IMG/VR virus record: IMGVR_UViG_3300035182_002586
Location: 248,001 to 312,000 of that record
Origin: a virus
Strand: one strand, 5' to 3'
Length of the DNA: 64,000 nucleotides
In this document: in pieces, positions 1-64,000 of the stretch
Numbering within the stretch: position 1 is the first letter of the stretch
How the letters are laid out: every line of letters starts with the position of its first letter
Translations under genes and position numbers: made by a program
Notes under the pieces: model-generated
Databases searched by the model: none
What the model saw: only the letters and a program-made list of their open reading frames with translations
What the model was told of the DNA's origin: nothing

Positions 1-1650
1 CGCGCTACCAGTCGGCTGCCCGCCACCAAGAGCGAACCATGAGCCGGCCTGGCGCGAGTAGAGCGCAGACGAAGCATCCGTGCCGTCCGTGCGAAGGAAG
101 AGGGATCCGTTCGCTTCGTTGGAGACGGGCACCCCCGTTCCCGAGGTGAGCGTGGGACCGCTCGTGGAAGCGACCTGGAGCTTCGCGCCCGTGATCGTGC
201 CGGTTGTCAGGATGTTCTGCGCACCGAAGTTCGGGGAGATCTTCGTACCAGCGATGCCCGCCCCGGAGGCGACGTTCGCATCCCCGATGTAGTCATAGGC
301 CAGCGCCGACACGCCCGAGACCTGGAGGACATGCCCTGTGGTCAGAGCACCGGAAGCGGGGACGGAGGCTCCGTTGATCTTCACGACCGCAGGGGTCGCC
401 GCACTTCCGGACAGGTCTCCGGCGAGGATGATGGCGCCCTGCGCGCCGACGGTCGCCGAGGGGAGGTCGCCCGCCGTGAGAGCGGCGTACGTGAGCGATG
501 TCGCACCGAGAGCCTTGAGGAACTGCCCGGCCAAGGGTGCGGAACCAGGGGCCGTCACCCCATTCAGCTTCGCGACTGTGGGGCTGGGGTACGTCCCCGA
601 GAGATCTCCGCCAGCGCTGCCCGAAGGTGTCGTGGAGACGGTTGCCCACGTGGGGTCTGCTCCGGCGCCGTTCGTCTGGAGGAGCTGCCCCGAAGAGCCT
701 GCCGCGAGTCGTGTCCACTGCGTACCATTGAAGAAGAGAACGTCCCCACGAGTCTGGCTGGTGATCGAGAGGTCGGTGATCCCGACGGTCGTAGCGCCGA
801 TCAGGTTCCCGGCAGCATTCGTACGAACGTAGGCGTTGGCCGCCAGAGAGACCGGGGCGACCCGCGAAACGAGCCAGTCGGTCCCGTCGTAGACCGCCTC
901 CGCGTCGTACACAGACGTCCCACTGACCGGGGCCGTGAAGGTGGCGATTGCCGGCCCCCCGACACCGTTGTGGAGCACGAACCCGCCCGAGGTCGAAGCG
1001 ATCGAGAGCAGGTAGCGGACCGTCTTGCCGATGGCAGTCCCGGTCGTCACCAGCTCCTCTGTGTAGGCACCGGTTCCTGTGGCGAGCAGGATGCGATAGG
1101 GCTTGTCCGTGCCATCCGTGTACGGAACGACCGACGCCGAGGAGCTGGTGTAGTTGATTCGTTGGACGTTGCCGACCCAACGGCCCACACGCGTGCGAAC
1201 GAACCTCAGATAGGCATCGAGCTGATCGTTCGTTGTAGCGTCCGCTCGACCTGCCCAACCCGCCGCGATCGCCAGTGTGGGCGTCGCGCCGATGTTGTGC
1301 ATGTTTGACGACTGGCCCGGACTCGGAAGGATCATCCCGTCTTCGTCAGCGACGCCGAAGAAGCGGATGTCCACCGTGGTCCCCGAGAGGTCCACACGCG
1401 TCAGCTTGACGAGGTATACGCCGTCGAGGGTCGGAGGGTCGACCGTGGCAACCTGTGCGGTGGGGTTCGTGATGCTAGGTGGCGACGACAGGGGGCTCGG
1501 CCAGGAGACGATCTGCCAGCTCCAGCTCGTCGCTCCAGGGCCGGCAGCGTCCGTGAGAGTGACGGGCAGGCCGCGCACGAAGCCGAGCACCGACTGGCCG
1601 TTGCCGCCGATGTTCGCACCCTGCGTGAACTGGATCATCGCCTGAGCCAT
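1..1650 (-). CDS. Tail fibre protein, partial (C-terminus beyond left edge)
   Basis: A single minus-strand frame stays open from the ATG at 1650 to the window edge, giving 550 codons with no stop. The N-terminal ~200 residues look like a unique attachment domain. They are followed by degenerate repeats of the kind GDLSGTYPSPTVAKLNGV and GDLSGSAATPAVVKINGA, which are typical of phage and prophage tail fibres. The protein probably binds the host surface from the baseplate. Its ATG overlaps the stop of the GIY-YIG gene (TGATG at 1648-1652). The fibre call rests on the repeat style and its place at the end of the baseplate operon; the receptor-binding tip is outside the window. Confidence 0.8.
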   Translation of the reverse strand, partial: MAQAMIQFTQGANIGGNGQSVLGFVRGLPVTLTDAAGPGATSWSWQIVSWPSPLSSPPSITNPTAQVATVDPPTLDGVYLVKLTRVDLSGTTVDIRFFGVADEDGMILPSPGQSSNMHNIGATPTLAIAAGWAGRADATTNDQLDAYLRFVRTRVGRWVGNVQRINYTSSSASVVPYTDGTDKPYRILLATGTGAYTEELVTTGTAIGKTVRYLLSIASTSGGFVLHNGVGGPAIATFTAPVSGTSVYDAEAVYDGTDWLVSRVAPVSLAANAYVRTNAAGNLIGATTVGITDLSITSQTRGDVLFFNGTQWTRLAAGSSGQLLQTNGAGADPTWATVSTTPSGSAGGDLSGTYPSPTVAKLNGVTAPGSAPLAGQFLKALGATSLTYAALTAGDLPSATVGAQGAIILAGDLSGSAATPAVVKINGASVPASGALTTGHVLQVSGVSALAYDYIGDANVASGAGIAGTKISPNFGAQNILTTGTITGAKLQVASTSGPTLTSGTGVPVSNEANGSLFLRTDGTDASSALYSRQAGSWFALGGGQPTGSA

Positions 1651-2426
1651 CAGATCCTCGCACCCCCCGCTCGAAGCGGGGCTAGTCGTCGGTGGATGAA
1701 CGTTGCAGAGACCCCAAGCTGTTTGGCCACTTCCACTTTGGTCAACCCTTGGCTCAGAAGGGAGAGAATCTCAGACGTGCTCAGGTCTGAACGCCAAGCG
1801 TGGTGATTTTGTCCCCCGGCCTTCCCCCGTCGTGAAGCGGACACTTTAGCTCTGACTTCCGCCGACAGCTCTTTGCCCTTCATCGAAGAGGGGCGGCCAA
1901 GATTCGCCAGACGGACGGCATCACGAACATGCGGGGGTCGAGGGACACCGCGCTTTGCGGCTGCGAGCCGTTCGTAGTGTTCCGAAGGGTTCGGATTCCG
2001 ACCCTTCATAAGCTGGGACATCATCGCACACCACTCCGGCGTGTGCTTTGGTTTGGGTACACCTCGCTGAGCAGCCGCAGTCTTTTCTACGGATGCCTTT
2101 GAGGGGTGGAACCCTGCCCTCCCACCACCCCCGTCAGACAAGTTCACAAGGCGCACCCCGTCATGTCGAGCCTGTGTGATCATCTCGATCTCAGCTACAT
2201 CCAAATCCTCTTGCGAAGTGGCACACGCAAGAGACTGGATGATGGGCCGACCCCCTCGTCCCACTACCCCCTTGAGCCAGCGAGCCAAGTAGGAGTGGCG
2301 ACGGAGGCTCGAAGGGCACAGGTGGGCCTTGAGGCGAAGCTCCACTGGGTTCTTCGTCGTTTGCCCAATGTACCGCAGCTCTCCGCTGTCGGGGTCGTAG
2401 AGACCGTAGATAAAGCCGTGGAGCAA
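1650..2426 (-). CDS. GIY-YIG homing endonuclease
   Basis: The N-terminus carries a GIY-YIG motif (FIYGLYDP then LRYIGQT) and a later acidic residue in the EIEMI segment, as expected for the catalytic core. The middle has short NUMOD3-like basic repeats (GRNPNPSEHYERLAAAKRG and GRPSSMKGKELS), and the C-terminus has a helix-turn-helix (TKVEVAKQLGVSATFIHRRL). This is the usual order in free-standing phage homing enzymes. The start is uncertain: no ATG lies near the GIY motif, so a TTG at 2426, just after the stop of the upstream gene, is preferred (258 aa). It separates two tail genes and ends in a TGATG overlap with the fibre gene. Confidence 0.85.
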   Translation of the reverse strand: MLHGFIYGLYDPDSGELRYIGQTTKNPVELRLKAHLCPSSLRRHSYLARWLKGVVGRGGRPIIQSLACATSQEDLDVAEIEMITQARHDGVRLVNLSDGGGGRAGFHPSKASVEKTAAAQRGVPKPKHTPEWCAMMSQLMKGRNPNPSEHYERLAAAKRGVPRPPHVRDAVRLANLGRPSSMKGKELSAEVRAKVSASRRGKAGGQNHHAWRSDLSTSEILSLLSQGLTKVEVAKQLGVSATFIHRRLAPLRAGGARI

Positions 2427-2430
2427 GGGT

Positions 2431-2946
2431 CTACCCCACCTGTACGGAATATTGAATCGTGAGGGTGTCGTTCGTGAAGAGCGTGCGCTGGGGGAAGGGG
2501 ATCTCATGCGCCATGTTGCCCGCGACCGGCGCATCGAAGAGAGCCGTCTTCTGGATGCCCTGTGAGACGAGGCCCGTGTACGTGAAGACGTACTGGAGGA
2601 TCGTCTGGTTGCCGGACCCCGTGGGCAACGTGACCGTGCTAAGGGCTCGGGAGAGTCCGTTGCCAGACAGCTCTCCTGGAAGTGTTAGGTCTCCGGCCGC
2701 AGGGGCCGCAGGGTCGTTGGAGAGCGCGATGTAGTTCAGGCCCCCACCAAGGGAGGCGCGCTGTCCCGCCGAACCGTAGAGGTACGTGTGGAGGGTGACC
2801 CTGCCCGCATCGGTGAGGATGTTGAGCCCCTCACACTCGTCGATCGTCCTGTAGGTGTAGATCCCCGTGCGTTCGTCGTAGTCGACCGGACGCTGATGGG
2901 TGATCCGAGCCTTGGCGCGGCGGACAAGGGTGGTCTCGTTGAGCAT
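2431..2946 (-). CDS. Baseplate or tail fibre-proximal structural protein
   Basis: A 171-residue protein whose second half is beta-rich. It ends with a pattern seen in many tail-tip proteins: QKTALFDAPVAGNMAHEI followed by a segment with TLTIQYSVQVG at the C-terminus. The start is the ATG at 2946; the upstream in-frame extension is proline/glycine-rich and lies in the gap after the previous gene. It lies between a gpI-like gene and the tail fibre, so an adaptor joining fibre to baseplate is a reasonable inference. No enzymatic motif is visible. Confidence 0.6.
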   Translation of the reverse strand: MLNETTLVRRAKARITHQRPVDYDERTGIYTYRTIDECEGLNILTDAGRVTLHTYLYGSAGQRASLGGGLNYIALSNDPAAPAAGDLTLPGELSGNGLSRALSTVTLPTGSGNQTILQYVFTYTGLVSQGIQKTALFDAPVAGNMAHEIPFPQRTLFTNDTLTIQYSVQVG

Positions 2947-3007
2947 GTGGGCGGGTCCTCCCCCTCCCCGGGGGATAAGAAAACCAGCGGCCCCCACGCC
3001 CTAACGT

Positions 3008-3820
3008 TCAGAAATCGGAGCCGTGCGGCTCTCCCGTGACGGCCTGGCTCTTCTTCGCGCCGAGACGGTTGCGGTCCCGGATGCCAGCCCAGTACGAGCG
3101 AAAGTCGTCGTACCAGTAGGCTGACAGGTGCCACCGCATCGAGTCGAGGACCTTCCCGAAGGTGTCGTTCGGCTTGTACCGGTCGGTGAAGATGTACCGG
3201 ATCCGGAAGAGCGTGTGGGCGGGCCGGATGATGTCCAGTAGGATGCGGGTCGCCGAGTCGAGGGCGAAAACGTCCGTCGGGAAGGCCCCGCCAGTCAGCA
3301 CGTCCACCTGGAAGCCGAACTGGTCGGAGATGTCGTACCCACTGGCGCCAGCCCGAACGAGCAGAAAGTTCTCGGTGACCTGGATCGCGTCGTTCTTGAA
3401 GAAGAGCGCCACCGCGTCCGACATGGACTTCGGGACCGACCCTTGGAAGTAGATGCCGACTAGGGCGAGCAGGAAGTTGCGGAACTCCACGTCATCGAAG
3501 GCGAGCGGAGGGAGCTTGCCGTTCAGAAGCAAGAGGTAGCCGACGATGGAGTAGAGGAAGTCGCTGCGGGTCGTGGGGAAGGACCGGTCTCGGCCCACGT
3601 CCTCCAGGGACAGCTCGATGCGGGCCAGCTCTACGGCAACAGCTTTCAGCTCGTTCGTGTAGTTCGGGCCTTGGATCGTCGAGATGTAGTTGGACGGGAG
3701 GAGCCCGAGGAGGGTCGAGAGGATCGACTGGGCGCGACCGAGCAGACGGAGGTTGTACTCCTTGCCCGACTGTTCGATCGTATAGTTGAGCCGGTTCGGA
3801 TCGTTCTGAAACCGCGCCAT
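3008..3820 (-). CDS. Baseplate wedge-associated protein (gpI-like by position)
   Basis: A 270-residue protein without signal peptide or membrane segment. It is rich in aromatic residues and alternates helical stretches (for example NYISTIQGPNYTNELKAVA and a segment with FLYSIVGYLLLLNGKLPP). It directly follows the gpJ-like gene in the direction of transcription, the place of tail protein I in many contractile-tail phages, and precedes the fibre-proximal gene. The gpI-like label is positional; I do not see a diagnostic motif. Confidence 0.55.
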   Translation of the reverse strand: MARFQNDPNRLNYTIEQSGKEYNLRLLGRAQSILSTLLGLLPSNYISTIQGPNYTNELKAVAVELARIELSLEDVGRDRSFPTTRSDFLYSIVGYLLLLNGKLPPLAFDDVEFRNFLLALVGIYFQGSVPKSMSDAVALFFKNDAIQVTENFLLVRAGASGYDISDQFGFQVDVLTGGAFPTDVFALDSATRILLDIIRPAHTLFRIRYIFTDRYKPNDTFGKVLDSMRWHLSAYWYDDFRSYWAGIRDRNRLGAKKSQAVTGEPHGSDF

Positions 3821-3834
3821 TCAGACCCTCCCCG

Positions 3835-6800
3835 TCACGTTGCCGACCTGTAAGTGATCGTGAAGTCACCCAGGGTGATGAACTCGACCATCGCCGCAGA
3901 GATGTCGTGGGCGCCCTTGTCCCCGTTGATGACGTAGCTAGCTGCGTACGCGTGGTTCCCGGGGTTGTCCGGGGGAAGCCCCGCACCCGACATGGAGACG
4001 ATGATGTGGTTTGCGGTCCGCTGGAGAAGAGCAGCGGCTCGGGTCTCCGGGGTCGTGTACCCCGCCGCGATCAGCGTCGCGTCGTCCGTGTATCCTGCGA
4101 TCACGGCACCCGTCGCACCGATGATGAACGCCTGCTTCGGTGCGAAGGCCACCTGGGAGAGCGTCGAGGCGAGCGCCATGCTCACGTCATCCTGGAAGAC
4201 CCCCTTATGCTGAGTCTTCGTCCCGCCCCCGTCCGTGGTCGGGTACTGGAGGGGGTTCGTCAGGATGTACGCGACGTTGGCTCCGATCGCGAGGGTCGGG
4301 AGGGCCAAGTAGGTGGAGAGGATCGACTCCCGTAGCTTGCGCGATCCGTTGGCGTAGGCCGTCTTGGCGTACGGCACAGGGGAGTAGTCCACGCCTGTCG
4401 TCGAGTCGATCACCCTGATGATGTCCGACTGCGCGATCCCCTGGCCGATCGTCTTGCTGTCCAGCTCGTTGCTCAGCCCCGTACGAACGGCCGGGTCCAC
4501 CTTGTCCTTAGTCGACCCCTTGAGGAGCTGGATGGTCGTCTCGATGTCGATGGGGTTCTCGACCGCCTGCTTCACGAGGACATCTGCCGTCACGTGTCGA
4601 CGGACGTTGACCGTCTGTTGCAACTCCAGGAGGAGGTCGTTGACGACGTATGTGACCGTGAAGTTCTCGTCGTGCACGTAGTCGACCGAGACCTGCTGCC
4701 CGTTCGAGATGGTGGACGCTGCGGTGCGCACGATCTTCACGGGGGTCGTTGCTGTACCGACGATGATGTCGAAGTCCGGGCTGACGGCGCTCGGCCCTGA
4801 GTACTCGATCGTGCGCGCCTGGTTGAAGACGCGAATCGTCTCGGTGTTGATGCCGATCGAGAGAAGGGGCTCCTGCACGAACCCTACAAGGACGTGGGCT
4901 TCGTCGTTGACGGTGAGGGTGTTCCCGCTCGGGACGCCGCTGACCTGGTTGATCGAGAGGTAGTCCTGAGCGATCGTGCTTTCACCCGTGAGAAGAGGGT
5001 CGTCTGTCTTGTAGAGGTCATAGCCGAGCGTGGTGTCGAGCGGCCCGGAGACCTCCCCGACGACAGAGACGACACGGCGGACCGGCTGGAGCGTGAACCG
5101 GAACTGGTTGATGACGCGGAAGCGGTAGTCCGCGATGATCACGTCATCGATGTGGGTGACCGGCTGCGCGATCGCGGTGTTGATCTTGAACGTCTGATAG
5201 TCGAGGATCGTCACGCCCGTGAGGTCGTACGTGAGACCCGTCGTGGCGTTGCGGACCCCAAGACCCTGCGCGGGGTTGTTGAGGACCTCGACGATGGGGG
5301 TCGTGGGCGTGACGCGTGAGTCGAGGACGCGGAAGACGAGGTTGGTCAGGTCGATGATCGCACACTGGATGTCACGTGCGATCTCGAAGGTGAACGCGAA
5401 GGTGTCCGAGACCTGGCGCTCTCGGAGGCCCTGCACCCAGATGTCGACTTTGCCCCCAATATGCTTGCCTCGAACGGGGTCGTAGTCCCGCATCATGAGG
5501 GGGTCGCCGCTCTTGACGACCTTGGCCTTGATGATGCCGATTTCCTCGGCTGCGGTGGCTGCGTAGCCGCCTTCCGTACCCGTGTCGACAGAGGAGTAGG
5601 CGAGCTGTGCGCGCGTCGCGAGGTCTGCGTTCGACTCTCGGTCCGTGCCGAAGACCGTCGACTCCGTGTTCGTGACCGACACCCCGGAGACCCCGGTGAT
5701 GTTCTTGATGGTCCCTGCGGATCGGTTCCCCGTGGAGCCAGTGTTCTCGGCCACGATGTCTACGATCAGCTCGTAGCGTTTGGTGTCGAAGTTGTAGAAG
5801 GCCGATGCGTTCGCAGCGGGCAGCGTGTACGAACCACCGATGCGGAAGCGAACGGAGGACAGGTTGTTCGTGGGGTCCGAGTCGGTCGACACGAACGACC
5901 CCGCCGGCACTACGATGTCCTGCGTGGGCTTGGCGTTCGTGTAAACCACTGCCTGACCCACGGCGGGGCGACCGGGGAGGCGCTTCTTGTTCTCGTTGGC
6001 CGCGAGCTTGTCGAACTGCTGATCGATGAGGTTCTGCACCGAGGCATCGTCAGGGAGGCCGAGAGCTGCCTTAAGGGCCTGCTTGTAGGCGCTGCTGGCG
6101 ACGGCATCCGACACACCCGTGCCGTTCACGTCGTCAACCTGGATCAGCGTCAAGAAGCTCTGCGAGCGGTGCACGAAGTCGACGATGAACCAGATGCGCT
6201 CGGCCTCTGAGGCGAAGGGGTCGATCGACACATCACGGGTCGTGGACCCAGGGATGAGCGCGATACTGCTGTTGACCTGCTGCACCTGCGTCAGGTAGTC
6301 GAGCGTGACCTGAAACTGCGTGCGTCCGGGCAGGTCCCGGATCGTGGTGTCGATGACGAGAGGGGCACCGAGGACTTCCTGCGAGTAGGAGGTCTCGATC
6401 TCCTTGTTGTTCGTCTTGTCGTAGTAGACGCCGGTGACGACGTAGTAGAGGGGCTGCGTGTCGTCCACGCCCGTGAACTGGTCGGAGTTCGTGATCCCTG
6501 CACCACCCGCGCGGTTGTGGCGGAAGTACACGTACTGGTCGAGCCGGTAGTTCTCCAGGGTGCTGGAGAACCGGAGGTTGTCGGTGAACGAACTCGTCAG
6601 GTAGACCCTGTTGAGACGCTCGTTGAGGACGTTGTTGAACGCGTCCTCCTCCGTCACCTTGACGCGCACGTAGGTGTAGGTCGGGTCCGTCCACGAGGTC
6701 TGATCCGAGAAGGTCGTGAAGACTGTCTCGCTGAACAAGGTCGTGGAGAGCACGGGCCTCTCATTGACCTTGAAGTACCCGGTCGAGCCACCGGGTGACG

Positions 6801-7296
6801 ATGAGGCGTAGAAGTTGAACCCCAAGAAGTCCAGGGTCAGGGGGATGACCGTTGCGACGTTGCCGAGGAAGGACACCGTGGGTACGGGCACGGCCGCGAG
6901 GATGTCCACCGTGTCCCGGCGGCGACGCACGCTCACGCCCGTAGGGATCGTAGCACCCGTGTCTGAGAGGATGCTGACTCTCGTGATCACGGCCGTGGAT
7001 GTGGCGCTCACGCCCCCCACGATGTCGATCGTTCGGATGGCGATGGTGTTGACGCCGAAGTCGAGGAGCAGCCCTGACGGGTAGGAGGCCGGGTTCGGGA
7101 TCGTGAACGTCAGCAGGTCCAGAAGAACGAGTGTCGGATCCGAAACGAAGGCAGCCCCGTTGATCGACACCTGGATCGCAGCCGTGTCTACTCCGACCGT
7201 ACCGGTCAGAACCACAGCCTCCTGGTTCGTGGTGAACACCAGGTTCGTAGTGAACCCGGTTCCGTCCCTGAGTGCGATCTGAGGAGCCGATGCCAT
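3835..7296 (-). CDS. Baseplate J-like wedge protein
   Basis: A 1153-residue protein, much longer than P2 gpJ (about 300). Its middle (about residues 480-760) contains the baseplate-J signature region: a run of short beta segments, then FGTDRESNADLATRAQL and GTEGGYAATAAEEIGIIKA, as in gpJ and T4 gp6-type wedge proteins. The N-terminal ~300 residues look like beta-sandwich domains, and the C-terminus has a flexible helical region. It would form the baseplate ring that triggers sheath contraction. The ATG at 7296 lies next to the stop of the HNH gene at 7298. Confidence 0.8.
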   Translation of the reverse strand: MASAPQIALRDGTGFTTNLVFTTNQEAVVLTGTVGVDTAAIQVSINGAAFVSDPTLVLLDLLTFTIPNPASYPSGLLLDFGVNTIAIRTIDIVGGVSATSTAVITRVSILSDTGATIPTGVSVRRRRDTVDILAAVPVPTVSFLGNVATVIPLTLDFLGFNFYASSSPGGSTGYFKVNERPVLSTTLFSETVFTTFSDQTSWTDPTYTYVRVKVTEEDAFNNVLNERLNRVYLTSSFTDNLRFSSTLENYRLDQYVYFRHNRAGGAGITNSDQFTGVDDTQPLYYVVTGVYYDKTNNKEIETSYSQEVLGAPLVIDTTIRDLPGRTQFQVTLDYLTQVQQVNSSIALIPGSTTRDVSIDPFASEAERIWFIVDFVHRSQSFLTLIQVDDVNGTGVSDAVASSAYKQALKAALGLPDDASVQNLIDQQFDKLAANENKKRLPGRPAVGQAVVYTNAKPTQDIVVPAGSFVSTDSDPTNNLSSVRFRIGGSYTLPAANASAFYNFDTKRYELIVDIVAENTGSTGNRSAGTIKNITGVSGVSVTNTESTVFGTDRESNADLATRAQLAYSSVDTGTEGGYAATAAEEIGIIKAKVVKSGDPLMMRDYDPVRGKHIGGKVDIWVQGLRERQVSDTFAFTFEIARDIQCAIIDLTNLVFRVLDSRVTPTTPIVEVLNNPAQGLGVRNATTGLTYDLTGVTILDYQTFKINTAIAQPVTHIDDVIIADYRFRVINQFRFTLQPVRRVVSVVGEVSGPLDTTLGYDLYKTDDPLLTGESTIAQDYLSINQVSGVPSGNTLTVNDEAHVLVGFVQEPLLSIGINTETIRVFNQARTIEYSGPSAVSPDFDIIVGTATTPVKIVRTAASTISNGQQVSVDYVHDENFTVTYVVNDLLLELQQTVNVRRHVTADVLVKQAVENPIDIETTIQLLKGSTKDKVDPAVRTGLSNELDSKTIGQGIAQSDIIRVIDSTTGVDYSPVPYAKTAYANGSRKLRESILSTYLALPTLAIGANVAYILTNPLQYPTTDGGGTKTQHKGVFQDDVSMALASTLSQVAFAPKQAFIIGATGAVIAGYTDDATLIAAGYTTPETRAAALLQRTANHIIVSMSGAGLPPDNPGNHAYAASYVINGDKGAHDISAAMVEFITLGDFTITYRSAT

Positions 7297-7297
7297 C

Positions 7298-7885
7298 TCA
7301 GGCTACCTTCCTGTGCAAGTGTGTACGAATTCGGTGGCAGTTGGCGCACACTACGTCGCACTTGGCGACTTCCGCCAAGATTCTGTCCTTCCGCCAACCC
7401 AACATCAGGCTGATAGATGCCACCTTGTCTCCGCGCACGTGGTCAAAGTCCATGACCACAGGAGGGAAGGTTTGTTGACAGTCAGCGCACGGGCGATCCT
7501 TAAGGGAGTCGATCCATCTCCTCCGTTCGGAAAGAGCTGCGCGTTTGTACCCTTGCTCTTTTCGGTAGGTCCTACAACAAACCAGACACCACGAGGATCT
7601 CCCAGATCCGGAAGACTTCTTTGGGTATTCCTTTAGCTTCTTTGAGGCCCCACACTTCGTGCAGGCTTTCTCCCCGAAAACAGGTGTAATCCTCCGTGAG
7701 ATTCCGGTTCTGGTTGCTGCCGCTGCCTTTACCCTAGCAGTGCGTGAAGCCACCGACTTCTCGCCATACCTTTGGATCCACCACACCCGAACCGTGCGGA
7801 ACCCTACACCTAGCCGAGCGGCCACCTTTTTGATGGGCTCATTGGTGTTGAACGCTGCGTAGGCACTTTCGAGAGGGGTTCGCAT
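7298..7885 (-). CDS. HNH homing endonuclease with N-terminal HTH
   Basis: 195 residues. An N-terminal helix-turn-helix (IKKVAARLGVGFRTVRVWW) is followed by a zinc-binding region (CTKCGASKKLKEYP, CLVCCRTYRK). The HNH core comes next: CADC, DFDHVRGDKVASIS and CDVVCANCHRIRTH. This matches phage HNH homing enzymes of the His-Asn-His type. The gene fills the junction between two baseplate genes with only a few bases on each side and is likely a mobile insertion rather than a virion gene. Confidence 0.85.
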   Translation of the reverse strand: MRTPLESAYAAFNTNEPIKKVAARLGVGFRTVRVWWIQRYGEKSVASRTARVKAAAATRTGISRRITPVFGEKACTKCGASKKLKEYPKKSSGSGRSSWCLVCCRTYRKEQGYKRAALSERRRWIDSLKDRPCADCQQTFPPVVMDFDHVRGDKVASISLMLGWRKDRILAEVAKCDVVCANCHRIRTHLHRKVA

Positions 7886-7890
7886 GCATG

Positions 7891-9030
7891 TTACCCGGTG
7901 AGCACATAGTCGTTGAGTGATTGGCGGATCTGCCCTTGTGCGGCCGTTGGGTCAACGAGAGAAAGTGGTGTCGGAAGCCTCAAGCCCCGATCCAATTGGA
8001 TGGGATCCCCAGAACGGTTTTGCACAACCACTTTAACGAACACGACGGTAGGGTCCTTCGTGCTCTGTTGGAGGTTCACCGCAGTGAGGGCGAAGGGGTA
8101 CTCACGGTCGGACACGTACTGCCCGGCACTCGTCTCCTGCTGGTGCTTGACGCTCTGCCAGCGTCGGAACGCCTGGTAGATATCCGACACGATGAGGTTC
8201 TGGATGAAGTTGTTCGGTGTGAGTTTCTTGCCCACCGTGTCGAGGAGGTTCGTCCCGTACCAGTCGTGAAATTGGTTGGACCCCAACACCGTATAGAAGA
8301 GCTTCTGGATCTCCTGGATCAGGAGCGCCTCGTCCACGACCTGGACCACTTCACCGTTGACTGCGTAGCGCCAGTCGTTCTCGGTGCCCGTGCCCCCGCA
8401 CCGACGGCACTCGTTGCGCTCCGTCGTGTAGTTGATCTCCACGTAGTCGTTGAAGCCGTGGACTGGCTCGTCGAAGACGATGAGGCGTCGTGGGCGGTCT
8501 GCGAGCGTGCGGGGGTCGCTGATGAGCGTCCACCCGGGCGCCACGTTGACGCCTCGCACCTGACGGTTCAGGGGGAACCCAATGGTCTGGTTGAGCGTGC
8601 TCCCAGCGGAAAGAAAGACGGTAGCTCCCTTACCTTCGTCCGCGGAGGTCATTTTCACACGCGACCCTGCGGCCGAGAACGTGACGCCCGCCACTCCCTG
8701 GTTGAGGAGCAAGACCATCTGGTCCAACGGCATCTTGTGTGAAGCCGGAAGAACCACGGTCTGAACGGCGCCTGTCCCCACCTGAATACGGAAGACGTTG
8801 TTCGCCCCCGTCTTGATGTTGAAGGGCGCGTCTCGTGTCCCGGTGAGCGTGGCAGAGATACGAGCACCGGCTGAGGGCACGTCGATAACCCCGTTCAGCC
8901 GCACCTTGACGGAGAGAGCGTTCGCGATCGGCCGGATCGGGGCCACCGTCTGTCGGTCGTCCGCGAAGTAGAGAGCCTCTTGCAGCACCCCGTGCGTGCA
9001 AGTCTGGTCGATTTGCCGGTCGTAGCTCAT
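7891..9030 (-). CDS. Baseplate protein with gp25/gpW-like helical region
   Basis: 379 residues. The N-terminal half is beta-rich. A CRRCGGTG motif near residue 215 could bind zinc or shape a loop. It is followed by a helical segment (ALLIQEIQKLFYTVLGSNQ then GTNLLDTVGKKL) that resembles the lysozyme-like baseplate wedge family of T4 gp25. The C-terminus returns to beta strands (DPTVVFVKVVVQNRSG). The gene shares an ATGA overlap with the gene upstream (9027-9030), which implies coupled translation. The baseplate role is supported by neighbours; the exact wedge subunit is inferred. Confidence 0.6.
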   Translation of the reverse strand: MSYDRQIDQTCTHGVLQEALYFADDRQTVAPIRPIANALSVKVRLNGVIDVPSAGARISATLTGTRDAPFNIKTGANNVFRIQVGTGAVQTVVLPASHKMPLDQMVLLLNQGVAGVTFSAAGSRVKMTSADEGKGATVFLSAGSTLNQTIGFPLNRQVRGVNVAPGWTLISDPRTLADRPRRLIVFDEPVHGFNDYVEINYTTERNECRRCGGTGTENDWRYAVNGEVVQVVDEALLIQEIQKLFYTVLGSNQFHDWYGTNLLDTVGKKLTPNNFIQNLIVSDIYQAFRRWQSVKHQQETSAGQYVSDREYPFALTAVNLQQSTKDPTVVFVKVVVQNRSGDPIQLDRGLRLPTPLSLVDPTAAQGQIRQSLNDYVLTG

Positions 9031-9773
9031 ACCGCCGTCCCTCCCTTTGACCCGGGGCTGACGATACCCTCCTCGAACGTACGCTCGATGCTCGCAGCCG
9101 TAGCTCCCTTGCCTTCGGGATCGTAGGGGGCGTAGGGGGCGTAAGCCTTCTTTCCGAAGGGGTCCGTCGACGTCGTGATCGCGCGGTAGGACTTGTCGGC
9201 GATGAGGTTCTGGATCTGCACGAACAGCCCTTCGAGGGAGCCTGTCGTGGTAGCACTCTGGTTGATCACCTTGAGGACGGCGATCTCTTGCTGGAGCTGG
9301 TCGGAGTAGTCGAGCAGACGACGGATCTTCCGCTCCAGGTACTCCTTTCGGTAGTCCAGCGTATCCAAGAACGGGGCACGGGCCTGCCCGATGAGTCGTG
9401 CGGAAGGGGCGTCACCAAGCCCCGGAGACCCCATGACATCCCCGTTCGAGAAGGTCTGCGGGCTACCGGTCTCGTCCCCCTTGAGCAAGAATACAGGCTG
9501 CCCTGCACTGCGGAGGTTCAAGTCGTAGTACGCGTCTCCCCCTAGGATCTCGTAGACCGCCAGGAGCTTGCCCAGGTAGGAGTCCACGGGGTCGGCCGTG
9601 AACCTCTTCGGTGTCCCGTCGCTGTTGTAGGCGAAGGCCAAGACCCCGACACGTTCCAGCTCTGCGGAGAGGTGGTCGATTCGGGCCGGTACGGTCGCAA
9701 GCTGCCCTCGGACGAACGCCGCGAAGCGATCGAACTGGCCCTGCGTGAATGTACCGAGAAAGTCGAACGCCAC
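9027..9773 (-). CDS. Baseplate operon protein of unknown function
   Basis: 248 residues, mostly alpha-helical by eye. It has a coiled-coil-like stretch (LDYRKEYLERKIRRLLDYSD, then QLQQEIAVLKV) at about residues 145-180. There is no catalytic motif or membrane segment. Overlap with the downstream wedge gene and position between two baseplate genes suggest a structural or assembly role. I do not recognise the family. Confidence 0.6.
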   Translation of the reverse strand: MAFDFLGTFTQGQFDRFAAFVRGQLATVPARIDHLSAELERVGVLAFAYNSDGTPKRFTADPVDSYLGKLLAVYEILGGDAYYDLNLRSAGQPVFLLKGDETGSPQTFSNGDVMGSPGLGDAPSARLIGQARAPFLDTLDYRKEYLERKIRRLLDYSDQLQQEIAVLKVINQSATTTGSLEGLFVQIQNLIADKSYRAITTSTDPFGKKAYAPYAPYDPEGKGATAASIERTFEEGIVSPGSKGGTAV

Positions 9774-9810
9774 CTGGGTCTCCTGCTAGAGCGGGCGATT
9801 AAGAGGTTCC

Positions 9811-12273
9811 TCAGAATATCGCGTTGAAGGCGGTCACGTAGGGCCCCACGTCCGGGCCGAGGTACGCGAAGACCGTCCCCGCCGTGTAGCCGTTCGGGCC
9901 GCTGGTGGGAGGTGTGCCTCCGGCGGTGTCGATCGCCTGGATCCAGTCCTGGATGTCCCCTCCGGTCTCCGGGAGGCTAAGGAAGTACGCGCCCACGGAC
10001 AGGCTCGTGATGAAGTCGAGGAGCGAGATGAGGTACTGGAGGAAGCGCTCCAGGGTGTCGATCTTGCGTTCGATCAGGTTGATGAAGTCCTTGATCTCGT
10101 CCATCGTGCCGCGGTAGGCATCGAGCAGGGCATTGATCTTGGCGGAGAGGTCGTAGAGGAACTGCCCGCTCCACGGGATGATGTCGCGCAGGATGCTGAC
10201 CTGGATCCAGTCCGGCGGCGTCCCCTTGAGCGTGAACGTCTGGATGAGGTTGACGGCCTGGAGGATGTTCTGGCGCGTCGCTACGTCGGCGAAGATGTCG
10301 CTGTACAGCACGACCGTGTTGCGGTCGGTGTTGCCGTCCGCGTCTACCTTGACGATCGCTGCAATGAGCTTCTCCAGGGTGTTCGTCCCCGCAGGTAGCG
10401 TCGGAGCGTCCGCGGGCGCCCCCTTGGGCAGGGGTGGCGTCTGCATCAGGGTGCGGAATTGCTCGATGGTACCACTACCCGCTTGAAGCAGAGCGCTCGC
10501 GACCGTGGTGGCAAGTCGGGCCGACAAGCGGCGCACCTGCTTGTTCTGCCACGGCATCTCCGGGTACTTGCCGGTGGCCTCGTCGATCACGTAGTCGTTC
10601 TTGAAACCCCCAGGATCCGCCACACCAGCAGCCAGAGGGCCAATGAGGGGGATGTTGACGAGCTGCGAGAGAACGCCGCCCTGCCGCACGAGGGACCCCT
10701 TGCCGACCTCGCTGTTCAGCGTCGGGGCAACGGGGACCCCCGCGCTATCAAACTTGGCGTCCGAGGCAACGGGTTGGTGGAAGTTGAGCGAGAACGCCGC
10801 CTGGAAGATGTTCGTCAGGTTCCCGACCACATCGAAGTTCGACGGGAGCTTCACGAGGCGAACACGTGCTGTACCCGAAGCTCGGCCCATGACAGGGGGG
10901 TCGGAAGTGCCGAGGGCAGGCCACGAAAGAACCCATGTGTTGGTGATGGGGTCCTTTCGCTCCGGGATCTTGAAGTCGATGCTCTTGTCCGAGGCGACCG
11001 CAAGGTCGCCGCTGAACGCTCGCACTCGGTAGTAGTAGGTCTGGCCGAACTCGACCTCGTTGTCGATGTACCGGAACTTCCCGAGCTGCCCGAGCAAGAA
11101 GGTGCCCGTTGCATGCGTCGCGTCGATGACCGTGTACTTCTGAAACTTGACGAAGGGATCTCCGTACTCGTCGGTCACGCGCTCTTTGCGCTTCATCCTC
11201 TGACCGGGTTTCCCGCGCAGCTCGAAGTCGGTCTCATATGTCGTCGTGACAACCCCCACGGCGTGTGGGTTGTCGACCTCCGACATGTCGATCTCGGGTG
11301 TGACCGGGAAGTCCGACCGCTCGATGAGGAACTTCGGCGGGATGAACTCGGTCCCCACGCTCGTCACGAGGTCCGAGAACCCGGGGTCCGGTGACTGCTG
11401 GTTCGTCGGCAGAGACCACTCGATGGCGATCGCTTCGGGCTGCGTGCCGAACGCCTTGACCACGGAGAGGATGGGATCTCCCTTGGCTCCGACGGGCAGG
11501 ACCTTGACGTTGGACGGCGCCTGGTAGTGCGGTGCCGTGAGGTCCTTCCCGAAGAAGCGGAGTAGCTGCCTCGCCAGCCTGAGGAGCTGGAGAGAGGTGC
11601 TTGCATCGACGACGATCATCACGAACCCGCTTTTCGTGGCCCCGGCGACGGGCTGCGGGCGGTTCTGGTCCCGCTCGTCGTAGAGCGACGACTTGAAGCG
11701 GGTCGTGAACGCCTTGTATCCTCCGTAACTCTTTTTGAAGTTTGGGTCCGAGAAGGGGTTTGGGTAGTCGTTGAAGGCGTAGACGCCCGTTCGCTTGAGC
11801 AGCTCGAAGAGCTGGAGGATCAGCTTGACGAGCGCGTCGACGAGAGCCTTGATCGGGTTGCCGAAGTCGACGAGGAAGGTCTTGACCGTCTCCAGAACGG
11901 CTTTGACGACCTCCAGGTAGGTCATCAACGTTTCGAGGGCGCTGCGAGCCTTCTCGGTGAGGTCCTTCCCGGGGATCTGGAACGAGAAGTTGTGCCAGGC
12001 ACCGTCGAACGCGCCCGAGGAGGACGGGGTAGCCGGGGTCGTGGTGGCCGGCGTTGCCGTAGGCGAGGTTGTAGTGATCGCCCCTGCCGGGATGGCGGCA
12101 GTGACACGCACACCTGAGGCGTACGTCAACTCCGCGCTGACCGTAGCCCCCGCATCGAGAGCCACGGGCCCGAGACCGGGCGTAGTCAGCTCGGCCCCGG
12201 CGGCCAGGTTGGCCGTGATGGGGATCGTGACGGTTGCAACCGCTGTCAGGTGTGAGGTGCCTTCGTCAGCCAC
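9811..12273 (-). CDS. Large baseplate/tail structural protein with fibronectin-like region
   Basis: 820 residues starting at GTG 12273. The N-terminus is a low-complexity Thr/Ala/Pro segment. A helical region follows (KAVLETVKTFLVDFGNPIKA), then a central beta region that includes a fibronectin-III-like strand pattern (IAIEWSLPTN, then YYYRVRAFSGDLAVASD). The last 150 residues are helical with repeated leucines. Its place among baseplate genes makes it a virion protein. It lies 37 bases upstream of the 248-aa gene and two bases downstream of a 66-aa gene. Confidence 0.65.
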   Translation of the reverse strand: MADEGTSHLTAVATVTIPITANLAAGAELTTPGLGPVALDAGATVSAELTYASGVRVTAAIPAGAITTTSPTATPATTTPATPSSSGAFDGAWHNFSFQIPGKDLTEKARSALETLMTYLEVVKAVLETVKTFLVDFGNPIKALVDALVKLILQLFELLKRTGVYAFNDYPNPFSDPNFKKSYGGYKAFTTRFKSSLYDERDQNRPQPVAGATKSGFVMIVVDASTSLQLLRLARQLLRFFGKDLTAPHYQAPSNVKVLPVGAKGDPILSVVKAFGTQPEAIAIEWSLPTNQQSPDPGFSDLVTSVGTEFIPPKFLIERSDFPVTPEIDMSEVDNPHAVGVVTTTYETDFELRGKPGQRMKRKERVTDEYGDPFVKFQKYTVIDATHATGTFLLGQLGKFRYIDNEVEFGQTYYYRVRAFSGDLAVASDKSIDFKIPERKDPITNTWVLSWPALGTSDPPVMGRASGTARVRLVKLPSNFDVVGNLTNIFQAAFSLNFHQPVASDAKFDSAGVPVAPTLNSEVGKGSLVRQGGVLSQLVNIPLIGPLAAGVADPGGFKNDYVIDEATGKYPEMPWQNKQVRRLSARLATTVASALLQAGSGTIEQFRTLMQTPPLPKGAPADAPTLPAGTNTLEKLIAAIVKVDADGNTDRNTVVLYSDIFADVATRQNILQAVNLIQTFTLKGTPPDWIQVSILRDIIPWSGQFLYDLSAKINALLDAYRGTMDEIKDFINLIERKIDTLERFLQYLISLLDFITSLSVGAYFLSLPETGGDIQDWIQAIDTAGGTPPTSGPNGYTAGTVFAYLGPDVGPYVTAFNAIF

Positions 12274-12274
12274 T

Positions 12275-12475
12275 TCAACCCCCGTACTGCGCCTTGGCCA
12301 GCTTCCGTCGAAGCGTCGCTAGCTCACTCTCGGTGGCACTGATCGCGAGGTGAATGACCTCACGCATCTTCCCGTGGATGGCGAATTCGGTCTTGTACTT
12401 CCACTCGACGCCGGGTTTCTCCTCTTCGGGGCAAGGCGGGGCCTCGCCCTCCACAGGCTTCTCTTCGGGGGTCAC
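12275..12475 (-). CDS. Small acidic protein, unknown
   Basis: 66 residues from a GTG at 12475 that overlaps the stop of the giant upstream gene (GTGA at 12472-12475), so it is likely translated by coupling. The N-terminus is Glu/Pro-rich (EEKPVEGEAPPCPEEEKPG), and the C-terminal half is an amphipathic helix ending in ELATLRRKLAKAQYGG. Size, helix and position suggest a small tail assembly factor or linker, but no family is recognised. Confidence 0.55.
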   Translation of the reverse strand: MTPEEKPVEGEAPPCPEEEKPGVEWKYKTEFAIHGKMREVIHLAISATESELATLRRKLAKAQYGG

Positions 12476-15400
12476 GGAGACACCGCCAGCAGCTTCGTGA
12501 GCTGATTCACTACGTCCTGTTGCGCTTGGATCCGATCCGCCACGGCTCGGGTCTGCTTGACCAGGATGCCCGTCCCCAGGTTGATCCTCGCGTCGATCCA
12601 CGTGAACCTCTTGTCGTAGAGCCTCTCGGTGCCCGAGAGCGCGTTGGTGATGAGAGCGACGGGGCCGCTGGACGGGTTGTTGATGTACGTCTGACGGGTC
12701 GTGGCCTGCGTGTATCGCGTGTTCAGGTCCGTTGTGAGCGTGGCCCGAGCAAAGGCGAGAGGGTCGACCACCGGACCCGGCTTCACAACGGAGACAGGCG
12801 TTGTGACGAGCGTGAGGAACGACTGCGTGAGAACCAGGAACGCGTCCGCTTGCAGGAGGATAGCCACGAGGTACGTAAGTGTCTGGAATCCCACTCCAGA
12901 GAAGCTCACGACTCGATAGCCTGCGGCAAGATCGGGCGTCGGGAACGCGGACGCCACAGTGATGGAGGTATCCGAGACCACCGATGCGACCTGGTAGATG
13001 CCCGCAGCGGACCCGGTTCGGATGAACACGAGATCGTTCGTGGTCACCCCGCTCGACACGAAAGTGGCAGAGGGGTCCGTCAGAGTCGTCGCGGAGGCCG
13101 ATGCTGTCGAAGGCGTAACGATGTCCGTGAACACGAGGTTCAGGTACGCTTCGATGGCAGTGCGCTCGTTGCCAAGAGCGACGACTTCGCCTTGAAGATC
13201 AGGTACGAGGGACCCTTCCAAGAGCGAGGTCGGTGCACCCCCAAAGGCGATGAGCGAGTTCGTCACCCGGTAGGCGCCGGAGGAAGCCGTCGAAGCCAGC
13301 GTGAGCTGCGTGGTGGAGTCCACCGTGAGCACCTGACGACGCTCTCCGGTCGACACACCCGTCGTCAGGACCACCGTGTGCCCCGGCTGAACCCCCGCCG
13401 CCACGAAGTCGGCGAAGAGGTCCGTGAGTGTGGTCCCAGCGATCGCGGCCGCCCCCGTTATGAGGGCGGCCGACACCCCCACCACGAACGTGAAACCTGT
13501 GTCCACGGAGGCGAAAGCCGTGTCCACCGTGACGCTGTTCGCCGTAGCCGTGACCACGCGTCGGTACGAGGTGGTGCCGTTGACCCCGGAGGTGATGCGC
13601 ACGAGGTCGTGGGCAACCGGGACCGGCGAGGGGAAGGTTCCGGCCGTGAGGGTGATCGTCGTCTTCAGTGCGTCCAGGTTTCCGGTCCCCACGAAAGGCG
13701 CGGTCGTTGCGGTGCGCAGCGTACCGCTCGGGGACTGGATGAGCTGGATCTCGTTTGCCAAGAGCCCGCCTCCCACCGAGGTCAGCTCCGCGGCGAACGA
13801 GGGCCCGACCAGGGGGAGGGTCACCTCTCCGTCGTCGTCCACCGTCCCGCCATCGAGCGCCGGGAACCGTGCTGGCGTCGTCGACGTTGCGTTGTGGTAC
13901 ACGTCGGCAGACAGGGCTTGCCCCGCCGGGATCTGCTTCGTCACCAGCGCGTTCGGGACGGGGACGGGGGAGGCCGAGCCGTCGAGGGGCGGCATGGCCT
14001 TCACGTAGGTGAGCTGCCCTTGAGCGGGGGCAAACCCGTAGCTCGCGGGCGGGTAGTGCACGTTCTCGTTGACCCCCGGCTGCGGGGAACCGCTCGCGTT
14101 CGAGTCATCACTCGGGGCGCGGTAGATGGTTGCCCCCGCAGGGACCGCAACCGGCAGACCGGGGGCGAAGGCGATGCTGGTCGGAGACGTGGCCGAGACC
14201 ACGATGGGCGACCCATCCGGAACGAGGAACGTCCCGTTTGATAGCTGGACGACACACTTCATCCCCGTGAGGAACGGGGGGCGGATGGTCGTGGCCGAAC
14301 CCTGCGCGGCATCTACGGTAAGGGTCGTGGCCCCTACGACTGCCGGCTGGGTCACCCGCGCGAAGGCAGGCCGGGTCCTCACGTTCTCCACAGACGTGAG
14401 GTTCTTCGCCCCCGTGTCGAGGATGGCATCCCCCGTGGCCACTCCAGCGGCCGCTACCCCGAACGAGTGCCGGAATGTGGGGAAGAACCGGCTCACAGCC
14501 GAAGGCAGGTAGAGAGCCTGGTACGTTCCGACGGAGACGAGCGTGAAGGTCGGGAACGTGAACGAGACCTGGTAGGGGGCGTCGGAGACCTTGATCTGAT
14601 CGTCGATCTGGTTGGTCGCCGCCTGCATGGTCGTGACGGGCGCGTTGGTGGTCAGCCCGTCAAAGCGGAAGCGCCCGCTTCGGTGCCCAACCACACGGCC
14701 GTCGAGGTTCTGGAGGACATCCTCCAGGTAGTTGATCCCGTCGTTGTAGAAGACGAGGGTGGAGCGGGCAACGATGTCCTCGTTCGCGAGATGGCCCTCT
14801 GCGAAGAACACGGAGGGGCGTCCCTGATCCGAGAGCTTCGTCTGTCCCGCGTTCGAAGTGTTGGGCCCATTCGAGGGGACGGCCGACTTCGCGTCGTCTT
14901 CGTACTGCTGCGCCAGCTCCCCCTTGAAGTTCGTGAACGTCTCGACGCGGTAGTAGAACGAGTCCGGGGAATCGATCGTGTAGTCGGACTTGAGGACCTG
15001 ACCGAGCAGACCGTTCGAGGCCGTGGGTACGATGATCGAGGTGTATGAGGCACGCACTCGCGGACCCGGGCCCACGCTACGGTGACCCGTGTAGAGGATG
15101 CCGAACTCCTCGTTGGGGAGAAGCGCGGAAGCGAAGGTGATCCGCCCTGAGTCGTTGATCGCGTAGTCCGCGGGGGACGTGAGGATCGAACCCGGCTGAC
15201 CCATCACGCGTCGGTAGACCGTGTACGGCTGCGTGAGGATGGGGGTCAGACTCGTGGAGACGGCCGACGTGCTCGCTTCCAAGACCGGACGCACGGACCG
15301 GTACAGAAGGGCGCCTCCCGTGCCCGGCGCGTACTGCTTCGAGAAGTTCTCTGCCACGAGGACGGTGGTGGCCCCCGCAGCCTTGTCGTAAGTCGAACCC

Positions 15401-18400
15401 GTGACCTGGTAGAACTCGTTGAGCCCCGTGGCGTTCTGGAAGTAGACCACCGTGCCTGCGGGGTACGTAGCGGTACGGTCCCCGACCAACACGATGGACT
15501 GCGTACCCCTCGGCGCAGCGTTCCAGTTTGCAGCTTCCAGCACGAAGTACGACGGGCGCGCCGGTGTGCTCGATGTGGGCGTGGGGCCTGACGCGAGGAA
15601 GACGTTCGGGTTCGTCACGTCGTCACGGAAGGACTGTCCCGCGGCGAGCTGCACCGTCGTGACGTTGGACGTGGTGTCGTACGTCGCCGCGGAGATGAGG
15701 TAGACCTGCTCTTTCTCGATGCGGAAGAGCAGGTCCGGCCGGAACGTTGCCGTCCAATCTCCGCTAAGGAGGAACCCGGTGTCCCCCGCGCTGGCGATGA
15801 ACTGCGCGACCGTCATGGGGGGCTGAAGGACCGTCGTGGTCTTCTCCCCTCCGAAGGCTTGCGTGACGTAGTAGTCGATGTAGACGCGTTCCGTGGGCGC
15901 GACGATCGCCCCGTGAGGCAGTGCGTCCGTGACCTGGTTGTCCGGGAGGAACCGGATCGTCCCCGCGGTCGTGTCCACGACGCACTGGACGTTGAGCGTC
16001 TGCGGTCGACCACCTCGGTAGACCGCGGGTGCGGGCTGTGACGCTACGTGTTTCCCCGTGGGGTTGAAGTGCAGGATGGACGTCGGTGTCGTGTGGGGCT
16101 GCGTGACTTCCTTCCGCACAAGGAAGGTGGCCGGCTCCGTCACGGGGGCGGAGCCGGATGCCGGGAGGTACGTCAGGTACCCTTCGTCATCCGTGAGCGC
16201 CCGCTCCGTGTAGTCGATGAGGCCCAAGGGGGGCGTCAGTCGGTAGTCCTTGGACTGCTGGAGCTGGAAGACGCCGTAGACCGTCTCTCCCAGGTTCAGC
16301 TCGGAGAAGTTCAGGTTTCCGGTCGCTGCGCTCACCTGTACGACACCGCTCGGAATGCTGGTCGGAGGGGAGAAGTACCCATCGTTCGGTACGACGGTGA
16401 CCAACGTGGACATCGTGGTCGCCCCGAACCGGAAGCGAACGTGTCCCACCTGCGCGAGCATCACGGTCAGACGAGGTGCGTTCGACACAGCCCCGAGCGC
16501 CCGCACACGCTCGATGATCGTCTGCGGATCGGCGAGAACCAGAGGAGAGAAGAAACGGTCGGCGACGATCTCCCGGCCGTGGCGCACCTCGTAGCTCACG
16601 GACGCCGCCGTGGGCGCCGCTGCATCGAGGGTGAGGGTCGTGGTCCCAACGGCGGTGATCAGGTAGATCCCTGCCGCCGCCCCCGACGGCACAAGCAAGG
16701 AGTCACCCACCGCGACTCCTGCCAGCGCGAAGTTCTTCGCCGGATCCGTGAACGTCGTGGAGGCGGTGCTTCCTCCGGTCCCGCTCGTGACGAGAGTGCC
16801 TTGCGTGGAGGTGAAGGACACCGCCCCCGACGTGTTGTCGAAGAGTGCGTCCACCCCGACAGTCAGGGGCATGTAGATGCCGGTCCCTGTGCCCGTCTCC
16901 AGCTCCAACACGACGTTGGACGCGAGGACCAGCGGGTCCGGCAGCATGACGCCCCCGACGGGCTGCAAGGTCGGGATGAGAGCCTGGTTCTTGCGCTGCG
17001 CGTACTGGAGAAGACGCTGATCGAGGTCGAGTACGTAGCCGAGACCCGCAGGCGGAGAGGCTACGTCCAGGCGAGGGAGGGCCCCCGTGAAGGAACCTGT
17101 ACCTTGCTCGACTCGAACGGTGAGCGGGAGGGAGTCGACAGGTAGGGAGGGGAGGAACACCTGCGGAGCGCCGATCACAGGGTCCGCGAACGTGGCGTCT
17201 GTCACCGGGTACAGAGCCGTCACGTCTTTCAGTGAGGGATCGCCCGCACCGAGGTTGACCGGGTTCCGGAAGAGACGGAGCGAGATACCGTGGTCGACGG
17301 GGAGGTCGCCCGTCGTGAGGGTGACCGTCTGACCCGCGTAGGACGTGCGGTCTGCCAGGGAGAACCGGGCTTCTCCGCCCAAGCCCACTCGAAGCACCTG
17401 GACGACGCCAGCCTTGCCCACAGAATCCGCGAAGGACGTCACCATCTCGAACTGTGGGAACTGCACGGTCCCCGCACGGAAGACGAGATCCCCTCCATCC
17501 GGAGGAAGAGCTGCGATCGACAGGGACGTGTACCCCGCCGGCATCGAACCGAGGGTCGAGGACGGCAACGTCAGTGCGCGCCCAAGCACCACCCCGTCGT
17601 AGTAGACGGCCTTGCCGAGGTTCGCGGCGACGTCCACGGGGCTGAGGTTGATACGCCCCGTGGTGAGAGCCCACTCGAACGTACCCGCAGCGGGGCTCAG
17701 AGAGAAAGCCCCCTCATTCGGGACTTGGATCGGCGTGAGGGGGAGCCCGTAGCCGATCCGAACCACGGGGAACTGCCCCGTCGCGGGGAGGGGGTTCAGA
17801 ACCAGTGTAGCCGGCGGGACTCCGAGGTGGCCATTCGAGTCCGTGAACGAGAAGAACCCCTGCTGCTGGAACCTGACGATCTGCCCGGAGTAGGTCGTCA
17901 GGTCCGTGGTGTTCCAGTTCAGGTTCCCCGTGGTAAGGGAGAGCTGGACGGTTCCTGCGGACGGCGCGCTGAACGCCCCATCGTTCGGGACGAGAGCGAT
18001 GGTGAACGTCGTCCCGCTGCCCACCGATCCCACAGCGATGCGCATGGGGAACAGGGTCAGGTTGGAGAGCGCCGGCTTCGGGGCCGTCAGGCGGGTCGTG
18101 TTCGAGTTGGGCCCGAGAGGGGCCGCCGCCGTGCTCGGAGGACCTCCAGGAAGCAGCTTGAAGCGCTGCTCACGCCCTTCGTAGTCGAAGCGCTGGAAGC
18201 CGATCTGTGCACCGCCTACAACGGCGCCTTCGTTCTTCGTCCAGTCGAACGAGGCCGTGGGCAGGTTGCCGTCCTGATGTACGAGGACGAGGTAGTCGGC
18301 TCTGGGGTTCGGCTCACTGCCGGTGGGGTAGGCTGCGGCATACGCGACGGAATCCGAGACGTAGTTGTCCGGGGAAGCCGTGAACGGGGAGTTCGCTGAA

Positions 18401-18447
18401 CCCACCCGCGGTCGTTCGAGGACGTAGCCTTTCAGCGCGTAGCCCAT
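12472..18447 (-). CDS. Giant repeat-containing tail/baseplate protein (1991 aa)
   Basis: The largest gene in the window. It encodes an almost entirely beta-rich protein with several families of internal repeats. One is a short unit seen as AGTVQLSLTTGNLNW, AGTFEWALTTGRINLS and SGVVQVSAATGNLNFS. Another is a ~50-residue unit with the pattern TTLTDPSATFVSSGV, then SAAGIYQVASV, present about three times (around residues 560-610 and in the last quarter). The C-terminal ~200 residues are helical. Such proteins form peripheral baseplate or fibre-like structures. There is no catalytic motif. It is the first of a set of coupled genes (GTGA overlap with the 66-aa gene). Confidence 0.65.
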   Translation of the reverse strand: MGYALKGYVLERPRVGSANSPFTASPDNYVSDSVAYAAAYPTGSEPNPRADYLVLVHQDGNLPTASFDWTKNEGAVVGGAQIGFQRFDYEGREQRFKLLPGGPPSTAAAPLGPNSNTTRLTAPKPALSNLTLFPMRIAVGSVGSGTTFTIALVPNDGAFSAPSAGTVQLSLTTGNLNWNTTDLTTYSGQIVRFQQQGFFSFTDSNGHLGVPPATLVLNPLPATGQFPVVRIGYGLPLTPIQVPNEGAFSLSPAAGTFEWALTTGRINLSPVDVAANLGKAVYYDGVVLGRALTLPSSTLGSMPAGYTSLSIAALPPDGGDLVFRAGTVQFPQFEMVTSFADSVGKAGVVQVLRVGLGGEARFSLADRTSYAGQTVTLTTGDLPVDHGISLRLFRNPVNLGAGDPSLKDVTALYPVTDATFADPVIGAPQVFLPSLPVDSLPLTVRVEQGTGSFTGALPRLDVASPPAGLGYVLDLDQRLLQYAQRKNQALIPTLQPVGGVMLPDPLVLASNVVLELETGTGTGIYMPLTVGVDALFDNTSGAVSFTSTQGTLVTSGTGGSTASTTFTDPAKNFALAGVAVGDSLLVPSGAAAGIYLITAVGTTTLTLDAAAPTAASVSYEVRHGREIVADRFFSPLVLADPQTIIERVRALGAVSNAPRLTVMLAQVGHVRFRFGATTMSTLVTVVPNDGYFSPPTSIPSGVVQVSAATGNLNFSELNLGETVYGVFQLQQSKDYRLTPPLGLIDYTERALTDDEGYLTYLPASGSAPVTEPATFLVRKEVTQPHTTPTSILHFNPTGKHVASQPAPAVYRGGRPQTLNVQCVVDTTAGTIRFLPDNQVTDALPHGAIVAPTERVYIDYYVTQAFGGEKTTTVLQPPMTVAQFIASAGDTGFLLSGDWTATFRPDLLFRIEKEQVYLISAATYDTTSNVTTVQLAAGQSFRDDVTNPNVFLASGPTPTSSTPARPSYFVLEAANWNAAPRGTQSIVLVGDRTATYPAGTVVYFQNATGLNEFYQVTGSTYDKAAGATTVLVAENFSKQYAPGTGGALLYRSVRPVLEASTSAVSTSLTPILTQPYTVYRRVMGQPGSILTSPADYAINDSGRITFASALLPNEEFGILYTGHRSVGPGPRVRASYTSIIVPTASNGLLGQVLKSDYTIDSPDSFYYRVETFTNFKGELAQQYEDDAKSAVPSNGPNTSNAGQTKLSDQGRPSVFFAEGHLANEDIVARSTLVFYNDGINYLEDVLQNLDGRVVGHRSGRFRFDGLTTNAPVTTMQAATNQIDDQIKVSDAPYQVSFTFPTFTLVSVGTYQALYLPSAVSRFFPTFRHSFGVAAAGVATGDAILDTGAKNLTSVENVRTRPAFARVTQPAVVGATTLTVDAAQGSATTIRPPFLTGMKCVVQLSNGTFLVPDGSPIVVSATSPTSIAFAPGLPVAVPAGATIYRAPSDDSNASGSPQPGVNENVHYPPASYGFAPAQGQLTYVKAMPPLDGSASPVPVPNALVTKQIPAGQALSADVYHNATSTTPARFPALDGGTVDDDGEVTLPLVGPSFAAELTSVGGGLLANEIQLIQSPSGTLRTATTAPFVGTGNLDALKTTITLTAGTFPSPVPVAHDLVRITSGVNGTTSYRRVVTATANSVTVDTAFASVDTGFTFVVGVSAALITGAAAIAGTTLTDLFADFVAAGVQPGHTVVLTTGVSTGERRQVLTVDSTTQLTLASTASSGAYRVTNSLIAFGGAPTSLLEGSLVPDLQGEVVALGNERTAIEAYLNLVFTDIVTPSTASASATTLTDPSATFVSSGVTTNDLVFIRTGSAAGIYQVASVVSDTSITVASAFPTPDLAAGYRVVSFSGVGFQTLTYLVAILLQADAFLVLTQSFLTLVTTPVSVVKPGPVVDPLAFARATLTTDLNTRYTQATTRQTYINNPSSGPVALITNALSGTERLYDKRFTWIDARINLGTGILVKQTRAVADRIQAQQDVVNQLTKLLAVSP

Positions 18448-18462
18448 GTGCGATCCCGTCTT

Positions 18463-19032
18463 TCATACGATCTGGCCGAACCCCACCCCTGCCGAGGGCG
18501 ACGGAGAAGGTGGTCCCGCTATAGCCACGGGTGATACAAGAGCACTAAAGAGTGCGTCGAGGGCGGTCCCCACCGCCAAAGCCAGCTTGTCGGTTCCTAG
18601 CCCGCTCACCCCCGCAGCCGAAAGTGCGGTCTGGATGAACGGAGATGCAGGCGGTGCGCGAAACGTACAGATGCCTGCTCCTACCCCCACGCTCGGGTGG
18701 GTCGTCATGATCTGGCCTTGCAGGAACGCCTGTGTAAGCCCGATCGAAAGCCCGAGAACCGTGGACGGTGCGAAGGGACCGATGATCTCATGCGCGAGGA
18801 AACCGGCTTGCACGACCGCCTGAACAACAGGCATCGCAACAACCAGTGGGGTCACCCCCGCTCCTACGCCTGCCGTTCCGGTGTCAACGGTTTGGACTTT
18901 GACCAGGGCGACCCAAGCCACTAGCCCGTTGGCGAGCCCCTGCGCCATCTTCGGAACGGCTGCGCCGAGATGTCCCGTCGAAGCCAGGTTCGAGAGAAGA
19001 GCACCCCGGACGCCGGTGGGTGTGAGAGCCAT
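18463..19032 (-). CDS. Hydrophobic tail-operon protein
   Basis: 189 residues, rich in Ala, Gly and Val, with several hydrophobic stretches (GLVAWVALVKVQTV, TPLVVAMPVVQAVVQAG) but no charged flanks typical of real membrane helices. It lies between the spike gene and the giant structural gene, interrupted upstream by an HNH gene whose stop overlaps its ATG (TGATG). A virion protein near the central spike or tail tip is plausible; a PAAR-like tip is not supported because the motif is absent. Confidence 0.55.
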   Translation of the reverse strand: MALTPTGVRGALLSNLASTGHLGAAVPKMAQGLANGLVAWVALVKVQTVDTGTAGVGAGVTPLVVAMPVVQAVVQAGFLAHEIIGPFAPSTVLGLSIGLTQAFLQGQIMTTHPSVGVGAGICTFRAPPASPFIQTALSAAGVSGLGTDKLALAVGTALDALFSALVSPVAIAGPPSPSPSAGVGFGQIV

Positions 19033-19400
19033 CAGTACGTCTCCGGGGAACCAAGAGCGGTTTCAAGGTACTCCGCGATACGGCGGAAAACTTGAGGATC
19101 TGTGCAGTTGTTCTTGAGGGTGTTGGCAAGGTGACTGATAACAGCGATGTTTCCCTGTACGTACCCCAGGACAGGATCGATACGATCCAAAGACATGGAG
19201 TAGGGGTGGGCCTTCCCTTGGCCTAGTACGAATGCTTCTCGTGTGATGGGGCAATGACCATCGTTAGGAAGACACGCTCGGATGTCGTCGAGTGTGACAT
19301 TGAAAGGGAGCCCCTCTCTTGTGGCTCGCGCCCTCGCGTTCCGAAGCAGGTTCACCTCCGGGCGGTCATTGGCATTCGTAGCCTGTGTAGAGGCACTCAT
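19032..19400 (-). CDS. HNH-type homing endonuclease (small phage class)
   Basis: 122 residues. The pattern CPITREAF, then SMSLDRIDPVLGYVQGNI, then ISHLANTLKNN matches a common phage HNH-like class in which an ISGEP/ITREA element is followed by SLDRIDxxxGYxxGN. The same class occurs at 60897-61280. The enzyme probably cuts intergenic target DNA to spread its own gene. It sits exactly between the spike gene (stop at 19404) and the 189-aa gene, ending in a TGATG overlap with the latter. Confidence 0.8.
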   Translation of the reverse strand: MSASTQATNANDRPEVNLLRNARARATREGLPFNVTLDDIRACLPNDGHCPITREAFVLGQGKAHPYSMSLDRIDPVLGYVQGNIAVISHLANTLKNNCTDPQVFRRIAEYLETALGSPETY

Positions 19401-19403
19401 GTC

Positions 19404-21581
19404 TCAGATTGAGCGTACCATGGCAGCCCCCTGCAAGGGCAAACCGGTAATCCAGTCCAGCGAGGGAGAGCCGGGGGGCATCATCGGCGTCCCCCGGGCA
19501 ACCCCGAGCACAGCCGTTGGCCCGCCCAAGAGCACTTGCGGGGCGACGAGGGAGACCAGGACCGGAGAGGTAATGCTGACCGCGAGCCCGGCGACGAGAG
19601 AGATGGCTCCGGCCGCCGCGTTCATCGAGATGGCTCCGGCCGCCGCGGAGACGGCAACGGCCCCGGCTGTCGCCGTCATCGTGATGCCCCCTGCACCGAC
19701 CTGAACGGCGTAGGCACCCGCAGCGCTTGTGATGGAGGTGGTGCCTCCAAGGACGTTGATCGCGTAGGCACCCGCCGTGACGGTCTGAATCGAGCCCCCC
19801 GCCAGGATCGTGGAGAGCTTCCCGCCCGTAACGATGGTCTCCTGGACCTGTTGGGCGTAGTTGGCCTGCGTCTTCCCGGAAACGAGAGCGTTCCACTCCC
19901 CCGCGTTGAACGTGATGCCCGACTGCGCGTTGAGCTGCATTCGGTCGGCCATGAGGTTGTAGCCGCCGTTGACGGTCGTGCTCTTGGCTCCGAGGATGTT
20001 CTCGACCCAATCCGCCGAGCACAGCACCTCTCCGTTGCCCGTGACGGACATGGAGTAGGCCACATCGTTGATGTCCGGGACCCCCAGGTACTCCGCCGAG
20101 TAGGACGAGTGATACTTGACTTTGATCGCCTGCCCTGCCGACGACGAGCCGATGTCTGCGACGATGCCACCGTCGAGACGCAGGTTGAGCGACACGTTGT
20201 CCGGAGAAGACGCGCCGATGCGGGCCTTGATGCCACCCTCCGCGTTGATCTCGGCGGAGACGTTCTTCGCTGCGTCCGCGTACTTCTCGATGCGGCTGCC
20301 CGGGAGGTTGACGAACAGCTTGCCCTGCTTCGACACGGCGACTGCGAACGAGTCGTCCTCGGTCGTGCCAAGGGGGGAGCGGATCCGCATGAGGTAGGCG
20401 CCCGCCGTGGACTTCGACTCGTCGTCGCCTTCCAGGGGCGTGCGCGGCACTTCCTCCATGGAGAACTTGCCCGGTCCGAGCTGTCCCCATGCGTCGAAGA
20501 TCTTCGGCTTGAGGAGCCGGCCGTACTGCCTCTGCCCCATCCCCGAGAAGGCATCGTTCCCTACGATGGAGCCGAACACCTGCTCGATGAAGATGACGCG
20601 ACGGTCCATCTGGAAGCCGTCGATCTCACCGAGCACGTCCGTGGACGCGTCGGTCGTGTGGTACATCTCCAGCCGGTGCTCCGTGAAAGCGTCGGCGGCC
20701 CCTTTCGGGTCCTCGAAGTTCACGGCCGGTTCGGTGGCTGTATAGAACGTGCGCTTCCCGTTGGAGTACGTGACGGGCGGGAACTCGTTGGCGTCGTTGA
20801 AGGCGTCGAGCACCTTCCCGGAGGAGTTGGCGAACTTGGTTGCGGAGCCGGGGGAGCCGGGGCCCGCGTTCTGGAGGTCGTCTCGACCGAAGTACCGATC
20901 GGCCTCGGTCTTGAGCGTCACTCCGTCCTTGCCGAAAATGTCACCCGGGAGCCAGAACGCCCCTCGACGAGTAGGGCCGGACCAACGGTGAACGCCGGCT
21001 TCCGCCTCGACCCTGTGGGTCGCCTGCATGACGAGGGTTCGCTCCGAGTCGCGCAGCTCGATGAGGTCGCCTGCGCGGTTGCACATGCGAACGTCTTTCG
21101 ACAACGCCAGCTCCGCGCCGGAAGCCGACATGCCGCCCACGTCTCCGGGCTGGAGCTTGAGCCGCTTGTAGCGGATCATCGGGCCGTACACGGCGTCGTA
21201 GAGGGCCTTGTCGGACGAGGCGACGGCGGAGGGGTTCTCCGGTGAGAACGGGTCGAAGCGCAAGCCGCTTCGGTTCCCCACCGGGATGTACCCGAGGATC
21301 ATCGCCTCGTAGAGCTGCTTGTGCTTGCGCCGGTAGCCGATGATGACGAGGGAGTTGACCTCGGGGACGCCGCCCCAGAAGCTCCGGGGTCCGGCCATCG
21401 CCTGCGTGAGGTCGATCTCGAAGCGGTCCCCACCTCCCGTGAGGATCTTCACGTCAGCCTTGAGGTTGATCTCGTCGACGCGCGTGATCAGCCCCACCTT
21501 CATCCCGAAGGCGTCGCCCGAGCTGACGAACTCCTTGCCCGGGACGTGGCCGATAGGCGGGGCGGGGCTCTTGGGGATCAC
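19404..21581 (-). CDS. Baseplate central spike protein (gp5/VgrG-like OB-fold plus beta-helix)
   Basis: 725 residues from GTG 21581. The N-terminus (about 25-110) resembles the OB-fold of gp5/VgrG spikes (ADVKILTGGGDRFEIDLTQA and VNSLVIIGYRR). The C-terminal ~130 residues are a series of short Ala/Gly/Thr/Ile repeats (GGSIQTVTAGAYAINVLGG and ITMTATAGAVAVSAAAG) expected for a trimeric beta-helix needle. It would pierce the outer membrane. No lysozyme domain is visible in it; the tail-associated muralytic activity is instead in the gene at 24911-26809. Confidence 0.75.
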   Translation of the reverse strand: MIPKSPAPPIGHVPGKEFVSSGDAFGMKVGLITRVDEINLKADVKILTGGGDRFEIDLTQAMAGPRSFWGGVPEVNSLVIIGYRRKHKQLYEAMILGYIPVGNRSGLRFDPFSPENPSAVASSDKALYDAVYGPMIRYKRLKLQPGDVGGMSASGAELALSKDVRMCNRAGDLIELRDSERTLVMQATHRVEAEAGVHRWSGPTRRGAFWLPGDIFGKDGVTLKTEADRYFGRDDLQNAGPGSPGSATKFANSSGKVLDAFNDANEFPPVTYSNGKRTFYTATEPAVNFEDPKGAADAFTEHRLEMYHTTDASTDVLGEIDGFQMDRRVIFIEQVFGSIVGNDAFSGMGQRQYGRLLKPKIFDAWGQLGPGKFSMEEVPRTPLEGDDESKSTAGAYLMRIRSPLGTTEDDSFAVAVSKQGKLFVNLPGSRIEKYADAAKNVSAEINAEGGIKARIGASSPDNVSLNLRLDGGIVADIGSSSAGQAIKVKYHSSYSAEYLGVPDINDVAYSMSVTGNGEVLCSADWVENILGAKSTTVNGGYNLMADRMQLNAQSGITFNAGEWNALVSGKTQANYAQQVQETIVTGGKLSTILAGGSIQTVTAGAYAINVLGGTTSITSAAGAYAVQVGAGGITMTATAGAVAVSAAAGAISMNAAAGAISLVAGLAVSITSPVLVSLVAPQVLLGGPTAVLGVARGTPMMPPGSPSLDWITGLPLQGAAMVRSI

Positions 21582-21589
21582 GTGCTACC

Positions 21590-24500
21590 TCATCCGAGCT
21601 GAGACAGCTCAGCCTGCTTGTTGGCGATGTCCTGTTGCGTGCTGGCGATCTTCTTGTCGAGCGCGGCGATCTGGTCCGGGAGGCTAGGGTAGGCGATGGT
21701 GGTGCCACTTGCCGCCTGTTGTTCGAGTTGCGCTTTGTCCGACTTGTACCGCTGCAAAGCCTGCTGCTCGTTGGCGATGTCCTGCGAGAGTTGCGTCTTC
21801 TTGGCGTTGTTCTTGAGGTTGCTCCCGAAGCTGCTCCACGCGTTGCCGATGTCCTTGATCGCCGTGGAGGCGTTGCCGAGGGTCGCCTTCGTGTCCCCGA
21901 GTGCGTAGCGATCAGGCTCCGAGAAGGGCGGGGTGAGGTCACCGTAGGGCGTACCCGTGTCCGCAGTCGAACCGTCGACCTCTCCGGGCGTCAGTGCGAT
22001 CCCACCGTCACGGAGACGCTGCTCCAACGCCTGGTGGGGCCCATCGAGCGCCGTGTAGAGGTTGACGAGAAAGAGGTCGACACGCTTGATGACCTCCTCT
22101 CGGGAGGGAGAGAGAAGAGCGCCCGTCACGGGCACTGCATCCGAGATACTCGGTGCGGCCCCGAGACCCACGCCAATCCCACGCGCCTCGTTCAGTGCGG
22201 CGGCGGTAGCCGTGTCGCCCGCGATCACGCCAACGAGCCCCACCGTCTTCCCGTCGTAGAGCGCGGGAGCCGGGCTCGCGGGGGTGAGTACCTGCACCTG
22301 GTAGCCCGTGGAGATGAACGCCAGGTCGCTGCGCCCAAGAATACACGCACAGTCGGTGTCGACGATGGTGTTGCCGTCCTTGACCGTCAGTTCTGCGATC
22401 GTGAGAGCCTTCGAGAGCTGGGACGCCTCCACACTGGAGGGGAGACCCTGAGCTTCTGGTGACCCAAGAGGTGCCGAGTCGACGAAGTTCACGCTGCTGG
22501 TGACCATGCGAAGGTCGGGATCCTTCGAGTCTGGGTTCTGCACCCCGGCCGTCTGGAGGTCCTCCGGTTGGAGCCGGGCCAGGGCATCAGCCGGGTTGGC
22601 GTAGGCGGAGATGAGGGCGGTGATGCCTTGCGACTGCGCCTGGAGAGTCTCGAACAACCCCCCCGAGAGAGCGAGCTGCACGTCGACGTTGGCAGCCTTG
22701 TTCCTCTCACCTGAGTTGTAGACGAGTTGGCCGTCACGGAGAGCGACCCCGCGCCCGTATCGGAAGTGGCCGATGACCTCGAACCCCCGCTCATCGCTGA
22801 CGGGACGGATCATGCCCGTCGATCCCTCGAAGACTTTCGTGTCTGCTCCGGTTGCGTCCGTCGTATGGACGTTCTTCGCCGGGAGGAGCACAAGCTCTCC
22901 GATGGTCTTCTCTTTCTCGTAGGCGTAGACGTACACACCCGCCGAGTTGAGCCCGTACTGGTAGCGGTTGTTCGAGTGCTTCGCACGAAGCTCGTCGATG
23001 CTGTCCGTCATGAAACTAGAGGTCGTCTCATCGACCCTCTTGGCGTAGTTCTCACCCTCTTTCTTCGCATATGCGGCTGAATTCGGATTGGGCGTCGTTT
23101 TGATACCCGCGTCCTTTTTCAACTGATCGGGACTCGTCTTGAACGGGCGCGTGTAGACCATCACCGCATTGGGGTACCCGAGAATGCGGCCCGTCTTCGG
23201 GTGCTGCATGATCAGGGGTTCGTAGGGGTTCACAGCCCCCGGGGCGATGTCTGTGACAGGTGGGACCGTCGCCGCTGTCCCCACCTGCAAGTCGTACGAC
23301 CCGTAGTTGGACAGGGTGCGGGAGCTGTACGGGAAGGCCGCGTTCCCGGGGTTTGAGACGGCCCCACTGGACACACCCTTGAACTTGAGCGTTCCGATCC
23401 CTTTGGGAGCCAGGAACTTCTCCCGCTTCGCGGTCAAGGTCAGCGTGGTCGTAGCGCGCCCGCCGAACGCGATGTTGTGGGAGATGCCGGTGATGTACCA
23501 GATCTGGTCCTTCGGGGCGATGTAGATGGGGAACCCCAGACGCAGCTCCGGTCTGAACGGGATGGTCACCGAGCCGCGATGCCTGCGCGAGTTCTTCCGG
23601 TCCAGGATGTCCAGGCCGTGGTAGAACATGAGCGTGGTGTCGCCCATGAACTCAGAGCTGTAGTTCTCGGGCCTCCACCCGTACTTCCGCAGCAGGTGGT
23701 AGTCGGTGACGGACGTGAAGGGGGTGCACTCCTCGGAGAACCCATAGTCGACGTTCCCGCCGAAGAACCCTTGGAGCGTGAGCTGTGTGACGACTTCGGC
23801 CTCGGACACCGACAGGTTCCACTCGATGATGTCGATGTCTTGGATCCACGAGAGCGGCTTGTTCGACAGGATGTCGAGGTTGTAGAAGGGCGGCTTGAAA
23901 ACGATGGAGCCGTCCACGTCCATGTAGAACTCGAAGCCGATCGCTTCCTTCGCTGAGTTCGCCAGCTCCAGCTTGGTCTGGTACTCGCTCTGCCAGAAGT
24001 TGACCTGCCCTGCCTGTGAGAAGACCGTGTGGAACGCGGTCACCTGCGGATCTGAGGGGTCGAACACCATTTGGCCGCCCTGCGTGCCGCCGTTGGCGTT
24101 TGCCACCGCCGTGGACGCGAAGTGGCCAGGGTCATTCGGTTTCCCGCCCGTGCGGTACGGCTCGTAGAGGGAGTCGCCACGGACGGCGATCCCGTTGACG
24201 CCGTAGAGAAGCAGGTTCGAGCGTACGCGCCGGAACCGCTGTTCCCAGTAGAGCATGATGTCCGAGAAGGCGGAGTTGAACGTCGCCTGCTGCCCGGCTT
24301 CCTTGTAGAGCGACACGAGAGAGCCCGTGCCGATGATGGCGTCGCCGAACGACGACTGCGCCAGGGACCAGATCACGTCGTAGGGGTTCGAGCCGAAGAA
24401 GACGTTGCCGAAGATCGATCGCCCCTGCTGCCCGCTCGGGGCCGTGAACGCAGGGTTGATGTTCATGCGGCACAGCTCCCACCACTTGAGGATGTCGCTG

Positions 24501-24907
24501 CACGAGATCGAGACCGAGTGCTCCCCGCCTGAATAGTCGTCGCCCACTTCGGTGACGAGCCCCCAGAATATGGGGTAATACTGCGGGACACCCTCGACGA
24601 GGTAGAAGCCCTTCGCGTAGATCTCGACCTCCATCATCGGCGTGATGACAGGGTTGCCCTCGAAGTAAAAGTCGTCGATCGTGTGGCGGGGGATCGACAG
24701 CGAGATCGAGGCCGAGCCCGGGACGCTCTCGACGGAGAGGTCTACCTGAACCGACGTGATGTACTTGTTCAAGTCGAAGCGCCGCCTGCACGACGGGCAG
24801 CCGATCATGTCGACTTCCCCGTTGATGTAGACGATCGCGTCGGGCGCCGTCACCACGGTCTGCCGGACGTTCGGCTGGTAGGTCCCCTGAAACGGTCCTC
24901 GTGCCAT
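21590..24907 (-). CDS. Baseplate hub protein (gp27/gpD-like)
   Basis: 1105 residues. The N-terminal ~450 residues have the strand pattern of tail hub proteins (YITSVQVDLSVESVPGSA, PMMEVEIYAKG, YPIFWGLVTEVGDDYSGGE). A CPSC motif at residues 37-40 may bind metal. The C-terminal ~90 residues form a heptad coiled coil (LSQDIANEQQALQRYKSDK). Hubs connect the tail tube to the spike, and the spike gene follows directly downstream with 8 bases between them, which fits. The extra ~600 residues relative to gp27 form an unrecognised insertion. Confidence 0.7.
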   Translation of the reverse strand: MARGPFQGTYQPNVRQTVVTAPDAIVYINGEVDMIGCPSCRRRFDLNKYITSVQVDLSVESVPGSASISLSIPRHTIDDFYFEGNPVITPMMEVEIYAKGFYLVEGVPQYYPIFWGLVTEVGDDYSGGEHSVSISCSDILKWWELCRMNINPAFTAPSGQQGRSIFGNVFFGSNPYDVIWSLAQSSFGDAIIGTGSLVSLYKEAGQQATFNSAFSDIMLYWEQRFRRVRSNLLLYGVNGIAVRGDSLYEPYRTGGKPNDPGHFASTAVANANGGTQGGQMVFDPSDPQVTAFHTVFSQAGQVNFWQSEYQTKLELANSAKEAIGFEFYMDVDGSIVFKPPFYNLDILSNKPLSWIQDIDIIEWNLSVSEAEVVTQLTLQGFFGGNVDYGFSEECTPFTSVTDYHLLRKYGWRPENYSSEFMGDTTLMFYHGLDILDRKNSRRHRGSVTIPFRPELRLGFPIYIAPKDQIWYITGISHNIAFGGRATTTLTLTAKREKFLAPKGIGTLKFKGVSSGAVSNPGNAAFPYSSRTLSNYGSYDLQVGTAATVPPVTDIAPGAVNPYEPLIMQHPKTGRILGYPNAVMVYTRPFKTSPDQLKKDAGIKTTPNPNSAAYAKKEGENYAKRVDETTSSFMTDSIDELRAKHSNNRYQYGLNSAGVYVYAYEKEKTIGELVLLPAKNVHTTDATGADTKVFEGSTGMIRPVSDERGFEVIGHFRYGRGVALRDGQLVYNSGERNKAANVDVQLALSGGLFETLQAQSQGITALISAYANPADALARLQPEDLQTAGVQNPDSKDPDLRMVTSSVNFVDSAPLGSPEAQGLPSSVEASQLSKALTIAELTVKDGNTIVDTDCACILGRSDLAFISTGYQVQVLTPASPAPALYDGKTVGLVGVIAGDTATAAALNEARGIGVGLGAAPSISDAVPVTGALLSPSREEVIKRVDLFLVNLYTALDGPHQALEQRLRDGGIALTPGEVDGSTADTGTPYGDLTPPFSEPDRYALGDTKATLGNASTAIKDIGNAWSSFGSNLKNNAKKTQLSQDIANEQQALQRYKSDKAQLEQQAASGTTIAYPSLPDQIAALDKKIASTQQDIANKQAELSQLG

Positions 24908-24910
24908 GGT

Positions 24911-26809
24911 TCAGACCCCTACAGCAACTTCGGTGGCGGTCACAGGTAGTTCAGGGGGAGGAGGTGGAACCTTCTCGGCCCCCACATCGGTGACGGTCTT
25001 GGGGATGGCGGAAGAGGACTCGTTGAGGATGGGGTTGGGGGGCACGAAGGGCGGCGCCCCGAAGGTGAGGGCGGGATCGCTCACGTTGTCGAGGAGGAAC
25101 CACGCTCGGACCGTGAACGAGAACGAGTACTCCAGCGTGAACGGGCCCGTGTCGGCCTCGTTGATGCTGAGATTGTCGAAGCTCCCGATGTACAGGATGT
25201 TGTCGTAGTAGATGTAGATCGACCCCACGACAGAGAGCGTGGGAGCGCCCGTCTTCCCGACGATGCCCTCGTTGTTCAGCCACACGCCCCCGTTGTTCTT
25301 GTAGAGCAGGTAGAGGGACAGGAAGTTCTGGTAGCTGTCCGACATGTTGCGGCCCGTGCGGGTGAGCCCCCCACCGCCGGTGCTCATGCTGACTGCGTAG
25401 AAGCCGGCGAGCTTGCCGGACCCTTCGATCTTGTCCTGTTGTTCGCCCCAGTGCTCGATGATGGGTCCGTTACGGCCATAGTTGCCGTCGGAGATGATCT
25501 TCTCCCCGCTCACCTTGAAGCTCGTGGGGTTCACCAGGAGACGGAGAGGCGGCGTCTTCGCCATCTTGTCCAGCTCTCGCTGCGTCGCCTTGATCATCGC
25601 CTCCTGCGCAGCCTGGAAGCTCGTTCCGAGGTCGGTGAGGTTCAGGTCCTTGTTGGAGGTCTTCTCGATCGTCTTCTTCGCCGTGCTGGCGTCACCCGAC
25701 CCGCTCGGCTTCCAGTCCCCCGTCGTTGCTCCGCCAGTGGGGCCCGCACCAGGGTTGAGGGTGCCGTCGGCACCGCCCTTCAAGGCCGCCTCACCTTGCG
25801 CAATGCCGGCAGTGATCCAGTCAGGAAGGGGTTTGTTTGCGTACTCGGCCACCTGGTCGACGTTGATGGCTCCGATAGGCTCTTGGATGACCTTGCCCGT
25901 GGCGTCCTTCTTGGGTACGTCGAAGCCGGGGTTCTGCTGGTAAGCCAGGTCTTGGAAGTCCGCCCGTGGGAACTTGAACCCCGGGTGGTCCTCGATGTAC
26001 TTCTTCTGGTACGCCGCGCTGGCGTACAGGATCCCGGGGGGATTACCGGAGTTCTGGAAGCCCCCGAAATTACGGAGGTAGGCTTCCGTGGCGGTCATAC
26101 CCTTGACGCCACCCTTCGCGAAGAACTTTTCGGCCCAATAGAGCTGGTTGTCGGCCGAGGTGTTCTCGTAGTTCTTCCAGTCCTCTTCCGACATGCCGAT
26201 GCTCTTCGCGGGATCGAGCATCAACTGGTTGAGGCCCTTGGCCACGGGCACAGGGGGGTTACCCTGCTTGTTCACGGCCGTGGTCTTGAAGCCGCTCTCA
26301 CCCTTGATGACGGCAGCGAGGACCTTGGGGTCCACACCAAGGCGCTTACACATCGCCACATACTTCGTCCAGAAGTCCGGTGGTAGGGCTCCGTTGGGCA
26401 GACCCGCTCCACCACTGGTGTTCCCCTTGATGTTCAGCTCGTCGGCGAAGCCTGTGATCGAGGCTACGCTGGCCGAACGATCGAGGTGGCGTCCCGTGAC
26501 GTTGGAAGACGGGGGTAGCACCCCGATGATGAAGGGCTTGGCGTCCTTGTGGTACGCGTCTGACTGAGAGAACCCCACGAAGTCGGAGGTTGCGGGGTCG
26601 TCCTCCGTCCGGAGCCGGCTGTACTGCGTGAGGAGGTTGTAGACCTGCGGGGCGTAGGTGTCCGCCGTGTTCTCGATTTGCTGGTAGACGCGCTGCTCAG
26701 GGGAGGTGGGGGACGCCGTGGTGATGCCACCCGCAGGCACTCCTCCGGTCTCCGTGAGAACGGTGGGGGACGCGCTAGGGTCGACTCCGGTGCTTGTATT
26801 GAGTGCCAC
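24911..26809 (-). CDS. Tail-associated lytic transglycosylase fused to tail domain
   Basis: 632 residues from GTG 26809. Residues ~145-260 look like a soluble lytic transglycosylase: LAAVIKGESGFKTTAVN has the catalytic Glu at about 171, followed by AKGLNQLM. The C-terminal ~200 residues (from PLRLLVNPTSFKVSG) are paralogous to the neighbouring gene at 26819-27550. The protein likely cuts peptidoglycan during tail penetration while anchored to the baseplate through the C-terminal domain. The linker between the domains is rich in Gly, Thr and Ser. Confidence 0.75.
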   Translation of the reverse strand: MALNTSTGVDPSASPTVLTETGGVPAGGITTASPTSPEQRVYQQIENTADTYAPQVYNLLTQYSRLRTEDDPATSDFVGFSQSDAYHKDAKPFIIGVLPPSSNVTGRHLDRSASVASITGFADELNIKGNTSGGAGLPNGALPPDFWTKYVAMCKRLGVDPKVLAAVIKGESGFKTTAVNKQGNPPVPVAKGLNQLMLDPAKSIGMSEEDWKNYENTSADNQLYWAEKFFAKGGVKGMTATEAYLRNFGGFQNSGNPPGILYASAAYQKKYIEDHPGFKFPRADFQDLAYQQNPGFDVPKKDATGKVIQEPIGAINVDQVAEYANKPLPDWITAGIAQGEAALKGGADGTLNPGAGPTGGATTGDWKPSGSGDASTAKKTIEKTSNKDLNLTDLGTSFQAAQEAMIKATQRELDKMAKTPPLRLLVNPTSFKVSGEKIISDGNYGRNGPIIEHWGEQQDKIEGSGKLAGFYAVSMSTGGGGLTRTGRNMSDSYQNFLSLYLLYKNNGGVWLNNEGIVGKTGAPTLSVVGSIYIYYDNILYIGSFDNLSINEADTGPFTLEYSFSFTVRAWFLLDNVSDPALTFGAPPFVPPNPILNESSSAIPKTVTDVGAEKVPPPPPELPVTATEVAVGV

Positions 26810-26818
26810 TGTGCCCTC

Positions 26819-27550
26819 TCACTTCTTCGCGGGTGTGGGCAGTGGGGAGTTGACGACGCCCTGTGCGGAGCTGGTCACACGCAGACCCCGATCCGGCCCG
26901 GCCTGGAGGGCGTTCTTGCTCTGGAAGTCCGGGGTTGTGTAGTTCTTCGTGAGACCCGGGAAGGTCGGGATCTTCACGATCGTCTCTTGCACCTTGAACG
27001 ACCACGAGATGTGGAAGGCGAAGGGGCTCTCGTCCGTCTCTTCTGTCTCGAAGGTCGTGAAGTACCCGATGTAGGTCCCCCGATCGAACATGAGCATCAC
27101 GTTGCCCTGTAGGACGATGTTGCCGTAGGGGTCGTAGACGGAGCCGTTGTTTCGGAAGAGGTCATGCAGGTCCCGGTAGCGGTCCCATGCGATGGTCCTC
27201 TGGCGAAGCACGCTGGAGAGCCCCGTGTAGATGTTCATGAAGGCGCCCGTGGAGCCGTCCGCACTGATCTCCGCCAGGTCATCCCCCCAGTGCTGCTCGA
27301 CCCACCCTCCACGCGTCTGGATCCGTTCGACCTTCTTGTTCTCGGTAATGCCGAAGGTCGCCGGGTTCACGTGCATCACAAGCGCCGTGGGCAAGAGGCA
27401 CCGATGCGTGTCGAACGGCGACGTGATCTGGAACGCCATCGGGATGGGGATGGACTTCTGCTCGTCCAACCCATGCCGGTAGATCGGCGTCGTTGTGGGC
27501 AGTACCTTGTTCTGCTTGAAGTCCGGGTTAGGGGACGGGATTCTGGGCAT
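26819..27550 (-). CDS. Tail protein paralogous to C-terminus of the adjacent transglycosylase
   Basis: 243 residues. Segments such as ALVMHVNPATFGITENKK, VEQHWGDDLAEISADGSTG and DRGTYIGYFTTFETEETDES align by eye with PLRLLVNPTSFKVSGEKI, IEHWGEQQDKIEGSGKLAG and DNILYIGSFDNLSINEADTG in the adjacent gene. The shared fold is probably a tube-like or LysM-neighbouring domain placed between the tape measure and the hub, as in other contractile tails. The gene lies directly downstream of the tape-measure gene. Confidence 0.65.
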   Translation of the reverse strand: MPRIPSPNPDFKQNKVLPTTTPIYRHGLDEQKSIPIPMAFQITSPFDTHRCLLPTALVMHVNPATFGITENKKVERIQTRGGWVEQHWGDDLAEISADGSTGAFMNIYTGLSSVLRQRTIAWDRYRDLHDLFRNNGSVYDPYGNIVLQGNVMLMFDRGTYIGYFTTFETEETDESPFAFHISWSFKVQETIVKIPTFPGLTKNYTTPDFQSKNALQAGPDRGLRVTSSAQGVVNSPLPTPAKK

Positions 27551-27565
27551 GTCTCACCCCTCCCC

Positions 27566-30500
27566 TCACTGGAACTTCTTGCGCCGCTCGTACTCGGCGA
27601 TCAGCTTGATAGTGCCGTTCTTGATATAGGACTCGAACTCCGCACTCGGCGGCCCGTTGAAGTTCTGGATGACGGCAGCGCCACCCTTCCCTCCCTTCGG
27701 TACGATGGTCTCGCCGGGCGCGACGGACGCGAACGCTTCGCCCGGGGCGGGGCGCATGACCGTGCCACCAGCCGCGTTGGGCTCTACGAGCTGGACGCCG
27801 GCCGTCTGAGGGTTGAACGTGGACCCCTGCTTTTTGGCGAGGTCCATCGTCTGCTCAGTGATGTCCTTGATACTCTTCCCGCTAGCCATAGCAGCCGCTA
27901 CGTCTTTGCGATCGAAGCCGCTGTACAGGTAGTACTCGAAGAGCGCCGTTCGGACCGACTCCAGGGTGGCGTCCTCGATCTTGCCCTTGAGGCTGTTCGC
28001 TCCCGACCCCTTGTCGAACTTCTTCGCAGCGACGGCTTCCTTGTGGATGTCGGTCAGGGTGTCGTTCGAGGCTTCCGCCTGCTTCCCTGTCGGAGGTGCG
28101 TCCTTCGACGACGCGGGCACAGGCGGACCCCCTGCCACGGGGACCTTGTTCGTAGCGGGGGTCCCACCAGTCCCGGTGGCGGTAGGGATCGTAACCGGAA
28201 CCTTGTTTGCAGCACCGCCTCCTACAGCGGGAGCGCCCCCAACAGGCATGGCAACGGTGGACATCTTACTCTCACCCGCCACCTCGGGGGGTGCGCCGCT
28301 CTCCTTGGCCGCCTTCTTGTGAAGCTGATCGAGGCTGTTGATCAGGTATTGAACCTGCTCGTCGTCTTCGAGACCACCTTCCCCGACATGTTCCCCATTC
28401 ATGTAGGTCGTAGGCCCCTGTTCCAACAGGGCTCCGAGGTAGGCCGCCTTGTCCTCTGCGTCCAGTTTGACCCCAGCGTTCTTAGCGATTACCTCGATGT
28501 CTGGAAGACCCATTTCGTCGCCGTTTTCGGCGTAGAAGTCCCTGGCCTCAGCAATGACCTTATCCATGTCCTTGCTATAGCCCTTCAAGCTACCGAGGGC
28601 GTCGAGCTTGGAACGGTCATCAAGGCGCGCCGAGTGCTCAATGTCCCCCTGCTCGCTGGCCTGTTGCTTCTTGAGGACGGCTGCTTGATCCAGTAGCTTC
28701 TTCTTCTCCTTGGGGTCACTCGTCTGGCCTGCCTGCTTCTCCAAGCGCTCGATGGTGTCCCCTCGCTCCTCGAACTGCTTCTTGAACCCAGAGACCAGTT
28801 CCGCACTCATTTTCTTCATGTCGCCGCCAGACTTCTTGTAGGCGGCTTGAACCGTCGGGTCGCTGCTCTTCTTGTTGTACTTCATGATGTTTCGCAGATT
28901 GATGGCCTCCATCTTTTTGGGGTCGACGAACGACTTGAAGATGGGGGCCTGTCCAAGCAGCGAGTAGATGTCTGCCAGTGTGTCGTAGATGTAGTTCAGG
29001 ATGTAGTCCATGATCGTATCCAGCTTATCCAGCAAGCTGGAGGTCAGGTCGGCCTGCTTCTTCGCGTAGTCGATTTGCTTACCTGCGTTCAGCAGCGTGT
29101 CCTTGTCTTCCTTCGACATGGTGTCGAGGACTTCATCGGTCTCCATCGAGTCGACCTTCTTCTTGTCCCAGCCCTGCGCGATCAACGCCTCTTTCTGGTC
29201 GTCAATGGCCTGCTCGAACTTGATCGCCTGGTCGAGTTGTTCCTGAGAGATGCCGAGGTTCTCGGCCATCATCTCTCCACCAAGGGACCCGGCTGCATCC
29301 TCCAGCTTCTTCCCTCCGAAGCGACCGATCGACTTCTTGTACATCTCGAACACGCCGCCAGCACCGAGGTTTCCGGTTGCTGTAGACAGTCCAAAGAGCC
29401 CTCGCTTGGAGCGCTTTGAGTCGATCTTGATCTGGCTGGCTGCCTCGGAAATCTCGCCCTGCATCTCCTTGGGTAGCTTCGAGATGATGTCCTTTGCGCC
29501 TTGTCCCCCCGCTTTGATGGCATTGGCAATGTCCTCGACGTTGCCCTTTCCACCCATCGCGTCCTTGATCTTCTCCGCAAGACTCTTAGTCTTGCGGTTC
29601 AAGTCGCGTTCGACGATATCCTTGGTAGCTCCTTGGCCAGCAAGGAGGGTCATGCGGAGCTTCTCAGCTCGACCCATCGTCTTGAAGCCCTGCATCGTCG
29701 TCTGGAGGAACTTCTGCGCGTTCCGGGGGCTCATCACCTTCCCGAGGAGGGTCAACATGTGCACGGCGTCTTCCATGCGCATGTTGTAGAGGGACAGGTC
29801 CGAGCTTACCCCCTTGATGATGTTGAAGAACTTGTTCGAGGCGATACCGGCCTCCGCCGCACCCATCTGCATGGCGGCGAAGTCCTTTGTGGTAGACGCC
29901 AGAGACCCACCAAGCTCCGTCATCATCTCCGCCTGTAGGGAGGAGATTTCGTTGAGGCTCACACCGAAGTTGCGTGAGTAGGCGACAGCCACGTGTGTCA
30001 TGGTCGCACTGAAGTTACCCATCGACTTGCCCGCACGCTCTGCTTCGTCCTTCATGTGCTTGAGGGACACGCCCTCAGCATTCAAGGTGTTCAGCACCGC
30101 GAGGTGGTCCTTGTTGTTGATACCCCAGTCGAGGTTGTCCAAGGAGAACGCAGCGTCACGCACCTCTCTGATCGTCTCCTCTAGGTCGGCAGCAGCAGCA
30201 GACGCATTACCCAGGTTGCTCGCGAGATACTCGGAGGTGCTCGTAGAAGACAGCAGGTCCTTGTTGAACTGCTTAGCCCCGGCTTCCGCGTCGAGGAACA
30301 GCTTGACAACTGCCATCATCACGCCGCTTACAGCCCCGAGGATCGGCCCGAGTTTAGACAGGGTTTCGAGCATGGGGCCCATTTTGCCCATGGCCTTGCC
30401 CATGGCCTTGCCAAACCCGCTCGCACCAGGGTCCGCCTGCTTCTTGGCGGCGTATCGAGTAGCGGCAGCACCTAGCCCCTTGAAGCCGCCGCTGATGCCC

Positions 30501-31081
30501 TTCAAGAAGCCCTTAGCGGCTCCTGCCATATCTCGTGAACCGATGCCGGAGAGGGCATCGGTGATGCCCTCTCCGACCTCGACACCTGCATCGGACCACT
30601 TGTACTTGACGATGGACTTGAAGGCGTCCTCCACCTCTCGCCGAAGATTCTCCCCCATCTCCTCAGTGGCTTCCTCGAAAGCCTTGCCGATGTTGGCGGT
30701 CTTCTGGAGCTTGCCGATCTCCTGCAACAGTTCGAGTTCTTTCTCGTGTTCTTTGATCTCCCTCTTGATTCCTTTGAGGGTCGCCCCAGAGGCCGAGATC
30801 GATGCCGCCTTGTTCTCGTTGATCTGCTGGTTCAACGTACGCAAACGCAAGTTGAGTTGATCGACCTGCTTGTACGAGAGCTTCAAGCCCTTGGCGTAGT
30901 CCGTCCCGAGCTTGTGGGAGACCTTCAGGAGCTTCTCTGTGAGTACGTTGACGCCCTTGGTCGCCTTGGCGATGCGATCAAACTCGCGCTTGTACTTCTT
31001 CTGGACAGCCGCGACCTGCGCCTGTGCGCGCTTGCCGTCGATGTCGAGTGTAAATGAGAGTACTTCGGTGTCTTCGGCCAC
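27566..31081 (-). CDS. Tail tape measure protein
   Basis: 1171 residues from GTG 31081. Long helical, Lys/Glu/Gln-rich regions (KGIKREIKEHEKELELLQE) surround a hydrophobic segment near residues 240-265 (LGPILGAVSGVMMAVVKLFL), and the C-terminus holds a short Gly-rich domain (PAPGEAFASVAPGETIVPKG). This layout, the length and the position between the chaperone-like genes and the hub genes are typical of tape measure proteins, which set tail length and enter the host envelope. With about 1.5 angstrom per residue the tail would be about 175 nm, an inference only. Confidence 0.8.
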   Translation of the reverse strand: MAEDTEVLSFTLDIDGKRAQAQVAAVQKKYKREFDRIAKATKGVNVLTEKLLKVSHKLGTDYAKGLKLSYKQVDQLNLRLRTLNQQINENKAASISASGATLKGIKREIKEHEKELELLQEIGKLQKTANIGKAFEEATEEMGENLRREVEDAFKSIVKYKWSDAGVEVGEGITDALSGIGSRDMAGAAKGFLKGISGGFKGLGAAATRYAAKKQADPGASGFGKAMGKAMGKMGPMLETLSKLGPILGAVSGVMMAVVKLFLDAEAGAKQFNKDLLSSTSTSEYLASNLGNASAAAADLEETIREVRDAAFSLDNLDWGINNKDHLAVLNTLNAEGVSLKHMKDEAERAGKSMGNFSATMTHVAVAYSRNFGVSLNEISSLQAEMMTELGGSLASTTKDFAAMQMGAAEAGIASNKFFNIIKGVSSDLSLYNMRMEDAVHMLTLLGKVMSPRNAQKFLQTTMQGFKTMGRAEKLRMTLLAGQGATKDIVERDLNRKTKSLAEKIKDAMGGKGNVEDIANAIKAGGQGAKDIISKLPKEMQGEISEAASQIKIDSKRSKRGLFGLSTATGNLGAGGVFEMYKKSIGRFGGKKLEDAAGSLGGEMMAENLGISQEQLDQAIKFEQAIDDQKEALIAQGWDKKKVDSMETDEVLDTMSKEDKDTLLNAGKQIDYAKKQADLTSSLLDKLDTIMDYILNYIYDTLADIYSLLGQAPIFKSFVDPKKMEAINLRNIMKYNKKSSDPTVQAAYKKSGGDMKKMSAELVSGFKKQFEERGDTIERLEKQAGQTSDPKEKKKLLDQAAVLKKQQASEQGDIEHSARLDDRSKLDALGSLKGYSKDMDKVIAEARDFYAENGDEMGLPDIEVIAKNAGVKLDAEDKAAYLGALLEQGPTTYMNGEHVGEGGLEDDEQVQYLINSLDQLHKKAAKESGAPPEVAGESKMSTVAMPVGGAPAVGGGAANKVPVTIPTATGTGGTPATNKVPVAGGPPVPASSKDAPPTGKQAEASNDTLTDIHKEAVAAKKFDKGSGANSLKGKIEDATLESVRTALFEYYLYSGFDRKDVAAAMASGKSIKDITEQTMDLAKKQGSTFNPQTAGVQLVEPNAAGGTVMRPAPGEAFASVAPGETIVPKGGKGGAAVIQNFNGPPSAEFESYIKNGTIKLIAEYERRKKFQ

Positions 31082-31087
31082 GGGTCA

Positions 31088-32371
31088 TCACCTCCGGAAG
31101 GGAGTCTGCCTGGGCCGGCTCTGGTGCACCGGCATCGCGTTCGAGGGGTCGTCGTCGCTCATGGGGATGTTGCCAGGGGACAACCCCCACTTCTCCTTGA
31201 ACGCTTCGTCCTTTTCGGCGTCCGACCCGGGCTGATTGACAGGGACGATACGCTGCGCGGCGAGCTGCGCCTCGTAGGTCCGCTGACGTTCGGCCCGCTG
31301 ACGTACCTCTGCCGCTGTGATCCCTCGCATGTCAGTCCCACCGGAAAGAAAACGATTCCCCATCTCTTCCTGGTGGGTACGCGCGAGTTCCACGATCCGC
31401 TGCTTCTGTTCGTACTCGGCGCGTTTCACTTCGTGCTGCGCCTGGTCCACCACGAAGTCGTGGAAGTCCTTCTCTCCACGGAGGTCCCGTGTGAGCTGCT
31501 CTGCTAGTTCCTCCGCGGTGTGGGCGACGACCAAGACGGCTCCGTTCTTCTGAAGACGTTCGCCGTTGGGGTCCTCTCCAAGAACCACCTCCCGGAGAAC
31601 GGCGTCCTTACGTGCCAGCCGTTGCTCCCGGTCTTTCTGCCGACGGTCGCTATCTTGCTGGTAGACCTTGGAGATGCCCTTCCCGGCCATGCAGGAGCCG
31701 ATGAACTTCGCGTTCTCCCACTCCCGCTCGTGCTGCTCCTTGAGGTCCTCGAACTGGTTCACAGCCCTCCACGTGAGCTGCCCCCAGTTGAGACCTAGAC
31801 GATCCGTACCCTCGATGCCGGTGACAGCGGTGGTCGTCAGGTCGAGCCCCTTGAGCTGCACCCAGCGGTAGCGGGACTGCCACTCCATGGCGAACGCCTC
31901 CGTCAAACGGATGGCGTTCGTCGCTCGACGATTGACCTCAGAAAGCGGGCGGATAATCCGCTCTCTGGCCGGGCGTGGGATGTCGTCGAAGAGTCTGACG
32001 AGTTGCTGGACAGATTTCGCACGATCTGCCAGCACGTTGATCCCGTCGAAGAGGAACACGCTATACGCCAGGAACACGTTCCAGAACCTCTGCGTGTGCC
32101 CCTCGATGGTCCCCGAGACCATGTTGATCCGCTCGAACTCGTGGTGGTTGAGCGACTTGAACACGATCGGCACGTCGTTGACGGTGGCGTGTGCGGTGAG
32201 GAACCCGCGAAACAGGATCGGCTCCACGTCCTTGTAGACGATGGGGTTGACTTCGGGGTCCTTGGGGACCTCAATGACGAGATCCTCCTCCGAAGGCGTG
32301 CCTTCTTGCTGCCGGCGCAGTTTCGCCTGCTCGGCCTGATACTCGGGATCCCTTGCGTCAGCCGCGTTCAC
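31088..32371 (-). CDS. Putative tail assembly chaperone/associated protein
   Basis: 427 residues from GTG 32371, mostly helical and highly charged, with a long coiled-coil-prone second half (QQDSDRRQKDREQRLARKDA and KRAEYEQKQRIVELARTHQE). It lies directly upstream of the tape measure, where tail assembly chaperones are encoded, and six bases after the 387-aa gene. No frameshift signal was found between these two genes. The N-terminal half (NDVPIVFKSLNHHEFERINM) resembles proteins that sense tail components, but the family is not recognised with certainty. Confidence 0.55.
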   Translation of the reverse strand: MNAADARDPEYQAEQAKLRRQQEGTPSEEDLVIEVPKDPEVNPIVYKDVEPILFRGFLTAHATVNDVPIVFKSLNHHEFERINMVSGTIEGHTQRFWNVFLAYSVFLFDGINVLADRAKSVQQLVRLFDDIPRPARERIIRPLSEVNRRATNAIRLTEAFAMEWQSRYRWVQLKGLDLTTTAVTGIEGTDRLGLNWGQLTWRAVNQFEDLKEQHEREWENAKFIGSCMAGKGISKVYQQDSDRRQKDREQRLARKDAVLREVVLGEDPNGERLQKNGAVLVVAHTAEELAEQLTRDLRGEKDFHDFVVDQAQHEVKRAEYEQKQRIVELARTHQEEMGNRFLSGGTDMRGITAAEVRQRAERQRTYEAQLAAQRIVPVNQPGSDAEKDEAFKEKWGLSPGNIPMSDDDPSNAMPVHQSRPRQTPFRR

Positions 32372-32377
32372 GGCCGA

Positions 32378-33541
32378 CTACCTCGGCGGCGGCCGGTACA
32401 GAGGATTCAGACCGGCCGGCGGAGCGGGGTCGATGGTGGGGAGAACGGCTGCGGGATCCGGGCGATCGTTCGACCGGCCCGTGAGCACAGGGATCTCCTG
32501 CGGTGCCTGCTGGCGGTCCATGGACGACCCCGCAAGAAGGTTGGCTACACCGGGATCGCCTTCGGCCTCCAGGGCGGCGATGCGTGCCGACCGGCTGAGG
32601 GCGACGGGCCCACCACCAGCCTGCGGAGTGTTGAGCACGGCCGGAGCCTGCACGTACGGCTGCTGACGCGCGACCGGGGCCTGCTGGACCGGGGCCTGCG
32701 CCTGTGGGGCCGGAGCCTGCGGAGCCCATCGAGGAACGGGGACAGGGGCGGGCTCTGCCTGACGGTTGAGCGGGACCCTCGTGCGCATGAGCTTCACGGG
32801 GTCCGCTGCCAGTGCAGCGGGGTCCACCTTCGGCGTCTGTTCCGGTGCGACCTCTTCGGGCGCCGGGTCGGCGGCTACCGGGGCCGGAGCCTGCGGAGTC
32901 GGGGCGACAGGGACCGGCGCGACCGAAGCGAGCTGGTCGTCGATGTTCTTGGCCTGCTCTGCCGTCGTGTGGTGCATGAACCCGAACTCGACGAGCGTGC
33001 GCTCCACCAGCTCCGGGGGCAGGTCACCCTCAGTGTCCTTGATCTCTCCGAGGAGGCGCCGGAAGCGCTCTTCCTGAGTCTCTTCCGAGACGATGAACTT
33101 GATGCCTTCCTTCGAGCGCCTCTCGGCCTCGGCAACGGCATCCCCGAACTTGCGGTAGGCCACGTACAGGATCTCTTTCGACCATGTGTCGACGAGGTAC
33201 TTCCGTACATAGGAGTGAAGCTCCAGCTTCACCGTCTTGATCTTGTTGATGTCCTTGGGGTCCGGTTCGTCGACCTCGACGAACTTCACATCCCGAAGGC
33301 TCTGCCCGTTGACCTCACAGAGGGCACGTGAGACGTGCGCCTTCTGGAAGGTGTACAGGTACTCCATCCCTTCGAGGCCCTTGCAGTCGTTGAGGGCGAG
33401 TTCGTACTCGTCGGGACGAAGGTTGCGGAGGACGACCTCGCAGTCGTCGCTCAGAGAGAACCGCTCCTCGTAGAGCCCGAGTCCACGCGCCTTGTCTACG
33501 GCCCCTGCGAGGGTCTTGGCCGAAATCGTGCTGCTCCCCAT
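32378..33541 (-). CDS. Putative tail assembly chaperone with proline-rich tail
   Basis: 387 residues. The N-terminal ~200 residues are folded and charged (LSDDCEVVLRNLRPDEYELA and VKLELHSYVRKYLVDTWSKE). From about residue 210 the sequence is Ala/Pro/Gln-rich and likely disordered (VAPTPQAPAPVAADPAPEE), ending in PLYRPPPR. The position after the tail tube gene and before the tape measure fits a tail assembly chaperone. The disordered tail is unusual in length and could bind the tape measure. Confidence 0.55.
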   Translation of the reverse strand: MGSSTISAKTLAGAVDKARGLGLYEERFSLSDDCEVVLRNLRPDEYELALNDCKGLEGMEYLYTFQKAHVSRALCEVNGQSLRDVKFVEVDEPDPKDINKIKTVKLELHSYVRKYLVDTWSKEILYVAYRKFGDAVAEAERRSKEGIKFIVSEETQEERFRRLLGEIKDTEGDLPPELVERTLVEFGFMHHTTAEQAKNIDDQLASVAPVPVAPTPQAPAPVAADPAPEEVAPEQTPKVDPAALAADPVKLMRTRVPLNRQAEPAPVPVPRWAPQAPAPQAQAPVQQAPVARQQPYVQAPAVLNTPQAGGGPVALSRSARIAALEAEGDPGVANLLAGSSMDRQQAPQEIPVLTGRSNDRPDPAAVLPTIDPAPPAGLNPLYRPPPR

Positions 33542-33611
33542 TTGATCTCTTCTCCATCTGAGACGAGTGGGGTGGCAGAGCCATCGCTGGGGATCGACTG
33601 CTGCGGCTTAC

Positions 33612-33639
33612 GGGTGGACCTCCGAATGAAGGTCCACCC
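33612..33639. promoter_or_regulatory. 10-bp inverted repeat between tail tube and chaperone genes
   Basis: GGGTGGACCT at 33612-33621 pairs perfectly with AGGTCCACCC at 33630-33639 around an 8-base loop. It lies in the 160-base gap between the tail tube stop and the chaperone start, on the transcript of the structural operon. There is no U-run after it on either strand, so it may be an mRNA processing or partial attenuation element that raises tube expression over downstream genes, rather than a classical terminator. Confidence 0.6.
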
Positions 33640-33700
33640 TCTCCGCCGCGTTTCCATTCGATTCCATCTGTGGCTCCGCCACCATTCTCGTCGGTTACGA

Positions 33701-34402
33701 CTACAGAAGGGCGGACGATGCCGAGGTGCCGCCCGCGAAGCGGATGGACCACGTTTGCCCAGGGCCGCCGGTGCCGGCTGCCGCGAGGCCCGTGTCGACG
33801 AACTCGCCGTACTGCGAGGTGCCATCGATCACGTCGGTGACCGTGACGGAGCTGTTCTCGGCGACGACTGCCGCGTCGCTCGTGTAGCTCGCTGAGTACG
33901 AGTTCAGCCAGCAGCCCTCGAAGAACGTGAAGAGGGCCTTCACGGTCACGATCGGGCTCTCGGGGCCGGACTGGATGGTCGCGTTCTTCACGCCCGGGCC
34001 GACGCTCTCTTCCTTGGAAGAGATCTCGGAGAAGACGATCTCCTGCTTGATGTCGAACGGCCACCGGTGATGCCGGAGCGAACGCACCAAGCCGTCGATC
34101 CCGCCCTTGTACCCGACCACCTGGAACACGTTCGCGGCGTAGAGCAGCGTGCGGTTCAAGGTGAGGGTCATCGGTTCGGTGACACCGGGCACCAGCTCGG
34201 CGATCTGGTCGCCGAAGCCGACGCCACGCACCGGGTCGACCGCGCGGGACTCGTCGTGCCCGAACTCGGACACTGCCCCGAGCTGCTGGAAGGACTTGGA
34301 ACCTACGGAGTAACCGTAGATCTTGTTCTTCTGGGAGACGACGGCCCTGGTGTTCGGGGCGGTCCCCATGCGGTAGATGTAGTTGCTAGTGGGGACGGGC
34401 AT
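33701..34402 (-). CDS. Tail tube protein
   Basis: 233 residues. The middle to C-terminal part (CWLNSYSASYTSDAAVVAEN, then SVTVTDVIDG) has the hydrophobic strand and acidic pattern of gp19-like tail tube subunits, and MTLTLNRTLLYAANVFQVVG forms an earlier strand-helix. The start is the ATG at 34402 with GGAAGG upstream. The hairpin that follows and the operon position (tube, then chaperones, then tape measure) fit. The tail sheath gene normally found just upstream is not present. Confidence 0.65.
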   Translation of the reverse strand: MPVPTSNYIYRMGTAPNTRAVVSQKNKIYGYSVGSKSFQQLGAVSEFGHDESRAVDPVRGVGFGDQIAELVPGVTEPMTLTLNRTLLYAANVFQVVGYKGGIDGLVRSLRHHRWPFDIKQEIVFSEISSKEESVGPGVKNATIQSGPESPIVTVKALFTFFEGCWLNSYSASYTSDAAVVAENSSVTVTDVIDGTSQYGEFVDTGLAAAGTGGPGQTWSIRFAGGTSASSALL

Positions 34403-34454
34403 GTTGATTCAATACCTTCCTACGGGGGTGCCGGTTGGTCCGTGGGGGAGAGGA

Positions 34455-35375
34455 TCAGGCGTCCGCCGGGAAGAGTGCGGCGATCTCGCTCGCGCTCTTC
34501 GAGAGCGCCTGGAGGTCGTCCTTGAGCCACGTGTTGGCGAGATCGACGCTTGCGCAGATCTCACTGACACGGGATGCGATCTTGGTGAGGTCACCCTTCG
34601 CCTTGGCGGCGTTGAAGCGCTTGCCCGCTGCGACGAGGCGATCGATCTTCCCGTTCGTCGCATCGAGGGTGCGGAGGGTCTGATCGACGAGTGCCGTGTT
34701 CGCCTTGAAGGCGTCGAACGACATCTTCGAGGTGCTCGCCTGCTTCTTGGCCTGCTCGGCCTGCTCTTCGGCGACCTGCTGCTCGGCAGCCTGCTTCTTG
34801 GCCTGCTCTTCGGCGACCTGCTGCTCGGCAGCCTGCTTCGCCTGCTCTTCGGCGACCTGCTGCTCGGCAGCCTGCTTGGCTGCACCGAACGAGCGCTCGG
34901 CCCAGGTGGCGATGGTACCGAGCTTCTGGACCCCGCCCTTCAGCAGCGCCGTCGCTGAGGCGTTGCCCAACGACGCTTCCTTCGCATGCTGGTTGAGGAG
35001 CGCGATGTGCTGCTCCAAATGGGCCGCCCATTGCTGGAGGGCTACCTTCTTTGCCTGGTCGATGTCCGCCATGGTGCTGCCTTCCCTCGGCTGTGAGGTC
35101 CGATCCCCCTGATAGATAAGTGGATCTGTGGACGAGCCGAAACGTGTGCGGGTAGGCGCCAGAAGCGCGAAAAACCGGTCGACATCGACCCGGATTCGGG
35201 CCTTGTCGCCGGCTAGGAACGCTTCAAGGGCTCGACGAGCCTCTCCCGTCGGAGCCAGCTCTGCTACGAGCTTGGACACAGAGGTCGTGCCGAGCATGTA
35301 CTTCGTACCGTCAGGCAACAGCGCCCAATCGCGCAGCCCGTCGGTCCCAAGCAACACGTCTACGAACGTCGCCAT
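34455..35375 (-). CDS. Two-part protein with AEQQVAEEQAK repeats; possible internal start
   Basis: The frame from ATG 35375 encodes 306 residues. Residues 1-100 look like an independent small domain (DWALLPDGTKYMLGTTSV and SSTDPLIYQGD). Residues 102-306 are helical with three imperfect copies of AEQQVAEEQAK(K)Q. The internal ATG at 35072 (MADIDQAKK) has a strong Shine-Dalgarno (GGGAAGG) and a CACTTATC motif 42 bases upstream, so a separate 205-residue product is likely made as well. The family is not recognised; the helical part could be a scaffold or tail-associated coiled coil. Confidence 0.6.
   Translation of the reverse strand: MATFVDVLLGTDGLRDWALLPDGTKYMLGTTSVSKLVAELAPTGEARRALEAFLAGDKARIRVDVDRFFALLAPTRTRFGSSTDPLIYQGDRTSQPREGSTMADIDQAKKVALQQWAAHLEQHIALLNQHAKEASLGNASATALLKGGVQKLGTIATWAERSFGAAKQAAEQQVAEEQAKQAAEQQVAEEQAKKQAAEQQVAEEQAEQAKKQASTSKMSFDAFKANTALVDQTLRTLDATNGKIDRLVAAGKRFNAAKAKGDLTKIASRVSEICASVDLANTWLKDDLQALSKSASEIAALFPADA
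35115..35122 (-). promoter_or_regulatory. CACTTATC motif inside the 306-aa frame
   Basis: The minus strand reads CACTTATC 42 bases before the internal ATG at 35072. The same octamer precedes the genes starting at 49568 and 63009. It may be a promoter element that allows the repeat-rich half of the gene to be expressed alone. Confidence 0.45.
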
Positions 35376-35468
35376 CCCACCGCTTGGCGGCCGATGAGGA
35401 GATTAGCGAGGCGCACGTTCAGGTAGGAGAGGCGGTGGCGGAGCCCCTCACGTTCGTTGGGGTCACCA
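35360..35468 (-). other. Open frame downstream of 68-aa gene, possible +1 frameshift extension
   Basis: A frame running from the end of the 68-aa gene to a TAG at 35360 encodes NEREGLRHRLSYLNVRLANL and ends GRQAVGWRRS, which looks like a real amphipathic helix, yet it has no usable start codon. It is +1 relative to the 68-aa frame. The junction CTC-CCC-TGG-TGA contains a CCC-U of the kind known to shift +1. Its stop overlaps the ATG of the 306-aa gene. The alternative is an unusual CTG start. Confidence 0.4.
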
Positions 35469-35669
35469 GGGGAGGTCGTCGTCCTCTTCGAGGTCGATGT
35501 GGAACTCCACGTCATCCCCTTCAACGTGAACAACAGGGGGTGGGCAAGGCAGCGTGTCGCGCACGTAACACTCGTCACAAATGGCGTCACACTCGAACGT
35601 GCCCTCGTCAATAGACACCCGAGCATGGGTGAGTAGTGACGGGTTCTGCTTGCTGGTGATCATGTTCAT
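35463..35669 (-). CDS. Small Cys-rich acidic protein with SSB-like C-terminal tip
   Basis: 68 residues with four cysteines (FECDAICDECYVRDTLPC) that could bind zinc, and a C-terminus EEDDDLPW that resembles the acidic tip DDDIPF of SSB proteins, which recruits replication partners. It is too short for an OB-fold, so it is not an SSB itself. The stop follows a CCC-T sequence; a +1 shift there would extend the product by about 35 residues (see the entry at 35360-35468). Confidence 0.6.
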   Translation of the reverse strand: MNMITSKQNPSLLTHARVSIDEGTFECDAICDECYVRDTLPCPPPVVHVEGDDVEFHIDLEEDDDLPW

Positions 35670-35703
35670 GCCCCCTCTACAACACGTGTACCCTTGTGAT
35701 CCA

Positions 35704-36567
35704 TCACACCCTTAGAAAAACTTCCATGAGGTGTGACAACAAGAGGGTCGTGCCCACAGAGGGTCCAGAGAGCCAGAGCCCATCCTCCCTCCACTCCGGA
35801 GGGCCTCCGATCGATCTCTCGATCTCGTTGAGGTACGCCGCAGCCCTCGTGAGATCGAATGCTACGTGGGGACTCTTGCGTGCAGCGAGCACGCGTCGCC
35901 GCCCATCTGCATCGGGCCCCACGACGAGCCCACGGAGAAACCCACGTCGGTACAGGTCGATCCAAGCATCGGGCAGAGGCCCGCTCGCCTGAGCCACCAC
36001 GAACCCGTTGGCCCCATGGTCGAGCACACGTGGCGGAGGTGCCTCAACACCCAGGTGTGGCAGAGTCCCGTCCATGAGGTACGACCTGACCCACCCCAAA
36101 GTCGTACCCAAGCGATCAGCGACCTCCCGCTTGCTGAGGGGTGTGTCCGGAAGGACGTAGGCGCGAAGAAGTCGCAGGAAGCGCTCGACGGGGACCTCGA
36201 CATGAGCGGCGTATGCGATACCGAGGCGGTGCGTTGCGTCCACGATCGCAACGAAAGGGGCCGTGGCGGGACTGATCGCTAGGTCCCGGTGCATGAACAA
36301 CGCGACCGCCACCACCGTGTCGATGCCCGCAATCGCACGCGTCTCGAACCGTAGAGGCAGGGCTCGGCCGAGGAGGAGGTCCTCGTAGAAGCGCTGGAGA
36401 GCCCCCGGGGAAGTCGTGTCGAACCCTGCGCCGTGGTGCTCGTAGGCGAACACCGAGGGGTCCCGCGTCTGCTCCGGGCTGGCACCGGTCTCGAAGGACA
36501 CGGCGCTTGTGGACGTGACCGGCACGTCCGGGCTCACGGACATCTCGAAGACCAGCTCGTGGGGCAT
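35704..36567 (-). CDS. Unknown protein with central helix-turn-helix
   Basis: 287 residues. An N-terminal segment FAYEHHGAGFD and residues ~75-110 (TRAIAGIDTVVAVALFMHRD) suggest a folded domain with a His pair. A helix-turn-helix-like stretch, PLSKREVADRLGTTLGWVRS, lies near residues 145-165. A GGTGTAG motif sits 9 bases before the ATG and no Shine-Dalgarno is visible. It is the first gene upstream of the tail operon on this strand. I do not recognise the family; a regulator or an enzyme with a degenerate HTH is possible. Confidence 0.6.
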   Translation of the reverse strand: MPHELVFEMSVSPDVPVTSTSAVSFETGASPEQTRDPSVFAYEHHGAGFDTTSPGALQRFYEDLLLGRALPLRFETRAIAGIDTVVAVALFMHRDLAISPATAPFVAIVDATHRLGIAYAAHVEVPVERFLRLLRAYVLPDTPLSKREVADRLGTTLGWVRSYLMDGTLPHLGVEAPPPRVLDHGANGFVVAQASGPLPDAWIDLYRRGFLRGLVVGPDADGRRRVLAARKSPHVAFDLTRAAAYLNEIERSIGGPPEWREDGLWLSGPSVGTTLLLSHLMEVFLRV

Positions 36568-36576
36568 GAGGTGAGC

Positions 36577-36583
36577 CTACACC
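36577..36583 (-). promoter_or_regulatory. GGTGTAG motif before the 287-aa gene
   Basis: GGTGTAG on the minus strand ends 9 bases before the ATG at 36567, with no ribosome-binding site between. The spacing matches other copies of the motif and would place transcription start at or next to the start codon. Confidence 0.5.
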
Positions 36584-36596
36584 GTCGTTAAAGGCC

Positions 36597-36622
36597 AAGG
36601 GCCGACGATCCCGCCGGCCCTT
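36597..36622 (-). terminator. Terminator hairpin after the HU gene
   Basis: AAGGGCCG (36597-36604) pairs with CGGCCCTT (36615-36622) around a 10-base loop, and on the minus strand the stem is followed by GGCCTTT. It lies 23 bases after the HU stop, so it probably ends the HU transcript. Confidence 0.6.
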
Positions 36623-36644
36623 GAGTCCTTCCCACCGAAGGGAC

Positions 36645-36980
36645 CTACTGAACGCCGTCCTTGAGCGCCTTGACCGGCGTGGCCTTCACCTTCGTGGAGG
36701 CCGGCTTCGCCGCGATCTTGATCGGCTGCTTCGTGAACGGGTTCACGCCGTCCCGCGCGGGAGTCGCGGCCTTGTGGACCGCCTTGAGGCGGAGCAGGCC
36801 GGGGAGGACGACGACGCCCGGGCCCTTCGGACCCAACTCGCCACGCACGATGTCGGCGATGGCCGAGAGCGTCTGCTCGATGCTCGCCTTCGAGGTGCCG
36901 AGCTTCTCGGCGATCTCGCCGACGAACGCGCTCTTGGTCATGGGCTTCTTGGTGGGCGCCTTGCTGTTCTTGCTGGCCAT
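36645..36980 (-). CDS. hup: HU-family DNA-binding protein
   Basis: 111 residues. The N-terminal helices read MTKSAFVGEIAEKLGTSKAS, preceded by a Lys-rich extension (MASKNSKAPTKKP). The beta-arm region contains ARDGVNPFTKQPIKIAAKPA, the R-x-G-x-N-P-x-T signature of HU/IHF, followed by KATPVKALKD. The length is slightly above the usual 90-99. It would bend or compact phage DNA. Start at ATG 36980 with AAGGACC upstream. A GGTGTAG motif lies 67 bases upstream and a terminator hairpin lies downstream, so it is probably a single-gene unit. Confidence 0.92.
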   Translation of the reverse strand: MASKNSKAPTKKPMTKSAFVGEIAEKLGTSKASIEQTLSAIADIVRGELGPKGPGVVVLPGLLRLKAVHKAATPARDGVNPFTKQPIKIAAKPASTKVKATPVKALKDGVQ

Positions 36981-37047
36981 TTCGGTCCTTCTGGTTGAGT
37001 GGTGAGCCTGTGGTGCTACCCGCAGGCCGGGGTTGGATGCACGACCC

Positions 37048-37054
37048 CTACACC
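37048..37054 (-). promoter_or_regulatory. GGTGTAG motif upstream of HU
   Basis: The minus strand reads GGTGTAG 67 bases before the HU ATG. Unlike other copies it leaves room for a leader of about 60 bases with a Shine-Dalgarno. It lies just after the stop of the HTH gene at 37085. Confidence 0.45.
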
Positions 37055-37084
37055 ACACTGAGCCGATTTGGAGGGCAAAATGCG

Positions 37085-37306
37085 TCAGTCCAGGTCGGCC
37101 CCGTTCGTCAGAGCCCACTTTTCCACAGAAAACAGGTTCACCCGCTGGATTCGCACCTGGTTCTTCGCCAGCATCCGATGCAACAGGTGCGACGCCTTCG
37201 ATGGGGTCAGACCACTCAGCTCAGCTATCTCGGCGGTCGTTCGAGCACAGTCCGGGCGCAAGCAGGTCCGCACGAACGTCGTGATGTCTGCCTCCGTTTC
37301 CTGCAT
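37085..37306 (-). CDS. Small winged-helix/HTH DNA-binding protein
   Basis: 73 residues. The sequence TTAEIAELSGLTPSKASHLL and the following HRMLAKNQVRIQRVNLFSVE form a helix-turn-helix with a wing, as in MarR/ArsR-like regulators. It has no ligand-binding domain. It is divergent from the gene at 37414 and could control the intergenic region between them, where its own start is preceded by AGTGTACC and the opposite gene by GGTGTAT. A candidate transcriptional switch of this region. Confidence 0.7.
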   Translation of the reverse strand: MQETEADITTFVRTCLRPDCARTTAEIAELSGLTPSKASHLLHRMLAKNQVRIQRVNLFSVEKWALTNGADLD

Positions 37307-37393
37307 GGTTCACGTTCCTTGGAGCGGGTACACTTTCACCTGCCGGGTGGTTCCAGCACTCCTACTACCGCGCCAAGGGGGGCCGATCCATCC

Positions 37394-37400
37394 GGTGTAT
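37394..37400 (+). promoter_or_regulatory. GGTGTAT motif before the 65-aa gene
   Basis: GGTGTAT ends 13 bases before the ATG at 37414, with GAGGTGAG between them. This copy therefore has a possible Shine-Dalgarno. It opens a plus-strand run of three genes. Confidence 0.5.
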
Positions 37401-37413
37401 CGAGGTGAGGGCG

Positions 37414-37611
37414 ATGGCGATTCGGAAACCGCTCAAGAAAGGCGAGGACGTGGAGATCGTCCCCACAGGCCAGAAGTACGTCGTGCTCGCCGATCAGGAT
37501 GGGGATCAGATCCGCTGCAAGCCCAAGGAGGGTGGGGTCGAGATCGTCCTGCACCTACGGGCCATCCGTCGTGTGCGCACACGCGCAACGACCGTCATGA
37601 TCAAGAGGTAG
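37414..37611 (+). CDS. Small basic beta-rich protein
   Basis: 65 residues starting MAIRKPLKKGEDVEIVPTG. Alternating hydrophobic strands (YVVLADQDGDQIRCKPKEG, EIVLHLRAIRRVRTRA) suggest a small SH3-like or beta-barrel fold that might bind nucleic acid. There is no recognised family. The stop at 37611 is followed two bases later by the GTG of the next gene, which implies an operon with it and possibly with the GT51 gene. Confidence 0.6.
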   Translation: MAIRKPLKKGEDVEIVPTGQKYVVLADQDGDQIRCKPKEGGVEIVLHLRAIRRVRTRATTVMIKR

Positions 37612-37613
37612 CT

Positions 37614-37973
37614 GTGGCTCGGATCGTAGTCTGCGCTGTCGATGTGACGGCGAAACAGCTTCTCTCCCTAGGGACAGACGAACGCCTTCGGTCGGTCACG
37701 GACGCCTTGAAGGTGGAACGGGTCGGTGGACGCCTCACCGTTTCGGTCGATGAAGCGGGGCGGATCCACATAGAGTTCGATGCCCACGGGGCCAGTGACC
37801 CTGTTGTGGAGGCTCAGACTCCACCGATCGAAGAGCCCGGAGAGAAGCTGGAGACGGAGGATCTGCGGCTCACCGTTGACCCTCCGGAGATCTTGATCGC
37901 CGTGCCCACAGAGGAAGAGATGCAGCAGTACGGCACCCTGGAGCCGGACAAGGGCACCACCTCGACGACATGA
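37614..37973 (+). CDS. Unknown 119-aa protein
   Basis: Starts at GTG 37614 right after the previous stop. The N-terminus is VARIVVCAVDVTAKQLLSLG, followed by a beta pair (RVGGRLTVSVDEAGRIHIEF). The C-terminal half is acidic and likely extended (PPIEEPGEKLETEDLRLTVD). No motif is recognised. Its TGA stop forms the left end of an 11-bp inverted repeat whose right end is the start codon of the GT51 gene, so the two genes may be linked by RNA structure. Confidence 0.6.
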   Translation: MARIVVCAVDVTAKQLLSLGTDERLRSVTDALKVERVGGRLTVSVDEAGRIHIEFDAHGASDPVVEAQTPPIEEPGEKLETEDLRLTVDPPEILIAVPTEEEMQQYGTLEPDKGTTSTT

Positions 37974-37999
37974 CCCCCCTCGGTGTAAGAGGGGGGTCA
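37971..37999 (+). promoter_or_regulatory. 11-bp inverted repeat spanning stop and start codons, with GGTGTA in the loop
   Basis: TGACCCCCCTC (37971-37981) is perfectly complementary to GAGGGGGGTCA (37989-37999), with the 7-base loop GGTGTAA. The left arm contains the stop of the upstream gene; the last base of the right arm is the A of the GT51 ATG. In a read-through transcript the start would be at the base of a very stable hairpin. If GGTGTAA is a promoter, a transcript starting after it would lack the left arm and be free to translate. Confidence 0.7.
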
Positions 38000-39696
38000 T
38001 GGAAGCAACCAAGAAATCCCGTCGTCCCCGATGGTCGGTCGTTCTAGGTACCGTCGCGGGAGTGGTCGCCGTTGCTCTTGTCGTGGCCTGGTTCGTCGCA
38101 CCTGTGATGGTGCGACGCTACGTGGAGCAGCACTACAAGGGGGTCCACATCCAAGGCGGGGTGACCCTATCGTTCCGTGGTGTCGCACTCCACGGGGTCG
38201 AGATCGACAGGGAGGGGGTCAAAGCACAGCTACCCCTCGTGCGTGTGCTCCCGGATGAGAGCGTCGTCGTAGAGGGCGGGACGGCTACCCTCACCCTGAC
38301 GGAAAAGCCAGGGGGCGGTAACAGCGACACGAAGAGACGGGTCGTGGGGTGGTTGGATGCGGCCACGGTCGTGCAGGGGGACGTCAAGGGGACTGCCACG
38401 AAGGTCACGTTCGACGACTTTCGCGTCTGCGCCGAGAAGGTGGAGGCGCAGCACCCAAAGGGTTCGGTGTCTGGTGCCACCGTCTGCGTGAGGAAAGACC
38501 GCACGCTCGTCACGGCCGAGGCGCTGACGGCCACACCGAGCTTCAAGCTCCCCTACATCGACAAGCTGCCGGCCCCGACCCCCAAGGACATCACCGTCAC
38601 TGGCGTCGAGTTCAAACCGAAAGAGCCGAGCGTATCGGTCAAGACGGCCACCTTTGGGCCGGTGTCGGTCAAGTCCGGGTACGCAGCGATCAAGTCCGCG
38701 ACCGTGTATCTCATGGGGGACGTGACTCTGGACCTGGCGGTTCTGCACACGGGGCCGATCACGTTGAAGGACGTGAGCACCAAGATCCCTGTGGCGGATC
38801 TGGCGAACCTGACGAAGATCCCGGTTCAGATCGGCCCCGCTCGGGTGGTGATCAGCCCGGGGGACATGTCCCTCGAAGGGGATGCGAAGTGCCAGGCGTG
38901 GGTCGATGCGTTGCCCACGGAGCTGCGTACGGGCCCCCTTGCCACGATGCGCCTGGAGGGGTCCTTGTCCTTCACAGTCGCCGTGAAGCCCCCCACGCCC
39001 ACGTTCAAGATGAAGGCGGACTGCCACGCCTCGTGTGAGGGGTTCAAGCCTCTGTCGGGGAAGTTCACCTACACGGCCTACGATGCTGACGGAAAGGAGT
39101 TCGTGCGCACGACGGGTCCGGGCACGAAGGACTGGACCCCGATCGGCGAAGTGAGCGCCACGCTTCCGGCCGCCGTGATGTCGACGGAAGACCCCGGGTT
39201 CCTCGGGCACAAGGGGGTCATCCCCGAGGCCATCGAGAACTCGCTGCGGGACGACCTCAAGGCCGACCGCTTCGTGCGCGGGGGCTCCACCATCACGATG
39301 CAGCTCGTGAAGAACGTCTGGCTCCGACGGACCAAGACGCTTGGACGCAAGACCCAAGAGGTCCTGCTGTCGCTCGCGATCGAGTCGTGTCTGTCGAAAG
39401 ACGTGATCATGGAGACGTACCTGAACGTCGTCGAGTTCGGCCCCAATCTCTACGGGGTGGGGCCCGCGTCGCAGCACTACTTCGGAGAAGCTGCGATGAC
39501 TCTCGACCCTGTGCGGTCGTACTACCTGGCTTCGATCCTCCCCGCCCCTCGAAAGGCTCCGCCCCCGAACACCGAGACCTTGGAGCGCATTCGCTCGCTG
39601 ATGATCCGTGTGTCGAAAGAGAGTGGACAGCTCTCGGACACGTTCGGAGCACCTAGCCCTCAGGACGAAGAGGGGTGGGTCGTCAACAAGCCGTAG
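37999..39696 (+). CDS. Membrane-anchored monofunctional peptidoglycan glycosyltransferase (GT51) with AsmA-like N-terminal region
   Basis: 565 residues: a basic N-terminus, one membrane helix at about 15-37 (VVLGTVAGVVAVALVVAWFV), a beta-rich region of about 340 residues resembling AsmA-type domains, then a GT51 domain from about 390. The key motifs are all present: EDPGFLGHKG (catalytic Glu at about 397), GGSTITMQLVKN, RKTQEVLLSLAIE, and METYLNVVEFG with the second Glu. It would polymerise lipid II into glycan strands outside the inner membrane. No transpeptidase domain. Phages normally encode enzymes that cut peptidoglycan, so a complete synthase is striking. Confidence 0.9.
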   Translation: MEATKKSRRPRWSVVLGTVAGVVAVALVVAWFVAPVMVRRYVEQHYKGVHIQGGVTLSFRGVALHGVEIDREGVKAQLPLVRVLPDESVVVEGGTATLTLTEKPGGGNSDTKRRVVGWLDAATVVQGDVKGTATKVTFDDFRVCAEKVEAQHPKGSVSGATVCVRKDRTLVTAEALTATPSFKLPYIDKLPAPTPKDITVTGVEFKPKEPSVSVKTATFGPVSVKSGYAAIKSATVYLMGDVTLDLAVLHTGPITLKDVSTKIPVADLANLTKIPVQIGPARVVISPGDMSLEGDAKCQAWVDALPTELRTGPLATMRLEGSLSFTVAVKPPTPTFKMKADCHASCEGFKPLSGKFTYTAYDADGKEFVRTTGPGTKDWTPIGEVSATLPAAVMSTEDPGFLGHKGVIPEAIENSLRDDLKADRFVRGGSTITMQLVKNVWLRRTKTLGRKTQEVLLSLAIESCLSKDVIMETYLNVVEFGPNLYGVGPASQHYFGEAAMTLDPVRSYYLASILPAPRKAPPPNTETLERIRSLMIRVSKESGQLSDTFGAPSPQDEEGWVVNKP

Positions 39697-39735
39697 CCAG
39701 TCGGAACAATACTCTACTTATGTCTTGTTCCGGCT

Positions 39736-40170
39736 ATGCGACTCTGTACCTGCGGCAACCCTGCGATTTCCGATCGACGTATTTGCACTGCGTGCCGGAA
39801 CAGCAAGCTCCGAGAGCGTTACCAGAACGATACGGAGTTCCGTATGAAACGCCTGTCTGATATGAAAGACAGGTTCAACCCTCAGGTGCGGAGAGAGCGT
39901 TACTACGCACTACAAAGTAAAGCTCTCGCAGTGCTTGGGGGGCCCAAGTGTCGGGTGTGTGGATTTGCTGACCCCAGAGCACTTCAAATCGATCACGTTG
40001 CTGTGGACGGGTACCAACGAAGACGGCAAGGAGAGTCGGGGGAAGCTCTATATCGTAAAGTGATCCGGACTCAAGGGGTTGGGTACCAGATTCTCTGTGC
40101 AAACTGCAACTGGATCAAGAGAGTGGAAGAGGGTAACGGCGGGGGGTCAAAGTCAGGGAGGCTGGGTTAA
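39736..40170 (+). CDS. HNH homing endonuclease
   Basis: 144 residues with an N-terminal zinc knuckle (CTCGNPAISDRRICTACRN). The HNH core reads CRVCGFADPRALQIDHVAVD and ILCANCNWIKR. It is free-standing, placed after the GT51 gene and before an unknown 133-aa gene. An AT-rich stretch with TACTTATG upstream may be its own promoter. Base composition is visibly lower in GC than its neighbours, in keeping with a recent arrival. Confidence 0.85.
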   Translation: MRLCTCGNPAISDRRICTACRNSKLRERYQNDTEFRMKRLSDMKDRFNPQVRRERYYALQSKALAVLGGPKCRVCGFADPRALQIDHVAVDGYQRRRQGESGEALYRKVIRTQGVGYQILCANCNWIKRVEEGNGGGSKSGRLG

Positions 40171-40216
40171 TCGACCTATACAAGCGCCTCGACGTACGCC
40201 CACGAAAGGTCTACCG

Positions 40217-40618
40217 ATGCGCCCTGACGACCCCCGCTGGAAGATCGCATCCACCAGCGCCGCTGCTGTCCACGCCGCTCTCGAACACCAGTTCAAGGCC
40301 GTCAAGACGGACCCAAAGGCACTCGGAGAAGCTGCGGCGCAGACGGCGAGGAAGTTCACAGCGGCCGTCCGGGCGTTTCACACCAAGATCGAGGCGTTCG
40401 ACAAGTGGCGGAACCTCCCCGAAGGCGCCTACGAGCTGCCGGAGTTCGCGACCACGTTCGTGTGGGCGGTCGAGAAGGCGGGACCTACACCCGTAGCTCT
40501 CGAACTACGCATGAAAGAGGCGCTGGCGGAGACCCTGCTCGTCGCCCACATCACGGAAGCGTGGTTCGCGGAAGCCCTCACGGCGGTCGGCGGGACGGTC
40601 TGGACCTGGCGCCTCTGA
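40217..40618 (+). CDS. Unknown helical protein (133 aa)
   Basis: Starts MRPDDPRWKIASTSAAAVHA, preceded by GAAAGG. The protein is almost entirely helical (KALGEAAAQTARKFTAAVRA; LELRMKEALAETLLVAHITE) and ends in TVWTWRL. No signal peptide or motif. It lies between an HNH gene and bL12. The family is not recognised. Confidence 0.6.
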   Translation: MRPDDPRWKIASTSAAAVHAALEHQFKAVKTDPKALGEAAAQTARKFTAAVRAFHTKIEAFDKWRNLPEGAYELPEFATTFVWAVEKAGPTPVALELRMKEALAETLLVAHITEAWFAEALTAVGGTVWTWRL

Positions 40619-40626
40619 GCTGACGT

Positions 40627-40633
40627 GGTGTAT
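40627..40633 (+). promoter_or_regulatory. GGTGTAT motif before bL12
   Basis: GGTGTAT lies 29 bases before the bL12 ATG, right after the stop of the upstream gene. A good Shine-Dalgarno (CCGGAGG) follows at 40648-40654. This is a copy with a normal leader. Confidence 0.55.
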
Positions 40634-40662
40634 ACCTCCGAGTCCACCGGAGGCACCACGCC

Positions 40663-41049
40663 ATGTCGAACGTCAACACGGATCAGATCGCAGAACAGCT
40701 CGGCCAGCTCTCCGTCATGGAGCTGATTGGCCTCACAAAGAAGCTGGAGACCGCCTGGGGCGTTTCGGCGGCGCCTGCCGTCAACCTGGCCCCGCCGACC
40801 CCGTTGCCGGGCACCCCGGTCGTCGCAGAGCAGACGGAGTTCGAGGTCGCCCTCACGGGCCTCGCCGCCCCGGACAAGAAGATCTCGGTCATCAAGGTCA
40901 TCCGGGAAGTCACGGGCCTCGGCCTCAAGGAGGCGAAGGACCTCGTGGAAGCCCTCCCGAAGACCGTGAAGGAAGGCATCGCGAAGGCGGAGGCGGAAGA
41001 CCTCACGAAGAAGCTGCGTGAGGCCGGCGCCACGGTCGAGATGAAGTGA
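40663..41049 (+). CDS. rplL: Ribosomal protein bL12 (L7/L12), full length
   Basis: 128 residues in the host bL12 layout. The N-terminal dimerisation domain (about 1-34: [20 protein letters not shown]) is followed by an Ala/Pro hinge (about 35-55) and a C-terminal factor-binding domain with [20 protein letters not shown] and [18 protein letters not shown]. The conserved Lys-Ile-x-Val-Ile-Lys and Gly-Leu-Gly-Leu-Lys-Glu-Ala-Lys elements are intact. It would join the ribosomal stalk and recruit translation factors. It has its own GGTGTAT motif and Shine-Dalgarno. Phage-encoded bL12 is known from environmental viruses but remains rare. Confidence 0.95.
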
Positions 41050-41070
41050 TCGCTCCCTCGGGGCGTGTCC

Positions 41071-41077
41071 GGTGTAC
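41071..41077 (+). promoter_or_regulatory. GGTGTAC motif before pyrB
   Basis: GGTGTACCGGC lies 12 bases before the pyrB ATG and no Shine-Dalgarno is present between them. The same 11-base string recurs at 54071 and 59049. It suggests pyrB can be transcribed independently of bL12. Confidence 0.55.
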
Positions 41078-41089
41078 CGGCGCGCCCCG

Positions 41090-42043
41090 ATGACGGACAT
41101 CAAACACGCAGTCTCCATCGACCAGTTCGACAACCCCTCGATCGAGAGGTTGTTCCTACGAGCCAGGACTCTTCGGGACGCCGACGTGCAGGCGAGCAGC
41201 CTCGCGGGCAAGGTCCTCGCCTGCCTCTTCTACGAGCCCTCGACCCGCACCTCGTCCAGCTTCATCGCTGCGATGACTCGGGCCGGGGGCTCGGTCATTC
41301 CGATCACTCAAGGGGTGCAGTTCTCCAGCGTCTCGAAGGGCGAGACGCTGGAAGACACGATCGTCACCCTCGGTCAGTACGCCGATGCGATCGTTCTTCG
41401 TCACCCGGAGGTGGGCGCAGCCGCACGGGCGGCCGCTGTCTCCCCGGTCCCGGTCATCAACGCCGGAGACGGTGCCGGAGAACACCCGACGCAGGCGCTC
41501 CTGGACCTCTTCACAATCCAAGAGGAGTGTGGCGGCCGCCTCGACGAGCTGAACGTGACGTTCGTGGGCGACCTTGCGCACGGCCGTACGGTGCACTCGC
41601 TGGCGAAGCTCCTCGCACGGCACAACACGAAGATCAACCTCGTCTCCCCCTTCCTTCTCCGCCTCAACCGGATCGGGGATGACGACCCTACCTACCGGGC
41701 CGTCAAGCATCGGATCGGACGGGAGCGCACCGTCAAGAACGGGCTCCACGAGGCGCAGGACATCCTGAACGATTCGGATGTCATCTACATGACGAGGGTG
41801 CAGAGGGAGCGCTTCACGTACGCGGAAGGGTACGCGGAGGTGAAGGACTCCTGCCTGCTCACGGACGAGATCGTCGCGGGGCTGAAACCTCGTGCGCGCA
41901 TCCTCCACCCGTTCCCGCGCGTGAACGAGATCCCGACCACCATCGACAAGGACCCTCGCGCGGCCTACTTCCGGCAGATTCGCAACGGGCTGTGGGTCCG
42001 GATGGCCCTTCTCGAAAGCGTCATCCTCGGGAGGACGCCGTGA
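41090..42043 (+). CDS. pyrB: Aspartate carbamoyltransferase catalytic chain
   Basis: 317 residues, matching the ~310 of bacterial PyrB. The carbamoyl-phosphate motif FYEPSTRT is at about 48-54. SKGETLEDT, RHPE and EHPTQALLDLFTI (His at about 132) follow. GDLAHGRTVHSL, RVQRERF and the C-terminal HPFPRVNEI complete the set, so the enzyme looks active. It makes N-carbamoyl-aspartate, the committed step of pyrimidine synthesis. The regulatory chain PyrI is absent, which would free it from CTP control. The stop overlaps a GTG that begins an abandoned copy of the dNMP kinase start. Confidence 0.93.
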   Translation: MTDIKHAVSIDQFDNPSIERLFLRARTLRDADVQASSLAGKVLACLFYEPSTRTSSSFIAAMTRAGGSVIPITQGVQFSSVSKGETLEDTIVTLGQYADAIVLRHPEVGAAARAAAVSPVPVINAGDGAGEHPTQALLDLFTIQEECGGRLDELNVTFVGDLAHGRTVHSLAKLLARHNTKINLVSPFLLRLNRIGDDDPTYRAVKHRIGRERTVKNGLHEAQDILNDSDVIYMTRVQRERFTYAEGYAEVKDSCLLTDEIVAGLKPRARILHPFPRVNEIPTTIDKDPRAAYFRQIRNGLWVRMALLESVILGRTP

Positions 42044-42069
42044 TCGTCGGCATCCTCGGTCTCGCAGGC
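42040..42069 (+). pseudogene. 5' remnant of the dNMP kinase gene
   Basis: The ten codons from GTG 42040 read VIVGILGLAG, which parallels the present kinase start MLLGISGLAN up to the P-loop. They overlap the pyrB stop as GTGA, the coupled arrangement used elsewhere in this genome. After the tenth codon the similarity ends and the upstream sequence of the GIY-YIG gene begins. The best reading is that the endonuclease gene landed in the P-loop codons and the kinase was given a new start downstream. Confidence 0.65.
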
Positions 42070-42100
42070 TTTGGTAGTCTGGTTATAGGACGTCCTGAGT

Positions 42101-42931
42101 ATGGCGCTCACGAGTCACATCTACGCCCTCGTTCACCCTATATCTGGTGAGATCCGCTACGTTGGGAAGTGTGTGACGTCGCTCAAGAGACGACTTCACA
42201 ACCACGAGTACCGAGCACGTAGTGGTCGCGACAAAACCCCCAAAGGGGAGTGGATCCGGCAGCTACACCTGAGGGGGTTACACCCCCTCACCCGGCCACT
42301 CGAAGTAACCACAGAGCTTCGATGGCAGGACGCCGAACGACGGTGGATCGCCAAACTACGAGCAGAGGGACACCCGCTTCTGAACTTGCACGCTGGCGGC
42401 AACGGGGCTCACACACGTGCTGCCCTCGCCCCGCAGTATGCAAGCCTTCTCGGAACGATCTCCGACGCTCGAATCGCGGAAATGGCTGGATTGTGTCGAG
42501 AGACGGTAACGTACCACAGAAGAAGGGCTGGTATCCACGCCTCCAACGATCGCAGTCGGGTCAAGTGCACCTTCCAGAAGGGGGCACCCCCTCCTAACAA
42601 GATCGAGATCCCGTCTGCCCTGCTCGGTCAACTGGGAAAGCTGAGTGACGGGGAACTGGCCAAAACCTGCGGTGTGTCGCGAGGGCTGATTAAGCAGCGC
42701 AGAAAGAAAGCCGGGATCGCCCCTGCTCTCCCGAAAGGCAAAACGCCACATGGGACAGACCACCCCAACGCAAAGTTGACTGAGGAAGTCGTCCGTCAGA
42801 TTCGAGCAAGATACAAGCGATACAGCCGGACAGATGGGTGTGGAGTGATGGCCAAGGAACTGGGGATCGATCGCTCCACCGTGCACGACGTGGTGACGGG
42901 TAAGATATGGAGGGTAAGATATGGAGGGTAA
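42101..42931 (+). CDS. GIY-YIG homing endonuclease inserted in the dNMP kinase gene
   Basis: 276 residues. The GIY-YIG motif (HIYALVHPISG, then IRYVGKC) is N-terminal, and a second element, LRWQDAERRWIAKLRAEGHP, supplies the expected acidic residue. Two HTH-like segments follow (ARIAEMAGLCRETVTYHRRR and GVMAKELGIDRSTVHDVV), the last being the common DNA-recognition end of phage homing enzymes. It sits between the kinase remnant and the intact kinase. The final codons run into a triple 14-bp repeat. Confidence 0.88.
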   Translation: MALTSHIYALVHPISGEIRYVGKCVTSLKRRLHNHEYRARSGRDKTPKGEWIRQLHLRGLHPLTRPLEVTTELRWQDAERRWIAKLRAEGHPLLNLHAGGNGAHTRAALAPQYASLLGTISDARIAEMAGLCRETVTYHRRRAGIHASNDRSRVKCTFQKGAPPPNKIEIPSALLGQLGKLSDGELAKTCGVSRGLIKQRRKKAGIAPALPKGKTPHGTDHPNAKLTEEVVRQIRARYKRYSRTDGCGVMAKELGIDRSTVHDVVTGKIWRVRYGG

Positions 42932-42942
42932 GATATGGAGGG
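42901..42942 (+). repeat. Three tandem copies of a 14-bp unit
   Basis: TAAGATATGGAGGG is repeated exactly three times, covering the last codons of the GIY-YIG gene (its TAA stop is in the third copy) and the Shine-Dalgarno of the kinase, GGAGGG. Such repeats expand or shrink by slippage. Each copy carries a ribosome-binding core and an ATG, so copy number may change kinase translation. Confidence 0.85.
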
Positions 42943-42949
42943 TAGTAGG

Positions 42950-43720
42950 ATGCTTCTAGGTATCAGCGGGTTAGCGAACAGCGGCAAGGACACGGTGGCG
43001 AAGTTCCTCGGGGAAGACCTCCGGTTCGTTGGCATCGCGTTCGCTGATCCCCTCAAGCAGATCGCGAAGACGGTCTACCGCTTCACGGACGACCAGCTCT
43101 GGGGGCCGTCCCACATGCGCAACACCCCCGACAAGCGCTACCCTCGGTCTCACACCTGGGTCCTGGCCGATCGGCTCGCCGAGCACGAGATGACGTGCGC
43201 CTGCTGTGGGGCTGGAGCCAACCGCCGACTCGTCGAAGACGACCTGCTCGTGGTCAATGAGGAAGACGTCTCCCCGTGCTACCTCACGCCGAGGTATGCC
43301 CTCCAGCTTCTCGGCACGGAGTGGGGGCGGCAGTGCTACCCCGACACGTGGGCGCTCCTTGGCGTCACCAACGCCAAGGAGCTGCTCGGGCCCAACGGAG
43401 CTGGACTTCGTTACGACAGGGCGCGTGGCATCTGGCGCTCGGACCGGCACCCGACGGAGAAGGCGGCAGGCGTCGCGATCACGGACGTGCGCTTCAAGAA
43501 CGAGATGAGGGTCATCCGTGAAGGCGGCGGGAAGGTCATCCGCGTTCGTCGACCCGGGGCTGGACTTGGGGGCGGGGCCGGGCTCCACCCCTCAGAGGCA
43601 GAGCAGGCGAGCATCCCGGATTCGGCGTTCGACGCGATCATCGAGAACGACGAGACCCTCGACGTTCTGCGTGCGCGGTCGCACGACACCCTGGTGAGCC
43701 TCGGGGCCACGGGTTACTGA
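42950..43720 (+). CDS. Deoxynucleoside monophosphate kinase
   Basis: 256 residues. The P-loop GLANSGKDT (about 7-15) lies at the N-terminus, followed by FVGIAFADPLKQIAKTVYRF and a lid-like region, the pattern of phage T4 gp1-type dNMP kinases. A CACC motif (about residue 84) is an unusual insertion and could bind zinc. It converts dNMPs to dNDPs for phage DNA synthesis. The start is the ATG at 42950 because of GGAGGG just upstream; an in-frame ATG at 42935 lies in the repeat. It is next to pyrB, which fits a nucleotide-supply unit, and overlaps the patatin stop convergently by 7 bases. Confidence 0.85.
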   Translation: MLLGISGLANSGKDTVAKFLGEDLRFVGIAFADPLKQIAKTVYRFTDDQLWGPSHMRNTPDKRYPRSHTWVLADRLAEHEMTCACCGAGANRRLVEDDLLVVNEEDVSPCYLTPRYALQLLGTEWGRQCYPDTWALLGVTNAKELLGPNGAGLRYDRARGIWRSDRHPTEKAAGVAITDVRFKNEMRVIREGGGKVIRVRRPGAGLGGGAGLHPSEAEQASIPDSAFDAIIENDETLDVLRARSHDTLVSLGATGY

Positions 43721-44559
43721 CCCACGGCGGCTCGGCCAGCTTGAAGCAGTTGCGCTGAGATCGCAGGATCGAACGAAACTGGGTTCACGTACGTCATCGA
43801 TGCGGGGGCGAAGACTCGGATACGAGGGGCCTGCCTACCCTTGAACTCCTGCTTCGTCCACGCGTCGATGTCCCCTTCCATCACCCCATCGAGAGCATAG
43901 ATCAGGGCTGCAACAGCGATGGTGGTCAACGTGAGTGCCCGCTTCGGGGGCACCACCATCCAGTCCCCGAGGCCACGCGGAAAGCAGAGGATGATGTCGA
44001 TCTCGTCGGCACCCTCTGCAACGGCCACAGACACAGGGTCGTTGCGTCGGATACCCCCATCAACGTAAGAGGCCCCGTCGATCTCTACGGGCGGGAATAC
44101 GAGCGGGATCGCCGCAGAGGCGAGCACCCACTTGGCGAACGAGGCGTCTTCGCTGCTGCTCGTGTGGACCCGGCCGCTTTGCAGCTCCACCGCGCTCACG
44201 ATGCACTTTGTGTGGAAGGTCGAGCTGCCGGTGATGTACCGCTCGACCAGGTGGCGCAGCGGGGTGGTGCTTCGGAACGAAGGCTTGGCTCGAAGCCAGG
44301 GGACGATCCCGGCAAGGGCTCCGAACCAATTCGCACGATGTACGTGACGGGTGTGGAGTTGTGACCAAAGGGCAACGAGTTCGGCCGCCCGGGCCCTCTG
44401 TTCGTCCTTCGGTGCACACGCAAGGAAGGCTCCGTTGAGGGCACCTACACTGGTGCCAACGACGAGATCCCACGTCGCCCCTTGTTCAGCAAGCCCTTGG
44501 ATAGCGCCTGCCTGGAAGGCTCCGAGAGACCCGCCGCCGCTGAGGACGAGGGCTCGCAT
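43714..44559 (-). CDS. Patatin-like phospholipase
   Basis: 281 residues with the full patatin set: oxyanion-hole GGGSLGAF (8-15), nucleophile GTSVG (Ser at about 37), and the DGG motif in SYVDGGIRRND (Asp at about 167), preceded by LASAAIPLVFPPV. The length is typical of bacterial RssA/patatin enzymes. There is no signal peptide. It would hydrolyse membrane lipids. It is divergent from the GH25 endolysin with 61 bases between starts, so a role in lysis or membrane damage is the leading idea. Patatins are also effectors in CBASS defence, so exclusion of rival phages is an alternative. Confidence 0.9.
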   Translation of the reverse strand: MRALVLSGGGSLGAFQAGAIQGLAEQGATWDLVVGTSVGALNGAFLACAPKDEQRARAAELVALWSQLHTRHVHRANWFGALAGIVPWLRAKPSFRSTTPLRHLVERYITGSSTFHTKCIVSAVELQSGRVHTSSSEDASFAKWVLASAAIPLVFPPVEIDGASYVDGGIRRNDPVSVAVAEGADEIDIILCFPRGLGDWMVVPPKRALTLTTIAVAALIYALDGVMEGDIDAWTKQEFKGRQAPRIRVFAPASMTYVNPVSFDPAISAQLLQAGRAAVGQ

Positions 44560-44620
44560 ACCCTCTCAGGCCGATAGGAGGGCTAGCAGGACCCGGATCC
44601 TCTTGTCGCCGCCCCCTGAC

Positions 44621-45418
44621 ATGACCTGGCTCCTCGGACTCGATGCCGCTCGTTGGCAAGGCAAGCTCAAGGGAAACGCACTCGACGGGTGTGTGGTGAA
44701 AGACAACGCCGGCAAGGTCGTCGGCCCCGTCAAGTTCGCGTACTTCAAGGCCACCCACGGCACCGGCGGCGTCGACGAGCAGTTCGTCTGGAACGCTACG
44801 TCGAGCGCGCCGATGAAGCGTCGCGGCTTCTACATGTGGCTCGTCCCGACGCAGGACCCTCTCAAGCAGGCGGATCACTTCTGCGATGTGGTCAGCGAGT
44901 TCGATCGTCCGACGGACCTCCCTCCGGCGATCGACTTCGAGGACGACGGGAATGGCCGTGTTCGAGGGAAAGCGCTTCTCGACATCGCACGCGCTTGTGT
45001 GATGCGTGTGGAAGAGCGCCTCGGTCTGCGCCGGTCGGTTCTCTACACGGGCAAGTGGTTCTGGCAGCAGGCGTGTGCGGACATCGACGACGACTTCTTC
45101 GCGAAGCGTCCCCTCTGGCACGCGCAGTACCCCGGACACGTGGTGAGCGAAGGCGAGAAGCCCGCCATCGCAAAGCCTTGGGCGTCACGGAACATCGCCG
45201 AGACGTTCTGGCAGTTCGACGGGGACAAGGGCCTCTTCCTCCCTGGTGAGGCAACGGCTCTCGGCAAGCCTGTCGATGCCGACTTCAACCGCTTCATGGG
45301 CAGCGAGGAAGACCTCGACACCTTCACGATGTGGGCCCGGACGCCCTCCGTGGCAGCTTGCCCGCCGGACCCGGATGCGATGGCAGACGATTGGCGCAAG
45401 CCTCCCCCCGCAGTCTGA
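44621..45418 (+). CDS. GH25-family lysozyme (endolysin)
   Basis: 265 residues. LDAARWQG carries the conserved Asp (about 8), YFKATHG matches the K-A-[ST]-x-G element, and PAIDFEDD has Asp 105 and Glu 107, the expected catalytic pair. Later parts (YTGKWFWQQA; LWHAQYPGH; FWQFDGD; DADFNRFMG) complete the GH25 barrel. The start at 44621 is chosen because the longer in-frame extension would overlap the patatin gene on the other strand. No signal peptide or cell-wall-binding domain is seen, so release needs a holin or membrane damage. A strong terminator follows. Confidence 0.9.
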   Translation: MTWLLGLDAARWQGKLKGNALDGCVVKDNAGKVVGPVKFAYFKATHGTGGVDEQFVWNATSSAPMKRRGFYMWLVPTQDPLKQADHFCDVVSEFDRPTDLPPAIDFEDDGNGRVRGKALLDIARACVMRVEERLGLRRSVLYTGKWFWQQACADIDDDFFAKRPLWHAQYPGHVVSEGEKPAIAKPWASRNIAETFWQFDGDKGLFLPGEATALGKPVDADFNRFMGSEEDLDTFTMWARTPSVAACPPDPDAMADDWRKPPPAV

Positions 45419-45438
45419 AGGGTAGGGTAGACACGAAG

Positions 45439-45467
45439 AAGGGCACCCTCTCGGGGGTGCCCTTTTT
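45439..45467 (+). terminator. Rho-independent terminator after endolysin
   Basis: AAGGGCACCC (45439-45448) pairs with GGGTGCCCTT (45455-45464), followed by a T-run ending at 45467. It lies 20 bases after the endolysin stop. It can also end the convergent transcript from 45490-45993. Confidence 0.85.
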
Positions 45468-45489
45468 GCGTTAGCGCGGGCCTGTCAGA

Positions 45490-45993
45490 TCAGTTCCGCT
45501 TCTTCTTCCCCTCGGGGGCCTTGGCCTTCACGGGCTCTGCCTCCGGGGCGGCTTCGACGACGGGCTCTGCCTCCGCCGGTGCGGGCTCCTCCGCCGGTGC
45601 GGGCTCGGGAGCGGGTTCCTCCGCCTTCACGGGCTCGGGAGCGGGTTCCTCCGCCTTCACGGGCTCGGGAGCGGGCTCGGGAGCGGGCTCGGGAGCGGGC
45701 TCGGGAGCGGGCTCGGGAGCGGGCTCGGGCTCGGGCTTGGGGGCAGGGGCCTTCACGGGCTCGGGAGCGGGCTTGGGGGCACGGGGTGCTGCCTTCGGTG
45801 CAGCCCGTAGCGCTTCCGCCTGTGCGATGAGCGCGAGGAGCCCGTCGATCGACACATCGATCATCCCCGAGGCACCCACCTCCGAGGCGAGCTGCTTCGC
45901 GTACTCCTTTGCGTGGCCGACCTGAAAGCCGTGGGTACGAGCGTACAGGCAGCGAGCCTTGAGTGCAGCGAGTTCGTGGCTGTCCATCGACAT
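45490..45993 (-). CDS. Protein with EPAP-rich repeat tail
   Basis: 167 residues. The first ~60 form a helical head (HELAALKARCLYARTHGFQV and SIDGLLALIAQAEALRAA). The rest is a low-complexity stretch of EPAPEP and VKAEEPAPEP units, ending in a basic KAPEGKKKRN. Similar Pro-Glu/Ala tails span the periplasm in TonB-like proteins, but no membrane helix is seen here, so a structural spacer is only a guess. Start at ATG 45993 with GAGGAG upstream. The repeats are near-perfect at DNA level and prone to length change. Confidence 0.65.
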   Translation of the reverse strand: MSMDSHELAALKARCLYARTHGFQVGHAKEYAKQLASEVGASGMIDVSIDGLLALIAQAEALRAAPKAAPRAPKPAPEPVKAPAPKPEPEPAPEPAPEPAPEPAPEPAPEPVKAEEPAPEPVKAEEPAPEPAPAEEPAPAEAEPVVEAAPEAEPVKAKAPEGKKKRN

Positions 45994-46043
45994 GGGGTAC
46001 TCCTCGTTTTCCGATAGACAGCCCTATAAGAACTCTCTCCAGC

Positions 46044-46802
46044 CTAGAGGCTGCTGATCGACACGTCAGCGAGCCAGTTCGAGAACGCGCTCACCTTCTT
46101 CGGGCCCGTGACCACAGGGACGACCGGCACGAAGACCGTGGGGTTCGCCTTCGGCTTGAGAAGGTCTGCGATGGCGTCGTCACTGAGGGGCGCCGGGTTG
46201 TTCGCGTACCACTTGGTCGCGAGGTTCATGCGACGTGCAGACGCCTCTCCGCCTGCGTTCGCGTTGCCACTCGCGTAGACGCGCAAGCGGTCGGACAGGG
46301 GCATGTTGACCGTCGCGTCGAATGAGATGCGCATCACCCGAAGACCGGCCGTGATGCACTTCTTGCGGTCGGCGACCAACTCCTTGCCGGTCCACCCCTT
46401 CACGACTTCCGACGAGGGGTCGCTGTCATAGGCAGCGCGGCCCTTCACCGTGTTCCATGAGAACGTGCGGCCTTCACCGACGTTGAGCTGCATGAGACAC
46501 CACGAGCGCCCGCTGTCCCCCTTGGCACCCTTCCCAAGCCCGAAGTCGACATCCTTCCGGAAGCCGCTCTCGTGGCTCATGATGCTGAGGATCACAGCAA
46601 CCGTGCGTGCTCGACCGTTGGGGCCCGCGAAGAGAGGGGGCTGAGGATCTGCCCACACCACTTCGGTGACATCCCTCGCGATCGAGTTGTATCGGACGAG
46701 AGCCTCATCCTTGGTTTCCTTCGCGTCCTTGACGAACTGCGGGCGGTCTGCCGGGGCAACCGCAACGATGAAGCTCACGATCCAGGCGACGACAGGTTCC
46801 AC
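46044..46802 (-). CDS. Lysozyme-like/SLT-like muralytic protein with hydrophobic N-terminus
   Basis: 252 residues from GTG 46802 (GGAGG five bases upstream). The N-terminus VVAWIVSFIVAVAPADRPQF could be a signal anchor. A transglycosylase-like core follows: ILSIMSHESGF (candidate catalytic Glu at about 78), then SWCLMQLNVGEGR. This order matches the Glu plus MQLN element of SLT/goose lysozyme folds. The C-terminus is an uncharacterised region. With the GH25 gene nearby the phage has at least two lysis-type enzymes in addition to the tail one. Confidence 0.7.
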   Translation of the reverse strand: MEPVVAWIVSFIVAVAPADRPQFVKDAKETKDEALVRYNSIARDVTEVVWADPQPPLFAGPNGRARTVAVILSIMSHESGFRKDVDFGLGKGAKGDSGRSWCLMQLNVGEGRTFSWNTVKGRAAYDSDPSSEVVKGWTGKELVADRKKCITAGLRVMRISFDATVNMPLSDRLRVYASGNANAGGEASARRMNLATKWYANNPAPLSDDAIADLLKPKANPTVFVPVVPVVTGPKKVSAFSNWLADVSISSL

Positions 46803-47018
46803 TTCGACCTCCTACGGGTTTGACCCCCACCGATCAACCTGTCCAACCTCAAGTTGGACGGTCTTGTGTGTTGCATGTGCTGCCCTCTTACGAGGATGGG
46901 GAGGGGCCTAGATAATGGACGTAACGCGGACACGCAAGGGTGGATCGACCTTAATCGTCGATCCTGGGGTCCCGTACGTCACTTTTTCTTGCCTATTGAA
47001 CGACTACTGGCATCCCCT

Positions 47019-47081
47019 GAGGGTCATTGAAACCCAATAGAGGGTCATTGAAACCCAATAGAGGGTCATTGAAACCCAATA
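47019..47081 (+). repeat. Three tandem 21-bp repeats (iteron-like)
   Basis: The unit GAGGGTCATTGAAACCCAATA occurs three times without change, then a partial GAGGGTA. Each unit contains GGGT-CATTGAA-ACCC, a short dyad. The 21-bp period equals two helical turns, so bound proteins would lie on one face of the DNA. There are no spacers, so this is not a CRISPR array. Confidence 0.9.
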
Positions 47082-47283
47082 GAGGGTAGCCTGGGGGGTC
47101 CTCTTAGAGAGGATCCTCACCTTGCCCTGTGGGCATTTCGACACAACCTGCGACGAGACCCCTCGCAAGAAGCACACGTACGCGACGAGGGGGGACGAGA
47201 GCCCCACGGGAAGTCGTCGGAGTACGGGCAGACAAGGGGTGCATGCGGAGCGGTGGTCCCTGTACACCAGGTCGCCCCTAGCT

Positions 47284-47290
47284 GGTGTAT
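47284..47290 (+). promoter_or_regulatory. GGTGTAT motif before the gene at 47300
   Basis: GGTGTAT ends 9 bases before the GTG start at 47300 and there is no Shine-Dalgarno. It marks the right end of the non-coding region. Confidence 0.5.
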
Positions 47291-47299
47291 TCTCGCACC

Positions 47300-47803
47300 G
47301 TGAGCAACTCGTACTCGATCGCGAAGTTCCACGAGAACTGTTTCGGCACGCCTCCCACGCCCGAACACTGCCAGCTCTACGACGCGTACCCTGCTTCGCG
47401 CGGCTACTCGGATCGGAAGTTGAACCGAGAGCGGTTCCGCGCAGCCTTTGTGTTGGCGCTCTACCAGACCATCGTGTTCGGCCAGAAGAAGACGGCGAAG
47501 TCGTACCTCATCATCCCCCGTGCACACGACGCGTGGGTCACGAAAGAGATGCGGTCCCTCATCCAGGAGATCTTCGACCAGATCAAGGTAGTCCGAGCCT
47601 CGGGGAAGGACGTACGAGGGATCACCGACTACATCACGGGGTGCATCAAGTCCCTGCTCATCGGCCACTTGGCCTTCCAACTGAGCGGAGAACCCGAGCA
47701 CTGGTCGGTCTTCGGTATCTCCTCGAAGGACCCCGTGCCCGAATGGATTCCAGATCGGTTGCTGCATGTGGAGAAGCCGGGCCGTAGCGGTTCCGACGAG
47801 TAG
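47300..47803 (+). CDS. Unknown 167-aa protein
   Basis: The GTG at 47300 is chosen from the 9-base spacing to the GGTGTAT motif. The protein is helical (KLNRERFRAAFVLALYQTIV; SLIQEIFDQIKVVRASGKDV) with an aromatic N-terminus. No motif is recognised. It is the first of a run of plus-strand genes of unknown function, in which the next gene starts with the same motif and a GTG. Confidence 0.6.
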   Translation: MSNSYSIAKFHENCFGTPPTPEHCQLYDAYPASRGYSDRKLNRERFRAAFVLALYQTIVFGQKKTAKSYLIIPRAHDAWVTKEMRSLIQEIFDQIKVVRASGKDVRGITDYITGCIKSLLIGHLAFQLSGEPEHWSVFGISSKDPVPEWIPDRLLHVEKPGRSGSDE

Positions 47804-47814
47804 AGCAGGAGGCC

Positions 47815-47821
47815 GGTGTAC
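47815..47821 (+). promoter_or_regulatory. GGTGTAC motif before the gene at 47831
   Basis: GGTGTAC ends 9 bases before the GTG at 47831, overlapping the end of no gene and lacking a Shine-Dalgarno. Identical layout to 47284. Confidence 0.5.
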
Positions 47822-47830
47822 TAACACCAG

Positions 47831-48634
47831 GTGGATCCCGACGACATCGAGAGCTGGTGGGCCTTGGTCCATCCTCCCGAGCCCCCCACGCCAGGGGAGG
47901 TCCTCCAGGCTGCGCTCCCCTCCGGGTACAACATCAGACCTCCCATCCTCTTGACGGCCGTGGGGTCCGCGAAGGACTTCCGAGATGCCGTTGGGCATGT
48001 GAGCGCTCGCCACAAGCTCGTGCTTGAAGGGCCCGTTGACGAGTACCTGCGCAACCTCTTGCGGCTCTTGGTATCGGAGCAGGGGCCGAAACCGAGACCT
48101 CACCCCGTGTCCCTCGTCCTCCGGGCCATGCGCCGTTTGGCCCGAGAGAAGGACATCCTCTACAACTGGGTGCGACGCAGCTCTCAGCTCCCGGTGAACT
48201 TCAAAGCCCTCCTGGATTCTGTCGTGCATGTCGACCCGGACGAGGAGACCCGTCTCCACGACATCGCCAGGAAGTGGTTCGAGGGTCAAGAGCTGACTGC
48301 CGAAGAAACCTACGATCTCTTCAACAGTGACCGGTGGGCACCACAGCTACCCGCCGTAGCAGCCACCGAGCGGGTAGACCGAGCATGGGGTCTGCTGCTT
48401 CTGGCGTACGCGTCCATTCCACACCTACCCATGCTACTCATCGTCTGTAGTCTGCACGAGGTCCGACACGCTCCGGCCACCCTCCTCTTCGGATGGGACG
48501 GCCAGGATCCACAGAGAGTGAGTTCCGAACTCCTCGGTATCCTCCGGGAGACGGAACTTGTTCTAAGACCTGAACATAGAGATGCAGAAAAGCGAATCCA
48601 CCCTGAGGGTCGTTCCTCCAGTAGCCTCCGTTGA
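47831..48634 (+). CDS. Unknown protein, possibly a degenerate ATPase paralogue
   Basis: 267 residues from GTG 47831. A region RKWFEGQELTAEETYDLFNS followed by LLLLAYASIPHLPMLLIVCS parallels RWISGHPLSVEDVAALRSAD and FLLTLAAQNALLSRFVVLFD in the next gene. This spacing (W-x-x-G-x-x-L-[ST]-x-E, then a hydrophobic strand) recalls the region before Walker B in some AAA/STAND-like ATPases. The acidic residue and P-loop are missing here, so it would not hydrolyse ATP. A low-confidence inference. Confidence 0.55.
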   Translation: MDPDDIESWWALVHPPEPPTPGEVLQAALPSGYNIRPPILLTAVGSAKDFRDAVGHVSARHKLVLEGPVDEYLRNLLRLLVSEQGPKPRPHPVSLVLRAMRRLAREKDILYNWVRRSSQLPVNFKALLDSVVHVDPDEETRLHDIARKWFEGQELTAEETYDLFNSDRWAPQLPAVAATERVDRAWGLLLLAYASIPHLPMLLIVCSLHEVRHAPATLLFGWDGQDPQRVSSELLGILRETELVLRPEHRDAEKRIHPEGRSSSSLR

Positions 48635-49541
48635 GGTCGAGCCGGAACGAGCGGCGCGCGCCAAGCCCCTGCGGCACGCAGACATGCGTGCACGCACGGC
48701 GCAGAGTGGGACGCGTGAAGTCGCTGTGGCACCGCTCTTCCGATGGACCATGAACTTCCACCGACCCGACCGACCCACCGTCGCGGTCCTTTCCGGGCCC
48801 ACCATGGTCCGAGCTGCGATGATCGCCAGCTACCTTTCGCCCCGGTTCGAAACACTTCGTACGGGAGCGATCGAAGAGCTAGCGGAAGGCCGCACGTGGT
48901 TGGAGGGCAACGTCACGAGAGCCTTCCTGGAGAAGATCTCCAAAGCTCGCATCCCTGCGGAATGTCGAGACGGCGACGAGTCCCCTGAGGAAACGTGGAA
49001 CCTCCTGTGGGGCCTACTTCGGACCGAGACGCTGATCGTGGAGGAGACCCTTCGCGACCTCCTCGATCAGGCTACCCCTCTCATCACGAGTGTTCATCGG
49101 GCGCTGTGGGAAGCCCGTTTCCTGCTCAGAGAGCATGCCGACGACCGCATTGCGCGGGCGTTCGTCTGTGCTTTCTCTCGGTGGATCTCCGGCCACCCCC
49201 TCTCCGTCGAGGATGTCGCTGCCCTTCGGAGCGCTGACATCGAGCCCTTCCCGTTGTACGCCGTGGATCAAGTCGAAGCCGCCTGCTTCCTCCTCACCCT
49301 CGCAGCGCAGAACGCGCTCTTGAGTCGGTTCGTAGTCTTGTTCGACGGACTGGAGGACGCTGACTACGCGACCGTCTGCGGGCTGGGGGAGCTTCTCTCC
49401 GTGCTCGACAAGTGGGTGGCAAGGGATGGTTCCCCCCTTGGCGTCCTGGTTGGCTTCGAGGGTACGACCTACCAGCGCCGGGCTCTGCGTCAAAAACACC
49501 CGGTGCTTGCGAAACGGGTCGAGCAAAGCCCGACGGCGTAG
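48582..49541 (+). CDS. Unknown protein with Walker B-like strand, paralogue of preceding gene
   Basis: 319 residues, overlapping the previous gene by 53 bases; the ATG at 48582 is the best start but a later one is possible. VAVLSGPTMVRAAMIASYLS looks like a damaged P-loop region without the Lys, while SRFVVLFDGLEDADYATVC resembles Walker B (four hydrophobics, then Asp). The order and spacing follow the preceding gene. The pair may be divergent duplicates of an ATPase-derived protein. Confidence 0.55.
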   Translation: MQKSESTLRVVPPVASVEVEPERAARAKPLRHADMRARTAQSGTREVAVAPLFRWTMNFHRPDRPTVAVLSGPTMVRAAMIASYLSPRFETLRTGAIEELAEGRTWLEGNVTRAFLEKISKARIPAECRDGDESPEETWNLLWGLLRTETLIVEETLRDLLDQATPLITSVHRALWEARFLLREHADDRIARAFVCAFSRWISGHPLSVEDVAALRSADIEPFPLYAVDQVEAACFLLTLAAQNALLSRFVVLFDGLEDADYATVCGLGELLSVLDKWVARDGSPLGVLVGFEGTTYQRRALRQKHPVLAKRVEQSPTA

Positions 49542-49543
49542 GC

Positions 49544-49551
49544 CACTTATC
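49544..49551 (+). promoter_or_regulatory. CACTTATC motif before the gene at 49568
   Basis: CACTTATC ends 16 bases before the ATG. The flanks (AGGC-CACTTATCG) are close to those before the 607-aa gene at 63009 (AGG-CACTTATCG), in opposite orientation on the genome but same orientation to the gene. Confidence 0.45.
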
Positions 49552-49567
49552 GGAAGCACCTTGTGCC

Positions 49568-50089
49568 ATGCCCGAGATCTTCCGCACACGGGACGTGATC
49601 GTCTTCGCCAAGACCCATGCGATCCCGGTGGCCGTCTCCACAACGTTGAAGACCGGCGGTTGGACCGGCGGCCAGGGTGTGCAGTGGGCAGACGTTCCCG
49701 GCGTCGACCAGTTCCTCGTCACCTACTCGGACGGCCCCTACGGCGGGTTCCTTCTGTGGGGGTCGGACGAACCCGCCGACCAGTACGTGTCGTACGTCGA
49801 GAACCAGCCAACCTACGGCTTCGCCGTCCTCTGCACGGGGAACTGGCTCATCGCAACGTCCACCTTCGAGCGCTACACGTACGCGTCACGCACTGGAGGG
49901 GGCCCCCTCGTCCCTCTCGTGTACGCCCCTGGTGATGCTCTCCGGTTCAGCCTTCGGGGCTTCTTCACGAAGGAAGACGAGTGGACTCTCTCGGCGGACC
50001 CACGGGCACCGAACCGCTACATCGTGGGGCGCGTCGCGCAACCCAACACGCTCAACCCGACGTTCCTCTCGGTTCAGACGATCTTGTAG
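49568..50089 (+). CDS. Unknown beta-rich protein (173 aa)
   Basis: Start MPEIFRTRDVIVFAKTHAIP. Aromatic and Gly-rich strands (FLVTYSDGPYGGFLLWGSDE; FERYTYASRTGGG) suggest a beta-barrel-like domain. The C-terminus is VAQPNTLNPTFLSVQTIL. No motif is recognised. It overlaps the 3' end of the opposite-strand gene at 50052 by 38 bases, a tail-to-tail arrangement. Confidence 0.6.
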   Translation: MPEIFRTRDVIVFAKTHAIPVAVSTTLKTGGWTGGQGVQWADVPGVDQFLVTYSDGPYGGFLLWGSDEPADQYVSYVENQPTYGFAVLCTGNWLIATSTFERYTYASRTGGGPLVPLVYAPGDALRFSLRGFFTKEDEWTLSADPRAPNRYIVGRVAQPNTLNPTFLSVQTIL

Positions 50090-50570
50090 CCTGAACGGCG
50101 GCCAGGGCCATCCCCCGCGCGTACTCGATGACCGTGTGCGCGATCGCCTCCAGGTTCCGTGTGGCGAGGTCGGCCTGGAAGCGATCGACTTCCGTAGCGT
50201 CCTCGGCACCGGCCCTCATGCGAGCCCGCTCGCACTGGAGATCCGCTCGCCCGAGACGGAGCATGAGCGTTTCCAAGATCTGACGGTGGATGGACGACAC
50301 CTCCTCGTCTTCGGAACGAGGGCGGTTACGCGCCACGGCGGTCCAGAAGTCCCGCGCCGCTTCGTCGGGCTGGTAGCCTCCCTCGAAGCCCACCTCCCCC
50401 GCAGGAGAGATTCGAACGAGGTACTTGCCCTGACGCGCGATCACGACTTCACCGGGCGCAACCGGCGAGCCGTCACCAAGGAGAACGGGGGGTGCCTCCT
50501 CGGGGAACAGCTCCGGGTGCTGCGACCGCCAGAAGACTTCCAGCTCGGATTTGTCGTCCTCGGAGGGCAT
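50052..50570 (-). CDS. Unknown 172-aa protein
   Basis: Start MPSEDDKSELEVFWRSQHPE. A short beta domain (VVIARQGKYLVRISPAGEVG) is followed by a long helix (VSSIHRQILETLMLRLGRAD). No membrane segment or catalytic motif. A GGTGTAG motif lies 23 bases upstream of the ATG. Confidence 0.6.
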   Translation of the reverse strand: MPSEDDKSELEVFWRSQHPELFPEEAPPVLLGDGSPVAPGEVVIARQGKYLVRISPAGEVGFEGGYQPDEAARDFWTAVARNRPRSEDEEVSSIHRQILETLMLRLGRADLQCERARMRAGAEDATEVDRFQADLATRNLEAIAHTVIEYARGMALAAVQATRSSEPRGTSG

Positions 50571-50593
50571 GGGTCGACTCCTGTACGACCCTT

Positions 50594-50600
50594 CTACACC
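50594..50600 (-). promoter_or_regulatory. GGTGTAG motif before the 172-aa gene
   Basis: The minus strand reads GGTGTAG 23 bases before the ATG at 50570, between this gene and the stop of the 99-aa gene; CAGGAG lies between as a possible Shine-Dalgarno. Confidence 0.5.
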
Positions 50601-50602
50601 GC

Positions 50603-50902
50603 CTAGTCCGTCTCGTCATCATCCGAGTCAGGTGCGTCGTCGTCGGACGGCTCGGTGGGTACGGGGGTTCCAGCACGAGAGAAGATTGCTGCCTTCACCC
50701 GCCGGGACATCGTGAGCATCTTCCTGGTGGTCTCGTCGAGCACGAAGTCCAAGGGGCCCGCAGCCGACTCGAACAGGATCACGTCGCCCACGCGAACGAC
50801 GCATACCCACCAGTCATCTCGGTCGGGAATTCCGCGCACGATCACTTCCCCACCGGGAGAAATGGCTCGTGTTGCTTCACACAGGCGTCGTAGCTTACGC
50901 AT
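50603..50902 (-). CDS. Small protein with acidic tail
   Basis: 99 residues. The N-terminal ~60 look like an SH3-type or SWIRM-like small beta domain (EVIVRGIPDRDDWWVCVVRV, DVILFESAAGPLDFVLDE). The C-terminus is acidic and disordered (PSDDDAPDSDDDETD). A stem directly before the start contains its ribosome-binding site. Function unknown; the acidic tail may mimic DNA or bind a basic partner. Confidence 0.6.
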   Translation of the reverse strand: MRKLRRLCEATRAISPGGEVIVRGIPDRDDWWVCVVRVGDVILFESAAGPLDFVLDETTRKMLTMSRRVKAAIFSRAGTPVPTEPSDDDAPDSDDDETD

Positions 50903-50905
50903 GGG

Positions 50906-50923
50906 TCCTCACCCGTGTGAGGA
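50906..50923 (-). promoter_or_regulatory. Hairpin hiding the ribosome-binding site of the 99-aa gene
   Basis: TCCTCAC (50906-50912) pairs with GTGAGGA (50917-50923) around a 4-base loop, ending three bases before the ATG. On the minus-strand mRNA the arm GTGAGGA contains GAGGA, the probable Shine-Dalgarno, so the stem may limit translation. Between here and the gene at 51120 I see no further gene. Confidence 0.55.
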
Positions 50924-51119
50924 GACAAGAGATTCCTCGACAACTTTGCTGGGGGTCATCTTCGTGTCACGGCAGAGGATAGGTCAGGCCAAGCTCACCG
51001 CCGAAGGGGCGGGGACACCAGCCTTCTGGAGGCCCTGTCCTACCTAGCGAATTTCGCGGGCAAGTACGGCCACGGTTCGCGATAGCGCTGCGGTAACGCT
51101 CTTGTGCGCGGGCGTAGGT

Positions 51120-52052
51120 ATGCCCACCCCGTCCGCGCTCGTCTCGCGCGTCGCCCACCGTTACGCGCTCGTCTCGCGCGTCGCCCACCGGTTTGCAGCC
51201 TCCCACGAGGTCTTCGCGAGCAAGGCCCTGGCGCGTTCCTGGCCAGAGTTGGTCAGCATGGTCGAGAAGGATGCGCAGGCCGTGGGGCACTGGCGTAAGA
51301 AGTTCGTCTCGGAGTCCTTGGCCATTCTCAAGAAGGGCCGGGCCGATAGCGAGGCCATGGTCAAGGGGCCGTGGTGGGAGCGCTATCCGGACGCCGTGAA
51401 AGGGAACTTGAAGGACATCGAGTTCGTGTTCTCGACGGTCGAGAAGAACGTCAAGAAGCTCGAAACGAAGATGATCGACGAGCCTCTGGCGGGGCACGAG
51501 GTCAGCCAGATCCACATGGACCACTGGGACCCCGAGATGTTCGCAGACGGTCAGACGAAGGCTGACTACGGCCGCAAGCCCATCGACCCGATCTTCGAGG
51601 CCGTGCAAGCGGTCACCACGAAGTACCACGAGTTCTGGAAGCGCTTCAACGCGAAGTACGACCTCGGGAGCCTGAACGTCACCCTCTATGGCCTTCTCCC
51701 CGCCAGCTTGAACAAGAAGAGCCGCCTGAACTTCGAGCTGATCCAGAAGCTCGACGGGGAGGACCTGGAGAAGGCCCTCCACTGGTACAGCGGCGAGCTG
51801 GAGAAGCTCGCGAAGGAAGTCGAGAAAGAAGGTCCTCCCGGTGCCGCGAACGCGCTGTCCGTCGGTGCCGGCCTCTCGGCCCTCATGGGCGAGGCCAAGA
51901 AGAAGGGCGATCAGTGGACCGCCGACTTCGCCAAGTCCCTGATGGGCCAGGCCGAAAGAAGGCACCCGTTCTCCGACAAGCAGCGGAGCCTGCTCGATGC
52001 GAAGCTGCACGAGTACCACGTGCCACCCGTCAACTACACGATCTGGTGGTGA
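51120..52052 (+). CDS. Unknown 310-aa protein with duplicated N-terminal motif
   Basis: The N-terminus has SALVSRVAHRY and ALVSRVAHRF, a perfect 10-residue duplication from a 30-bp DNA repeat (about 51134-51190). The rest is soluble and helical/beta mixed (RRHPFSDKQRSLLDAKLHEY) with NVTLYGLLPASLNKKSRLNF. A related motif, ASRVLKRYLGAV, ends the next gene. Such Arg-Val-x-x-Arg-Tyr motifs may serve as a localisation or packaging tag, which is inference. The start at 51120 follows no clear Shine-Dalgarno. Confidence 0.6.
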   Translation: MPTPSALVSRVAHRYALVSRVAHRFAASHEVFASKALARSWPELVSMVEKDAQAVGHWRKKFVSESLAILKKGRADSEAMVKGPWWERYPDAVKGNLKDIEFVFSTVEKNVKKLETKMIDEPLAGHEVSQIHMDHWDPEMFADGQTKADYGRKPIDPIFEAVQAVTTKYHEFWKRFNAKYDLGSLNVTLYGLLPASLNKKSRLNFELIQKLDGEDLEKALHWYSGELEKLAKEVEKEGPPGAANALSVGAGLSALMGEAKKKGDQWTADFAKSLMGQAERRHPFSDKQRSLLDAKLHEYHVPPVNYTIWW

Positions 52053-52056
52053 CCCG

Positions 52057-52770
52057 ATGGCATTCCTCGGCCTCCGCGTTCCTCTCGAAACCGCCCGCCT
52101 CTTGTCCGAGGTGCCGGACGTCGCCAAGTACGGTGATCCGGAGCCGCTCGATCGGTTCCACGTGACCCTGCTCGTCCTCGGGGACATCCCCATCGAGGAC
52201 GTAGCGCGCACTATCGAACCTGTCTTCAAGGTTGTCTCCGAGACCCGGCCCTTCACGGTCTCGACGTCACACATCACGACGTTCCCGCCCGGTGAGACGA
52301 CCCCGATCATCGGGCTCATCGACTCTCCCGAGATCCACGTCCTCAGGGCCCGCCTCACCGAGGCGCTCGGGGAAGCCGACATCGAGTACAACCGCAAGTT
52401 CAAGGACTACGTACCCCACGTCACGCTTGGGTACTCCGCCCCCGACCTGCACTACGATGGTGGGATCAACGTGCACCTCCCCGTCCCGATCTCGTGGGGC
52501 GCTCACGAGCTGGTGCTGTGGGGTGGGCACGTCGACGATCAGGTCATGACCCGGGTGATCGTGACCTTCCCGTTCTCGCTCGGTCTTCCTCGTCCGGGAG
52601 ACGAACCGGAGCAAGAGAAGGCGGAAGAGCCGGAGAAGGTCAAGGACAGCATCCGCTACAAGGCTGCCGTGCGTCTCGCGATGCACGAGGGGCAGACCGG
52701 GTGGCCCTCACGCTCTAGTACGGCGAGTCGTGTGCTCAAGCGCTACCTCGGAGCCGTTCGAGGAGGCTGA
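52057..52770 (+). CDS. 2H phosphoesterase-family protein
   Basis: 237 residues. Two H-x-T motifs appear, FHVTLLVLG (His at about 35) and PHVTLGY (His at about 121), the active-site pair of LigT/CPDase and phage Acb1-like enzymes. These act on 2',3' or 2',5' cyclic phosphate bonds. The core is ~190 residues, with a C-terminal helix of ~45 residues ending in ASRVLKRYLGAVRGG. It could repair RNA ends, or degrade the cyclic nucleotide signals of host immunity as anti-CBASS Acb1 does. The gene lies 4 bases after the previous stop. Confidence 0.85.
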   Translation: MAFLGLRVPLETARLLSEVPDVAKYGDPEPLDRFHVTLLVLGDIPIEDVARTIEPVFKVVSETRPFTVSTSHITTFPPGETTPIIGLIDSPEIHVLRARLTEALGEADIEYNRKFKDYVPHVTLGYSAPDLHYDGGINVHLPVPISWGAHELVLWGGHVDDQVMTRVIVTFPFSLGLPRPGDEPEQEKAEEPEKVKDSIRYKAAVRLAMHEGQTGWPSRSSTASRVLKRYLGAVRGG

Positions 52771-52774
52771 TCCC

Positions 52775-53686
52775 ATGCCGATGCAGATCGAGTGGTGCTC
52801 AAGGTGCAGTGCAGCGATCTACGACGTAGACGACGTGCCCGGAGCCTGCGGTTGCCCTGATGGGCAGCTTCGGGGCCTCCTCGCCATGCGCCGGATCGCA
52901 GCCGGAACCCCCGCCCCTCAACCCGTGGCGTCCCCGCCCCCGGTCGTGACGCCCTCTTGGGACACCATCCAGGTGGCCGTTCAGAAGGCCGTGCGAGCTG
53001 CCGTGCAGGCTCCTGCACGGGCCCCGCTCGTCACTCCGATCGCCACTCCGATCGCCCCCACCTCCGGTTTGCCGGACCTCACCCCCGACATACTGATGTC
53101 CGGCAACGCACTCGCTGAGTACCAAGCGATGCGATCTGGAGTCATCCCGAGCAGCAGCCAGGCACCCGTTCGAGGGCGTCGTGGGGACGAGCCCGTCGAA
53201 GTCTCGTGGGACGACAACGGTGAGGACGCCCCGCCTGTCACGGGGGCGCTCGAAGAGCTGTGGCTCGGGCGCGCCGAGATGGAGCAAATCGCGAGCAGTG
53301 GGGTGGACATCGAGTTCTCGACTCCCGACGAGTACGAAGCTCCCTCTCGCCCTCGCTACAGCGAAGCCGCCCGCTTCCGTGTTGATCGACCCCCGCCCCG
53401 TGCCCCCACTCCTACTGGACCTCGGGTAGGCGGAGTCGTTCGACAAGACGGGGAGGTCGTGGGGAGCCGTCAGGCACTTCGACAGACGGCCGCATCGGCC
53501 CCCCCTTCCCTGCGCGAGATCCGGCAACGGGCTCGTGAAGGCGTCGTCTCACCGCCCCAAGAAGTTCGGGTAGCCGTCCGAACGGCCCCTGTTCGAACCG
53601 CCCCTGCCCGAACGGTCCCCGCGGAGCCCCCGCCCATGTCCGCGTACGAGCGGATCATCAACGGGCAAGGCCCCCTCGACGACTAG
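52775..53686 (+). CDS. Unknown 303-aa Pro/Ala-rich protein with N-terminal CxxC
   Basis: The start at 52775 is supported by GAGGAGG upstream. The N-terminus (WCSRCSAAIYDVDDVPGACG) looks like a small zinc knuckle. It is followed by low-complexity Pro/Ala/Thr (VQAPARAPLVTPIATPIAPT) and a charged middle with PDEYEAPSRPRYSEAARFRV. No enzyme motif. The C-terminus overlaps the opposite-strand gene at 53683 by 4 bases. Confidence 0.55.
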   Translation: MPMQIEWCSRCSAAIYDVDDVPGACGCPDGQLRGLLAMRRIAAGTPAPQPVASPPPVVTPSWDTIQVAVQKAVRAAVQAPARAPLVTPIATPIAPTSGLPDLTPDILMSGNALAEYQAMRSGVIPSSSQAPVRGRRGDEPVEVSWDDNGEDAPPVTGALEELWLGRAEMEQIASSGVDIEFSTPDEYEAPSRPRYSEAARFRVDRPPPRAPTPTGPRVGGVVRQDGEVVGSRQALRQTAASAPPSLREIRQRAREGVVSPPQEVRVAVRTAPVRTAPARTVPAEPPPMSAYERIINGQGPLDD

Positions 53687-54048
53687 TTCGGCTTCTTCGC
53701 GGGCGGCTTGTCCTGCGGGGGGAGGTCGGAGACCGGGCTGACGCCCTTACGCACGGCGACCTGTCTGATCGCTGGATAGAAGGCCCTGGCGACACGAAGG
53801 GCGGCCTGCTCGTATTCGAGCCTCACGTGAGCGAGTTCGTTCAGCATTTGGTGCGCTCCCTCCGGCACTTCGAGGAGGAAGTCCATCACGTCCTCAGCCA
53901 CGATGTCGGACAGCTCGATCATCAGTTGCTTGCGTTCGACTGGATCGTTCGTCTCCGCGATCGTCATCGCGAGGCGGAGAGCGTCATCTGAGAACACGCC
54001 GTCGTCTTGGGTCGGGGCTCCACAGGTCGGGCAAGATTCGTCGCTCAT
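53683..54048 (-). CDS. Small protein with N-terminal CxxC
   Basis: 121 residues. The N-terminus MSDESCPTCGAPTQDDG resembles half of a zinc ribbon, then helices (LAMTIAETNDPVERKQLMIE, MLNELAHVRLEYEQAALRVA) and a Pro/Lys tail. It may be a small DNA- or protein-binding adaptor; no family is recognised. Confidence 0.6.
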   Translation of the reverse strand: MSDESCPTCGAPTQDDGVFSDDALRLAMTIAETNDPVERKQLMIELSDIVAEDVMDFLLEVPEGAHQMLNELAHVRLEYEQAALRVARAFYPAIRQVAVRKGVSPVSDLPPQDKPPAKKPN

Positions 54049-54070
54049 GACCAGAGGATAGCCGCTACCC

Positions 54071-54077
54071 GGTGTAC
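54071..54077 (+). promoter_or_regulatory. GGTGTAC motif upstream of the 35-aa ORF and H1-like gene
   Basis: GGTGTACCGGC lies 10 bases before the ATG at 54088, the same 11-base string as before pyrB and at 59049. It could serve the small ORF or the histone-like gene 150 bases on. Confidence 0.45.
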
Positions 54078-54087
54078 CGGCACGCCC

Positions 54088-54195
54088 ATGCGACGGGTTG
54101 GGTTACCCGTTCTGGGGAAATCGACATCGACCCCCATCAGCTTCCTTGACAACACCTACGCTGTTGAGGAAACACTACAACCCTCCGTGACCTAA
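54088..54195 (+). CDS. Possible 35-aa leader peptide gene
   Basis: From ATG 54088 to TAA 54195 there is a short frame (MRRVGLPVLGKSTSTPISFL and onward). Support is the GGTGTAC motif at the usual distance. Against it are the short length and lack of a Shine-Dalgarno. It might be a leader of the H1-like gene or a chance frame. Confidence 0.3.
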   Translation: MRRVGLPVLGKSTSTPISFLDNTYAVEETLQPSVT

Positions 54196-54226
54196 TCGGA
54201 ATCGGATCAGAACAAGGAGACGTCTC

Positions 54227-54457
54227 ATGCCCGCTGCGAAGAAGACCACCGCCAAGAAGACCACCGCCAAGAAGACCACCGCCAAGAAGGCCCCCGCGAA
54301 GAAGGCCGCCCGCAAGACCACCGCGAAGAAGGCCCCCGCGCGCAAGACCGCGGCCAAGAAGGCGCCGGCCAAGAAGGCCGCGCGCAAGCCCGCCGCCAAG
54401 AAGGCCGCGCGCAAGCCCGCCGCCAAGAAGACGGTCGTGGCGCCCCCGGCGATCTGA
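54227..54457 (+). CDS. Histone H1-like AKK-repeat DNA-binding protein
   Basis: 76 residues made of Ala-Lys-Lys repeats (AKKTTAKKTTAKKTTAKK, AKKAARKPAAKKAARKPAAK), like the tail of histone H1 and bacterial H1-like proteins such as HctB or AlgP. It carries a large positive charge and is expected to bind DNA without sequence specificity. It has a strong Shine-Dalgarno (AAGGAGA) and a clear terminator, so it is probably highly expressed alone. It complements the HU gene in compaction or exclusion of proteins from phage DNA. Confidence 0.9.
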   Translation: MPAAKKTTAKKTTAKKTTAKKAPAKKAARKTTAKKAPARKTAAKKAPAKKAARKPAAKKAARKPAAKKTVVAPPAI

Positions 54458-54477
54458 TCGTCGCGGTCCGACACGTT

Positions 54478-54517
54478 GAAGGCCCGCCCCTGAAAAAGGA
54501 GCGGGCCTTCGGTTTTT
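54478..54517 (+). terminator. Rho-independent terminator after H1-like gene
   Basis: GAAGGCCCGC (54478-54487) pairs with GCGGGCCTTC (54501-54510) and is followed by GGTTTTT. It ends the H1-like transcript; on the other strand there is no downstream U-run. Confidence 0.85.
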
Positions 54518-54532
54518 CCGGGCCTTGGGAGG

Positions 54533-55555
54533 TCAGAAGTCCTTTCGGTCGACCTCGTGGTACCCGCACACTCCATCATCCAGGACGACGAACCGCTTCC
54601 CGTTGTTCGTGTCCTTCTCGTCGATACGGGTCCAGAACCGGATCTTGCGCCCCGCCCGATGGGGCAGGACGTAGAGGCACTTCTTGATGCCGGGGTTCAC
54701 GGGGTTCTCGTACGAGATGAAGAGGACGTTGCCCTTGTCCCGTACGATCATGCTCTCGGGGATGTCCCGGATCGACCGGTAGGGGACGATCGTGAAGTTG
54801 ATGTTGATGCTCCTGCCCTTGAGCGTCCCCGAGGGGATCGTCCCATGGGCGGACCCGATGGCGACGTAGCGGGCGCCCTGGAACTCGAACGTCTCCAGGA
54901 ACGGGTGGGACATCTTCGGTGCATAGCTCTCGCGCATGATGGTCCAGAGCGGCCCCTCCGACCGCATGAACGGGTGCTCGCTGAACTGCGCGAACTCGTC
55001 GTGTTCCGCCTCGTTGATCAGGTCGTAAAACTCCTCGTCGCTGATGTAGACGTGGGAGTCCGAGGGCCGGGGACCGGGGATGATCTCCGGGGAGGCCGCC
55101 AGCTCGTCCACCAGTTCCTCGTCCGACTTGCCGAGGAACCGGGTCGGAGTGCTGTCCGTGACGGGCAGCCATTGCAGACCGGGGTTCGGCGTGTTCAAGG
55201 AGGGCTTCGAGGGACCTGCGCTATCGATGGGTGCAGGCACCGGAGGAGCAGCCTCCACAGGCGCGGGCGACACTACCGCGTCTTCCCTCGCCCACTCGGG
55301 AAGACCAGTGCCCCCAATGCGGACGATAGCGTCCTGGTAGGTCGTCCTCGCGTACTTCTTGTCCGTCGAGTCCGCGTCCTTGCTCGTGAGCACCGTCCGC
55401 AGGAAGTCGTCGAGAACCCCCTTGAGGGTGCCGGCCTTGATGGCGGCGTCGATGACCTTCTCGCGGAACACCCTGACGACGAACTTCTCCGTGCCGATCT
55501 TCCTCTGCTCGCGGCTACGCCGCGACGTGGCCTCGTGGGCCTCACGCTCTTCCAT
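54533..55555 (-). CDS. Unknown 340-aa protein
   Basis: The ATG at 55555 (MEEREAHEATSRRSREQ) is preferred because GAGG precedes it; an upstream ATG at 55591 would add 12 residues. The N-terminal ~90 are helical and basic; then a Pro/Ala linker (VSPAPVEAAPPVPAPIDSAG); then a mixed domain (FQGARYVAIGSAHGTIPSG, INFTIVPYRSIRDIPE). No motif is recognised. A GGTGTAC motif lies 97 bases upstream. Confidence 0.6.
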   Translation of the reverse strand: MEEREAHEATSRRSREQRKIGTEKFVVRVFREKVIDAAIKAGTLKGVLDDFLRTVLTSKDADSTDKKYARTTYQDAIVRIGGTGLPEWAREDAVVSPAPVEAAPPVPAPIDSAGPSKPSLNTPNPGLQWLPVTDSTPTRFLGKSDEELVDELAASPEIIPGPRPSDSHVYISDEEFYDLINEAEHDEFAQFSEHPFMRSEGPLWTIMRESYAPKMSHPFLETFEFQGARYVAIGSAHGTIPSGTLKGRSININFTIVPYRSIRDIPESMIVRDKGNVLFISYENPVNPGIKKCLYVLPHRAGRKIRFWTRIDEKDTNNGKRFVVLDDGVCGYHEVDRKDF

Positions 55556-55651
55556 GGGATCCTCGCTTGCTTGCAGCACTTGCAGAGGCATCCCGTTGCT
55601 TGCGTGGGGTGCCTCGGAGCAACGGACCTTGCCGCCGCTCCGAGGTCAGAG

Positions 55652-55658
55652 GTACACC
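55652..55658 (-). promoter_or_regulatory. GGTGTAC motif upstream of the 340-aa gene
   Basis: The minus strand reads CCGGTGTACC. It lies between the stop of the 197-aa gene at 55669 and the 340-aa gene. The long leader contrasts with the short spacing of most copies. Confidence 0.4.
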
Positions 55659-55668
55659 GGAAACCCGT

Positions 55669-56262
55669 TCAGAGCTGATCGTCTGTGTCGAGTAGGCGCT
55701 CTTGCCAGGTAGGGGGTGTCAGGTCTCTACCCGCTGGCTCGAAGGTCCGCGTGAAGATGTACCCGTCCATCAGCTCGGGCGTTCGATCCCCCTCAACCCA
55801 CACGAAGCGGACTCGTACGAAAGGGCCCGTAACGACCTCCACGACACGAGCCAGGCGACCGCTGCGCCGCTCCTGCACGAGCATTTCCACGGTAGCCCAC
55901 AAGGGCTCGTGTAGGTCCGGAATGGGACCCGGATGGTGCAGGGCCTCACGGAGCTGGCGATCACGGTCCGCCTCTTGGGTTCGGCGGACGAACTCCCGCA
56001 GCTTGGGTGAGGTGAGAGACCGGTCGTGGGCGTACCGTAGATGTAGGCCGTGTAGCTCTCGCTGTTGCGGCCGTGTAGCCCCTTCGACGAAGACCACCTC
56101 AAAGTCGAAGGCGTCTGGATGGTCTATGACCTCGTGGAAGCTCACGTCTTGCACATGAGGATCACGTCGAAGCTGATCGAAGTGCCGGCGCATGAGTGTG
56201 TGATCCTCGGCCGAGAGAACCACGTACCGGAGCTGCCATCGGGCGGGGGTGGGGGTAGGCAC
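55669..56262 (-). CDS. Unknown 197-aa protein
   Basis: GTG 56262 with GGAGG upstream. A mixed alpha/beta protein: YVVLSAEDHTLMRRHFDQLR, DFEVVFVEGATRPQQRELHG, VVTGPFVRVRFVWVEGDRTP. No known motif. It is the last of four closely spaced or overlapping minus-strand genes (57797 down to 55669), probably one operon. Confidence 0.6.
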   Translation of the reverse strand: MPTPTPARWQLRYVVLSAEDHTLMRRHFDQLRRDPHVQDVSFHEVIDHPDAFDFEVVFVEGATRPQQRELHGLHLRYAHDRSLTSPKLREFVRRTQEADRDRQLREALHHPGPIPDLHEPLWATVEMLVQERRSGRLARVVEVVTGPFVRVRFVWVEGDRTPELMDGYIFTRTFEPAGRDLTPPTWQERLLDTDDQL

Positions 56263-56275
56263 GTCACCTCCGAAG

Positions 56276-56680
56276 CTATTCGTCGAAGCGGGTATCGTCG
56301 AGAACCCTCTCCCACGTGGATAGCGGGACGGGACAAGGACCGAACCCTACAACAAGAAGCACCTGGTGACGCTTCTCCCCGCCCTCCTCGTAGGTGACGT
56401 GGAAGCTCGTGTAGCCCGACCAGTGCTCTACCTGCGAGACAGCGAAGTCCTCTACGTTGAGCGCCGTCTTCACGTAGTGCGTGGCGTCGGCGTAGATCGC
56501 GGGCCCCCCCGGATCCGACAAGTGGTAGATGCGAGGAAGTTTCGAGGAAGGGCGCTCCACCCCGAGCTGCGTGAAGAGGTGCTCGGCTAGCTCCCCTTGG
56601 TCTACCGCTGCCATCGAGCCCCACGCCTCCGGAAAGGGGGTCAAGACAGCGTAGACCGGTGGGGATCGACGGATTCTCAC
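56276..56680 (-). CDS. Unknown 134-aa protein
   Basis: The GTG at 56680 overlaps the TGA of the upstream gene (GTGA), which fixes the start. A small alpha/beta protein: ELAEHLFTQLGVERPSSKLP, YADATHYVKTALNVEDFAVS, HQVLLVVGFG. No recognised family. Part of the four-gene operon. Confidence 0.6.
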   Translation of the reverse strand: MRIRRSPPVYAVLTPFPEAWGSMAAVDQGELAEHLFTQLGVERPSSKLPRIYHLSDPGGPAIYADATHYVKTALNVEDFAVSQVEHWSGYTSFHVTYEEGGEKRHQVLLVVGFGPCPVPLSTWERVLDDTRFDE

Positions 56681-57258
56681 GCCTCTTCCTCCAAGAGACG
56701 CGTCCACGCGTCCAAGGCGGGGGGCGACACTTCTTCTGCAAGCGCCTCCACATCCGTCGTGTCGGGAACCGGGGCGCGATCCCCGAAGAGGTCCGGGACG
56801 CGACGCGTCGGGGAGTAGTCCGGTAGAGGAAGTGCGACCTCGAAGCAAGCGCTGCGCTGTGCGAGCACCACCTGCCACCGGAGGCTCTCCCGTCCGTCGA
56901 GGGCCATGTAGGGTTCCGCTTGCAACGTGACCGTCAGATGCCGTGCGTGCGCACTGAAGACCCCCTCCACGTCGTGGGCCGACTCCAAGGAGAACACGTA
57001 GTCGTTGCCCTCGCCGGGCTGACCCACGGAGTCCGCGTCGAGAACCCAGTACCCACCTCGCTCAATGGTTCTTCGCGCGAAGTCGAACTGGAGTCGAGGC
57101 AACATGAGGGTGCTCGGAAGGTCTCCCATCAGAGAACGCGTGTTCTCCACGAGAACCTGAGCGGGAAGGTCATGCGTTGCCCCGAGCTGGAGAACGAGTG
57201 CCCCGGGGAAGGAATCGGGGTGGACGCGAACAACGAGCGCGGTGAAGTCGATTAGCAT
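56677..57258 (-). CDS. Unknown beta-rich 193-aa protein
   Basis: ATG 57258 overlaps the stop of the upstream gene. MLIDFTALVVRVHPDSFPGA, LMLPRLQFDFARRTIERGG and ARHLTVTLQAEPYMALDG suggest beta strands. No membrane segment or enzyme motif. It is coupled at both ends within the operon. Confidence 0.6.
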   Translation of the reverse strand: MLIDFTALVVRVHPDSFPGALVLQLGATHDLPAQVLVENTRSLMGDLPSTLMLPRLQFDFARRTIERGGYWVLDADSVGQPGEGNDYVFSLESAHDVEGVFSAHARHLTVTLQAEPYMALDGRESLRWQVVLAQRSACFEVALPLPDYSPTRRVPDLFGDRAPVPDTTDVEALAEEVSPPALDAWTRLLEEEA

Positions 57259-57797
57259 TGAAGTTCGTTCACGATGAGGTGATCCCACAGCGAGATGCGC
57301 TTGCCCCATCCCGGCACAAGGGCCCGAAGCGCTGCGCTTACAGGCCAGAAGAACGAGTCGTAATACTGGTCGGGCCAGTGGAACTGGCCTCGGTCGTCCG
57401 TCACCCACAGCTCTTTGCCCGAGGCGTCGATGCCGATCGGGCTAACGCCAGTCGCGAAGAGCCAGCCGTAGCGCACTTCCTGGATGCGGAGAACCGCAGG
57501 GCGCCGCCGCTCGACGACGCAGTTGTGTGCGTAGTCGACCTCCTCCCCTACGGCCAACCACGAAGGGGCGGTGACACCTCGTTCGATCGGCGGTCGATAG
57601 CGCTGCCACCGGGCTCGAATCTCATCGTCCGTCAGGAAGAGGATCTGCGTGTGGCACCCCTCGATGTGACAAGGGCGCCGCCGTTTCTGGCCCGGCCGAA
57701 CCACAGGCTCCGTACCGATACCGATCGCCATCCGCCGGCCGTGGCGGTCAACCCACCAGGATCCTCGGGGTAGCGTTGCGGTGTACAGCTTGGGCAT
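57252..57797 (-). CDS. Unknown 181-aa protein with Cys/His pair
   Basis: ATG 57797 (MPKLYTATLPRGSWWV) shares CATG with the divergent gene at 57796. The sequence RRPCHIEGCHTQILFLTDDE could bind a metal. The rest is Trp-rich (IEVRYGWLFA-type strands, QFHWPDQYYDSFFWPVSAAL). Family unknown. It starts the four-gene minus operon. Confidence 0.55.
   Translation of the reverse strand: MPKLYTATLPRGSWWVDRHGRRMAIGIGTEPVVRPGQKRRRPCHIEGCHTQILFLTDDEIRARWQRYRPPIERGVTAPSWLAVGEEVDYAHNCVVERRRPAVLRIQEVRYGWLFATGVSPIGIDASGKELWVTDDRGQFHWPDQYYDSFFWPVSAALRALVPGWGKRISLWDHLIVNELQC
57780..57786 (+). promoter_or_regulatory. GGTGTAC motif before the gene at 57796
   Basis: GGTGTAC ends 9 bases before the ATG, inside the coding start of the opposite-strand gene. 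There is no Shine-Dalgarno, consistent with a leaderless mRNA. Confidence 0.5.
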
Positions 57798-58089
57798 GAG
57801 CCAGGTCTTGTTCCGGGGTGTGCTCTCCAACAATACACCGGTGGAGGTCATGGCCGGGTGGGACCACCCGCTCCAGCACTTCTACCTGACGATCTTCGAT
57901 CTCAGCGAAGACGCGGAGGAAGAGACCGTCTGGTCGACCATCGCGTACCCGAATACGGCAGACTCCAAGGGGACGGCCAGGCTTCGTGCGAAGCTGGTCG
58001 AAATGGGCCTTCGGGCGCCGCCGACCTTCTGGGAGCTGGTCGAAAAGAAGGAAGGGAACGCGCAGTACCACCTGTCGGTGTCGTCGTAG
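57796..58089 (+). CDS. Unknown 97-aa protein
   Basis: MSQVLFRGVLSNNTPVEVMA, then HPLQHFYLTIFDLSEDAEEE and LRAPPTFWELVEKKEG. A compact alpha/beta protein with no known motif. Its ATG overlaps the ATG of the minus gene in a CATG; a start further downstream is not available. Confidence 0.55.
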   Translation: MSQVLFRGVLSNNTPVEVMAGWDHPLQHFYLTIFDLSEDAEEETVWSTIAYPNTADSKGTARLRAKLVEMGLRAPPTFWELVEKKEGNAQYHLSVSS

Positions 58090-58134
58090 GCGGGGCCCGG
58101 ATGGATCATCCCCGCGTCACGAGGTAGTAGGGTC

Positions 58135-58665
58135 ATGCGGTTTCAGGGCATCCCCCAATTCACGCGTCACCCGGGCTACGCCGTCGATCAGTCGTGGGAC
58201 GACCTCAACCTGACGATCGAGAAGTACGTGAAGGACTACGGGCTCGACCTGAACCCCGACTTCCAGCGTGGCTACGTCTGGACCCCCGAGCAGCAGACCC
58301 GCTTCATCGAGTACGGTCTCAAGGGCGGGCAGTCGGGCCGCAGCATCTACTTCAACCACCCCAACTGGAACACGGGCATCAAGCGCGAGCCGAAGAAGTT
58401 CGTCATCGTCGACGGCAAACAGCGCCTCGAAGCGGTCCTCGCCTTCCTGCGCAACGAGGTCCCCATCTTCGGCGGGCACTACTACCGCGACTTCGAGGAC
58501 AGCATGAATTGGGTCCGGCACAACTTCCGGTTCCACATCAACGACCTCAAGACGCGCGCCGAGGTCCTCCAGTGGTACCTCGATCTGAACTCGGGCGGCA
58601 CCGTCCACTCGGATGACGAGCTGAACCGCGTGCGTGCCTTGCTGGCTACGGCCAAGGGGTCGTGA
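58135..58665 (+). CDS. DUF262 (GmrS/ParB-like) domain protein
   Basis: 176 residues. The DUF262 features are visible: PDFQRGYVWTPEQQ (about 41-54), IVDGKQRLEAVLAFL (DGxQR at 93-97) and LNSGGTVHSDDELN near the C-terminus. This N-terminal domain occurs in the type IV restriction enzyme GmrSD and in many nucleases that use NTPs, but here it stands alone without the nuclease domain. It could recognise modified DNA of competitors, act as a nickase, or interfere with host defence. Confidence 0.82.
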   Translation: MRFQGIPQFTRHPGYAVDQSWDDLNLTIEKYVKDYGLDLNPDFQRGYVWTPEQQTRFIEYGLKGGQSGRSIYFNHPNWNTGIKREPKKFVIVDGKQRLEAVLAFLRNEVPIFGGHYYRDFEDSMNWVRHNFRFHINDLKTRAEVLQWYLDLNSGGTVHSDDELNRVRALLATAKGS

Positions 58666-58666
58666 C

Positions 58667-59068
58667 GTGGTTGCCAGCTACTCGGACGAAGACAGACACT
58701 ACCTCGGCTGCATCACGGCGTGCGATGAGAAGCACCCGGAGCTGAACGTAGGGTACAACCCGTTCCGTTGGACCTACTACTCCCCGAAGTACGAACCCAA
58801 CTTCGAGTCGGAGATCCCTCGGGCGCGCAACCACCACGAACGGCGTGTGTTGGAGTCGCTTGATCCGAAGCGTGTCGAACTCGTGCGGCGCGCAGTCGGC
58901 AAGGGACGATCGGTTGCGGCGTGCAACCAAGCGTTCTTCGACATGATCGGCCACGAAGCTCCCTCGAAACCGCGCGCGCAGGCTCGCCCGACCAACCTAC
59001 CGCAGAGCCGTCAGCCTCGGTGGAAGCGAGTTGGAGCAGCCGTGATTCGGTGTACCGGCGAACGTTGA
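58667..59068 (+). CDS. Unknown 133-aa protein
   Basis: GTG 58667 one base after the previous stop (VVASYSDEDRHYLGCITACD). Aromatic-rich middle (FRWTYYSPKYEPNFESEIPR) and basic C-terminus (SRQPRWKRVGAAVIRCTGER). No motif. Likely co-expressed with the DUF262 gene, so it may be a partner. Confidence 0.55.
   Translation: MVASYSDEDRHYLGCITACDEKHPELNVGYNPFRWTYYSPKYEPNFESEIPRARNHHERRVLESLDPKRVELVRRAVGKGRSVAACNQAFFDMIGHEAPSKPRAQARPTNLPQSRQPRWKRVGAAVIRCTGER
59049..59055 (+). promoter_or_regulatory. GGTGTAC motif before the gene at 59139
   Basis: GGTGTACCGGC lies inside the last codons of the 133-aa gene and 83 bases before the next start, which has CGGAGG. It is the third copy of the 11-base string. 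Confidence 0.4.
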
Positions 59069-59138
59069 CGCTCCTCGTCACGGACGCCAACGAAGGCATC
59101 ATCCGTGGACCTCAGGGCGTTGCCCGGAGGAATCACGG

Positions 59139-59456
59139 ATGGCGAAGCCGCCCTCAGACATGACCATGCTGCGCGCAGTGCTCGGGACGCAGAACTTGAA
59201 CCCGAGTGAGCGCAAGGCGTTTCAGGGGATGTACGACGACCTGGAGTTCGGCAAGCAGACGTGCCTCTCAAAGGCACAGAAGGCGTGGGTCGAGAAGAAG
59301 TTCACGGACCTCAACCTCGCGAACAAGCCACTCCCGCCGCCCCCGCCGCCGCGCACGCCGAGAGAGCGGCCGAAGATGCCGTGGGAGACCGGAGACAAGC
59401 CCCTCAAGCCCCCGGTCAGACGCTCGCCCTCTTCGGGGGGCGAAAACGAATCCTAG
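59139..59456 (+). CDS. Small protein with Pro-rich tail
   Basis: 105 residues. MTMLRAVLGTQNLNPSERKA and LSKAQKAWVEKKFTDLNL are helical; the rest is Pro/Arg-rich (PLPPPPPPRTPRERPKMPW). Good Shine-Dalgarno (CGGAGG). Similar short helical proteins occur in many phages without a known role. Confidence 0.55.
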   Translation: MAKPPSDMTMLRAVLGTQNLNPSERKAFQGMYDDLEFGKQTCLSKAQKAWVEKKFTDLNLANKPLPPPPPPRTPRERPKMPWETGDKPLKPPVRRSPSSGGENES

Positions 59457-59556
59457 TAGGGAGAGGTGGGCTAGCGCTGCTGTCGCGCCAGATCCTTTCA
59501 CTTCCGCGCTCTTACAAGAGCTGGACTTCGCAGCTCAGACACAGGAGCGAGGATCG

Positions 59557-59904
59557 GTGGCGACCCGTAAGAAGACAGCCGCAACCGAGAAGGCCAAACC
59601 GAAGGCGAAAGCCAAGGCCAAGCCGAAAGTGGAGGCTCCGCCCCCGCCCGAGAAGACGCGCGACCTGATCCAGGTGTGGCTCGTGGCGCTCAAGCGTGAG
59701 CACTACGATGATGTGCCTCTGGACTGGCCCGAGCAGCTCATCTCGCCCATCCCCACGGTGGTCCTCCGTCCCCGTCCGAAGCAACAGCAGGTGTTGCCCC
59801 GGCCCGTGAGCGTTGAAGTTCTCGGGCCGGAGTCACAGATGCCGGAGCTGCGCTCCCGTCTTGGGAGCAAGTTCCAGGTCACCGTGGTGTCGGACGGAAC
59901 GTGA
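59557..59904 (+). CDS. Small protein with Lys/Ala-rich N-terminus
   Basis: GTG 59557 with AGGAG upstream. VATRKKTAATEKAKPKAKAK is histone-tail-like and then a folded part (DLIQVWLVALKREHYDDVPL; FQVTVVSDGT). It may bind DNA through the basic tail. Its stop overlaps a possible GTG (GTGA at 59901) of the next gene. Confidence 0.55.
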   Translation: MATRKKTAATEKAKPKAKAKAKPKVEAPPPPEKTRDLIQVWLVALKREHYDDVPLDWPEQLISPIPTVVLRPRPKQQQVLPRPVSVEVLGPESQMPELRSRLGSKFQVTVVSDGT

Positions 59905-59936
59905 CAAGACGGAGGGTACGCCCTACCCTCTCGGCC

Positions 59937-60119
59937 ATGAGCGACGACGCGATGATCATCCTCGTGGCCGTGGGGTTCATCGTGTTCGTCACCCTTCTTG
60001 TGGTGATCCTTCGACGCGGCGATTCGGGCTCCGGGTGGTCCTCCGGCAGCTCAGGAGATCACGTCGGAGACAGCGTAGATCTCGTGGGAGATCTGATCGA
60101 CGTTTTCCTCGACGACTAG
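59937..60119 (+). CDS. Small single-span membrane protein
   Basis: 60 residues with one clear membrane helix (MIILVAVGFIVFVTLLVVIL) and a Gly/Ser/Asp C-terminus (SGWSSGSSGDHVGDSVDLVG). The ATG at 59937 is used; a GTG at 59901 overlapping the previous stop is possible. Size and topology would permit a holin- or antiholin-like role, but no lysis gene is adjacent. Confidence 0.6.
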   Translation: MSDDAMIILVAVGFIVFVTLLVVILRRGDSGSGWSSGSSGDHVGDSVDLVGDLIDVFLDD

Positions 60120-60123
60120 CTCG

Positions 60124-60894
60124 TCACACCTCTGCGTAGACGATGCAGTCCTGGTTCCAGAGGAGCCCCTCGCAGTGCACCTTGTCGGGCGGCTGGATGA
60201 TACAGACCCCGCCCTCTCCGAAGTTGTTGTTCGCCTCGCGACCGTAGCGGTTCGAGACGACGAGGGTGCAGCGGTTGCTCTCCACGAAGTCCATCCAAGC
60301 GGTCGCGGGGAAGCCCCCGTCACCGAAGTTGGCGCTGAACGCCACGATGTCGGCGTCACCCCTCTCGTAGAGGGAGGTCCACTTGTCGTTGACCCGATCC
60401 CGGATGTCACGGCAGATGAGTAGTCCGACCTTCTTCTCGACCCCACCGAGGTCGAGGGTAGCGACCGGGGGGTTGGCCCTGCCCGGTTTGGCCCAACAGT
60501 GATCCTGGCCCCAACGGTTAATTTTTCGGTACGAGTACATCTCCCCCGTGGGGGTCACGAGAGCCTGTGCATTGTAGAGGTCACCGTTACCTACGTCGAC
60601 TTCCACGAGACCCCACGCAATGTGGACTCCAAGATTTCGGGCCAGCTTGGACATCACGAGAACGCTGTCCCCGCCTTCGAACTCGTCCGCGCCAAAGTGC
60701 GCAATGGGTTCGGCGAACGGCCGAGCCTCAGCGGGCGACATCATCGAGTAGCCGGTCGTGCACAGCTCAGGGAGGACGACGAGCTTCGCTCCGCCCGCCG
60801 CAGCCTCCGTAACAAGGGAAGCCAGACGGCGAAGGTTCTCCATCTTCTGACCGTACTTGGCGGCGAATTGGACGGCAGCGACGCGCACCTTCAT
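60124..60894 (-). CDS. Nitrilase-superfamily carbon-nitrogen hydrolase
   Basis: 256 residues with the Glu-Lys-Cys catalytic triad: LPELCTTGYS (Glu 43), YSYRKINRWGQ (Lys 124), LLICRDIR (Cys 161). The length fits aliphatic amidase or carbamoylase-like members. It cleaves C-N bonds such as amides or N-carbamoyl groups; the substrate cannot be read from sequence. The start at 60894 follows the HNH stop by two bases, so the HNH gene separates it from its earlier neighbour. Confidence 0.88.
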   Translation of the reverse strand: MKVRVAAVQFAAKYGQKMENLRRLASLVTEAAAGGAKLVVLPELCTTGYSMMSPAEARPFAEPIAHFGADEFEGGDSVLVMSKLARNLGVHIAWGLVEVDVGNGDLYNAQALVTPTGEMYSYRKINRWGQDHCWAKPGRANPPVATLDLGGVEKKVGLLICRDIRDRVNDKWTSLYERGDADIVAFSANFGDGGFPATAWMDFVESNRCTLVVSNRYGREANNNFGEGGVCIIQPPDKVHCEGLLWNQDCIVYAEV

Positions 60895-60896
60895 AC

Positions 60897-61280
60897 CTAC
60901 CCCCCTCTGATAGAAGAGTTCTTCGTGTGCTCTGCGATCAGAGCACACCACCGTGTGAACTCAGACACAGGGAGTGCGTTGCGCATCAAGTTCACCACCT
61001 TGTGGACCCACTGAACGTTCCCAGGCACGTAGCCTTTCGTGTTGTCAACACGGTCTAGGGATGCAGTCGTCCGTGAGTTCCTCCCCGCCTCAAATATAAG
61101 AGGCTCTCCCGAGATCGCGCACTTGCGTTCCTGCCTCTCGAACAGGCTCCACGCGTGCTCCATGGTGAGGTTGAACTCAATACCCCTACGAGCAGCCCCT
61201 TCGATGTACCCCGTCCAAAAGCTCGCTCGTATCTCTTTGAACCCCTTGAAGGTAGCTGTGGGAGAAGGCGCCGAGGACAC
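60897..61280 (-). CDS. HNH-type homing endonuclease (small phage class)
   Basis: 127 residues from GTG 61280. CAISGEPLIFEAGRNSRTTA, SLDRVDNTKGYVPGNVQWVH and VNLMRNALPVSEFTRWCALI follow the same class as 19032-19400. It overlaps the C-terminal codons of the 607-aa gene by 95 bases and lies directly before the nitrilase gene. The overlap suggests that the insertion replaced the end of the 607-aa gene. Confidence 0.82.
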   Translation of the reverse strand: MSSAPSPTATFKGFKEIRASFWTGYIEGAARRGIEFNLTMEHAWSLFERQERKCAISGEPLIFEAGRNSRTTASLDRVDNTKGYVPGNVQWVHKVVNLMRNALPVSEFTRWCALIAEHTKNSSIRGG

Positions 61281-63009
61281 CGAGGGCGAGGGAGAAGCGG
61301 GGGGCCGCTGCCGTCTTCGACGTGGGCCCGAGCGTTGCGTTCAGCTCCTCGTGGAGGGCGTCGAACATGTTGTAGTGCGCCTTGGGCGAGCCCTTGCGGC
61401 TGACGAACTCCCGCACCTCGCTCGCCGAAGGCTTTCGACCGCCCTGCCACTCGGCGAGGAGACGCTCGCAGAGAGCGCGGTCACCGGGGGCATCCGCGTC
61501 GAAGCGCCGGAACGTCTCCGCAACGTTGAACCCGAGGTCGTGACTCATGCGCTCGACGACCTTCAAGCCCACCTTCTCGACCCGCACGCTGTGGAGATCG
61601 TCGACTGCATCGATCAGGATGGTGACGAGCTTCGGGTTGTGCATCTCGATGAGCCGGCCGAGGTCCTGAATCGCCTTGCCGCCCTTCTCTTCGGGCAGGA
61701 TGAGGCTGTCGTCGGCAGCCTGGTAGACGGCAGCCTGGAACCCGGCCTCGTCCTTGATCATCACCTGGAAAGCCAGGGAGGCGACCTTCAACATCGGCTT
61801 CCAGTGGCCCTGTCGAACGTCATGCACGAACTCGACGACGTTCGCGGCCGCGCGTGCGCGCGCATCGGGGTTCGACCGGAGATCCGCCTCGGGGAAGAAG
61901 GTGGTCACGTCGAACGTGTCGGCCGGGTACTTCGCTGGGTTCGCGATGATGCGCTCCACGAGGCCCCGGTCCATCACCCCGACCTCGTACTCTTTCAACC
62001 GGGTGGCGTACGCATCCCTCAGAGCCCCGATGCCGGCCTCCATCACGAAGGACAGGTACTCGTAGCTGGAGAGCGTCGTGAGCACGTCGTGGTACTTCTC
62101 GCGCAGGTTCGTCTTGAGGCGCTCCACGTGCCCGTGCGCGGCCGAGACGAGCCCCGTTCGGTAGTGCGCCAGGTCATCGTAGATGCGGATGATCACGTCG
62201 TTGGGCGCGCGGCCCTGGAAGACCTTCCCGAGCTGTGACTTGAGCGTCTGGAGCTGCTCCGCCTTGCCCTTGTTGCCGCGCTTCGTGAGGATCCCCTGCA
62301 CGATCTCCATGACCCCCGTGTTGTCGGAGGAGGGGAGCTTCAACCGGGTCGCGAGCTGACGGATCTCGATGCAGGCGTTGACGGCCTTCATCGCATCGGA
62401 GCGCGCTGCGGAGTCGATCTTCAACGCGTTCAGGACTCGAACGCCGTTGTTGACCTCGACCATGTGCTTGAAGATGTGGAAGTCCCCGCCCGTGCCGGCG
62501 GCGTGGACCATCGCACGAAGGGAGGCTTCGAGGTCCGCCAGCTCGGAGGACTCGACGATCTCGCCGCCCTTCTGGACCCCCTCCTGCCGCCGCTTGAGGA
62601 TCTTGATCTCGTTGGAGATCAGCGAGCGGAGGCGCTCCACGTCGGTCTTGTAGTGGATGTTGAGGAAGTTGACGATGCACTCGGAGCCGATGTGGAGCGT
62701 CCGCTTCCGGATCTTGTTCTGGATCGGGAAGTTCCAGGCGATGGGCTCTTTCCCGCACAGCTCACAGTGCGAGTGGGGGGCCCAGTAGGGGGCCCCCTTC
62801 CTCGCCCACTCCTTGATCGCCGTGGCGAGATCCTGGCTGGAAGACTCGGAGAGGAGCTTCGCGCGGATGCGCTGCCAGTAGGCGTCCCCTGTCCCGGCCG
62901 GGCGTAGGTGGGCGTCGTCCAGCTCTTCGAGAGCCCGCTCGTACTCAGGGAGGTCGTGGACCGTCCCGTGGAGCGGACCCTGGCCTTCGGCGGCGTAGAA
63001 GAGGAACAT
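61186..63009 (-). CDS. Unknown 607-aa protein with zinc-like motif
   Basis: ATG 63009 with AAGGGAGA upstream. A treble-clef-like element, HCELCGKEP followed by HIGSECIVNF (Cys 82, 85 and 111), occurs in phage proteins that bind nucleic acid. The rest is helical with conserved-looking charged stretches (ISNEIKILKRRQEGVQKGGE; VMDRGLVERIIANPAKYPAD). The last ~30 residues overlap the HNH gene and may be altered. A CACTTATC motif lies 31 bases before the start. Function unknown; replication or recombination is a guess. Confidence 0.6.
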   Translation of the reverse strand: MFLFYAAEGQGPLHGTVHDLPEYERALEELDDAHLRPAGTGDAYWQRIRAKLLSESSSQDLATAIKEWARKGAPYWAPHSHCELCGKEPIAWNFPIQNKIRKRTLHIGSECIVNFLNIHYKTDVERLRSLISNEIKILKRRQEGVQKGGEIVESSELADLEASLRAMVHAAGTGGDFHIFKHMVEVNNGVRVLNALKIDSAARSDAMKAVNACIEIRQLATRLKLPSSDNTGVMEIVQGILTKRGNKGKAEQLQTLKSQLGKVFQGRAPNDVIIRIYDDLAHYRTGLVSAAHGHVERLKTNLREKYHDVLTTLSSYEYLSFVMEAGIGALRDAYATRLKEYEVGVMDRGLVERIIANPAKYPADTFDVTTFFPEADLRSNPDARARAAANVVEFVHDVRQGHWKPMLKVASLAFQVMIKDEAGFQAAVYQAADDSLILPEEKGGKAIQDLGRLIEMHNPKLVTILIDAVDDLHSVRVEKVGLKVVERMSHDLGFNVAETFRRFDADAPGDRALCERLLAEWQGGRKPSASEVREFVSRKGSPKAHYNMFDALHEELNATLGPTSKTAAAPRFSLALGVLGAFSHSYLQGVQRDTSELLDGVHRRGCS

Positions 63010-63040
63010 GTGCGCAGAGGTCTCCCTTCACCTGCCCCGC

Positions 63041-63048
63041 GATAAGTG
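63041..63048 (-). promoter_or_regulatory. CACTTATC motif before the 607-aa gene
   Basis: The minus strand reads GGCACTTATCG 31 bases upstream of the ATG at 63009, close to the copy at 49544. Confidence 0.45.
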
Positions 63049-63103
63049 CCTTACCAGACAGGCTTTTCCTAGGGGTCCCAGGTGAAGGGTGTGCTCTGAG
63101 GGC

Positions 63104-64000
63104 CTAGCGGTGCTCTCCGATCGCGTCCGGTCTGATCGCCCGGTTCCACGGCATGAGCGTCGGGTAGCAGACCCTTGCCAGCTCAGCCATCTCCCAGGCG
63201 ACGCGGCGATACGAGATGTGGCCCTGCGGCTGCGTGCGCAGCTCGGTGATGTAGTACAGCTCACGCATGTCCATCTGGAAGATGGACCGGTGAAGGTAGC
63301 CGAGCGGTACGGCGTACTGGACGATCGAGGAGGACACGCCAGACGAGATCATCGTCCGGCACGCAGTGCCCACTTCGTCCATCGCCGAGCGGTAGGGGGC
63401 CTCGAACTCCGTGCCTTTGAGGTCGTCCGGCACGAGGTAGCCGTAGTCCGTCCCGAGGGGTTCGACGTACTGCTCGCACCGTCTGTGGCGCTGGAGGTCG
63501 CGGAAGGCGCCATAGTCCATCATCACGTCGAACGTGATCGGGACCGTCTTGAAGATCTCCGGGACCGGGTGCTTGCCCCGCGTCTCCATGAGTGCTCCGA
63601 ACGCCCCCCGGTCGAGCCCGTGCCAGTCGGAGACCCTCTGCCAGAAGCGCGTCTCGTGGCGGAACGCGTCGTCTGCGGTCATGGGGTCCTCGATGGTGAC
63701 CCGCCACTCGCTGCTCTTCGTACGGGGGACTCGACCCCTGCCGAGGTCTCGGATCGGGGGCTCGAACGTGTTCGCCTTCGCCCCCATCGCGAAGACCGGA
63801 GCGAACTTCGAGGCTGCCGCCACCATGCGCTCGCCGATGGCCCTCAGCTCGGGGTTCGAGCTACCGAGGAGGTCAGACATGACGTAGCGGGCATCGCGCG
63901 CGTTGAACACGCCTGCGAGGTTCGTCCCCGTGCCTGCGGGCAGCAGATAGCGGAGGTTGTCGAAGGCGCGGGCCTTGACCGAGGGCTTCTTCATCAGCTC
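63104..64000 (-). CDS. ThyX-like flavin-dependent thymidylate synthase, partial (N-terminus beyond right edge)
   Basis: The frame is open to the right edge. The visible part has LRYLLPAGTGTNLAGVFNAR, DLQRHRRCEQYV (RHR at about 169-171 counted from an internal ATG at 63994) and SMS-type helices. This resembles the second half of long, duplicated ThyX proteins rather than a complete short ThyX. The classical RHRxxSxNExSxRY is degenerate after RHR. ThyX makes dTMP from dUMP using FAD and NADPH. Together with PyrB and the dNMP kinase it would boost pyrimidine nucleotides. Confidence 0.75.
   Translation of the reverse strand, partial: ELMKKPSVKARAFDNLRYLLPAGTGTNLAGVFNARDARYVMSDLLGSSNPELRAIGERMVAAASKFAPVFAMGAKANTFEPPIRDLGRGRVPRTKSSEWRVTIEDPMTADDAFRHETRFWQRVSDWHGLDRGAFGALMETRGKHPVPEIFKTVPITFDVMMDYGAFRDLQRHRRCEQYVEPLGTDYGYLVPDDLKGTEFEAPYRSAMDEVGTACRTMISSGVSSSIVQYAVPLGYLHRSIFQMDMRELYYITELRTQPQGHISYRRVAWEMAELARVCYPTLMPWNRAIRPDAIGEHR

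Follow-up and report, generated by a model that had tools for sequence, protein, structure and literature searches.

What does a phage gain from a gene for building peptidoglycan? Phages are known for cutting peptidoglycan or for inhibiting its synthesis, and the window studied here (64,000 nucleotides of the 528,957-bp IMG/VR record IMGVR_UViG_3300035182_002586) contains a candidate for the opposite activity at 37999..39696 (+). A preliminary description, made from the sequence alone, took this gene to encode a complete GT51 enzyme with both catalytic glutamates and an intact membrane anchor, preceded by an AsmA-like region. It further held that the contig is genuinely phage, that the gene may be host-acquired because its layout recalls myxobacterial enzymes, and that endolysins and a tail muramidase are encoded in the same window. 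The checks it proposed were a profile search against GT51 families, a structure prediction of the full protein and a search for homologues in other large phages.

Domain architecture and predicted structure

The open reading frame starts with ATG and encodes a product of 565 amino acids, in which an AsmA/RBG-like beta-groove is followed by a GT51 peptidoglycan polymerase domain (assigned from the ORF, Pfam PF00912 and AlphaFold). The profile search returned PF00912 (Transgly) with an E value of 1.9e-43 (148.4 bits, against a cut-off of 27) over residues 374-534, corresponding to 39118..39600 (+), and the best sequence matches in the PDB were the GT51 domain of Aquifex PBP1A and other class A PBPs. 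Motifs I (EDPGFLGHKG, with E397), II (GGSTITMQ), III (RKTQE, with E454) and IV (KDVIMETYLN) are all present. The two catalytic glutamates, in motif I EDPGF..H.G (E397, codon 39187..39189, +) and motif III RKxxE (E454, codon 39358..39360, +), align with the ED and RKxxE motifs of Aquifex PBP1A and are invariant across a 24-sequence alignment that includes three bacterial relatives. At the N-terminus, a basic cytoplasmic tail is followed by a membrane-spanning helix (codons 12-45, 38032..38133, +), seen both in the AlphaFold model and as a hydropathy peak of 2.57 at residue 15 (19-residue window) preceded by five K/R residues; the expected topology is N-in, C-out. The domain, its glutamate pair and the anchor are thus as first described, and the protein is very probably a GT51 peptidoglycan polymerase.

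The AlphaFold model, computed with 24 family members as input, has a mean pLDDT of 85.7 and a pTM of 0.75. Its C-terminal domain adopts the lysozyme-like GT51 fold and matches 3nb6 in Foldseek (E 9e-11, prob 1.00, TM to target 0.76). Between the helix and this domain the model shows a long beta-groove, probably of the AsmA/VPS13-like (RBG) type (codons 46-345, 38134..39033, +), whose best Foldseek matches are LPD-3 (BLTP, bridge-like lipid-transfer protein) and LptD. Both were matched again when residues 1-350 were modelled separately (pLDDT about 85; LPD-3 E 2.6e-6, LptD E about 1e-3), with the low TM-scores that are usual for curved grooves, and C298 and C342 of the groove region are invariant in the family alignment. 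Among predicted viral structures, no GT51-named protein was matched at E 0.001, the matches there being to the groove. The window protein has no significant match to the AsmA/DUF748 Pfam profiles (DUF748 E 0.17); its bacterial relative L007 matches DUF748 at 1.6e-8 and AsmA at 5.6e-5, both under the curated Pfam cut-offs. The label AsmA-like is therefore supported by the predicted fold and by the relatives, without a direct profile match, and it is on these grounds that the two-part layout proposed earlier is supported.

The same order of helix, AsmA-like region and C-terminal GT51 is found in bacterial AsmA/DUF748-GT51 proteins, namely those of a deltaproteobacterium (L007, 796 aa), of other members of the same GTDB phylum (L152-L180) and of Bacteroidota (about 650 aa). 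Their GT51 domains are 41-51% identical to the phage one. They differ in a longer N-terminal region, most of the proteins having 680-1000 aa compared to 530-720 in the phages, and in motif I, the EDPGF form of which is typical of the phage clade. MtgA (monofunctional, TIGR02070) is likewise a membrane-anchored GT51 enzyme that has the same motifs and lacks a transpeptidase, but the window protein scores 135.3 bits against TIGR02070, below the equivalog cut-off of 182.65, and is longer by a region of about 300 residues. Class A PBPs share the GT51 fold and the catalytic pair, whereas their transpeptidase domain is missing from the window protein, which ends after GT51. GenBank phage genes annotated as 'mtgA' or PBP (for example in Microcystis phage MaAM05 and contig405706) also place GT51 on phage-labelled records; these are 31-44% identical in the GT51 part only, and the tree described below puts them with bacterial enzymes. 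The GenBank phage records with GT51 that were examined resemble bacterial DNA or a prophage edge. In MaAM05 (L002, MW495066), 'mtgA' is surrounded by secF, glyS, fabI, gatD and engB, which looks like bacterial DNA filed as phage.

Distribution and origin of the phage family

The record is that of a tailed phage, with terminase, portal and baseplate genes. Considering it together with its relatives, terminase (TerL) was found in 18 of 25 records and baseplate genes in 15 of 25, while portal genes were present in all ten records tested and in none of the control genomes, and 16S rRNA was found in none of the 25. PHROG profiles succeeded on these divergent phages, most of which escaped the Pfam terminase and sheath profiles. 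This marker content is that of a phage contig and not of a bacterial chromosome, as the preliminary description had assumed. The baseplate wedge (J-like) protein of the window (3835..7296, -; phrog_6, E 2.5e-24) was used both as a phage marker and as bait for relatives. By this protein the nearest annotated phages are a 485-kb uncultured phage (36%), Tunturiibacter phage Tunturi_5 and Bacillus phage G, all three absent from the listed GT51-bearing phage records. The record also contains about 53 tRNA-like genes and a tmRNA with the tag ANDNGTVITALKAAA, at about 123-177 kb (L294-L296).

A profile built from the window protein and one phage homologue retrieved 31 viral loci, many of them full-length, with 29-40% identity, the longest contig measuring 512,571 bp. 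Altogether the family comprises 28 distinct phage members and a divergent 29th, most on contigs of 200-513 kb, so that homologues in other large phages do exist. The catalytic motifs are kept in all members, GT51 is the best conserved portion of the phage proteins, and the copy number is one wherever whole records were searched. Relatives were found by alignment-based scans, single-protein scans of viral and genome contigs being too unspecific; L006 was rejected as a false match from such a scan, and L118, a PBP1-like gene on an 8.6-kb contig, was set aside. When relatives were instead sought by the baseplate protein, independently of GT51, 26 contigs longer than 200 kb were obtained. Exactly one GT51 gene is present in 13 of these, four of which are new members, and GT51 is thus carried by at least 13 of the 26; the other 13 are the most that could lack it, since L199, with a baseplate identical to a GT51 carrier's, is probably a fragment. 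In the baseplate tree, a clade of six contigs is without GT51. Given this patchy presence, the gene is dispensable to the phage family.

The evolutionary history of 84 GT51 domains was inferred with IQ-TREE, using 25 phage rows (including the window and the divergent L117) from which near-copies and one bacterial-type gene had been removed. The 24 phage rows other than L117 are monophyletic (support 90/80); L117 falls outside, although its membership of the clade is not rejected (p-AU 0.24). The phage clade joins six bacterial proteins of the GTDB phylum of L007 (support 93/86) and is placed among AsmA-GT51 proteins, away from class A PBPs and MtgA. Support is moderate both for the phage clade and for its nesting in bacterial homologues. 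The L007 record is titled 'Deltaproteobacteria bacterium' and is placed by NCBI in Myxococcota; since that title is a catch-all label, Myxococcota is the likely, not proven, source group. The gene was apparently acquired long ago from deltaproteobacterial or myxobacterial hosts, in accordance with the host acquisition suggested by the layout.

Among 16 phages, GT51 and baseplate distances are correlated (Mantel rho 0.45, with 24 of 5000 permutations as high), which is consistent with an old acquisition followed by mainly vertical descent, with repeated loss or exchange. The gene is under purifying selection in the one pair for which this is measurable, L098 and L102 (dN/dS 0.16, in both halves of the protein), synonymous sites being saturated in the other pairs.

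Genomic neighbourhood and probable expression timing

The neighbours of the GT51 gene encode an HNH endonuclease, ribosomal protein bL12, aspartate carbamoyltransferase (PyrB; 41072..42043, +; Pfam), which is common to four phage loci, and a deoxynucleoside monophosphate kinase (42935..43720, +; PHROG/Pfam), found near GT51 in 7 of 24 phage loci. The bL12 gene (40663-41049, +) is complete, with N-terminal dimerisation and C-terminal domains. In several phages, 2'-5' RNA ligase/Acb1-like (possible anti-CBASS) genes lie within a few kb of GT51 (L088:7062-7985; L094:8306-8902, -), and a nicotinamide phosphoribosyltransferase gene and a VWA-domain phrog_2426 protein are encoded near it in related phages (L106:17100-18488, + and L106:7041-9458, +, respectively).

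A GGTGTA motif stands 17 nt upstream of the GT51 ATG (37982..37987, +), and a second copy (41071-41076) belongs to PyrB, the distance to the ATG being 17-19 nt for the two genes. According to genome-wide statistics, 118 of the 332 occurrences of GGTGTA lie 14-19 nt before an ATG-started ORF, compared to about 5% for the best unrelated permutation. The motif looks like a phage-specific promoter core giving leaderless or very short-leader transcripts. Among genes predicted by a crude caller, it precedes none of the 51 in the tail/baseplate block and 46 of the 507 in the rest of the genome (Fisher P 0.015), a distribution which suggests that GT51 is not co-expressed with the tail genes. The consensus of the motif is C-GGTGTA-[GC], with no -35 box visible, and it often occurs as TACACC-N-GGTGTA between divergent genes; it is enriched in several related phages too, and precedes the GT51 genes of several relatives. 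In the window it also forms most of the loop (GGTGTAA) of a perfect 13-bp inverted repeat (37969-37981 / 37989-38001), which covers the start codon of GT51 as well as the stop of the preceding gene and whose region folds with -33.5 kcal/mol (z -4.3). A conserved RNA hairpin regulating GT51 was ruled out, as relatives are without the inverted repeat.

The nucleotide-metabolism neighbours and the absence of the motif from the tail block disfavour a late role in lysis; they fit an action of GT51 before lysis, and do not choose among wall maintenance, repair of the entry wound and exclusion of rivals. As to the wall-degrading enzymes of the window, one was found among the scanned ORFs, a probable virion-borne lytic transglycosylase with an SLT domain (24911..26809, -; Pfam SLT E 3.3e-6, with matches to PHROG lytic tail proteins). 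The plural endolysins of the preliminary description were not confirmed. The predicted activity of this protein is the opposite of that of GT51. No PF00905 transpeptidase was found in 26 phage records, and cross-linking must therefore come from host enzymes.

Possible roles in the infected cell

We favour, with some reservation, a phage-borne, monofunctional, inner-membrane-anchored GT51 polymerase that makes glycan strands from host lipid II before lysis, with upkeep of the wall as the likely benefit. The protein would be made before lysis, in the non-tail expression class, and its helix and charge distribution point to insertion in the host inner membrane, facing the periplasm, where it would take up host lipid II. 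Lipid II is the expected donor because it is what GT51 enzymes use, as is established for the family. The new strands would be cross-linked by host transpeptidases, so that a growing or injection-damaged wall may be kept intact through a long infection, and the lytic enzymes of the phage itself would act at entry and exit. Of the possible benefits, keeping up or repairing the wall of the infected cell is the likeliest, with about even chances. The beta-groove probably positions the enzyme or passes lipid to GT51, which is speculative; the fuller proposal, of a huge-phage lineage which builds host wall with a GT51 enzyme of its own and whose AsmA-like groove feeds lipid to the active site or places it, is put forward tentatively, at somewhat less than even chances.

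An unlikely alternative, though the strongest one, is superinfection exclusion, in which GT51 would thicken or remodel the wall, or crowd entry sites, in such a way that rival phages cannot inject. An arms-race gene of this kind would fit the non-tail expression class and the patchy presence, but exclusion genes usually swap often, and the single conserved clade found here tracks the phage phylogeny. Slightly less probable still is that lipid II is diverted into uncross-linked strands, weakening the wall or starving host synthases and so aiding takeover or lysis. The missing transpeptidase partner could be read in this way; the gene does not, however, lie in a lysis neighbourhood or belong to the tail-block expression class, its AsmA-GT51 relatives are normal bacterial genes, and bacteria ordinarily have monofunctional GT51 enzymes, which are not toxic. 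It is improbable that the GT51 domain is no longer enzymatic and the protein a lipid-groove or envelope scaffold: the N-terminal region does match lipid-transfer folds and has its two invariant cysteines, but no phage member has lost either glutamate or any of the four tested motifs, and conservation is highest in GT51 itself. Finally, an assembly artefact, with the gene being bacterial and its contig chimeric or bacterial too, is hardly credible here, for although most GT51 hits in GenBank 'phage' records look like bacterial contigs and make the general risk real, the homologues come from many independent metagenomes, on contigs with terminase, portal and baseplate genes and no 16S rRNA, share neighbours across several loci and form a phage-only clade.

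Tables of CAZymes from viral metagenomes list GT51 in one line each, with no gene, phage or architecture (PMC9602057, PMC11656804). Term searches of two jumbo-phage reviews and one large survey gave no mention of a peptidoglycan polymerase, and no description of a phage GT51 family of this type was found in the open-licence papers searched, although it may have been noticed earlier elsewhere. Even in bacteria, the combination of an AsmA-like groove with GT51 has received little description, and its part in wall synthesis seems not to have been studied. If the conserved phage polymerase is what it seems, viruses would possess a family of enzymes that build the wall, in opposition to the lytic enzymes which these phages also encode, and certain giant phages would be investing in the growth or repair of the host wall. 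How a cell survives for long enough, or enlarges enough, for the production of virions with half-megabase genomes would then become open to testing.

Follow-up and report, generated by a model that had tools for sequence, protein, structure and literature searches.

A complete bL12 ribosomal stalk gene in the translation kit of a 529-kb phage

Can a virus put a stalk of its own on the ribosomes of its host, in place of the stalk by which these recruit factors? Most of the viral bL12-like ORFs that we collected have no recognisable docking domain, and how they could serve as stalk proteins is puzzling. The bL12 described here and that of a related 363-kb phage are complete enough to ask the question directly. 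The gene lies in a window of 64,000 nucleotides, positions 248001-312000 of a virus record of 528,957 bases (529 kb). The features of the locus are given in Table 1.

Table 1. Features of the bL12 locus (nucleotide positions in the window, residues in the protein).
Feature	Position	Strand	Remarks
bL12 gene	40663..41049	+	ATG to TGA, 128 aa
N-terminal dimerisation/uL10-binding domain of bL12	residues 6-44
Hinge of bL12	residues about 45-55
C-terminal factor-binding domain of bL12	residues about 56-128
Loop end before the helix with K65 (K73 here)	40870..40881	+	codons 70-73 (A-P-D-K) or immediate neighbours
Shine-Dalgarno GGAGG	40649..40653	+	9 nt before bL12 ATG (-14 to -10)
GGTGTA promoter-like motif of the phage clade	40627..40632	+	at -36 of bL12
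Predicted RNA hairpin	40621..40668	+	40621-40631 with 40658-40668 (including AUG); 40635-40640 with 40648-40653 (including Shine-Dalgarno)
PyrB, aspartate carbamoyltransferase-like (next gene)	41090..42043	+	PF02729 2.3e-44, PF00185 7.1e-26

The bL12 gene and its protein

The preliminary description had read the gene as a full-length bL12, and this was confirmed. The ORF is exact, and both domains are detected by Pfam above the cut-off: the N-terminal dimerisation and uL10-binding domain (Ribosomal_L12_N, PF16320, residues 6-44, E = 1.9e-12) and the C-terminal factor-binding domain (Ribosomal_L12, PF00542, residues 60-128 on the full model 1-67, E = 4.9e-27). The phmmer alignment with the full-length bL12 of solved ribosomes runs over nearly the whole protein, from residues 4-6 to 128 (E down to 3e-27), and by these scores the match to the ribosomal chains is far above chance. 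Dimerisation and uL10 binding on the ribosome are thus predicted for the phage protein.

We read the residues that contact translation factors from an alignment with the E. coli chain in 3j7z. None has been lost: K65, I69, K70, R73, L80, E82, and K84 (E. coli numbering) are conserved in the phage protein as K73, I77, K78, R81, L88, E90, and K92. In an alignment of 24 bacterial and viral copies, five of these positions are invariant (K73, K78, L88, E90, and K92) and the other two nearly so. Changes at K65 and K70 of bL12 are known to weaken the binding of EF-Tu (PMC10602876).

The single place where the protein departs from the bacterial panel is the loop before K65, which is one to two residues longer and is the longest among the copies compared. 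The distance from the Phe of the C-terminal domain to the V-I-K motif is 16, vs 14 in 65 of 80 bacterial copies and 15 in another 12. The longer loop could alter factor binding. The bL12 of the 363-kb phage aligns without the insertion, so the two copies do not have the long loop in common.

The phage genome and its translation genes

By its gene content, the contig is a genuine tailed phage (Caudoviricetes). PHROG searches of the record identified the major head protein (phrog_2522, 3.9e-53), the large terminase (phrog_2, 4.5e-10), and a phage DNA polymerase. The terminase was detected by PHROG, whereas Pfam models gave one sub-threshold match and otherwise none. A head maturation protease is also encoded, and matches to a tail lysozyme and a lytic tail protein lie within the window. 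A search of the 528,957 bases with the 16S rRNA model only (RF00177) gave no match, nor did the whole record match uL10, translational GTPases of the EF-Tu/EF-G type, or bS21.

The phage protein has the two-domain architecture, the factor-binding residues, and the length of bacterial bL12 (L7/L12, rplL), from which it differs by the longer loop, the lack of a uL10 partner gene, and a location outside the rplKAJL-rpoB operon. At least one of rplK, rplA, rplJ, and rpoB adjoins bL12 in all 80 nearest bacterial copies, but this context was found neither in this phage nor in any of the 41 viral loci of a first scan. It is a trait of cellular copies and no requirement of the family. The phage hallmark genes, the lack of detectable 16S rRNA and uL10, and this context led us to reject bacterial contamination. 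Nothing was found in favour of a bacterial contig with this gene as the rplL of a host, a reading whose probability is close to negligible, and the attribution to a phage in the preliminary description stands.

Among the few families tested, bL12 is the sole ribosomal protein found in the record. The rest of the translation genes are numerous. The region at 120-178 kb (L131-L133) carries a tmRNA, with the tag ANDNGTVITALKAAA, and 52 tRNAs whose sense anticodons cover all 20 amino acids. An isolated predicted tRNA with a TTA anticodon (UAA, ochre) is found at L131:3254-3328. The record also encodes ArgRS, peptide deformylase, a tRNA-binding domain, a SpoU-type methylase, and GroEL. Together with bL12, the tRNAs, tmRNA, ArgRS, and peptide deformylase mark a phage that supplies much of its own translation kit. 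Given the phage hallmark and translation genes, without detectable 16S rRNA, uL10, or GTPases, bL12 is a phage gene within this large kit. Since no uL10 was detected in the record, any stalk made from the phage protein would have to use the uL10 of the host.

PyrB, encoded by the next gene, is a neighbour of bL12 and no part of its function. A dihydroorotase-like amidohydrolase is encoded elsewhere in the record (L126:2041-3066), and with the two the phage would have a partial pyrimidine pathway. Other genes of the window include a GT51 peptidoglycan glycosyltransferase (37999-39696, +; PF00912, E = 1.9e-43), which has a membrane helix and the motifs EDPGFLGHKG and GGSTITMQLVKN; here a phage encodes an enzyme that builds cell wall. 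They also include an HU-family protein (36645-36980, -) and a histone H1-like protein consisting of Lys/Ala/Thr repeats (54227-54457, +).

Viral relatives and origin

Gathering viral ORFs by similarity to this protein gave at least 101 distinct bL12-type ORFs. Both domains are present in 23 of them, and 78 of 101 lack a recognisable N-terminal domain; as the collection was seeded by this bL12, it may overstate how common two-domain copies are. The copy studied here has the best N-terminal and the second-best C-terminal score of the 101. Viral bL12 had been called documented but uncommon in the preliminary description. The first term is correct, with reports from 2019 and 2020, and the second must be qualified in view of the at least 101 viral ORFs with the C-terminal domain.

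Phage bL12 was reported by Mizuno 2019 (Nat Commun 10:752, PMC6375957), who recovered a peptide of one viral bL12 together with E. coli ribosomes, although ribosomes carrying the tagged viral protein could not be purified. As here, the genes belonged to phages, the factor contacts were conserved, and replacement of the host protein was proposed. Their cultivated examples come from genomes under 80 kb and have bL12 domains that stand alone or form part of larger proteins, whereas the present copy has a docking domain and comes from a 529-kb genome. L7/L12 within large translation kits was then reported in huge phages (Al-Shayeb 2020, Nature 578:425, PMC7162821). Among these, the copy of the 735-kb LR756501 also has two domains, but it is 34% identical to ours and does not join it in the tree. 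The jumbo cyanophage PhiMa05 also has ribosomal proteins, six in number, and their list does not include bL12 (Meza-Padilla et al. 2026, PMC13157829), whereas bL12 stands alone in our phage among the few families tested. We found nothing on bL12 in jumbo or huge phages beyond these three papers. Viral bL12 is thus already known, and the copy of this phage is unusually complete; what is new is the count of 23 two-domain copies among 101 and the best N-terminal score of this one.

We located related phages using their AAA ATPase (26 records, mostly 49%-61% identity). Only one of these records, which may be fragments, has a second two-domain bL12. This is the 363-kb phage, whose protein is about 55% identical to ours and has its likelier start at an internal ATG after AAGGAGG. 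Two further relatives have divergent or C-terminal-only bL12, one of them with two ORFs, and the other related records have no bL12 in the available sequence. A conserved bL12 neighbourhood was considered and rejected: in the 363-kb phage, bL12 has an HNH gene next to it and GroEL nearby, and PyrB is not its neighbour. At least two bL12-type ORFs each were observed in the huge phages LR756511.1 (L177-L179) and IMGVR 3300036766_000988 (L182, L183); in L183, an N-terminal-like helix region is retained and the GLGLKEAK motif is lost.

Within the clade bL12 is patchily distributed, and its locus differs between the two phages, which would suit a recently captured passenger gene without function. 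Several observations argue against this scenario, which we regard as very improbable. The closest match to the phage protein, the bL12 of Minicystis rosea, is 58% identical, and all bacterial copies are at or below about 60%. Both domains and the contact residues are intact, the codon score is typical of the phage, and a phage-type motif lies upstream. Finally, dN is lower than dS in viral bL12, with ratios of about 0.1-0.3 in close pairs and 0.37 between this copy and that of the 363-kb relative.

These two copies also pair in the tree (support 92/95). Its well-supported branches require the label to switch between bacterial and viral at least three times, an indication that bL12 entered viruses on several separate occasions. 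The preliminary description had proposed that the phylogeny of bL12 would name the host lineage, but the tree names no host. It does not show the phage protein grouping with Myxococcota, yet such a grouping is not rejected either (p-AU 0.40). The best matches of GroEL include Polyangiaceae-type genomes among several near-equal ones at about 48%-50%, and PyrB is too distant for host inference (about 35%-42% for the longer matches).

Role at the ribosome and start-site signals

Taken together, domain content and genomic setting make it likely that the phage bL12 is a dimeric stalk subunit that binds host uL10, as one component of the larger phage translation kit. The N-terminal helices would hold the dimer together, and the dimer would exchange with host bL12 at the C-terminal helix of the uL10 of the host. 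The mobile C-terminal domains would then bring in the host factors IF2, EF-Tu, EF-G, and RF3 and assist them in hydrolysing GTP. For the phage, the likely benefit would be that elongation on host ribosomes is kept up, or slightly retuned, in late infection, together with the work of its own tRNAs, tmRNA, ArgRS, and peptide deformylase. That the protein replaces host bL12 in ribosomes, as raised in the preliminary description, is plausible, the uL10-binding domain being present. A role off the ribosome, with the free protein acting as a decoy for translation GTPases or capturing uL10 and, for example, disturbing the rplJL feedback of the host, seems quite improbable for this copy. Such an off-stalk role is likely for many of its viral relatives, given the 78 ORFs without a recognisable N-terminal domain, but a factor decoy would not need docking, and here the docking domain is kept and has the best score among the viral copies.

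The Shine-Dalgarno previously noted before the gene was found again. The gene had also been credited with a motif of its own, which holds if GGTGTA was meant: of the 605 called genes, 154 have this hexamer in the 100 nt before their start, vs a mean of 14.6 for its 60 permutations. The bL12 copy is atypical in position, the usual one being -14 to -21 (before 109 of 608 genes). Related phages (L150-L174, L184-L188) show an enrichment of GGTGTA of about 10-20 fold in the interval -22..-9, which was not seen in small samples of two unrelated huge phages. A second start-site motif of the record, GATGGATC at about -35..-39 followed by TGTA, precedes about 44 genes. Both motifs look like promoters with very short leaders, a role that for GGTGTA we infer from its position and frequency. 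Genes with GGTGTA close to the start less often have a Shine-Dalgarno (19% vs 53%), and the phage messages may therefore differ from those of the host.

This difference, with the long loop before K65, is in keeping with a specialised or inhibitory stalk, which would enter host ribosomes and, through an altered factor face, change the choice or speed of factors, lowering host output or favouring phage initiation. A precedent for lower output is viral bS21, with which translation in vitro fell to about 5% (Mizuno 2019, PMC6375957). We nevertheless consider this alternative unlikely: every factor-contact residue tested is conserved, and the copy of the 363-kb relative has no insertion. Moreover, bL12 does not itself read mRNA, and it brings factors to all elongating ribosomes alike. 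The bias towards phage messages suggested in the preliminary description is thus unsupported, and nothing here indicates message selectivity.

The start of bL12 lies in a predicted leader hairpin (MFE -26.4 kcal/mol, z = -3.08), equalled by 1 of 200 shuffles. It ranks 20th among 609 gene starts by MFE and 12th by lowest accessibility of the AUG. The hairpin begins upstream of GGTGTA, so a transcript initiated at this motif would lose the outer stem, and the fold from GGTGTA onward is weak (z = -0.50). By analogy with gene e of T4, the predicted hairpin could silence read-through transcripts. If the phage bL12 is a working stalk subunit, its output might be set in this way, with Shine-Dalgarno and AUG masked on read-through transcripts and the hairpin broken in those that start at GGTGTA. 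One can also imagine that the long-loop protein on host uL10 retunes the recruitment of IF2 or EF-Tu to favour short-leader, Shine-Dalgarno-poor phage messages, with the hairpin opening only on transcripts from phage promoters; we rate this combination as distinctly improbable. Across the genome, there is a modest tendency of GGTGTA sites to sit in hairpins (z below -2 in 11% vs 4%; Mann-Whitney p = 0.002 on z). The ATG of the GT51 gene likewise lies within a strong hairpin, whose loop contains GGTGTA.
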